Shown: piece by piece, positions 1-26,617 of the stretch | Numbering within the stretch: the stretch's first letter is position 1 | Layout of the letters: every line of letters starts with the position of its first letter | Virus record (IMG/VR): IMGVR_UViG_3300036791_000681 | Span: 1 to 26,617 of that record | Source: a virus | Reading direction: 5' to 3' (one strand) | DNA: 26,617 nt | Notes under the pieces: model-generated | Database searches by the model: none | What the model saw: only the letters and a program-made list of their open reading frames with translations | What the model was told of the DNA's origin: nothing | Made by a program: the position numbers and the translations under genes

Positions 1-62
1 ATGATTTGCGCGGCAACGTCGTTCTGAAGTTCTTCAAAAAAATTATCAGGGTTTTGGATCAT
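1..62 (-). CDS. N-terminal fragment of a head-tail connector or tail gene (runs off left edge)
   Basis: The ATG at 62-60 overlaps the stop of the upstream gene as ATGA, and the frame stays open to the window edge. It gives 20 residues beginning MIQNPDNFFEELQNDV. In Mu-like phages the gene after the gpG-type protein is often a small connector or tail-terminator, and this acidic helical start would suit one, but 20 residues cannot identify it. The frame is also in phase with the fragment at the right edge if the two ends were joined (see findings). Confidence 0.6.
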   Translation of the reverse strand, partial: MIQNPDNFFEELQNDVAAQI

Positions 63-556
63 GCTTTTAACGTGGTCACAAGTTCCTTTTCAATCTCGCC
101 GGAAATGTAATCCAAGTTTTCAGTAATCCCGGTTTGGAATGGCGCGCGCGCTCGAATGTTCATTCGACGTTGATGCGCTTTTACGGATCGCCCTTTTCGA
201 ATAAACGTTTTGACTTCAACAACTCCTTGAAATCCGAACTCGTGAACCGCCGCATAAATAACCGAAGCACCGATCTTGCCAGTCACTACGGTTTGAACGC
301 CGGCGCTTTCGACAATTGAAGGCGTAGCGCGCGTGCTGCGCCAAAGCTGTTGCGTCACTTGCCCGAGCCGATGTTCCTCGACCGGGAACGGACCGACACC
401 GCTTAACCGTTTCTCTTGAATGCGTCCGGTTACGATCTCAAGGGCGCGATCCATACCGCGCTTGATCGCCTGTGGTATCGCTGCCGGAGCACCTTTAAAC
501 TTCTCGATCAGTTCAAGCGCCCCCGGAGTGAGTTGGACTGTAATTGTGGCGCTCAT
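59..556 (-). CDS. Phage virion morphogenesis / tail completion protein (Mu gpG or HK97 gp10 type)
   Basis: A 165-residue protein if started at MSATITVQL. That start overlaps the stop of the gpF-like gene as ATGA at 553-556, which is why it is preferred over the ATG nine codons upstream. The central segment VIYAAVHEFGFQG followed by RARAPFQTGITEN and a C-terminal amphipathic helix is the layout of the gpG/gp10 family, where a conserved YAxxHEFG motif precedes an R-x-PF segment. These proteins act in joining or completing the tail at the head-tail interface. Its position directly after the gpF-like gene fits. Family assignment is good; the exact role (tail completion or terminator) is inferred. 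Confidence 0.8.
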   Translation of the reverse strand: MSATITVQLTPGALELIEKFKGAPAAIPQAIKRGMDRALEIVTGRIQEKRLSGVGPFPVEEHRLGQVTQQLWRSTRATPSIVESAGVQTVVTGKIGASVIYAAVHEFGFQGVVEVKTFIRKGRSVKAHQRRMNIRARAPFQTGITENLDYISGEIEKELVTTLKA

Positions 557-1455
557 TCGACTGGAATAGATATGCAATGGCAATTGATCACGTCGCCCGG
601 CGCGCCGTTCGGATCGTGCGGATACATAAGCGGCGGATCGCCGGTCGGAAACGGTTCATCAAACGGCACAATCTTACCGCTCATTGCGATATGTTCGGGA
701 CGCGGCTCTTTGGCAAGCGGACTGTGCAACCATTTTTTGCGCTGTATTCCGGCACTTCGCATTGCCTGATTGCGCGAGTAACTGTATGCCGCAGCAGTCT
801 CGGTGTCCGCCACCACTTTACCGCGCCCCTTGTAAATCTCTGCGAACTTGTCCTTGATCCGTTTGGTCAAATCTTTGAGCGGCTCGCGTTTGTCGATTCC
901 TTCGGCTAACTCATTCTCGATGGTTTTGTGAATCTCATCCGGTACTCCGCTCAAAAGATTTTGACGATGCCGCAGGAAATCAACAGTCTTTTTAGCTGGC
1001 ATCTTGAACGGCTCCTCGCGTCCAATCTCGTCATTGAGTTCTTGGCCAGCGGTTTCAAGCGCGCCGACCTGATCAGCTTCAATCGCGGCGAGCAAATCCT
1101 TACCAAACTCATGTTTATTGAAAACAACTCGCGCGGCGGGCGTATCGCCCTCGGTTGTATGTTCATCGCCTGCCGGTGGCGCATCTGCCGCTTGAATGCT
1201 CGCGCGAGAATGCCGTTCAATATTCCTCAATGTTTCGTGCTTGGCATAATCGAGAACGCGCCCTATTGAGCCGTGAAGCGTTTCGGCGGTCTTGGCACGT
1301 TTTCGGTGGATAGACTCGGCACGGGTCATTCTCCCGCGAGGGATCACGTCGCTAGAGGCTTTGCAGACTATTTCCAATAGCCGCTTCTTCTGTGGAATAG
1401 AGATTTGCGCTCCGTTGATCCGGGAGATAGCGATTGCGGTTTCGATGTTCGTCAC
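553..1455 (-). CDS. Phage minor head protein, Mu gpF-like
   Basis: A 300-residue protein. The first 200 residues are largely helical and charged. The last 90 carry the Mu F / SPP1 gp7-type signature: a segment with RPEHIAMSGKIVPFDEPF, then PLMYPHDPNGAPG and the closing VINCHC. Members are minor head proteins present in few copies near the portal and help capsid assembly or DNA ejection. The gene is coupled by ATGA overlaps to the DUF1320-like gene upstream (1452-1455) and the gpG-like gene downstream (553-556). Unlike Mu, where F follows the portal gene directly, here it lies about 9 kb downstream of the portal, after the capsid and decoration genes. Confidence 0.88.
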   Translation of the reverse strand: MTNIETAIAISRINGAQISIPQKKRLLEIVCKASSDVIPRGRMTRAESIHRKRAKTAETLHGSIGRVLDYAKHETLRNIERHSRASIQAADAPPAGDEHTTEGDTPAARVVFNKHEFGKDLLAAIEADQVGALETAGQELNDEIGREEPFKMPAKKTVDFLRHRQNLLSGVPDEIHKTIENELAEGIDKREPLKDLTKRIKDKFAEIYKGRGKVVADTETAAAYSYSRNQAMRSAGIQRKKWLHSPLAKEPRPEHIAMSGKIVPFDEPFPTGDPPLMYPHDPNGAPGDVINCHCISIPVE

Positions 1456-1973
1456 GGCACTGATCCTATATCCGGCGGCGCGTCAGGGTTGGCATACGTT
1501 CCGGTTTGTGGCGTGAACTGTGTTCCGGGATATGGCACCGGATGCGTGCGCATGATAAGCTTATTTTCACTGTTCCATGTGGAACTGGTTACGTCCGCAA
1601 TCGGCAGCGGGTCTTCAACCGCGAATTTCTGTTCGCTCACCAGCGTTAATTTCGACATTGCCGCAGTGTAAAGTTCCTTGCGTTCGTCGGTCTGCAATTG
1701 TTTGAATTGCGGCGCACTAATCAAAAACCGCCAACGCGATATAGCTATTGCATCATTGAACAGGCCTTTTGGGATCGTGGTGCTGTCCGCGTCCAAGGCG
1801 TAGTTGCCGGCGTTAATGTAACCGCGCATTTCGTCAACAACCCTGGACAGGACAGCAGACATCGGCGCGGTATTGTCAAGAGGCGATTTGCCGAGAATCG
1901 TTGAAATCGTGGCGAGCTCGCTAGGCGTAAATTCGCTCAAAACATCGTCAGCGGTTGGAGTGGACCACGCCAT
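1452..1973 (-). CDS. Head-tail connector, DUF1320 / Mu gp36-like
   Basis: A 173-residue protein. It begins MAWSTPTADDVLSEFTPSEL, followed by a helix with VVDEMRGYINAG, a central IPKGLFNDAIAISRWRFL and the charged stretch TDERKELYTAAMSKL. This is the mostly helical arrangement of DUF1320/gp36 proteins: N-terminal helix, DxMxxYI helix, RYR-like helix, then a final helix. They form a ring or adaptor beneath the portal. It ends in ATGA overlap with the gpF-like gene. Identity over the DUF is judged by eye and distant; the C-terminal 40 residues (rich in T, P and N) look disordered. Confidence 0.65.
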   Translation of the reverse strand: MAWSTPTADDVLSEFTPSELATISTILGKSPLDNTAPMSAVLSRVVDEMRGYINAGNYALDADSTTIPKGLFNDAIAISRWRFLISAPQFKQLQTDERKELYTAAMSKLTLVSEQKFAVEDPLPIADVTSSTWNSENKLIMRTHPVPYPGTQFTPQTGTYANPDAPPDIGSVP

Positions 1974-1979
1974 AAGTTT

Positions 1980-2285
1980 TTAGTCAGTTGGGTTTTGTTC
2001 TACCTGAAAACTTCCGCGCACCGCCAAGATGCGACCACCGCCCGAAGTTATGATCAGCTCCCACAGATAAGTTTTGGGAAGGGTCAAATCGCCGACGGCA
2101 ACAATGTATTGCGCCGCGCCATTAAAAATGACAGGAGTCCCGGTAAATGTGGTTTCATCGGGCCGGGTAACAGTCAGCGCCATCGTCTGAATCGCACTCA
2201 AATCGGAGTTGGTTAGCCCGGTAAGCAAAAAGTCGATTGGATACCCTGAAGTTCCGGTAAAGAATTTGCCAATTTGCGCGGACAT
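1980..2285 (-). CDS. Small beta-rich virion protein of unknown function
   Basis: A 101-residue protein with alternating hydrophobic strands (PIDFLLTGL, TMALTVTRPDETTF, YIVAVGDL, YLWELIITSGGGRILAVRGSFQVEQ). The pattern suggests an immunoglobulin-like or BppU-N-like beta sandwich, such as occurs in small phage accessory virion proteins. It lies two bases after the repeat-containing LamG protein and six before the DUF1320-like gene, so it is in the same transcript. No catalytic motif is seen. The fold is inferred from strand pattern only. Confidence 0.7.
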   Translation of the reverse strand: MSAQIGKFFTGTSGYPIDFLLTGLTNSDLSAIQTMALTVTRPDETTFTGTPVIFNGAAQYIVAVGDLTLPKTYLWELIITSGGGRILAVRGSFQVEQNPTD

Positions 2286-2287
2286 TT

Positions 2288-4438
2288 TTAGTACGTGTTC
2301 ACTTCGACTTGTAATTGTTTTGATGGGGTTTCGAAAGCAGAAAATTCGGTGTCGATCTCGTCGGGGATAACCTTAATCGCTTTGTATGCTCGGCTTGATA
2401 CAAGTAGCGAACTGTCGATGCGTTGCGATATTTCGACCCGCGTGCTTGCCGGGGCGTAAACGTATCGAACATCTGAAAGAGAAGTGTACGCAAGATTAAC
2501 CGATTGCCCGGTAAACGCAAAATATCCCGTTTGAAGCGGAGTCCGATAGACAAAGCTCACCGATTGACCGCTTAAAACGAAAATGCCGCTGTTTACTGAA
2601 AGTGTGACAGCGCCGAGAACGGCAGATTGACCGCTCAGAACGAAAGTACCCGTGCCAACTGGCGAGCTGCGCGGAAATAGAACTGCTTGGCCCGTGAGCG
2701 CGAATGATCCGCTGGCCGCGGCGATCGTTCGTCCAACATTGAAGAGAGCGGCTTGACCGCTCAGAGCAAAACTTCCAAAGGTTGCGGGAGTGGATATGTT
2801 GAGGTTGGCTGATTGTCCGTTCAGCGCGAATACGCCGGTTGAAGCCGGCATCGCTCCGGGAATGATTAAAGTCGCAGCCTGCCCGCTAAGAACGAACGAA
2901 CCCTGCGCGAGTGGTGTTGATATGTTGAGATTGGCGCTCTGTCCGCTGAGAACGAAGGATCCATTGGCAGCCGCGATTGTCCGTCCGAGATTCAGACCAG
3001 CGGCCTGACCGCTCAAGACAAATGAACCATTCGCCGCCGTTAGCGTGTAGCCGATTGAAAGATTAACTGCTTGCCCAGCGAGCGTGAAACTTCCCTGCGC
3101 CACAGGAGTGCTGAGGTTCAGGTTTACCGATTGACCAGTTAAGGTGAAACTCCCGGACGCTGCTGGCAGGGATTCGAGGAAATTAACGCTTTGACCGGTG
3201 AGCGTGAAACTGCCAAAAGCCGCAGTAAGGGTTATGCCGCCGGCGGGCGGTATGAGATTGGCTGCTTCTCCGGTCAGAACAAAGCTCCCTTGCGCCGCGG
3301 CAATCGAGATCGGAAAATTAACCGCTTGTCCTGTTAGCGCGTAAGAACCTAAAGCAACTTGGTTTCCTTTACCGAGAGTAGCCACCTGCCCGGTGAGCGC
3401 GAAGCTGCCGACGGCTACTTGATTGCCTGTGCCTAATGTTGCGGCCTCGCCGGTTAAGACAAAGCTACCCTGCGCGCATGCAAGCGAATAACCAACGTTA
3501 AAGAACACGGCTTGACCGCTGAGAACATAAGAGCCTTGCCCCACTTGATTGCCTTGCCCAAGCGTTGCTGTCTGGCCGGTAAGCGCGTAAATTCCGGTTG
3601 CGACCTGATTACCCGTTCCGAGAGAAACGCTCTGGCCTGTTAGCGCGAAACTGCCAGTTCCGGCAGCCATGGATATTGCGCCACCAAAAGAGCTAAATGG
3701 CGGTGGTGTCCCTCCGCCATAAAGCAAGGTAATCTCTGCTGCGGTAAGTTTCCGTTTCCAGAAACCAACTTCATCAATTAATCCGTACCAGTTGGCAGTA
3801 TTTGATGATAAAAGAACCGCTCCCAAAGAGAACGCGGCAGCGTTGGCGCTGGCTAACGATCCCGTGCTGGGACTGACGTAGGTGGCGGCATCATTGATTC
3901 GGAGGCGCGTCTTGCTATCGCTGGAATCATACCACGCTACAACGTGATACCACGCAAACGAGGTAGCTGGCGAACCAACCGACGCAGTAGCCCCGGCAGC
4001 AAAGAGAAATCCGCTAGTGGGATTGTGAACTAAGTTATACTGCGTGGTGCTCCCGTCGTATTTGGCAAGTATTGTGTGCTGTCCGGTCACATCATCGACT
4101 CGCACCCATGCCGAGAACGTGAAATCGCCCGCGACACGCAAGGAAGCGTTGTCAGCGGCCGTAAGCCAGTTGTTGCCTGAGCTGAAATACGCGGCGTTGT
4201 TAAGTTTCCCGGCCAGCCCCTGTGCATCGGTTGGATCGCTCAGGTCATTGGTGCCAAAGCTATCGACCCTCGTAACAGACCCAGAGGAGACACCAGCAGA
4301 CGCTTCATCCAATTTCCAGTAGGAAATGAGCATGTTGAGCAGGTCGGGGGGCGGAGGCGGTACGGGCAGAAAAACAAAACTCTGCGGCGGCGGCACTGAC
4401 CGCGAGTAATTGTCCCGCGTTGGATAAGTTGGTGTCAT
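2288..4438 (-). CDS. LamG-domain virion protein with 19 tandem GSFxLTGQ repeats
   Basis: A 716-residue protein in three parts. Residues 1-35 are proline-rich. Residues 36-240 look like a LamG/concanavalin-A-like jelly roll (SYWKLDE, AAYFSSGNNWLTAADN, FTFSAWVRVDD, WYGLIDEVGFWKRKLTAAEI), a carbohydrate-binding fold frequent in phage adhesins. Residues 261-650 hold 19 imperfect repeats of 19-26 residues with core GSF-V/A/T-L-T/S-GQ-A/S-V/A-x-L/F. The last 65 residues form a separate C-terminal domain. The start overlaps the upstream stop as ATGA (4435-4438). It is probably a capsid-surface or fibre-like protein that contacts glycans. The repeats have no recognised enzymatic role. Confidence 0.85.
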   Translation of the reverse strand: MTPTYPTRDNYSRSVPPPQSFVFLPVPPPPPDLLNMLISYWKLDEASAGVSSGSVTRVDSFGTNDLSDPTDAQGLAGKLNNAAYFSSGNNWLTAADNASLRVAGDFTFSAWVRVDDVTGQHTILAKYDGSTTQYNLVHNPTSGFLFAAGATASVGSPATSFAWYHVVAWYDSSDSKTRLRINDAATYVSPSTGSLASANAAAFSLGAVLLSSNTANWYGLIDEVGFWKRKLTAAEITLLYGGGTPPPFSSFGGAISMAAGTGSFALTGQSVSLGTGNQVATGIYALTGQTATLGQGNQVGQGSYVLSGQAVFFNVGYSLACAQGSFVLTGEAATLGTGNQVAVGSFALTGQVATLGKGNQVALGSYALTGQAVNFPISIAAAQGSFVLTGEAANLIPPAGGITLTAAFGSFTLTGQSVNFLESLPAASGSFTLTGQSVNLNLSTPVAQGSFTLAGQAVNLSIGYTLTAANGSFVLSGQAAGLNLGRTIAAANGSFVLSGQSANLNISTPLAQGSFVLSGQAATLIIPGAMPASTGVFALNGQSANLNISTPATFGSFALSGQAALFNVGRTIAAASGSFALTGQAVLFPRSSPVGTGTFVLSGQSAVLGAVTLSVNSGIFVLSGQSVSFVYRTPLQTGYFAFTGQSVNLAYTSLSDVRYVYAPASTRVEISQRIDSSLLVSSRAYKAIKVIPDEIDTEFSAFETPSKQLQVEVNTY
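2489..3658 (-). repeat. Tandem protein-level repeats (19 copies of about 20 codons)
   Basis: The stretch encodes residues 261-650 of the LamG protein. Each unit carries a short conserved block (for example GSFVLSGQAA or GSFALTGQSV) and a variable spacer of about 8-14 residues such as NLNISTPLAQ or LNLGRTIAAAN. Some spacers recur (NISTP three times including NLSTP-like variants, GTGNQVA twice, GRTIAAA twice), pointing to past duplications. At DNA level the copies have diverged, so this is not a perfect satellite. Confidence 0.9.
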
Positions 4439-5151
4439 ATGCCTAAGCGAGCCGGTTGCAGCGGTTGCTGGATTATGTCAGGAATTACAGGTGGCGGAGG
4501 CAACTTGAAGCTTGCCCCGACAACTGCGACGCCCGTTATACTGGTTGTGACCGATAATGTAACGGTAACAGTGTCCGCACCAGCGTTAGAGGTTGTCGCA
4601 AGAATATAACCAAAGGAATAATGATCGGCGACGCTTACGCCATTGTTACTGCCTGCCTGAGTGACTATACCATGATTGCTTGTCCAAGTATCGTTGGGCG
4701 CTCTGGCTGCACTGCGCCTGTCTGCACAGCACATTAAAAGCAGCTCACCAGAAGTAGCGTCTGGTGCGCCTAGTGTTGACGTAACAGGTGATGATGTCCC
4801 AAAGTTTCCATTAGCAATGTCAAAAGGTACATTAGAGTTTCCGGAAAATTCTGCCAGTTGCGCGGCAATCAATCCGCTCGTTACGGCAGCGATTGTAGGC
4901 TCGGCATCAGCGCCAGCCGCCACTTTATAGAAAATGTTTGCGGTACAGCTTGTGCCAGCAACTTGAGTGCCGGAATCAGAAATCCAACCGCTTGGAGCCG
5001 AAAGGAAGGTACTTGACCCGGTGACCCCTACGAAAAGTATTAAAAGATTGCCAGCTGTGCGGTTCTCGCTCGTTCCCCACGCAGGAGTAACGGCAGTAGT
5101 AACAGCGCCCTGACTTGCAACTCCAATAGTTCCGACAAGTGCGTAAGCCAC
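4435..5151 (-). CDS. Beta-rich virion protein, unknown function
   Basis: A 238-residue protein rich in G, A, S, T and V. It has alternating strands (NLLILFVGVTG, CTANIFYKVAAGAD, LIAAQLAEFSGN, ELLLMCCADRR, TVTVTLSVTTSITGVAVVGASFKL) and a proline-rich tail (PPPPVIPDIIQQPLQP). The AEFSG followed by FD after a loop resembles uncharacterised jelly-roll-like proteins common in environmental phage genomes. It lies between two other structural genes, coupled by ATGA to the LamG gene. It is probably a virion surface component; no family name can be given. Confidence 0.75.
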   Translation of the reverse strand: MAYALVGTIGVASQGAVTTAVTPAWGTSENRTAGNLLILFVGVTGSSTFLSAPSGWISDSGTQVAGTSCTANIFYKVAAGADAEPTIAAVTSGLIAAQLAEFSGNSNVPFDIANGNFGTSSPVTSTLGAPDATSGELLLMCCADRRSAARAPNDTWTSNHGIVTQAGSNNGVSVADHYSFGYILATTSNAGADTVTVTLSVTTSITGVAVVGASFKLPPPPVIPDIIQQPLQPARLGI

Positions 5152-5154
5152 ATT

Positions 5155-5592
5155 TTATTCACGCCAATCGTAATAGAAGTCCAAGATTTGCCCCGTGCCT
5201 GTGGGACAAATAATGCCTATGCCGTTAGCTGTGCCTTTTGGAACGACTAGTCCGTAATCGCCGAATGTCCAGATCACGCCGCTTCCGATTGCTGCGCCGA
5301 GTGATGCCTGCCGGTATGCCGCACTGACCGTGCCGTCAGCCGTGTGTCCTGCGAACGGGGTCATTGTCGGTGCGGGGTCTATTCCCTGATCCCATGAGCG
5401 CGCCGTCAGGCCCGCGCCGACGCCGGTCGCGACGGTGAAGTAAACGAGCGAAACCGCTACACCAGTAGCCGTGGTGTTCCAAACGCCAACTTCCGTGAGT
5501 CTGAATCCTTCAGTCGCAGTAGAAAAGACCGACGCTACAGCGCGCAGCGTTGTGCCTACTACTGTCGAGCGTCCAGCTACTGATGCTCTCAT
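5155..5592 (-). CDS. Beta-rich virion protein, unknown function
   Basis: A 145-residue protein starting MRASVAGRSTVVGTT. Regular strands (FRLTEVGVWNTT, AVSLVYFTVAT, GVIWTFGDYGLVVPKGTANGIGIICPTG, ILDFYYDWRE) suggest a compact beta barrel or jelly roll. The C-terminal pattern of a hydrophobic strand with an aromatic end (FYYDWRE) recalls small capsid-decoration or head-fibre proteins. It is separated by one to three bases from its neighbours on both sides, so it is co-transcribed with the head genes. Function is inferred from context only. Confidence 0.75.
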   Translation of the reverse strand: MRASVAGRSTVVGTTLRAVASVFSTATEGFRLTEVGVWNTTATGVAVSLVYFTVATGVGAGLTARSWDQGIDPAPTMTPFAGHTADGTVSAAYRQASLGAAIGSGVIWTFGDYGLVVPKGTANGIGIICPTGTGQILDFYYDWRE

Positions 5593-5593
5593 C

Positions 5594-6007
5594 TTATGCT
5601 ATTTGTAACACCCCGTTGGTTAAGTCAAAAGCGATCGTGAACGTCTGACCGCTTGACAACGTGACAGCGCTCCCGTTATCCCACCAACCTATAAGCGGAC
5701 CTCCGACAGCAGTCCCGTTATACAACACCACATATTGAAACGAGGCTACAGCGCCCGAAGCTGTAAGAACAAGCTGCGCGCATATCAATTTGTATGTGCC
5801 ACTCGTCTGCGTTGATGATGTGGTCGTGACAGTTCTAGCCGAAAGATTAGTATATGCGATCTGCGTTAGATTCGCTAGAACGGTGTTAGTCGCAACGGGC
5901 GCGTTTGCGGTCGCTGTCAGAGCTATTGTTAATGTGTCCGCGCCGAGGTTGTGGACTTTATTAGAAATGTCCGCGACGAATGTGTTGAACTTGTTATATG
6001 CTGCCAT
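5594..6007 (-). CDS. Conserved phage structural protein of unknown function
   Basis: A 137-residue protein. Its opening, MAAYNKFNTFVADISNKVHN followed by LGADTLTIALT, is a pattern I recognise from many uncharacterised structural proteins of environmental phages (K-x-N-x-F with KVHNLGADTL). The remainder is beta-rich with ASFQYVVLYNGTAVGGPLIGWWDNGSA-type strands split over residues 88-115. It lacks a classical Shine-Dalgarno sequence. Its start follows a CAA-rich leader (6008-6030) similar to the one before the internal start in the capsid gene. It is probably a decoration or head-surface protein. Confidence 0.82.
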   Translation of the reverse strand: MAAYNKFNTFVADISNKVHNLGADTLTIALTATANAPVATNTVLANLTQIAYTNLSARTVTTTSSTQTSGTYKLICAQLVLTASGAVASFQYVVLYNGTAVGGPLIGWWDNGSAVTLSSGQTFTIAFDLTNGVLQIA

Positions 6008-6030
6008 ATTGTTGTTTTCTGTTTGTTGTT
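6008..6030 (-). promoter_or_regulatory. CAA-rich unstructured translation leader
   Basis: Read leftward, the bases before the ATG at 6007 run AAACAACAAACAGAAAACAA and end CAAT. This resembles the sequence before the internal ATG at 9504 (AAACAACAAACAAAGGAACA then ACAACAA). A-rich, C-interrupted leaders of this type stay single-stranded and can help ribosome binding when the Shine-Dalgarno sequence is weak. The similarity is seen in the sequence; the role is inferred. Confidence 0.4.
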
Positions 6031-6413
6031 TAACTGAATGCTACTGTCATATCCGCTGAGGTTCCTGTTGCTGTTACAATAGTTAAACCGTTCGCAAACG
6101 CTATTCCATATTGTATCGACATGGCATCTGCTACGGTAGTGTCGAGGACTCCAATAACAGTCCCGCTTCCGGTCAAACTATCGTAAATTGTCGCGGTGTT
6201 ACTGCCTGACCCTTTATTATTGATGATGATCCGATTCAGGAAACCAGTGCCGGATTTAACCAATGTAGTAGCGTTACTGTTAATGTGGACGTAACCTTTG
6301 CTTATGCCCATTGCATTAGCGAGCCGCCCAATGTTGACCGCGGTCTTGTGATCAATCACAAGCTCGCTGTCGCCTTCCTGCGGCGCTGCGGGATCGTACG
6401 TTAAGTCAGCCAT
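6030..6413 (-). CDS. Small virion protein, unknown function
   Basis: A 127-residue protein. It has a polar N-terminus (MADLTYDPAAPQEGDSELVI) followed by beta strands (FLNRIIINNKGSGSNTATIYD, TVIGVLDTTVADAMSIQYGI, GLTIVTATGTSADMTVAFS). The form, a strand, the phrase INNKGSGS-NTATIYDS, then a GL-IVTATGTSADMTV ending, is common in small uncharacterised phage structural proteins that bind virion surfaces. It overlaps the methyltransferase gene by 8 bases upstream. Structural role is inferred from neighbours. Confidence 0.78.
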   Translation of the reverse strand: MADLTYDPAAPQEGDSELVIDHKTAVNIGRLANAMGISKGYVHINSNATTLVKSGTGFLNRIIINNKGSGSNTATIYDSLTGSGTVIGVLDTTVADAMSIQYGIAFANGLTIVTATGTSADMTVAFS

Positions 6414-7053
6414 GTTTTTTGAACACTCCCATATTAGCCCCGGCTAAAGTTTTGTCGCCTACAAATTCTCCGACAAATTCCCAACCAATGCGTTTGCCGT
6501 CGAGCAAACCCAATTCAGCGCACGCGCCGCGGACATCCAAGGTTTTGCAATGTGTCTGCGATTGTCCGATCTGATCTTCTCCGAAATCGTGAAGCATCAC
6601 ATAGCCGCCGGGCTCTACGTACTCTTCGACGTTGGAAAAGTCCTTGATCACGCACGATTTTCCGTGGCACCCGTCGATCAGCGCGAGATGAATCGGCAGT
6701 CGCCAAAAGCAGGCCATGAATATATGCGAGTCCATGAGGTACATGCTCACGGTTTGCCATCGCGGATTGACCGGAGTTTTAATATCATAAAAGAAATCCG
6801 CGTCTAGGTGTTTGGCGAGAATCTTTCGGCGCGTCTCCTCCTCGCTGTACGAATAGCCGTGAGGCAACTCAACGCCTATCGCGCGCCACTTCGGACACAC
6901 GCCTTTCATTACTTCTGCTAGTCCCGCCAGCGTGCCACCATGCGCCACGCCAATCTCAACATACGTGATCTCAGGAAAATTCGGGCGCAATTTGGTAACG
7001 ATTATATCTTCAATCGCTTGCTCGTAACCGTTCATTGCAAGGCCTAGCATCAT
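6406..7053 (-). CDS. Class I SAM-dependent methyltransferase-like protein
   Basis: A 215-residue protein. A glycine-rich motif I lies after a beta strand (ITYVEIGVAHGGTLAGLAEV). An acidic end-of-strand residue is present (AIGVEL), and a motif IV-like DG is followed by a helix (LALIDGCHGKSCVIKDFSNV). The segment VEPGGYVMLHDFG is typical of Methyltransf_24-type enzymes that modify sugars or small molecules. The start overlaps the stop of the glycosyltransferase gene as ATGA at 7050-7053; a second ATG follows directly. The pairing suggests both act on one glycan, for instance a host surface or virion sugar. Substrate is unknown; another Rossmann-fold role is possible. Confidence 0.75.
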   Translation of the reverse strand: MMLGLAMNGYEQAIEDIIVTKLRPNFPEITYVEIGVAHGGTLAGLAEVMKGVCPKWRAIGVELPHGYSYSEEETRRKILAKHLDADFFYDIKTPVNPRWQTVSMYLMDSHIFMACFWRLPIHLALIDGCHGKSCVIKDFSNVEEYVEPGGYVMLHDFGEDQIGQSQTHCKTLDVRGACAELGLLDGKRIGWEFVGEFVGDKTLAGANMGVFKKHG

Positions 7054-7913
7054 GCCGCTTTTGCCTCCTCGTTCGCGCCGAGCAATTGCATCGCTTTCTC
7101 AAACACTTCTTCTGGAAACGTGCGGTAAAGTTCGTGGCAGCCACTCTCGCAGCTCGCTCGACATGGCGGCAACGCGTGGCAACCCTGGCAACCCAGGCTT
7201 TTTTTGCAGATAGAAGTGACCGCGCTTTTAGGCAGGTAGCGATAGATGCGGTCGCTCGTCATTCCATGAATAGCAATAACCGGCGTGCCAATCGTGCCGG
7301 CAACGTGCGCCGGGCCGCTGTCGTTACAAATTACGAGCTTGGCCTGTTGGATCGCCGCGGTGACGTAAAGTATGGACTTGTCGTAGATGTCATGAAAAAC
7401 GGTGAACGGAGGCTCGCGTTTTTCGTAAACGACTTTGAGTTTTATGCCCGCACGAGCGAACAAAAGTCCAAGCTCGATAAAGTAATTCTTCGGCCACGTG
7501 CGGGGCGGCGAATGGCAATTTGGGAACATCAGCACAGTCGCCGAATCTCTACGCCCCATTTCGCGCTCCATCGGCGGAAGGTCAAGCCGCGGTTTGGCAG
7601 GCGGCACAAACCAAATACCTCGCTTGTCGTCGTCGTTCTCTCGACCGTACAGTCCAAGCTGCGCCCCTATCCATTCCAAGTAATTGAGCGGCGATTTGAC
7701 GCGAACGCACGTTTCGTAACCGACATTGGCAACAATCGCGTCTGTTGGATCGCCGGTCACTTCGAGCTGAAATGCCCGCAGCATGTCGGCGCGCCAGTCG
7801 GTAGCGTAAAAGGTGGCGGGTCGCCCGGCCTGGTGCAAACCCTCGCCGAGCCATGCGTAACATACGATGTCGCCCAGGCCCCTATACCAACCATTGACCG
7901 TGTTAATCTTCAT
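7050..7913 (-). CDS. Glycosyltransferase family 9 (heptosyltransferase-like)
   Basis: A 287-residue protein. N-terminal segment RGLGDIVCYAWLGEGL matches the GDx-x-A start of GT9 enzymes. The hallmark NDSGPAHVAG followed by TIGTPVIAIHG lies near residues 195-217 and forms the sugar-nucleotide site in heptosyltransferases. A cysteine cluster (CQGCHALPPC, then CESGC) lies near residues 240-262, a metal-site-like feature seen in some GT9 proteins. Length is about 50-60 residues below typical WaaF/WaaC, with a short N-terminal domain. It lies directly after the capsid gene (58-base gap) and is coupled to the methyltransferase. It probably adds sugar to LPS, another glycan or a virion protein; the acceptor is unknown. 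Confidence 0.85.
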   Translation of the reverse strand: MKINTVNGWYRGLGDIVCYAWLGEGLHQAGRPATFYATDWRADMLRAFQLEVTGDPTDAIVANVGYETCVRVKSPLNYLEWIGAQLGLYGRENDDDKRGIWFVPPAKPRLDLPPMEREMGRRDSATVLMFPNCHSPPRTWPKNYFIELGLLFARAGIKLKVVYEKREPPFTVFHDIYDKSILYVTAAIQQAKLVICNDSGPAHVAGTIGTPVIAIHGMTSDRIYRYLPKSAVTSICKKSLGCQGCHALPPCRASCESGCHELYRTFPEEVFEKAMQLLGANEEAKAA

Positions 7914-7971
7914 TCATCACTGCGCCCCCGCAATACCCCAAACGGAGACGCAGGACATGAACAAACTTGGG

Positions 7972-10050
7972 TTAGTGACTTGAACCGCTACCAGCGTTCG
8001 ATTTAAGCAGCGTGCCGGCGTTGCCTTGCCCCGCCGCAGTTCCGAACATCAACGCGATTCGGCTGCTCGCTGTCGCCATTTGGTGCGTCACAAATTGCAC
8101 CAGCATTACAGTGATCCCGATGTCGGGTTCGGTCACCATTTGCACAGTGCCATATGACGCGCCTGGCATTACGCTCGTATAATCGCTCGGCGTCCGAGTC
8201 ACAATTATCAGCGCGCTTTTGCTTGCCGCGAATCCGTTCAGGTTCGCGTTATTGGTTGGCAGGTTTGGAGCGTTCACCACCTTGAACCCCTCAACGTTAA
8301 TGGCGTAATTTGCGCCGTCCTGTGTTTGGCCTGTGATCAGTTCCGGTCGTTGGAACGTGGCCAGACTTACAATTGCCGAATCTTTTTCCAGTTGTCCAAA
8401 GAACGTGGAATAAAGCAGCAGCGTCCTGCTACCCGGCAGATTTGGCACTCCTCTCAGTGTCAGGTTTGTTGCCAGATCGATCACGGCGTTTCGGTTAAAT
8501 ACTCCGATCGCGCTGACTTGGTTATTGGTGAAGTTGGCATCCGTAATGTTGCCGTAAAGACCATCCACCAAACTTTTGCCGAGCGCGTAGGATTGCGCTG
8601 GCGCAAATTCCTCGAACAATTTGCGCACAGTCGATGCGAGGATTTGTTCGTTAAACGTGATCTGCACTCCCTTGTGATTATTAAGCACTACAGGCACATC
8701 TCCAGTGGCCGCGGCTGAATCCGCCCAACCAGTCGAAGTGCTGTAGGTTGACACCGTTGGGATCGTGACCGTCCGCGTCATTATGGTCTGGTTGAATGTC
8801 ACCGGTTGATCGCTGAAATCGGTAGTAAACGATGTCAGCTCCGGGAAGATGAATTTCAGCAGTTCCAGTGTTCGCTGCGTTACCAGCGTGCCAGCCAGCG
8901 TCCCAAGACTTGCGTCAGTAACGTCGCCCGCCATGATAGCTGATTTATTGAGGTCACGCACCGGCATCCCGAGAATCCGGCTTTTCTTTGAAAGGTCGAA
9001 CTCTTCAGCGTAAACGGCCGCGAACTCTCTGGCCGCAACCATTTTCTCGCCGTGTTCTCCAAAGGCGGTGGCGCGTTGAAGCGTTCGCATCTTCGCGCAG
9101 ATAGCGGTCGGATCGTCCGACACAATTTGGATTTGGCGGCCAATGATTCGTTCATTTAGCCGGTCGGTTTCTCTCGGTATCGATTTGAGTATTGGCAGGG
9201 CTGAAGGATCAGCGGTAAGCCGTTTAACCCACCATTCCTGCGTTTTAATGTCCTTTGCTTTGATGCGACCTTCGAGAATTGCGTCTTTCACATGTGCTTT
9301 TGCATCATCCTGTGATCGTTGCAGGATAAGTTTTTCTTGTTCTTTGGCTTTGAGTTCAAACTCGTTCGCCCTAACCTCTGCCTGAATTGCCCTGACTTCG
9401 GCGTCTTTATCTTCGCCGGATTCCTGTTTAGCCTTCAGTTCAGCCAGTTGCTTTTCTAACTCCGCTTGATTCGCCCGGAGCGCAGCGATTTCGTTGTCTT
9501 CCATTTGTTGTTGTTCCTTTGTTTGTTGTTTGTCACCTGCGTCTCCGCTGGCGTTTTTCGCCCATAAGGGCAAAATATTATGAAAAGCCGGGTCATTGAT
9601 CAGCGCACCCATGTTGGCTTTAGCACCTTTGCGACATTGAATTTTCGCTGGGTCTCCGTGCTTATCGTCCACATAAAACACGGGCGAGAAGTAACGATAC
9701 TCTTTTCCTTCAACGCTCTGCTTGCCGCGCTGGGTCCATTCGCCTTTGGCGTAAATCCCGTCCGGTTTCCATGAGAATGATTCAATCCAGAACGACGCGG
9801 GACCATCCGCATGATCAAAGTCGAAATACGGTTGGCGACCTTTGCCGGCGAGATGCGCGCGCTGCGCTTCGATCTCCGCCGCGCCATTGGCGTCTACGTT
9901 GATCTTGATAGGTTTCCCAACACCACCGCTAAATGGCGTGATTTCCTGAAGTCCGGCAGGCATGTACATCGCCTCGCCGGTGATGGTCGGCGCAAGCTGA
10001 ACGCGCGACCTGCAAAGTATTGCGCCCTCGAGTTGGGTTTCGTCAGTCAT
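7972..10050 (-). CDS. Capsid maturation protease - scaffold - major capsid protein fusion
   Basis: A 692-residue single polypeptide. Residues 1-165 match Mu gpI-like phage proteases: PYFDFDHAD with candidate catalytic His80, and EYRYFSPVFY with candidate Ser122. Residues about 170-260 are a Q/E/K-rich coiled coil as in scaffolds. From about residue 373 (MAGDVTDASLGTLAGTLVTQ) to the end is an HK97-fold-like major capsid protein, about 320 residues, with PVTFNQTIMTRTVTIPTV and a long beta-rich C-terminus. In Mu, protease (I), scaffold (Z, made from an internal start in I) and capsid (T) are separate products. Here all are in one frame. ATG 10050 overlaps the preceding small gene as ATGA and has GGAG four bases upstream. 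An internal ATG at residue 183 is credible (see separate entry). Confidence 0.88.
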   Translation of the reverse strand: MTDETQLEGAILCRSRVQLAPTITGEAMYMPAGLQEITPFSGGVGKPIKINVDANGAAEIEAQRAHLAGKGRQPYFDFDHADGPASFWIESFSWKPDGIYAKGEWTQRGKQSVEGKEYRYFSPVFYVDDKHGDPAKIQCRKGAKANMGALINDPAFHNILPLWAKNASGDAGDKQQTKEQQQMEDNEIAALRANQAELEKQLAELKAKQESGEDKDAEVRAIQAEVRANEFELKAKEQEKLILQRSQDDAKAHVKDAILEGRIKAKDIKTQEWWVKRLTADPSALPILKSIPRETDRLNERIIGRQIQIVSDDPTAICAKMRTLQRATAFGEHGEKMVAAREFAAVYAEEFDLSKKSRILGMPVRDLNKSAIMAGDVTDASLGTLAGTLVTQRTLELLKFIFPELTSFTTDFSDQPVTFNQTIMTRTVTIPTVSTYSTSTGWADSAAATGDVPVVLNNHKGVQITFNEQILASTVRKLFEEFAPAQSYALGKSLVDGLYGNITDANFTNNQVSAIGVFNRNAVIDLATNLTLRGVPNLPGSRTLLLYSTFFGQLEKDSAIVSLATFQRPELITGQTQDGANYAINVEGFKVVNAPNLPTNNANLNGFAASKSALIIVTRTPSDYTSVMPGASYGTVQMVTEPDIGITVMLVQFVTHQMATASSRIALMFGTAAGQGNAGTLLKSNAGSGSSH
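9502..9520 (-). promoter_or_regulatory. Candidate internal ribosome-binding site and start (Met183) within the protease-capsid gene
   Basis: Leftward reading gives AAAGGA at 9520-9515, a 10-base A/C-rich spacer, then ATG at 9504-9502, in frame with the fusion. Translation from here would give a 510-residue scaffold-capsid product lacking the protease. The CAA-rich sequence resembles the leader before the gene at 6007. In Mu the scaffold gpZ arises from an in-frame internal start inside the protease gene, so a similar arrangement is plausible. Confidence 0.5.
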
Positions 10051-10169
10051 TTCTCTCCGTCCGGCGGTTCGGGTTGCGGCGGTGGTTGCGGCTCAGGCGG
10101 CGGCTGCGGTTGCAAAGGCGGCGGGTTAGTGCCGATCATTCCGGTTTCTGCTGTCATTGTTTCACTCAT
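10047..10169 (-). CDS. 40-residue proline-rich protein
   Basis: A tiny gene between the 49-residue gene and the protease-capsid gene. It starts MSETMTAETGMIGTNPPPLQ, continues with PQPPPEPQPPPQPEPP and ends DGEK. Both ends are ATGA overlaps (10166-10169 and 10047-10050), so it is enclosed in a chain of coupled genes, the main evidence that it is translated. About 16 of 40 residues are proline, so it must be extended and disordered; it could be a linker peptide, a small scaffold aid, or simply a coupling leader for the capsid gene. No family recognised. Confidence 0.6.
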   Translation of the reverse strand: MSETMTAETGMIGTNPPPLQPQPPPEPQPPPQPEPPDGEK

Positions 10170-10315
10170 TTTTTGCCTTTCGGTTGTGATTTGCGCGGGG
10201 CTTGTTTGACGAGCTTCGGTAGTTTGCCGGGATTGTCGAAGTGATGTTTCTCGGCAAACGCTTTGCCGAACTTCTGATAAATGAATGCGCGTTGCGCCTG
10301 GCTTTTAGCTGGCAT
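10166..10315 (-). CDS. Small basic conserved phage protein (MPAKSxAQR type)
   Basis: A 49-residue protein beginning MPAKSQAQRAFIYQKFGKAF, followed by AEKHHFDNPGKLPKL and a lysine-rich tail. The opening MPAKSxAQR-x-F is shared by many tiny phage and bacterial proteins (DUF3008-like openings), often found beside portal or capsid genes. The DNPGKLP segment also looks familiar from such proteins. The start lies inside the last codons of the portal gene (11-base overlap), and the stop overlaps the next ATG as ATGA. Nucleic-acid binding is possible from charge but not shown. Confidence 0.72.
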   Translation of the reverse strand: MPAKSQAQRAFIYQKFGKAFAEKHHFDNPGKLPKLVKQAPRKSQPKGKK

Positions 10316-11879
10316 TTAGTGTCTCCGCTAGTTTGGTTAGTTCCTTGCTGAAAAGTGCCTCGTCCTCGATAGCCAATATCTGCATCAGCTTCGCTTGAGC
10401 TGGCTGTTCGTCGGATTGCTCGGCGGCGGCTTGATCCTCGGTTGACTGAGGATCGGCAGTAGTTGCATCGGGTTTAGTTCCTGCTTTATCACCGCCGCCG
10501 AACGGACTCGCTGTCGATGGCGCTGACAGCAATTCTTCGTCTTCTGCCGGTGCGGGAATGCCATACTTTTTATAGATGAAATTGATCCCAATCGGCAGCC
10601 CGCTCTTTGTTAAGAGCGTGTCGCGCTGCGCCTCCACAAGGCCGCCCTCTTCTTCTTCCAATAATCTGATTCTTGGCGATTCGTCGTCATTCCCGTAGTT
10701 GATCCGTAAAATCGCTTTAACCAGTTGATCATTGATCACGCCAGTCACGAATTTACCGGCAGCGTCGACCCGATCCTCTTTCACGTTGGCTTCGACCCTG
10801 CCGAAAGCTTGGCCGCCGCCCTTTCCTGTCGTCCCATGCGTTCCTGTCATGGTCTGGCCTAAAATCAGACTGCGCGCGTAACGATCCGCGCGATCGAGCA
10901 GTTCGCCCTGCGGCGAATGATCGCTTCCTTCCCGCCCTGGTTCTTTAAGGTCAATCGTGGTCCCCACCGGAAACCGCGCCCACGTGCTGCTGCCCATGTT
11001 TTGCAGCATCGTGTCGATGGCGGCGATGGTTTCCGGCGGAGCGTTCGGATCGTAATATGCGATCCGCCACGGGATGCCGAAGAGTTGCCCGAGGTTCAAT
11101 AGCCAATCGCTTGAGAAATTGGCGGCGCACCACCACCACGCCAGCGGTCGCAACAAAGCGCAGCCCATGAGTGGACCCCATTTCGCTTTGTGTATTCCAA
11201 TCAGAAACCGGTCAGGCGAAAACGGAATCAGATTGTCGGCGACCGGCTGAACGCTTGTGCTATTTGGATACCTGTCCGCACGCAGACCGAGAACGAAATC
11301 TTTATCCCAACCGTAATTGTTTGGATGCACCCATTGCGTTGCCCGCGGCACAGTGCCGAGGCCTTCTACAGGTTTCCAGAAGATTTGAAGAACGGTCTGG
11401 CCGCAAATCCACGCCTCTAAAAGTTCGGAAATCGTTCCGCGCAAATCATTCTCGTCAGTAGCGAAATTAGGATCAAAAGCGTGAAGCGCTTCCCACACGA
11501 ATTTGCTTTTATCGACTGCCGAAGCGCTCGGCTCCTGGTCCTCTTCGTGATGAGGTTCTATGATTACCTGTTTACGCTCGACGCCGTAGCTTAATTCCTG
11601 CACGCATGTTCCCAGCTCCGGCCAAGTGTCGAGCATGAGATTGAAAAGTTCCCATTGTTGCACCGAAAATCCACCGAGCGCGCCCCACAACACGGACTCG
11701 AGATATTGCGGGGTGATCGCGGCTATGCGCGGGAGCGTTCGCCAACCGGTGTAACGCCGAACGCCGCCATTGCTAGCGTAGCCTAGCGGCGTCGCAATCG
11801 TGGAGGACTTCGCGGTCTTGCCGTTTTTGCGCTGCTTGACGGTAGTGGCGCGCCGCTGCGCCTTAACCGCAGCGGCCAC
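10305..11879 (-). CDS. Portal protein, DUF935 / Mu gp29-like
   Basis: A 524-residue protein forming the dodecameric DNA channel at the capsid vertex. The basic N-terminus (about 30 residues) precedes a helical portion. Central motifs include NLIPFSPDRFLIGIHKAKWG, LLRPLAWWWCAANFSSDWL and GIPWRIAYY. Then comes the family-defining DRYARSLILGQTMTGTHGTT with FGRVEANVKEDRVDAA and QLVKAILRINYGNDD. Residues after 430 are A/S/E/Q-rich and probably disordered. The start is GTG at 11879-11877; no earlier start exists before an in-frame stop. A TATAAC hexamer lies 7 bases upstream, so the message may be leaderless. Terminase is separated from it by two rightward genes. Confidence 0.92.
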   Translation of the reverse strand: MAAAVKAQRRATTVKQRKNGKTAKSSTIATPLGYASNGGVRRYTGWRTLPRIAAITPQYLESVLWGALGGFSVQQWELFNLMLDTWPELGTCVQELSYGVERKQVIIEPHHEEDQEPSASAVDKSKFVWEALHAFDPNFATDENDLRGTISELLEAWICGQTVLQIFWKPVEGLGTVPRATQWVHPNNYGWDKDFVLGLRADRYPNSTSVQPVADNLIPFSPDRFLIGIHKAKWGPLMGCALLRPLAWWWCAANFSSDWLLNLGQLFGIPWRIAYYDPNAPPETIAAIDTMLQNMGSSTWARFPVGTTIDLKEPGREGSDHSPQGELLDRADRYARSLILGQTMTGTHGTTGKGGGQAFGRVEANVKEDRVDAAGKFVTGVINDQLVKAILRINYGNDDESPRIRLLEEEEGGLVEAQRDTLLTKSGLPIGINFIYKKYGIPAPAEDEELLSAPSTASPFGGGDKAGTKPDATTADPQSTEDQAAAEQSDEQPAQAKLMQILAIEDEALFSKELTKLAETLNAS

Positions 11880-11886
11880 GCCGGAG

Positions 11887-11892
11887 GTTATA
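11887..11892 (-). promoter_or_regulatory. Candidate -10 box for the leftward head operon
   Basis: Leftward the sequence reads TATAAC, a 5 of 6 match to the sigma70 -10 box, followed by 7 bases and the GTG start of the portal gene. No good -35 is seen at 17 bases; TTGGCG lies 22 bases upstream. Transcription would begin at or next to the start codon, giving a leaderless message. Sequence match is direct; activity is inferred. Confidence 0.4.
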
Positions 11893-11965
11893 CGTGCTCT
11901 TGCTCTCGCTATGTCGCCAAGTTTTGCACACTGATCGTTGCGCGCGCAAGCATGATTTTATTTGG

Positions 11966-11993
11966 TTGACGATTTTCTTACAAATGCTAAAAG
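11966..11993 (+). promoter_or_regulatory. Candidate sigma70 promoter for the 12037 gene
   Basis: TTGACG at 11966-11971 (5 of 6 to TTGACA), a 16-base spacer, and TAAAAG at 11988-11993 (4 of 6 to TATAAT). Predicted transcription start is near 12000, about 37 bases before the ATG at 12037, leaving room for the AAAGGA ribosome site. The remaining bases of the 157-base divergent gap hold nothing else recognisable. Confidence 0.45.
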
Positions 11994-12036
11994 GACGCTG
12001 GCGGTGCATGGTGCCCGCCAAAACGAAAGGATAGTA

Positions 12037-12447
12037 ATGTCAGACGAAAGTCGGACGCTTAAACCACGTCCAGCTGAATTGCCAGCCGTTATCGACGATT
12101 GGCAAAGATACCTGAAAACACAACGCACTATCAACGACCTTGTCGAAGAGGTGCATCGGGAACTGGTAAAGGACGATCAATATCGTTCGTACCTCTACGC
12201 TTGCTGGGATGAGCAAGCTATCGAAGGTTCATTGGGAGCAGATAATATCATGGCTGCCAAAATGATCCGTGATAAAGCAGGGAACGAAAAAGGAGACGAT
12301 CATCCTTTAACGCAAGAAAAACTAGCGACCATATCAAAGTCGCTGGGGATTGTCTTGCGTCGGTATCACGCCTCCCGAAAAGAGCGGCGCGATATGATCG
12401 ACGGCAAAATTGTTCCTAATAACAACGAAACCGCTTCGGCAGAATAA
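12037..12447 (+). CDS. Hypothetical protein in moron-like cassette
   Basis: A 136-residue, mostly helical, charged protein beginning MSDESRTLKPRPAELPAVID. The ATG at 12037 is chosen because AAAGGA lies 7 bases upstream, while the longer version would need a TTG start at 11962 without a ribosome site. It is followed directly by a hairpin at 12457-12493. With its own promoter candidate and opposite orientation to the flanking head and terminase genes, it looks like an independently expressed insertion. No domain or family recognised. Its function could be host-related (for example superinfection exclusion) but nothing in the protein shows that. Confidence 0.75.
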   Translation: MSDESRTLKPRPAELPAVIDDWQRYLKTQRTINDLVEEVHRELVKDDQYRSYLYACWDEQAIEGSLGADNIMAAKMIRDKAGNEKGDDHPLTQEKLATISKSLGIVLRRYHASRKERRDMIDGKIVPNNNETASAE

Positions 12448-12456
12448 ATAAAAATG

Positions 12457-12493
12457 AAAGCCTGTCGGTTGTTCTAAACTTCCGGCAGGCTTT
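12457..12493 (+). terminator. Hairpin between the two moron-like genes
   Basis: AAAGCCTGTCGG at 12457-12468 pairs with CCGGCAGGCTTT at 12482-12493 (12 pairs, one G-U) around a 13-base loop. The following bases are CCTCTT, only a weak T-tract, so it may be an imperfect intrinsic terminator. It ends 6 bases before the ATG at 12500, where no Shine-Dalgarno sequence is present, so it could instead affect translation of the next gene. Confidence 0.6.
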
Positions 12494-12499
12494 CCTCTT

Positions 12500-13582
12500 A
12501 TGGAAAATTCATCATTAGCTAAACTCGACGTCGTTTACAAAGCCATCCAAACGGCAACAACATTTCAAGAAGTTAAAGACACACTCGATATGCTGGCAGC
12601 CGCCAAAGTATATGCGCAACAGCACAAGGTTGGGGAAGAAATCCAGCTTAACGTAGCCGAATATATTTTAAGGGCAGAGCGCAAGCTCGGTCAGATGGTA
12701 AATGCTGCCAAAAAGGCAGGTCAGCTCGGTAGAGGCTATCAGTTTCACAAAAATAGTAATGTTCCCGACGAGAACATTACTAAGGTCACACTCTCGGACG
12801 CTAACATCCCTCGCAAGCTGAGCAGTCAGGCGCAGAAACTTGCCAGCATTTCGGAAAAGGATTTTGAGAAACGCATCACTGAACAAAAAGCAACAGGGAA
12901 AGCGAACAGTCTAACCCGGGGAAAAATCATGCAATCAAACGGACAAAAGATAAAGCCAGTTCCATTTAGGCCACATCCTGAAACAGAAAGGATTATATCT
13001 TTGTATGATGCAGGCAAACCGTTGAAAGAGATTGCACGAACAGTAGAACTCAATTCACGGTCGATTGATAACATCATAGCCAAAGAGAAGGCAAGACGCT
13101 CAGGAATGCAGGCCACTACACATGAGATTCCGTCAGAAATTCTTTCTCTGTCCGGTCGTGAAAAACTAGAAAGAGCAATCAGGCAGGAAAAAGACAAGCT
13201 TGGTCATAGCTTTAGAATTGCGGTCGCCCAGCAAGTCGATATTGAATTGAATTACCGATTAAATGGCATAACCGAACGCTGGCAGAAAGAACAAGATCAA
13301 TCCAGGCGTATCATGCGTGATCGCAGGGGTTTTATGACTAAACAAATCTTTAAACTAATCCTCTCCTGCCTGCATCCTGATTGGGTTACGGATTCCAAGC
13401 AAAAATATCGTTACGAAAACGCTTTTACAGCATTTCTAAAACTTGAAAAGTTTGTCCTGGATGAAAAAGAAAGTCCCACTGAATTTATGCAAATTCCAAA
13501 AACGCGTGAAGAATGGGACGCGATGCGGAAGAAACCGTATAAAATCAAACCAAACGCTACGCAAACAGTCGTCGCGGCATAA
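12500..13582 (+). CDS. Helix-turn-helix-containing protein of a phage/plasmid-associated family
   Basis: A 360-residue protein in three parts. Residues 1-145 match a family often seen near phage and plasmid genes: TFQEVKDTLDMLAAAKVYAQ, VAEYILRAERKLGQMV, then LSDANIPRKLSSQAQKLASI. Residues 165-200 look like a helix-turn-helix (IISLYDAGKPLKEIARTVEL then SRSIDNIIAKEKARR), resembling resolvase-type HTH. The C-terminal part holds GFMTKQIFKLILSCLHPDWV and AFTAFLKLEKFVL, also known from phage proteins of unknown role. It may bind DNA as a regulator. The gene is visibly more A+T-rich than the terminase and head genes and overlaps the end of terminase by 26 bases tail to tail. Function unproven. Confidence 0.8.
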   Translation: MENSSLAKLDVVYKAIQTATTFQEVKDTLDMLAAAKVYAQQHKVGEEIQLNVAEYILRAERKLGQMVNAAKKAGQLGRGYQFHKNSNVPDENITKVTLSDANIPRKLSSQAQKLASISEKDFEKRITEQKATGKANSLTRGKIMQSNGQKIKPVPFRPHPETERIISLYDAGKPLKEIARTVELNSRSIDNIIAKEKARRSGMQATTHEIPSEILSLSGREKLERAIRQEKDKLGHSFRIAVAQQVDIELNYRLNGITERWQKEQDQSRRIMRDRRGFMTKQIFKLILSCLHPDWVTDSKQKYRYENAFTAFLKLEKFVLDEKESPTEFMQIPKTREEWDAMRKKPYKIKPNATQTVVAA

Positions 13583-14840
13583 ATCGCGGCATGTTCGGTT
13601 GCCGTGCCGGTTGAATTTTCACAACATCAGGATCAGTAATCGCGCCGGTTGCCGTGCTTAACAGCGTCATGCCGCCGCTCGCCGCGTCGACCATATCATC
13701 ATGATCGCTTTCCGGGAACGCGCATAGTTCGTCAATAAATTTTTGATTCCAATTGCCGCGCACAATCGCGAACTTGCCCTGCTCGCTCCGAGCCACAAGC
13801 GGCAGCGCCCGCGTTAGTTTATCGCGATGCACCTCAATCGGAATAATCGTGTACGGCAATAAGAGAGGATCGCGCAATAGGGTTTGCACGGCTCCGGCCT
13901 GCGCCCCGACAACTTCAACTCCTTGCCGCACAGCGCGCCCGTCTAATCGCGCGGTGTCAGCGATGCACCGCAACGCATCCGGCCACTCCATGCGCCCGCT
14001 GACAACATCCGCAACGACAATCGTACCGTCGCTTTGCATTCCCATTTTGACGCCAGCTGTAAAATCGCTCGTTGTCTTTTGTGTCCAAGCCAAGTCCCAG
14101 CTCCTAACCCACGGAATCTGCGGCGCGTGTTCAAGGATTGCGATGTGCTGCCGCTGGAATAGCGCGCCGGCGAGCTGCACAAACTCCGCGTCAATCTCCT
14201 GGCGCGCCACGAGCGACGGCAATGTCGCGCGCAACGCCTGAATCTCGTCCGGGCTTATAAACGGATTGGCGCTTGTCGAGAATTGGAATGACGCCCAAGC
14301 TGGATCGCCGCGGGCGCGTAGAAAGAGGCCATTGAAATAGTTGAAGCCGAACGGCGTCGAGATGAACCATGCCTCGCCTTGCCGATCCATTAGCGACGGT
14401 CTTACGCATTGCTCCCACAACGTCTCGAGATCGGTGACGTGCGCGGCCTCGTCGAAGATAACGAAATCTATGCCCTCGCCGCGAAGCGAGTCCGGTTCCT
14501 CTGCCGTCCTAAACTGTAGCCAACCCCCACCTATCGCCGAGAAATCGAACTCGCGCTTTTGCAGGTGAATGTTTACGCCCGGAATTTGGTTCGCGAGGGT
14601 TTTTGCAAATCGCCAAGCAGCTTGGTAAGAATCGGAAGCATAACTCGGTGCAATCCAACGACATTTATTTCCCCTAGACGCCAACCTAAAACAAGCTGAC
14701 ACACCGAGAACACCTTTGCCGAATCGACGACCCGCAGCGACAACCTTGAACCGGCTTTTGTCGTGCGCGATTTCACTCTGAGCCGAGTGAAACGGTGGGA
14801 GGAATCCTTGGACGATTCTCGCTTTTGTTTTCGTCGGCAT
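13557..14840 (-). CDS. terL: Terminase large subunit
   Basis: A 427-residue packaging ATPase-nuclease. Walker A is AGRRFGKG (residues 36-43), Walker B is FVIFDEAA with Asp130-Glu131, and the coupling motif STPFGFNYF begins near residue 161. The RNase H-like nuclease begins at SWDLAW (Asp249) and its last acidic motif is SDHDDMVDA near the C-terminus, typical of TerL. The start lies inside the small-terminase-like gene (68-base overlap), and no internal Met is available before Walker A, so the overlap is real. The C-terminus meets the rightward 360-residue gene. The portal is not adjacent, which is unusual. Confidence 0.95.
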   Translation of the reverse strand: MPTKTKARIVQGFLPPFHSAQSEIAHDKSRFKVVAAGRRFGKGVLGVSACFRLASRGNKCRWIAPSYASDSYQAAWRFAKTLANQIPGVNIHLQKREFDFSAIGGGWLQFRTAEEPDSLRGEGIDFVIFDEAAHVTDLETLWEQCVRPSLMDRQGEAWFISTPFGFNYFNGLFLRARGDPAWASFQFSTSANPFISPDEIQALRATLPSLVARQEIDAEFVQLAGALFQRQHIAILEHAPQIPWVRSWDLAWTQKTTSDFTAGVKMGMQSDGTIVVADVVSGRMEWPDALRCIADTARLDGRAVRQGVEVVGAQAGAVQTLLRDPLLLPYTIIPIEVHRDKLTRALPLVARSEQGKFAIVRGNWNQKFIDELCAFPESDHDDMVDAASGGMTLLSTATGAITDPDVVKIQPARQPNMPRFMPRRLFA

Positions 14841-15177
14841 AGTTAAGGATCAATGTCGTCCGGTTCTCGAGGCCGGTCGTTTCGAGTTTGTCCGGGACTT
14901 TGCCAAAAGCATATTCAAATAGAATTTTGATTAGCGCCGGCTCTCTGGACTTCGCGCATTGACGCAGCAATGCTTCGGCGACAGTGATCTTTTTGCCGTT
15001 AGGAAGTGTCAGGTTTTCTTGCGTTACCTTCTGTGCAAGATCGCGGAAGTCATCAAATGACTTAGGGCGACCAGAGCGATTGATTCGCGGATCGCCTTTG
15101 CGGAAGCGAAAGGGCTTAAGGTTCGCAATCCGTTGCTGCTTTATTGTTGTATCCTGCGACTTGCCGTTGTCAGCCAT
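14773..15177 (-). CDS. Small terminase-like protein (DUF5681-like)
   Basis: A 134-residue protein when begun at MADNGKSQ (15177), which has AAGG about 8 bases upstream; a longer frame exists without a ribosome site. The basic segment LKPFRFRKGDPRINRSGRPK resembles the KPGxxxNPxGRPK DNA-binding opening of DUF5681 proteins. A helical section follows (FDDFRDLAQKVTQENL, VAEALLRQCAKSREPALIKI) with FGKVPDKLE before the end. Such proteins commonly precede TerL and are thought to act as, or replace, the small subunit that recognises phage DNA. Position immediately upstream of terL supports this. The role is inferred. Confidence 0.72.
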   Translation of the reverse strand: MADNGKSQDTTIKQQRIANLKPFRFRKGDPRINRSGRPKSFDDFRDLAQKVTQENLTLPNGKKITVAEALLRQCAKSREPALIKILFEYAFGKVPDKLETTGLENRTTLILNYADENKSENRPRIPPTVSLGSE

Positions 15178-15179
15178 TT

Positions 15180-15452
15180 TCAACCTTCCATGTTCCGAAG
15201 TTCGCTCCGGGTTTTGGCTAATCTGCGCCGTAAACTGGCAATGTAAAATCGATCCTGCTCCGCGAAGCAAAGTCCGATGTGCCAGTTGAGGAGTTCAGTG
15301 AGCATAGCTACTCTTTCGCCTTTGGCTTTGATCTTTTCCTTCGTTGCTCGGTACTTTTCGAACTCAGTGGACTTGATTCTCACAAACTTACTGTTTCTAT
15401 TCGCGCCGCGATGAGAATGCAAGGTGAATTGTAAGCGTTGACTGCGACGCAT
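15180..15452 (-). CDS. Small helical hypothetical protein upstream of the terminase genes
   Basis: Up to 90 residues, basic and helical, with MLTELLNWHIGLCFAEQDRF and RRRLAKTRSELRNMEG near the end. The stop lies two bases before the small-terminase start, so it would be co-transcribed. The ATG at 15452 has no ribosome site and falls inside a palindrome; GTG at residue 24 or ATG at residue 50 are alternatives. No family recognised. It could be a true gene or only leader sequence to the terminase operon. Confidence 0.45.
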   Translation of the reverse strand: MRRSQRLQFTLHSHRGANRNSKFVRIKSTEFEKYRATKEKIKAKGERVAMLTELLNWHIGLCFAEQDRFYIASLRRRLAKTRSELRNMEG

Positions 15453-15465
15453 TTATGCGTAGCGT
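15438..15465 (+). promoter_or_regulatory. Candidate early promoter
   Basis: TTGACT at 15438-15443, 16-base spacer, TAGCGT at 15460-15465 (TANNNT form), then 8 bases and the ATG of the 15474 gene. This predicts a transcript starting at or near the start codon. The spacer contains a 14-base palindrome (15447-15460), so the site could be repressed. Confidence 0.4.
15447..15460. promoter_or_regulatory. Palindromic operator candidate ACGCATTTATGCGT
   Basis: ACGCAT and ATGCGT are perfect inverted halves around TT. Two further symmetric pairs lie just outside one mismatch. The site is between the -35 and -10 of the rightward early promoter and at the start of the leftward terminase-side gene, the classical place for a repressor to govern divergent transcription. 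No repressor gene was identified in the window. Confidence 0.4.
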
Positions 15466-15473
15466 TATGGATC

Positions 15474-15635
15474 ATGGGAAAGACGAAGAACAGGAACGCG
15501 GTTGCCCTTGGCCGTTTAGGTGGCAAAGCTGGCAAGGGCAGCGAAGCCCGGAAATGGGCGGCGCGCAAGGCAGCGAGAGTGCGATGGGATAACCATGCGA
15601 AGCGGTTAGCATCAGGCGTGCCAAATGGCCAATAA
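15474..15635 (+). CDS. Small basic VALGRLGGKAG-type protein
   Basis: A 53-residue protein starting MGKTKNRNAVALGRLGGKAG and containing EARKWAARKAARVRWDNHAK. The VALGR-x-GGKA ... AR-x-AARxRW pattern belongs to a widespread set of short basic proteins of unknown role in bacteria and phages, perhaps binding nucleic acid. The ATG at 15474 is chosen because the family normally begins just before that motif; the upstream frame begins with a TTG overlapping the -35. It has no ribosome site and may be translated from a leaderless message. Confidence 0.7.
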   Translation: MGKTKNRNAVALGRLGGKAGKGSEARKWAARKAARVRWDNHAKRLASGVPNGQ

Positions 15636-15664
15636 ATATTTTAGATTATTTTTATGCGGTGCTG

Positions 15665-15694
15665 TTGACACATGCGAAGCGCTAGGCATATTGA
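15665..15694 (+). promoter_or_regulatory. Candidate early promoter with perfect -35
   Basis: TTGACA at 15665-15670 is a perfect -35. A weak -10 (TATTGA, 3 of 6) follows 18 bases later, 4 bases before the ATG at 15699. A start so close to the start codon again suggests a leaderless message; alternatively the downstream match is chance. Confidence 0.4.
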
Positions 15695-15698
15695 CGAC

Positions 15699-15878
15699 AT
15701 GAACAAAACAAATCAGACAGTAAAACGCGAGACGTATGGCAACTACACATTTAATCTCACTCGGGACGGATCATGCTATGTGACCAGATTCGGGCAGTAC
15801 GTGGCAACGTTCGGAAACGCCAGAATAGCGGAAAACTACGTTAACTCAATCGCCAACGTCGAAAAGGGAAATCAATGA
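15699..15878 (+). CDS. Small hypothetical early protein
   Basis: A 59-residue protein starting MNKTNQTVKRETYGNYTFNL, followed by a strand-rich middle (CYVTRFGQYVATFGNARIA). The ATG at 15699 is preferred over an in-frame ATG nine codons earlier because the latter falls in the promoter spacer. There is no Shine-Dalgarno sequence. The stop overlaps the next start as ATGA at 15875-15878. No family recognised. Confidence 0.65.
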   Translation: MNKTNQTVKRETYGNYTFNLTRDGSCYVTRFGQYVATFGNARIAENYVNSIANVEKGNQ

Positions 15879-16147
15879 GAAACCAATACGAGGAACCGCG
15901 ACAAACGACTTGGGACGGTAACGGCGATCAGCCCGAACCGCCGAGTGATTACGAGCAAAACTTTCCCTGTGATGAACCGGAAATGTTTAGCTTCGAGTGG
16001 ACTTGTCGCGCGCTCGGCCTACCTGTCCCCGAAGAAATTGTAGAACAAAACGATTGGTTAGATCGGAACCGAGACGAAGAAGCTTGGGAGCGCGAACAAG
16101 CCGAGAAACACGCACGCGAACAATCAATGCAACCAGACCATGACTAA
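15875..16147 (+). CDS. Acidic hypothetical early protein
   Basis: A 90-residue, strongly acidic protein rich in E, D and N, with PEMFSFEWTCRALGLPVPEE and WLDRNRDEEAWEREQAEKHA. It is coupled to the previous gene by ATGA, with AAAGGG about 7 bases before its ATG, and overlaps the next by 8 bases. Its acidity is compatible with a DNA-mimic or host-inhibitor, but nothing specific supports that. Confidence 0.68.
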   Translation: MRNQYEEPRQTTWDGNGDQPEPPSDYEQNFPCDEPEMFSFEWTCRALGLPVPEEIVEQNDWLDRNRDEEAWEREQAEKHAREQSMQPDHD

Positions 16148-16364
16148 GGAATTAAATCATAGAATAGCTAATGCGCTGGAAATCTGTAATCAGATGGTGG
16201 CGCGAGAACTTGGAAGCCCTCAACGCAAAGCACGCAAGCGCACGGTCAAGGCACAACCAATGCCAGCATCTCCAAAACTTAGAGCCGTCAACGCATATCG
16301 CAAAGCACATCCCAATTGTTCTCTGAGGGAAGCAGCAATAGCAGCAGGATTCAATATAAAATGA
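16140..16364 (+). CDS. Basic hypothetical early protein
   Basis: A 74-residue protein with a helical N-terminus (MTKELNHRIANALEICNQMV), a basic linker (RKARKRTVKAQP) and a C-terminal segment AVNAYRKAHPNCSLREAAIA ending AGFNIK, which looks like the recognition part of a small helix-turn-helix. It overlaps both neighbours (8 bases upstream, ATGA downstream at 16361-16364). DNA binding is plausible but unproven. Confidence 0.65.
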   Translation: MTKELNHRIANALEICNQMVARELGSPQRKARKRTVKAQPMPASPKLRAVNAYRKAHPNCSLREAAIAAGFNIK

Positions 16365-16924
16365 CTGATAATACGATCACAACTTACAACGGCCTTCTCA
16401 AACAGAGACCGACTAGTCCAGCGCCGCGCGTTGGCGAACAACGATATTTTTCCTGGCAAGAGCGCACAGGAAAAAGAGGAAACCCATACACACACGTAAA
16501 AAACGAGCAAGCCGAGTATGGCGGGCAGCTCTGCGAAATCATATCAAGCGAGCAAACAGACTACAAGGACGCGCACGGCAATCTTAGCTTCAACGTGGAG
16601 TTCACGCCGTTGAACGGCAGGGGTGTTCAGCCTGCTACGGCTGCGAGCACGGAAGGTCCGAACGTCTCGCCCCCTGCCAATCCTGTCGGCAACGGATTAG
16701 ACGAAACGCGACGCCACCTAATGCAGGTCGCGAACCTTTACAATCTCTGCGTCAAAGCGGTGAACATCACCGTCGCGCCGAACGTACCGGAAGCACTACA
16801 AACCAGCGAATGGCTACAAGCCGCAGTCTCGTCGTTGTTCATCGAGGCGACAAGACATCAGAAACCCGGCGAACGCTGGACATCGTGGGCGGACAAAATG
16901 CCGGAGAAACCAATTAAATTATGA
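16361..16924 (+). CDS. Hypothetical early protein
   Basis: A 187-residue protein when started at MTDNTITTYNGLLKQRPTSP, the ATGA overlap with the gene before. Residues 25-85 are beta-rich with basic and aromatic residues (QRYFSWQERTGKRGNPYTHV, QLCEIISSEQTDYKDAHG, FNVEFTPLNGRG), possibly an OB-like or ssDNA-binding fold. The C-terminal 75 residues are helical (ETRRHLMQVANLYNLCVKAV). It sits among replication-associated early genes and is coupled downstream by ATGA at 16921-16924. No family recognised. Confidence 0.7.
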   Translation: MTDNTITTYNGLLKQRPTSPAPRVGEQRYFSWQERTGKRGNPYTHVKNEQAEYGGQLCEIISSEQTDYKDAHGNLSFNVEFTPLNGRGVQPATAASTEGPNVSPPANPVGNGLDETRRHLMQVANLYNLCVKAVNITVAPNVPEALQTSEWLQAAVSSLFIEATRHQKPGERWTSWADKMPEKPIKL

Positions 16925-17175
16925 GCAATCCATCCAGCGCCTATCGATCAAGCTACCTTTACGTCCAATATAGGACACGGAGGAGGCTTCACATTTTGGC
17001 CGGTGCTGATGTCGGCAAGACAGCGGACGAAGTAGCGGACAATTTGCTTAATGAAATCATCGAAGCCAAATATCCGCAGGTTATAGAAGTAGAGAAGCAG
17101 ATTGCCGGGATCGAAAAAGATTTGGCTGCAATCTTGCGAAAAGATAAACTGAAAGGAACGCCGCTTGAAGATTAA
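16921..17175 (+). CDS. Small hypothetical early protein with C-terminal coiled coil
   Basis: An 84-residue protein. The N-terminal third is aromatic and basic (SSYLYVQYRTRRRLHILAG). The rest is helical (ADEVADNLLNEIIEAKYPQV, EVEKQIAGIEKDLAAILRKD) and could form a coiled coil. The start overlaps the previous stop as ATGA, and the end overlaps a TTG-started gene at 17165. No known family. Confidence 0.65.
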   Translation: MSNPSSAYRSSYLYVQYRTRRRLHILAGADVGKTADEVADNLLNEIIEAKYPQVIEVEKQIAGIEKDLAAILRKDKLKGTPLED

Positions 17176-17329
17176 AACGAGTTGGGTTTGGCCTCCAATC
17201 CCGAATCGTTCCATGGATTGGTGCGCGTACGTTGATGGCAATGAAGAAGGAGCGCTCGGATGGGGCTCGACCGAACGAGAAGCCAAAGAAGATTTACTGG
17301 AAAAACTCAACGCCATGCCCAAACCATGA
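17165..17329 (+). CDS. Small conserved phage protein (WPPIPxRxMDWCAY type)
   Basis: A 54-residue protein beginning at TTG 17165 and overlapping the preceding stop. The core WPPIPNRSMDWCAYVDGNEE with GWGSTEREAKEDLLEKL matches a common small phage protein with a PPIP-x-R-xxDW-AY segment and a G-x-G-T-ExEA-xDL helix; that resemblance is what reveals it. ATG at 17214 is an alternative but would cut the conserved PPIP segment. It is coupled to the next ORF by ATGA (17326-17329). Function unknown. Confidence 0.7.
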   Translation: MKIKTSWVWPPIPNRSMDWCAYVDGNEEGALGWGSTEREAKEDLLEKLNAMPKP

Positions 17330-17478
17330 ACAAATACACAACAAACTACCCGCTTGCGGTTCTGAGAACCGTGTGGAGAAAACTGGCAAGGAGAAAACAT
17401 GAAACACAACCGTCGAAAACACTCCCCATTAAAATGGCTCGCCCTCCATTTGATGTGGTTCACGTTCGCAAAGTCTGA
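17326..17478 (+). CDS. Possible small basic protein (overlaps another ORF)
   Basis: A 50-residue ORF beginning MNKYTTNYPLAVLRTVWRKL, coupled to the previous stop by ATGA. It is basic throughout. Its last 80 bases overlap the 34-residue ORF at 17399 in another frame; perhaps only one is translated. No family recognised. Confidence 0.4.
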   Translation: MNKYTTNYPLAVLRTVWRKLARRKHETQPSKTLPIKMARPPFDVVHVRKV

Positions 17479-17503
17479 CCGAACCGTTTACGAGAGAAAA
17501 TGA
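17399..17503 (+). CDS. Possible 34-residue basic peptide with strong ribosome site
   Basis: The ORF begins MKHNRRKHSPLKWLALHLMW and ends TVYERK. AAGGAG lies about 5 bases before the ATG, the clearest Shine-Dalgarno sequence in this operon, and its stop overlaps the next ATG as ATGA (17500-17503). It contains a short hydrophobic stretch (WLALHLMWFTF). It could be a genuine tiny membrane-associated peptide or a reinitiation relay to the 17500 gene. Confidence 0.5.
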   Translation: MKHNRRKHSPLKWLALHLMWFTFAKSDRTVYERK

Positions 17504-17901
17504 AACGCTCGTTTGCCTATGCAGCAGCCGAAGCGCAATCCCGCCTCGATGCCGCGAGCGGAGAATTGTTCGCCAAGCTCGCATACAATAAAGACTATAA
17601 CGCGGGACTTCAAGAATCCGATACTTGCGCTAATCGTCACAAGGGCGCACCGACATCCGTTCAAGCTCACAAACGCATCAGGGGAGGCTTGAGCGCACGC
17701 CGCGAGGCGGTTTATTCGATGATTAAAGAATGTCATTTAACCGGATTGACGTGCGACTCGCTTGCTGATTTTTGGAAGATAAATCCTAATTCAATCAGTG
17801 GTCGCTTCTCGGAGCTTGCGCGCGACGGTAGGATCGAGAAATTCGGAACGCGCAAGACGCGCTCTGGCTGTCCGGCAGCGGTTTGGAGGGCCAAGCCATG
17901 A
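17500..17901 (+). CDS. Winged-helix DNA-binding protein
   Basis: A 133-residue protein. Residues 50-133 form a winged helix: RREAVYSMIKECHLTGLTCD, then SLADFWKINPNSISGRFSEL as helix-turn-helix, and ARDGRIEKFGTRKTRSGCPA with AVW as the wing. The GAPTS linker followed by this domain is frequent in phage early proteins, thought to be regulators or replication accessories. It is coupled to both neighbours by ATGA (17500-17503 and 17898-17901). Target sites are unknown; the palindrome at 15447 is one candidate. Confidence 0.8.
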   Translation: MKRSFAYAAAEAQSRLDAASGELFAKLAYNKDYNAGLQESDTCANRHKGAPTSVQAHKRIRGGLSARREAVYSMIKECHLTGLTCDSLADFWKINPNSISGRFSELARDGRIEKFGTRKTRSGCPAAVWRAKP

Positions 17902-18104
17902 ACGATACCGAGAAGCATCCGTTAGATAGCAGGATACTGAAATGTGTGAGGTGTGGGTTTTGCGAAACAGAGTTGTCGGCTCGACTCAGGAGATTCGACC
18001 ACCCTGACGCCCGAAAAGGATTTGAGGTAAAGCATTGTCCCGGATGCGGAGGCGATACAAAAATTCTGCTCAAGATCGCCGCAGCGTTGGGGGGCGAGCC
18101 ATGA
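17898..18104 (+). CDS. Small zinc-ribbon protein
   Basis: A 68-residue protein with two cysteine pairs, CVRC (in KCVRCGFCETELS) and CPGC (in VKHCPGCGGDTKI), the pattern of a two-knuckle zinc ribbon of the Com/transcription-factor type. Between them lies an Arg/Asp-rich loop. Start MNDTEKHPLD overlaps the previous stop as ATGA; its own stop overlaps the next start likewise (18101-18104). Mu Com is a zinc-finger translation activator of comparable size, but similarity here is only at the motif level. Confidence 0.75.
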   Translation: MNDTEKHPLDSRILKCVRCGFCETELSARLRRFDHPDARKGFEVKHCPGCGGDTKILLKIAAALGGEP

Positions 18105-18286
18105 CCACACACGCTGATGAACTGAATGAGAAGCGATGTTTGGCGCATCAGATCATTTTCGACTTATTTGAGGCAAAGGCAACGGGACAGATTGCGCTGC
18201 TTTTAATGGCGTGCAGTCTCGCACATAAGCAACTCGCGCCAGAAGATCATCAAAAATGGCTACAGTCGAAGGTTTCCGAGTTATGA
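18101..18286 (+). CDS. Small helical hypothetical protein
   Basis: A 61-residue protein (MTTHADELNEKRCLAHQIIF ...) that is largely helical with a hydrophobic middle (ATGQIALLLMACSLAHK). It is enclosed by ATGA overlaps at both ends. No family recognised. Confidence 0.65.
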   Translation: MTTHADELNEKRCLAHQIIFDLFEAKATGQIALLLMACSLAHKQLAPEDHQKWLQSKVSEL

Positions 18287-18765
18287 CCACACCACGATCA
18301 CGCGCTGACACCGACAAGATCAACGCCAAGCTTGACGCGATAGAAGCTATAGCTGGCGAAGTTGGAGGACTAGGAATAAGTGATAGCAAAAGGCTTATCG
18401 ACGCGCTGAGGATTGCGCTGGAATGGTTCAAGTCATTAACCCCACTACAACGAGACAACGCGCTGCGAGAGATTGCCGAGGCGTTGGCTGACGCCCGCGC
18501 TGGCGAGCAGGGAGGCGAACGTGTGCCGCATCGTGTGCGGCGTGACCCAGCTAAGCCCATTTGCCTTTGCATGATCCTTGAACGGACGAATGAAGTCGTA
18601 ACGGTAGCGATTTCTTCCATGCCTTACGACGGGCTGAAGCATATATGGCTCTCTAAGACCGTAGCCCTGAAGGAACTTCCTAAAGGCGTTAGTGAGCGGC
18701 ACGGTCCGTTCTTCACGGTCTTTGAAGCTAATAATGGGGCGGGTGACGAGGTAATTGAGCCATGA
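18283..18765 (+). CDS. Chimeric early protein whose C-terminal half reads antisense to an integrase fragment
   Basis: A 160-residue ORF, coupled by ATGA at both ends (18283-18286, 18762-18765). Residues 1-68 are a normal helical phage-like portion (INAKLDAIEAIAGEV, LIDALRIALEWFKSL, ALREIAEALADARAGE). From about residue 69 the rightward frame reads through a segment whose opposite strand encodes a tyrosine recombinase C-terminal domain, so residues 69-150 are probably non-homologous, overprinted sequence. The frame remains open and coupling to the next gene is kept. Either the longer product is tolerated or it has become functional. The N-terminal half is likely genuine; the original stop was probably lost at the junction. 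Confidence 0.6.
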   Translation: MTTPRSRADTDKINAKLDAIEAIAGEVGGLGISDSKRLIDALRIALEWFKSLTPLQRDNALREIAEALADARAGEQGGERVPHRVRRDPAKPICLCMILERTNEVVTVAISSMPYDGLKHIWLSKTVALKELPKGVSERHGPFFTVFEANNGAGDEVIEP

Positions 18766-18777
18766 ACCATCAAACAA
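18445..18777 (-). pseudogene. Tyrosine recombinase (integrase) C-terminal remnant, antisense in the early operon
   Basis: The leftward frame encodes 110 residues. From about residue 18 to 97 (18726-18487) it reads like a phage integrase catalytic domain: REERTVPLTNAFRKFLQGYG, LREPYMLQP, a basic RNRYRYDFIRPF, then WVTPHTMRHTFASLLASAGV. HTMRH is the conserved HxxR box (His81, Arg84). Homology stops right after GVS: the expected lead into WLGH and the catalytic Tyr is replaced by unrelated residues. The N-terminal domain and the box I arginine are also missing. It lacks a start region and cannot be an active recombinase. It was probably brought in by illegitimate recombination. Confidence 0.8.
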
Positions 18778-18956
18778 CGTACACCGGAAAATATGTCATT
18801 ACCCAATCGACTATAGACGATACTTGGAAAGTCAAAATAACCGAGACAGAGCAACTCGTTGCTTCTTGTCCCGACCAGTCGTCAGCAATTAAAGTTGCTC
18901 ACGGTCTTTGTGCTTTACACAGAGAAAAGCAAAACACAGAGGGGGTGAGACAGTGA
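18762..18956 (+). CDS. Small hypothetical early protein
   Basis: A 64-residue protein (MNHQTTYTGKYVITQSTIDD ...) with two or three strands followed by a helix (QSSAIKVAHGLCALHREKQ), the layout of small phage proteins with a beta-beta-alpha fold. Its start overlaps the chimeric ORF and its stop overlaps the GTG of the next gene as GTGA. No family recognised. Confidence 0.68.
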   Translation: MNHQTTYTGKYVITQSTIDDTWKVKITETEQLVASCPDQSSAIKVAHGLCALHREKQNTEGVRQ

Positions 18957-19081
18957 AAAAACAACCTAAGAAACTGCGGAACCCAGTGGTCAAAACCAAG
19001 GTCGAAAAAAAATTGGAAATGAACTTGGGCGCTAAGACGCTACGTAAGAGACGGGAAATGTTCCGATTTTTCCGTGCCTAA
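18953..19081 (+). CDS. Tiny basic protein at end of first early operon block
   Basis: A 42-residue protein started at GTG 18953, overlapping the preceding stop as GTGA, with a G-rich AGGGGGTGA ribosome site 4-5 bases upstream. It is highly basic (KKQPKKLRNPVVKTKVEKKL, TLRKRREMFRFFRA), suggesting nucleic-acid contact. The terminator at 19136-19186 follows. No family recognised. Confidence 0.6.
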   Translation: MKKQPKKLRNPVVKTKVEKKLEMNLGAKTLRKRREMFRFFRA

Positions 19082-19135
19082 ACAACACTAATTTCACTGG
19101 AAATATCGGCATCAGTCTGTCCACGCAGACAAAAA

Positions 19136-19186
19136 CCCCGGCAGTCGCTTATTTTTTACGAGGTGGCGATTGCCGGGGAACTTTTT
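19136..19186 (+). terminator. Strong intrinsic terminator
   Basis: CCCCGGCAGTCGC (19136-19148) pairs with GCGATTGCCGGGG (19166-19178) over 13 pairs with one G-U, around a 17-base loop, followed by AAC and TTTTT at 19182-19186. An A5 run lies just before the stem, so the structure could also work leftward. It separates the first early block from the replication genes. Confidence 0.85.
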
Positions 19187-19189
19187 CGC

Positions 19190-19217
19190 TTGCATTAGTT
19201 GATTGAATCCTTACTGT
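19190..19217 (+). promoter_or_regulatory. Candidate promoter for the replication block
   Basis: TTGCAT at 19190-19195, a 16-base spacer and TACTGT at 19212-19217, then 7 bases and the ATG at 19225. It lies just after the terminator, as expected for a fresh transcript. Transcription would start at or near the ATG, with no Shine-Dalgarno sequence visible. Confidence 0.4.
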
Positions 19218-19224
19218 AAGCGTC

Positions 19225-20079
19225 ATGTCTTATTCAAAGCTTTTCTCGTCAATAGTTCATTCATCGCTATGGACTGAAGAAGATCATGTTCGGCTTCTCT
19301 TCGTAACACTTCTCGCAATAGCTGATCGAGAAGGTCACGTTTATGGGTCGCGCAATGGCTTGGAGCGCGCGGCAAACATTCAGTACGATGTTGACGCAGG
19401 GGACGTTGACCCGTGGCAAGCCTTAATGGAGCCGGATTCGGATAGCGCGGATTTGATGCGAAACCCGGAGAACGAAGGGCGACGAATAGAAGCCGTGGAC
19501 GGAGGTTTCCGTATCCTGAATTATTTATATTATCGCTCATTGCGCAATGACGACGATAGACGTGAACAGAACCGGGAAGCTCAACGTAAATTCAGAGAAA
19601 GATCAGTAAGCCGTAATAAGCCGAGGTCAGCCAATGTCAAGCGCGTTAAGCCAGAATCAGCGCATGCAGATGCAGATGCAGATGCAGAGAGCAGAAGCAA
19701 AGAAGAAGAGATATATCTTGTCTATCCGAGGCATGAGGGAAAGCCTTCAGCGCTCCGAGCCATCCACAACGCGCTGTGTAACGGCTCGACATTCGAGTTC
19801 CTTCTTGAACGCACCCAAGCTTATGCCGCTACCCGCGCGCCGCGCGACAAGTTCACTCCGCTACCCGCGACATGGTTTAACGATCAACGATTTAATGACG
19901 ATCCTTCAGAGTGGTCACGGAAAGATAATGGCTCGAAATCAAAACAACGCGCGCCGTCCGGCCCCGCGTATCAGCCCGTCGAGTTCGGCCCGGAACTCAC
20001 CGATGAACAGATCGCGAAGAACAAAGAAGTAATCGCGCGCGAGAAGGCGATACTCATGCAGAAATTCAGACCGCACTAA
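19225..20079 (+). CDS. Phage replication protein (replisome organiser / DnaD-like type)
   Basis: A 284-residue protein. Residues 1-105 match the usual N-terminal winged domain of phage replication initiators: YSKLFSSIVHSSLWTEEDHV, LLFVTLLAIADREGHVYGSR, ALMEPDSDSAD, then NEGRRIEAVDGGFRILNYL. A basic linker follows, then an Ala-Asp repeat from a GCAGAT microsatellite. The C-terminal part has the IYLVYPRHEGKPSALRAIHN pattern with ATWFNDQRFNDDPSEW, seen in proteins that recruit host helicase. It begins a new transcription unit after the terminator. No helicase or primase is found nearby, so host replication machinery is probably used. Confidence 0.82.
   Translation: MSYSKLFSSIVHSSLWTEEDHVRLLFVTLLAIADREGHVYGSRNGLERAANIQYDVDAGDVDPWQALMEPDSDSADLMRNPENEGRRIEAVDGGFRILNYLYYRSLRNDDDRREQNREAQRKFRERSVSRNKPRSANVKRVKPESAHADADADAESRSKEEEIYLVYPRHEGKPSALRAIHNALCNGSTFEFLLERTQAYAATRAPRDKFTPLPATWFNDQRFNDDPSEWSRKDNGSKSKQRAPSGPAYQPVEFGPELTDEQIAKNKEVIAREKAILMQKFRPH
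19666..19689 (+). repeat. GCAGAT hexanucleotide microsatellite
   Basis: Three GCAGAT units followed by GCAGAG encode Ala-Asp-Ala-Asp-Ala-Asp-Ala-Glu in the linker of the replication protein. In-frame hexamer changes would alter linker length without breaking the gene. Confidence 0.9.
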
Positions 20080-20090
20080 AAGCGAAAGCT

Positions 20091-20504
20091 ATGACAAAAG
20101 AGGAATTACTGCGGATCGCACCAAACGCTTCGGCAGATACGATAGCCGCAAACACTGCTTCGCTCCCCGCCTCTGAGGCGGGGCTTCGCAGTGCAAGCAC
20201 GCCCAAAACCGAATCCCGCCTCGAGATGAATCGGACGGAGCACGAATACTCGCTGATTCTCAAGGCCGCGTATCCCGATCAGATCATCCGGTTCGAGGAA
20301 ATTAAGCTGCGAATTAGCGATGGCTGCTGGTACACCCCTGACTTTTTCCTGTTCGTGAACGGACAACCAACGTTTTTCGAGGTCAAAGGCGCGCACGTGT
20401 GGGACGACAGTCGCGTAAAGTTCAAGGCTGCGCGCGAACTTCACAAGTGGGCTAATTTCGAGATGCACCAAAAAACCAAATCGGGTTGGAAGCAGATACT
20501 ATGA
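20091..20504 (+). CDS. DUF1064-like nuclease / Holliday junction resolvase-like protein
   Basis: A 137-residue protein. The core from residue 46 (NRTEHEYSLILKAAYPDQII) contains ISDGCWYTPDFFLF and PTFFEVKGAHVWDDSRVKFK, a PD-(D/E)xK nuclease pattern with Asp84 and the EVK residues Glu97 and Lys99, as in phage DUF1064 proteins thought to act as resolvases or endonucleases in recombination or packaging. Residues 1-45 are an extra N-terminal stretch that carries a palindrome (20165-20183); Met46 may be the family-typical start. It is coupled to the following ORF by ATGA (20501-20504). Confidence 0.82.
   Translation: MTKEELLRIAPNASADTIAANTASLPASEAGLRSASTPKTESRLEMNRTEHEYSLILKAAYPDQIIRFEEIKLRISDGCWYTPDFFLFVNGQPTFFEVKGAHVWDDSRVKFKAARELHKWANFEMHQKTKSGWKQIL
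20165..20183. repeat. Perfect short inverted repeat within the nuclease gene
   Basis: CCCCGCCTC, T, GAGGCGGGG: nine-base arms around one base, flanked by the direct hexamer CTTCGC at 20158-20163 and 20184-20189. It resembles small repetitive extragenic palindromes, yet lies in frame inside the N-terminal extension of the nuclease. Confidence 0.7.
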
Positions 20505-20725
20505 CGCTTAAACCAGCTCAAAACGATTTCTATAGCAAGGAGAGGCGGCAAGAACATGGCAATTAGAAGGCGCTTAAAGGGCAATCCAACAGGATTGACC
20601 CTAAAACGGGCAAACGTCGAACAATCGGAGCCACGTTTTATTGCCAGAATTGCGGCAATACTTACGTGGAATGCAAATGCAAGGTGTATCAAAGCGCCCA
20701 CGCGAAAGGCCGAACGGATTACTGA
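20501..20725 (+). pseudogene. Zinc-ribbon protein interrupted by an in-frame amber codon or frameshift
   Basis: From the ATGA-coupled ATG at 20501 the frame runs 21 residues, meets TAG at 20564-20566, then continues open for 52 residues with KALKGQSNRIDPKTGKRRTI, GATFYCQNCGNTYVECKCKV and AKGRTDY. The CxxC ... CxC set is a clear zinc-binding pattern. A second start, ATG 20556, lies about 12 bases after AGGAGAGG and reads MAIR before running in the wrong frame; a -1 shift after MAIR would join it to KALKGQSN, which looks natural. So it is one gene with a single-base deletion or sequencing error, a nonsense mutation, or recoding. As written, no canonical start gives the zinc ribbon. The ATG 20556 frame runs 61 residues without recognisable motifs. 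Confidence 0.62.
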
Positions 20726-20744
20726 TTCTGCGTTGGCCTAGCGA

Positions 20745-20822
20745 TCAGCGTTTTTCCAGCAGCGCGATTATTAGCCAAATCATAAACGGCGCCATGACGA
20801 TAGCGCACTCAACTAATCTCAT
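20745..20822 (-). CDS. 25-residue membrane peptide
   Basis: MRLVECAIVMAPFMIWLIIA then LLEKR: one hydrophobic segment with a positively charged C-terminus. The start overlaps the stop of the 45-residue membrane protein as ATGA (20819-20822). It is the last gene of the leftward operon. Its size is unusual, but the coupling favours translation. It may be a lysis accessory (holin-like or antiholin-like); not proven. Confidence 0.5.
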   Translation of the reverse strand: MRLVECAIVMAPFMIWLIIALLEKR

Positions 20823-20956
20823 TTGGCGACTGTAAGCAGAAGCGCGATCGCGACCACGATCACCGCAACGCCGAGCGTTGGCGCTCCCGGCCAGTAACTT
20901 ACGATTGCCAAGATCAGCGCGATAATTGCGAGGATGAATACAGGGTTTGACATCAT
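20819..20956 (-). CDS. 45-residue membrane protein with two hydrophobic segments
   Basis: Begins MMSNPVFILAIIALILAIVS, turns at YWPGAPTLG and continues AVIVVAIALLLTVAK, giving two closely spaced transmembrane helices in a hairpin. GGAAGG lies 6 bases before the first ATG, and the start overlaps the previous stop as ATGA. The small two-helix shape fits a class II holin or another lysis accessory. No sequence family recognised. Confidence 0.65.
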   Translation of the reverse strand: MMSNPVFILAIIALILAIVSYWPGAPTLGVAVIVVAIALLLTVAK

Positions 20957-21195
20957 TGTTTACCTTCCGGTTGCGGAACGTCGGGCACCAGTTGGTCAAT
21001 CGCGTTGGCGCGGGTATCGATTGCACCGATAGCCGCCGCGAGTTCCGGCGTGATCGTTCCGCCAGGCCCGCCGGCGTTTGCCAGCTCGTCGTTTAACGTC
21101 TTGATCTCCGCAAGCAACGAGTCGGTTTCGTTGCTGATTTTGACCAGCGTTTCATTGGTTTTAGTGAGTGAATCTAATGCTTCTTGTTGTGTCAT
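20953..21195 (-). CDS. Small coiled-coil phage protein
   Basis: An 80-residue protein: MTQQEALDSLTKTNETLVKI and SNETDSLLAEIKTLNDELAN form a long helix or coiled coil, then a GGPGG hinge, PELAAAIGAIDTRANAIDQL and a proline-rich tail. The arrangement occurs in many tiny phage proteins of unknown function near tail and lysis genes. The ribosome site AAAGGA lies in an A-rich leader just upstream. It is coupled both ways by ATGA. A virion or chaperone role is possible. Confidence 0.75.
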   Translation of the reverse strand: MTQQEALDSLTKTNETLVKISNETDSLLAEIKTLNDELANAGGPGGTITPELAAAIGAIDTRANAIDQLVPDVPQPEGKQ

Positions 21196-21434
21196 TGGTG
21201 TTTTGTTTTCCTTTCATTTTGTATCACGATAAAATCAATTCCAAGGAGATTAGCCTTTTGTGCGATCCTACGAAGGTATTCGCGCGTGTCTTCAATATCA
21301 CGGCGATAATCGTCGGAAAACCTTATTATCGCTTGCAGCCGCCCCTCCTTAATTCGCCATTTAACAACCGTTGCGCCGTGCATATTAATGTCGAGCGACC
21401 TTGCAATTATCTCTGTTACCGAACCTTTAAGCAT
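21192..21434 (-). CDS. Small hypothetical protein
   Basis: An 80-residue protein from MLKGSVTEIIARSLDINMHG. AAGG lies about 6 bases before this ATG, which is why it is chosen over the longer frame to 21494. The order is strand-helix-strand with a long helix (DYRRDIEDTREYLRRIAQKA) and a final strand (IDFIVIQNERK). It overlaps the upstream gene by 8 bases and is coupled downstream by ATGA. No family recognised. Confidence 0.65.
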   Translation of the reverse strand: MLKGSVTEIIARSLDINMHGATVVKWRIKEGRLQAIIRFSDDYRRDIEDTREYLRRIAQKANLLGIDFIVIQNERKTKHQ

Positions 21435-21621
21435 CTGGAACCTTATCGTCGATGGACTTGGCCTGCTTTGAAAGCCTTTTGATAACGGTTTCAAGCTCAG
21501 GGATCAGATTCTGGCTTGCGACGTTTAGAATGTCGTTCACCCGCGCGAGAATGAGAAGTTCGCGTTGCCGCAATGACTCGAATTGTTCTTTCAACCATGC
21601 TCTATCCCTGTTGTCGAACAC
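21427..21621 (-). CDS. Small helical (coiled-coil) protein, start uncertain
   Basis: About 64 residues if begun at GTG 21621: FDNRDRAWLKEQFESLRQRE, LILARVNDILNVASQNL, ETVIKRLSKQAKSIDDK. It is all helix with heptad-like spacing, as in short phage tail-lysis region proteins. A longer frame reaches ATG 21810 but would overlap most of the holin-like gene; no ribosome site marks either start. Overlaps the next gene by 8 bases. Confidence 0.55.
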   Translation of the reverse strand: MFDNRDRAWLKEQFESLRQRELLILARVNDILNVASQNLIPELETVIKRLSKQAKSIDDKVPDA

Positions 21622-21665
21622 TTGGGCAAGTTGAAAGCATAAACCCGAACCGTTGACAAGCTTTT

Positions 21666-21860
21666 TTATTTGCCGTTGCCGTTCCGGGTGGCAAAATAGG
21701 TTGCCAACGACGATACCATACCGCCCCCGATAGCAAGCAAACCCTGGCCTCCGACTTCGGACAACGGCCTGCGTTGCCATCCGACGAGAATAAGCGCGAT
21801 GATGCCCCACGTAACGAGCCCGGAGGCTATTACGAGAGCGATCCGATCGCGCGGCGTCAT
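21666..21860 (-). CDS. Putative holin (two-transmembrane)
   Basis: A 64-residue protein from MTPRDRIALVIASGLVTWGI; the first helix spans IALVIASGLVTWGIIALILV and the second GLLAIGGGMVSSLATYFATR, joined by a short charged loop (GWQRRPLSEVGGQ) and ended by NGNGK. Length, two helices and polar tails fit class II holins, and the cluster of small genes after the tail genes is where holins sit. The upstream in-frame extension to 22034 overlaps a real gene and is rejected. No endolysin gene is adjacent in this window. Confidence 0.62.
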   Translation of the reverse strand: MTPRDRIALVIASGLVTWGIIALILVGWQRRPLSEVGGQGLLAIGGGMVSSLATYFATRNGNGK

Positions 21861-21864
21861 ATCG

Positions 21865-22197
21865 TTATCTGGATGACTGCAATTTGTTTCGCAAGCGTAA
21901 TTCCTTGAACGCAGTGCGTAAAAGGTCGATTGCCTCTCCCTGCGTGACCGTGTGGCCGCGTTTGCGTGCCTCCTCGACCAACCAACCTGCGATTTCGTTC
22001 CTGTGCCGCCAGCAACTCCACCAACCCCATTCATTCATTCGACGCTTATGGATGATGCAAGTACCGCACGGCATTTGGCCTGTGAGCTTTAGAATTGCGA
22101 ATGCAAGAATGTCTCCGGGGCGTCGTCTTGTCGGAAGATTCTGACCGAACAATCTAATCTTTTCCCTGATTCTGGGTTCACGCCTTGCTAAGTCCAT
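21865..22197 (-). CDS. Cysteine-containing phage protein (PCGTC type)
   Basis: A 110-residue protein from MDLARREPRIREKIRLFGQN. The section RPGDILAFAILKLTGQMPCG with TCIIHKRRMNEWGWWSCW resembles the GDxxAxxxKxxGxxPCxxCxxRxxxLN segment of small cysteine-bearing phage proteins found near lysis and tail genes. A helical C-terminal part follows (GEAIDLLRTAFKELRLRNKL). Two closely spaced cysteines plus a third may bind metal. Start chosen for the 10-base overlap with the upstream gene; a longer frame to 22245 exists. Function unknown. Confidence 0.68.
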   Translation of the reverse strand: MDLARREPRIREKIRLFGQNLPTRRRPGDILAFAILKLTGQMPCGTCIIHKRRMNEWGWWSCWRHRNEIAGWLVEEARKRGHTVTQGEAIDLLRTAFKELRLRNKLQSSR

Positions 22198-22907
22198 CCC
22201 GACATTGTAGCCGTGCCAAGCCTCCCAGGTTCTGTCAAGCCGCAATTGAGGTAATTATTAGCAACGCCGGGGTGCGGAAACGGGCCGCCAGAAACCAAAT
22301 TGTCAGAATCCCCATCGAACACTAGTATACCTGGACTTTGCAAGCACCCCGAAGGCACAATAACAAAGATTTCCCATAAAGGGCCGCCTTCTGCCGCGGA
22401 ACAGCATCTAAAATAGATTTCGGCAGTTGGACTATCTGAACAGACTGGTAGAACACATGTTCCTTCGTCTGAAAACGTAGAAAGCGTCAACGTAGGCCCC
22501 GTTACGTGCCAACCGGGGCATGGATCAGTCAAAGGGTTAGACCCGATGGGTGTTAAAGTGTAACTCCCGTTTATGTCGCCCGTCAGGCTTCCGTAAACAG
22601 TGCCTCCCATCGCATCGGCAAATTGAACGCAACTTCCGCAGTCGAGCATGATCCCCGAAAGTTCTGCCGTCACGTTTCCGGTGATACTGCACGTATTCGT
22701 AATAGGTCTGCCCGCCGCCCTCCTATTATCCGCAATATTATAAACTGTTCCTTTTCCCTTGTGTTCGTCAATCGACACAGACCGTCCCGCTATGCCTTGT
22801 GCGCTCATCACGGCATCGCGCATAGAGTTTAGCCACCGATCCCAACGTGGTGGAAACGGACGATAGCCTCCTGCCTTTGCGAACTCGTCCGGGGTTGGGA
22901 TTTTCAC
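22188..22907 (-). CDS. Cysteine-rich virion protein, unknown function
   Basis: A 239-residue protein started at GTG 22907, which overlaps the preceding stop as GTGA (an upstream TTG is less likely). The N-terminus has YRPFPPRWDRWLNSMRDAVM and GIAGRSVSIDEHKGKGTVYN, a motif also found in the small gene just before it. The rest is beta-rich with about 11 cysteines (LDCGSCVQFAD, DPCPGWHVTG, FRCCSAAEGG). Probably a tail-tip or fibre-associated protein. Paired cysteines would favour an extracellular, disulphide-stabilised surface protein. No family recognised. Confidence 0.75.
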   Translation of the reverse strand: MKIPTPDEFAKAGGYRPFPPRWDRWLNSMRDAVMSAQGIAGRSVSIDEHKGKGTVYNIADNRRAAGRPITNTCSITGNVTAELSGIMLDCGSCVQFADAMGGTVYGSLTGDINGSYTLTPIGSNPLTDPCPGWHVTGPTLTLSTFSDEGTCVLPVCSDSPTAEIYFRCCSAAEGGPLWEIFVIVPSGCLQSPGILVFDGDSDNLVSGGPFPHPGVANNYLNCGLTEPGRLGTATMSGWT

Positions 22908-23071
22908 GGACAAGGAGTGCAGTCATCTGCGTTTACGACAGTACCGTTTTCTGATTCGGAGATTGATACATTACGTCCGGCAATTGGCCTAGCTGTCAAT
23001 GCGGCTTCGCGCAATAGATTCAGATACTCTTTCAGTTTTCGAGGACATGGCGGCGGAGATGGAATGTCCAT
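22904..23071 (-). CDS. 55-residue virion-associated protein related to the N-terminus of the next gene
   Basis: MDIPSPPPCPRKLKEYLNLL then REAALTARPIAGRNVSISES and NGTVVNADDCTPCP. The segment LxxLREAxLxAxxIAGRxVSI matches the start of the following gene (SMRDAVMSAQGIAGRSVSID), so the two may be paralogues, this one truncated before the beta-rich domain. Stop overlaps the next GTG start as GTGA; the ATG lies 4 bases after the stop of the previous gene. Role unknown. Confidence 0.68.
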   Translation of the reverse strand: MDIPSPPPCPRKLKEYLNLLREAALTARPIAGRNVSISESENGTVVNADDCTPCP

Positions 23072-23075
23072 TGGT

Positions 23076-23936
23076 CTACATTAACTGGATAATGTCGTAC
23101 AGAGCGCCGGAACCAGAACCACCCGTCGCAGGAATATCAGTAGCGGTCATAGACCAACTTCCGCTATGCGTTATAGAGCCTAGTATTTGTCCATTAGTCC
23201 ACACACTCGTCACTTCTAGCGTTCCAGTAGTCACAGTAAGGATGTCACCAGCTGTATATCCAAGTCCTCCGTTTCTTAGCCAAGGATAGAATCCTGGAGG
23301 AATGTTAATGGTATAAGGAAAGTACGTATCCACAATCTTTTGCGTGTTACTCCAATATTTTCCGGCTACTACTTCTTTGCTTCCAAAATTCGTCACGGCG
23401 GTCAGCGTGAAAAACGCAGCAACCATTTGGGGCACGTCATTACTTCCCCCTGTGAACGAATTATCGTTCAGCGTAAAGGTGATGATTATAGGTGGACCAA
23501 TAGGGGTATCCGCAGAGGTCGATGTATCAGGAGAACCATAAGAAATCCAAGTCTTTTGACTACTCGGAGCGTAGTATTGAATTGTTATCGGAGTGGAAAG
23601 GACAAATCCTGTATTTGCCTTAATAGAACTGGCTGACAATACCTGAGTATCGAACTCGTTTTGTTGTGCTGGCAAAATCGGAGAACCGCCCAAGCTGTTC
23701 AATATCCCTTGGTACACTAGATCGAGTGCGGAGGACGAAACAGAAGTCTCCTGCACTCGTCTATCGGTCAGAAACATGAAGGGATAATCAGGGTGGGCGT
23801 CACCTTTCTGCGGCACGCTCGGATCAGTCAGAACAACGTCAGCAGTCGTATCGGTCTTGTGATGCTCGGTGAACTGATCAAGCCCGAACTGCGATTGCCC
23901 CGGCGTCTTGCCTACAAGTGTTAGTGTTACAGCCAT
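23076..23936 (-). CDS. Virion structural protein with GYTAGDILTV module
   Basis: A 286-residue, beta-rich protein. The C-terminal 65 residues contain GLGYTAGDILTVTTGTLEVT, ILGSITHSGSWSMTATDIP and ATGGSGSGALYDI, the pattern of a beta module widespread in phage structural proteins (GxGYxxGDxLTV ... GSYT ... TGGxGSGA). The N-terminus includes QFTEHHKTDTTADVVLTDPS and PDYPFMFLTDRRVQE. Position directly downstream of the tape measure suggests a distal tail or baseplate component. Start ATG 23936 lies one base from the tape-measure stop. Confidence 0.75.
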   Translation of the reverse strand: MAVTLTLVGKTPGQSQFGLDQFTEHHKTDTTADVVLTDPSVPQKGDAHPDYPFMFLTDRRVQETSVSSSALDLVYQGILNSLGGSPILPAQQNEFDTQVLSASSIKANTGFVLSTPITIQYYAPSSQKTWISYGSPDTSTSADTPIGPPIIITFTLNDNSFTGGSNDVPQMVAAFFTLTAVTNFGSKEVVAGKYWSNTQKIVDTYFPYTINIPPGFYPWLRNGGLGYTAGDILTVTTGTLEVTSVWTNGQILGSITHSGSWSMTATDIPATGGSGSGALYDIIQLM

Positions 23937-23937
23937 C

Positions 23938-25464
23938 TTATGTCCAAAGCGTTATTAGCGTCGAGAGTTTTCCGATTATCGCGTCAAGTTGAGGACTTGG
24001 AAGTGGTGAAGGTTTCGCTTGCGGAGGTTCTTCTTTCTTGAAGTCTTCCTTGTGGATATTTCCCAAGTCCTTAACTGCATCAACGGTTTCTTGTGCCGAT
24101 CTGGCCGCTTCACCTAAATGTCCCTGCCTACGCGCTGATTCGATTTCTTCTTGCCTGGCTCTCTCTGCATCCATTCCTAACCTTCGAACGTCCTCAGTTG
24201 GAGTCGTTGGAGGGGTTAACGCTCCGGGGAACGCGGCCTCATACGCTTTCTTGTTCGCGTCTATTTGCTGTTGAGGCGTTAGAGGTTGAGGTGCTTGTGG
24301 AAGCCCTTGCTCCTTCTCAATCCAATCAGCTAATGCTTTCTGTTGCGGAGTGGCTCCCGCCCTGAATTGCTCCGCTGATTTCTGAAACATCGCAGCGTCA
24401 CGTTCATTTCCTGCTGCTCTAGCGGCTGCCGCTGCCTGATCGTTCGCTACGATTGATTTCGTTTGTAAATCGGCACGCTTAAGCACTTCATCCGCTTCTC
24501 TATTCGCTTCTTTCTGTAGCTGTAGAAGCTCGTTTAAATGCCCTTTGGCAATCTCGATCTTGTTCCCTATTTTGACATATTGAGCATCGAAATCTGCAGC
24601 TCTCCTGTTCAACCCATCTTGTTGCGCCTGAAGAGAGGCAATGTCAGCCGTTAGCTTTGGGATGGTTTCCTCAAACGGTTGAGACTTCAACAGGTCGAAC
24701 GCTTTTTGCCTTTCATCTGCTTCTCGAACCGATGCGTTGGCTTGTTTCTCAAGTATTTCGGAAATAAGTTGCTCGCCACGTATCCGTTCATCTAATTGAG
24801 CCTGATAAGGTGTGCCCAATCCGTAAGCGTGATTTATAGCATCTGAGATTTTGTCGAACAGCCCAAGTTCTTCTTGCATGGATTGGCGCACCCTCTCATG
24901 CGACTTCTCAATTTCGCCCAAGGTGCTTCTTCCAAGTCGTTGTACGTCGTCCTGGCTTGAAGCTGCTTGAGCGACCTCGTGCCATTTGTTTGCGAGATCG
25001 ACTACGCGCGCGGTTTCCTTGTCCAGTTCGGCTGTAGTTTTCTTTACGGACTCAGTAAGCGCATCGATTCTTCCCTTAAGGACTAGCCCTCCCACTGCTC
25101 CCCCAATGAGTGACGGGCCGAGCGAACCCAAGAGAGCGCCGAGAGTTCTAGCTGTTGGCGCACCAGAAGCCAATTCACGAACGAACGTTACAGCCTCGTT
25201 TCTTGCTCTTGCCAGATTGGCCCCGGCGAGTAGCGAAGCGGAAGCAATTTCTCCGGTTGCTTCAGCCGCAGGAACAGCGGCAGCCTCTATTTCCTGTGCG
25301 GACGCGCTTCCAACGCCAAACGCACCGCCCAGCGCAAAACCTCGTCCGGGAAGCGATGCAATCCGAGCTTGATCCTTTAATCTCGACAGTCCGGCTTCCG
25401 TCTGTGCTAGTCCCGAAAGGTCAGCACTCGTTACTATCTTGATATTGAAATCGCGGTCGGCCAT
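23938..25464 (-). CDS. Tail tape measure protein
   Basis: A 508-residue protein. It begins with MADRDFNIKIVTSADLSGLA followed by a helix, typical of phage tape measures (a short strand then QTEAGLSRLKDQ). Residues about 105-128 form a hydrophobic segment (LGALLGSLGPSLIGGAVGGL), and residues 130-350 are long heptad-rich helices (ETARVVDLANKWHEVAQAAS, EILEKQANASVREADERQKA). The C-terminal third is Q/A/P-rich. Tape measures set tail length; at roughly 0.15 nm per residue a 508-residue protein would imply a tail of about 75 nm (inference). It is two bases from the LamG/DUF2341 gene upstream. Confidence 0.85.
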   Translation of the reverse strand: MADRDFNIKIVTSADLSGLAQTEAGLSRLKDQARIASLPGRGFALGGAFGVGSASAQEIEAAAVPAAEATGEIASASLLAGANLARARNEAVTFVRELASGAPTARTLGALLGSLGPSLIGGAVGGLVLKGRIDALTESVKKTTAELDKETARVVDLANKWHEVAQAASSQDDVQRLGRSTLGEIEKSHERVRQSMQEELGLFDKISDAINHAYGLGTPYQAQLDERIRGEQLISEILEKQANASVREADERQKAFDLLKSQPFEETIPKLTADIASLQAQQDGLNRRAADFDAQYVKIGNKIEIAKGHLNELLQLQKEANREADEVLKRADLQTKSIVANDQAAAAARAAGNERDAAMFQKSAEQFRAGATPQQKALADWIEKEQGLPQAPQPLTPQQQIDANKKAYEAAFPGALTPPTTPTEDVRRLGMDAERARQEEIESARRQGHLGEAARSAQETVDAVKDLGNIHKEDFKKEEPPQAKPSPLPSPQLDAIIGKLSTLITLWT

Positions 25465-25466
25465 AG

Positions 25467-26513
25467 CTAGAAGATTCGGAAGAATGCAGCTGCGTTTACG
25501 CCGCCAAGAGAAACTTCGGTGCCCACGGTATAAAACGTCGATGGACTGTTCTGGTTGTTATATTCGGTTGTGATCCAATCGGCAGACCTTGCCACATGGG
25601 ATATTCTCATCTCGTCAATGATTCCGTTCCAACTCCTGCCAGTGTTGAGAGGATCACGACCAACATTAGAAGCATTTGTCGAAGCACTCAGATTTCCGCT
25701 TGCCGCTACGGTGCCATCAGACGCTCCGTTCACATAGCCAATCAATCCCTGGGTAGAGTTATAGGTCATATGCACCAAATACCACGTTCCAGTTGATAAC
25801 GTGTGACTGCCAGTTCCATCATAGTTCAGAGCTGGAGTAGCCATATACATAGCCAATTTTCCGGTACTTTTTACGAACATCTCATATACGGCACTCCCGC
25901 TTACTGCGTTCGCATAAATCGTATTGTAGGCGTCTGGAAAACTTGTTGCTTTAATCCACGCGCTCACTGTCATCGCTGTTAAAGCTCCAATATTCAGTGT
26001 AGCATCCAGATATTGCGTACTAGCGGTAACTAACCCAACTCCTCCGTCAATTTGTCCAGTCGCAGCAGTTGGTGTGTTGTGTCCTGTTAAATTAACCGCA
26101 TTGACTGTTGAATCATTAGTATTTAACGAACTACCGTCCTTAAAGTGATACACAGCATTGAAGTTTGAATCCCACGAAGCGGTTGAACTGCCATCTGTGG
26201 ATATGCCAGAATCGCCATAACCGAGATAGAATACTGTGTCGGAAGTATGCGACACCGTCGCTTCTTTAATCCACATCACCACTTCGCCCGTCGAAGCGTT
26301 GTAGCGTTCAAGCTCGAAACTGAGCGCCGTAGTCAGCCCTGAATCCGAGTAAGGCCGAATGTCGAACCCGCTAGAGTTCTGGACGTGACCGCCGTTCCCA
26401 ACTGTTTTGAATCTCGCGTCTATGGTGTTAAATAGAACCGCGAAATTAGATGAGTCAGACGCGCCGCATTTCGTGTGGTCAATCGTTACCGGACTGTAAT
26501 ACGTGAATGCCAT
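25467..26513 (-). CDS. DUF2341 plus LamG/ConA-like virion adhesin
   Basis: A 348-residue protein. Residues 1-115 are DUF2341-like: NFAVLFNTIDARFKTVGNGG, FDIRPYSDSGLTTALSFELE, RYNASTGEVVMWIKEATVSH with FYLGYGD. Residues 118-320 are a LamG jelly roll (AVYHFKDGSSLNTNDSTVNA, MTVSAWIKATSFPDAYNTIY, WYLVHMTYNSTQGLIGYVNG, WNGIIDEMRISHVARSADW). This pairing is known from secreted and phage adhesins that bind polysaccharide. It lies immediately upstream of the tape measure, where a tail protein is expected, so it is probably part of the tail. The window has a second LamG protein at 2288-4438. Confidence 0.86.
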   Translation of the reverse strand: MAFTYYSPVTIDHTKCGASDSSNFAVLFNTIDARFKTVGNGGHVQNSSGFDIRPYSDSGLTTALSFELERYNASTGEVVMWIKEATVSHTSDTVFYLGYGDSGISTDGSSTASWDSNFNAVYHFKDGSSLNTNDSTVNAVNLTGHNTPTAATGQIDGGVGLVTASTQYLDATLNIGALTAMTVSAWIKATSFPDAYNTIYANAVSGSAVYEMFVKSTGKLAMYMATPALNYDGTGSHTLSTGTWYLVHMTYNSTQGLIGYVNGASDGTVAASGNLSASTNASNVGRDPLNTGRSWNGIIDEMRISHVARSADWITTEYNNQNSPSTFYTVGTEVSLGGVNAAAFFRIF

Positions 26514-26514
26514 G

Positions 26515-26617
26515 TTACGCGACCGCTACGCACCGCCATTTGCTTGTAGCTACGTTCCATGTAAACCCCACATCGAGCCTTGTGGAAATCACTGTCGTGG
26601 TCGGCAGCGCAACGGTG
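26515..26617 (-). CDS. C-terminal fragment of an upstream virion gene (runs off right edge)
   Basis: The last 33 codons end ISTRLDVGFTWNVATSKWRC then VAVA and TAA at 26517-26515, one base before the DUF2341 start. The phrase RLDVGFTWN-x-ATSKWRCVA looks like the C-terminal strand pattern of small phage virion proteins. No more can be said from a fragment. Confidence 0.6.
   Translation of the reverse strand, partial: TVALPTTTVISTRLDVGFTWNVATSKWRCVAVA

Follow-up and report, generated by a model that had tools for sequence, protein, structure and literature searches.

An antisense piece of a tyrosine-integrase gene in the early gene block of a metagenomic virus, probably a recent mosaic scar

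Illegitimate recombination near gene boundaries is an accepted origin of phage mosaicism, and the mosaic junctions of tailed phages are sharp joins near such boundaries, made without extended homology and leaving the neighbouring genes functional (PMC3029335, PMC2327257). Incomplete tyrosine-integrase sequences are also found in lytic derivatives of temperate phages; in the S. thermophilus phage TP-778L, the integrase gene was truncated where it normally lies, when the prophage was excised by recombination at that locus (PMC3952083). The locus described here is a new example of the mosaic process: it shares the features of tailed-phage junctions listed above, but what was captured is an internal, antisense piece, not a whole gene, and its source gene belongs to a different class of element. 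It resembles TP-778L in that a phage genome carries an incomplete tyrosine-integrase sequence, whereas this sequence lies antisense within an early gene block, and neither an att site nor lysogeny genes were found with it in the window.

The window analysed here is positions 1-26,617 of the IMG/VR virus record IMGVR_UViG_3300036791_000681, a single, incomplete contig from one metagenomic assembly. The record is linear (26,617 bases), and searches of the window detected neither end repeats nor tRNA genes. Most of the structural genes (portal, head protease, head morphogenesis and large terminase) are oriented leftward, and a rightward block of small genes, the early genes, extends over ~15.4-20.5 kb and includes the following two.
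19225-20079, plus strand: replication-initiation-like protein
20091-20504, plus strand: Holliday-junction-resolvase-like protein

The integrase fragment and the reading frame that crosses it

A working tyrosine recombinase has the complete R-K-HxxR-H/W-Y catalytic set and an N-terminal DNA-binding domain. The original prediction had placed a recombinase catalytic core with an HxxR box on the leftward strand, and the database profiles agree with it: the leftward ORF 18445-18777 contains HTMRH and matches PF00589 (Phage_integrase) with an E-value of 1.8e-7 over profile positions 59-148 of 172, and the phrog_1 integrase family with one of 1.7e-9. Its PF00589 score of 31.6 bits exceeds the curated cut-off of 27.1 bits, which makes it a family member as a sequence homolog. 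Our own profile of five intact relatives, run against all six frames of the window, matched the fragment with 134 bits (E 2.6e-40) and gave no second significant match; no further integrase pieces were found elsewhere in the window. Judged from these scores, the integrase match is far beyond chance. As a working enzyme the fragment does not belong to the family: alignment with the intact relatives and with the profile confirmed that the box I arginine, the catalytic tyrosine and the N-terminal domain are all missing, as had been predicted. With no start, no box I arginine and no tyrosine, it has no integrase function.

The predicted ORF exists, but the integrase sequence within it is shorter than had been proposed, with homology running from 18487 to ~18727, at most to 18735; in its outer parts (18445-18486 and ~18736-18777) the ORF reads the flanking rightward genes in antisense. 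At one end the homology begins just before KDREERTVPL, a conserved segment that is retained in the fragment and had gone unmentioned in the original prediction. Homology to L011/L012 extended weakly upstream of 18735, but this part was dropped, since the alignment of the family profile begins only at IISFK. The features of this region are as follows.
18487..18727, minus strand: tyrosine-recombinase (integrase) gene fragment, probably captured; ~80 codons, FKDREERTVPL...HTMRHTFASLLASAGVS; ~240 bp (241 bp between the junctions), without its own start or stop
18283..18765, plus strand: chimeric ORF, with 68 native codons, ~80 antisense codons through the fragment and ~12 further codons
18762..18956, plus strand: next rightward ORF, whose start overlaps the stop of the chimeric ORF (ATGA)

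The 68 native codons of the chimeric ORF are homologous to a gene at 8004-8237 of another phage contig, L034, and its TGA overlaps the ATG at 18762 with which the next ORF starts. Across the fragment the three antisense frames contain 0, 6 and 10 stop codons, and the chimeric ORF uses the frame with none, which shares its codon boundaries with the integrase. Since the same antisense frame is open in three of the five intact relatives, its openness is explained by the codons that integrases use and provides no evidence of a new protein. A conserved family belonging to the rightward frame would have spoken against the original prediction; searches of Pfam, PHROGs, phages and viral contigs revealed none, and homologs of the chimeric product in phages and viral contigs were confined to the native first 68 residues.

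To assess how recent the capture is, we compared the fragment with its intact relatives. The fragment retains 35 of the 37 positions that are invariant among three intact relatives, and each of these relatives, treated likewise as a control, retained 35 of 39, 35 of 40 and 35 of 44, so that the fragment is no less well conserved than the intact members. Mismatches between the fragment and L010, one of the relatives, number 24, 21 and 49 at the first, second and third sense codon positions, respectively, as compared with 22, 18 and 46 between two intact genes, and the fragment has neither stops nor frameshifts. The retention of invariant positions, together with the normal codon-position divergence, points to a recent capture from a functional gene; on these comparisons, the fragment diverged as a functional gene nearly until it was captured.

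Junctions with the flanking phage genes

The contig L034 carries the receiving gene in a form that holds no integrase sequence, and the following features were defined in this comparison and with the integrase homologs.
18480..18488, no strand: left junction, flanking phage gene ...GCGTTGG followed by integrase antisense GCTGACGCC
18724..18735, no strand: right junction zone, end of the integrase homology
18084..18487, plus strand: mosaic block in common with L034 (85.5% DNA identity), in which lie the gene 18101-18286 and the first part of the chimeric ORF
17886-17903 and 18086-18105 of the window, and 7802-7825 and 8216-8238 of L034: sites of a gene-end string, at which mosaic blocks start or end

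The identity with L034 ends exactly at 18487, which fixes to the base the left junction that the original prediction had guessed near this position. In the window, GCGTTGG is directly followed by the integrase antisense GCTGACGCC, the last G being common to both, while in L034 the same gene runs GCGTTGG-AGGGCAATCAATGA and ends in ...REIAQALEGNQ*, with an ATGA overlap with the next start. The two parents thus share only ~1 bp at the join, which is the signature of illegitimate recombination. Taken together, the L034 flank without the insert, the sharp join and the little homology at it identify the locus as a mosaic insertion by illegitimate recombination, the right side of which was judged from integrase homologs only. 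These homologs place the right junction at ~18727-18735, without fixing the exact base. As no relatives of the downstream ORF 18762..18956 were found, insertion and replacement look alike at this locus, and the right junction is inexact.

The site of the antisense fragment is a gene boundary at which mosaic blocks meet. Both edges of the block 18084..18487 coincide with the GCGTTGG gene-end motif, the left one (18084) at the gene end GCGTTGG...GGGC(G/A)AGCCATGA. A recurrent string, (GCG)TTGGAGGGC(A/G)AGCCATGA or close variants of it, was observed at gene ends. We read these strings as a Shine-Dalgarno sequence combined with an ATGA overlap, and as tolerant joining points. The ~400-bp L034-like block is itself mosaic and may have come to lie beside an older integrase piece. 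In L034 (7617-8237), two nearby small genes have similar ends, ISEALEGKP* and IAQALEGNQ*, and an AL(K/R)IAL motif in common, suggesting that they may be paralogs of the receiving gene.

Intact relatives and possible donors

The three nearest intact relatives all run beyond both ends of the fragment: L002 (370 aa), on an IMG/VR viral contig; L006/L010 (367 aa from the listed start), in a MAG labelled Spartobacteria; and L009/L036 (354 aa from the listed start), in another genome of the same phylum (Verrucomicrobiota). Their identities to the fragment, computed across 79 aligned residues, are 59%, 66% and 65%, respectively. All three go on with I-(F/Y)-K-(I/V)-A-x-W-(L/M)-G-D-D-V-R-V-V-Q, at which point the window sequence gives way to that of the flanking phage gene, read antisense. 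A tRNA-Val(gac) gene lies close to the start of the intact integrase in each of the two Verrucomicrobiota genomes. The fragment is like this PF00589 subgroup in its level of identity (59-66% over the 79 residues), its HxxR box and its KDREERTVPL segment, and unlike it in being a fragment only, which lacks the N-terminal domain, the box I arginine and the nucleophilic tyrosine.

One of these Verrucomicrobiota genomes contains an integrated element of ~16.9 kb (L041:12116 to L036:10057; G018:C1 ~478115-495056), and the first 40 bases of its tRNA-Val(gac) gene recur as a perfect repeat ~16.9 kb away. The element carries the tyrosine integrase at the tRNA end, a primase-like gene and an AAA_25 protein gene, as well as a type III restriction-modification pair, a DrmD-like helicase and an AriA-like ATPase. 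It is a defence-loaded element, possibly satellite-like, which would use the 5' half of the tRNA as its attachment site. A type IIG (MmeI-like) restriction enzyme gene is found near the second intact relative (L006:5117-11058), which is separated by 45 bp from tRNA-Val(gac); unlike the ~16.9 kb element of G018, the element around this relative was not delimited. This integrase subgroup seems to move defence-loaded integrative elements. E. coli is known to have defence islands that carry integrases and whose mobility is unclear (PMC10121019). No donor closer than 66% identity was found, and the fragment may have come from such an integrative element or from a prophage. Of the original proposal of illegitimate recombination with a host or prophage integrase gene, the recombination is borne out by the sharp L034 junction, and the donor could have been any mobile-element or prophage integrase.

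Origin of the fragment

We consider it highly likely that a mid-gene piece of ~240 bp from a tyrosine-integrase gene was captured in antisense orientation by illegitimate recombination and is read through as a recent, neutral scar. The piece would derive from the middle of a functional integrase gene of a mobile element, and would have been joined to a small early gene at its 3' end, practically without microhomology. Its stop-free antisense frame, being in codon register, would allow the upstream phage gene to read through the fragment and still reach the ATGA overlap, so that translational coupling to the next gene would be kept. The fragment is probably tolerated because the antisense frame is open and the ATGA overlap is retained. 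The left junction is directly shown to the base, and the capture event as such is inferred. The alternative closest to the original prediction is that a once-temperate lineage lost its lysogeny module and that the fragment is the last piece of its own integrase, decayed in place. The sequence is indeed that of a genuine, recently functional integrase, and one of its relatives (L002) is on a viral contig. However, searches of the window revealed no second integrase piece, no resolvase and no HTH_3 repressor, so the fragment does not appear as a remnant of a lysogeny module, although absences from incomplete contigs are not final. Tyrosine integrases were likewise absent from four contigs of 36-56 kb related through terminase, replication or early genes (G002, G003, G004 and G393), records that may be incomplete and are suggestive only. 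In addition, the sharp left join lies inside a gene that L034 carries without the fragment, and the orientation of the fragment opposes the operon. The proposal that the fragment testifies to a temperate lifestyle since lost is not supported, and we consider decay in place improbable.

An assembly or amplification chimera, in which case the fragment would be missing from the real phage genome, has to be considered for a single metagenomic contig with two junctions within 241 bp. It is, however, quite improbable: as the left join shares only ~1 bp and the 12-mers at either junction recur nowhere else in the window, a misjoin through shared k-mers is unlikely, and a random chimera would only by luck have left the rightward ORF open and the ATGA overlap intact after two joins. 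Selection for a function could also be envisaged. The phage might have stolen a fragment of a competitor element's integrase and transcribe it early, within the operon transcript, as a natural gene-silencing RNA of 240 nt that lowers the competitor's integrase expression. The sole positive points are the antisense orientation inside the rightward early gene block and the nature of the relatives, which lie beside tRNA-Val with anti-phage genes, one of them on a delimited integrated element, and would make a plausible enemy. The best nucleotide identity to the known relatives is ~60%, however, with a longest exact match of 14 nt, and neither a well-complementary target nor a conserved second example was found, so that we regard such silencing as very improbable. 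Even less credible is that the antisense-encoded tail has given the 160-aa chimeric protein a function under selection. An unbroken ORF and the retained ATGA overlap with the following gene speak for this, but the tail has neither a family match nor a homolog, and the openness of its frame is expected from the integrase codons. We therefore favour the capture by illegitimate recombination, the fragment being probably a recent and neutral mosaic scar rather than a working gene.

So understood, the locus provides a cleanly delimited example of phages picking up gene fragments of other elements, with one junction exact to the base and a recent capture, in which a selective filter for an open frame and a kept ATGA overlap would explain the tolerance of the fragment. 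It is also a warning for annotation and lifestyle prediction: a phage with an integrase-family match above the cut-off is not necessarily temperate.

A scan of 15300-20600 for leftward promoters gave none close to the integrase fragment, and the total counts were lower than those in shuffled sequences. For the early gene 17500-17901, no relatives were found in viral contigs besides L005, which had itself been collected via another gene. DNA matches to 388 Verrucomicrobiota genomes were short, many of them falling in the conserved HxxR segment of the fragment, and gave no host call; a terminase search of the same genomes yielded matches of only ~30-36% identity. Between the ORFs ending at 18956 and starting at 19225, the window contains an inverted repeat, CCCCGGCAGTCGC...GCGATTGCCGGGG (19133-19185), followed by a T-rich sequence, which is a possible terminator that a simple scan passed over on account of its long loop.
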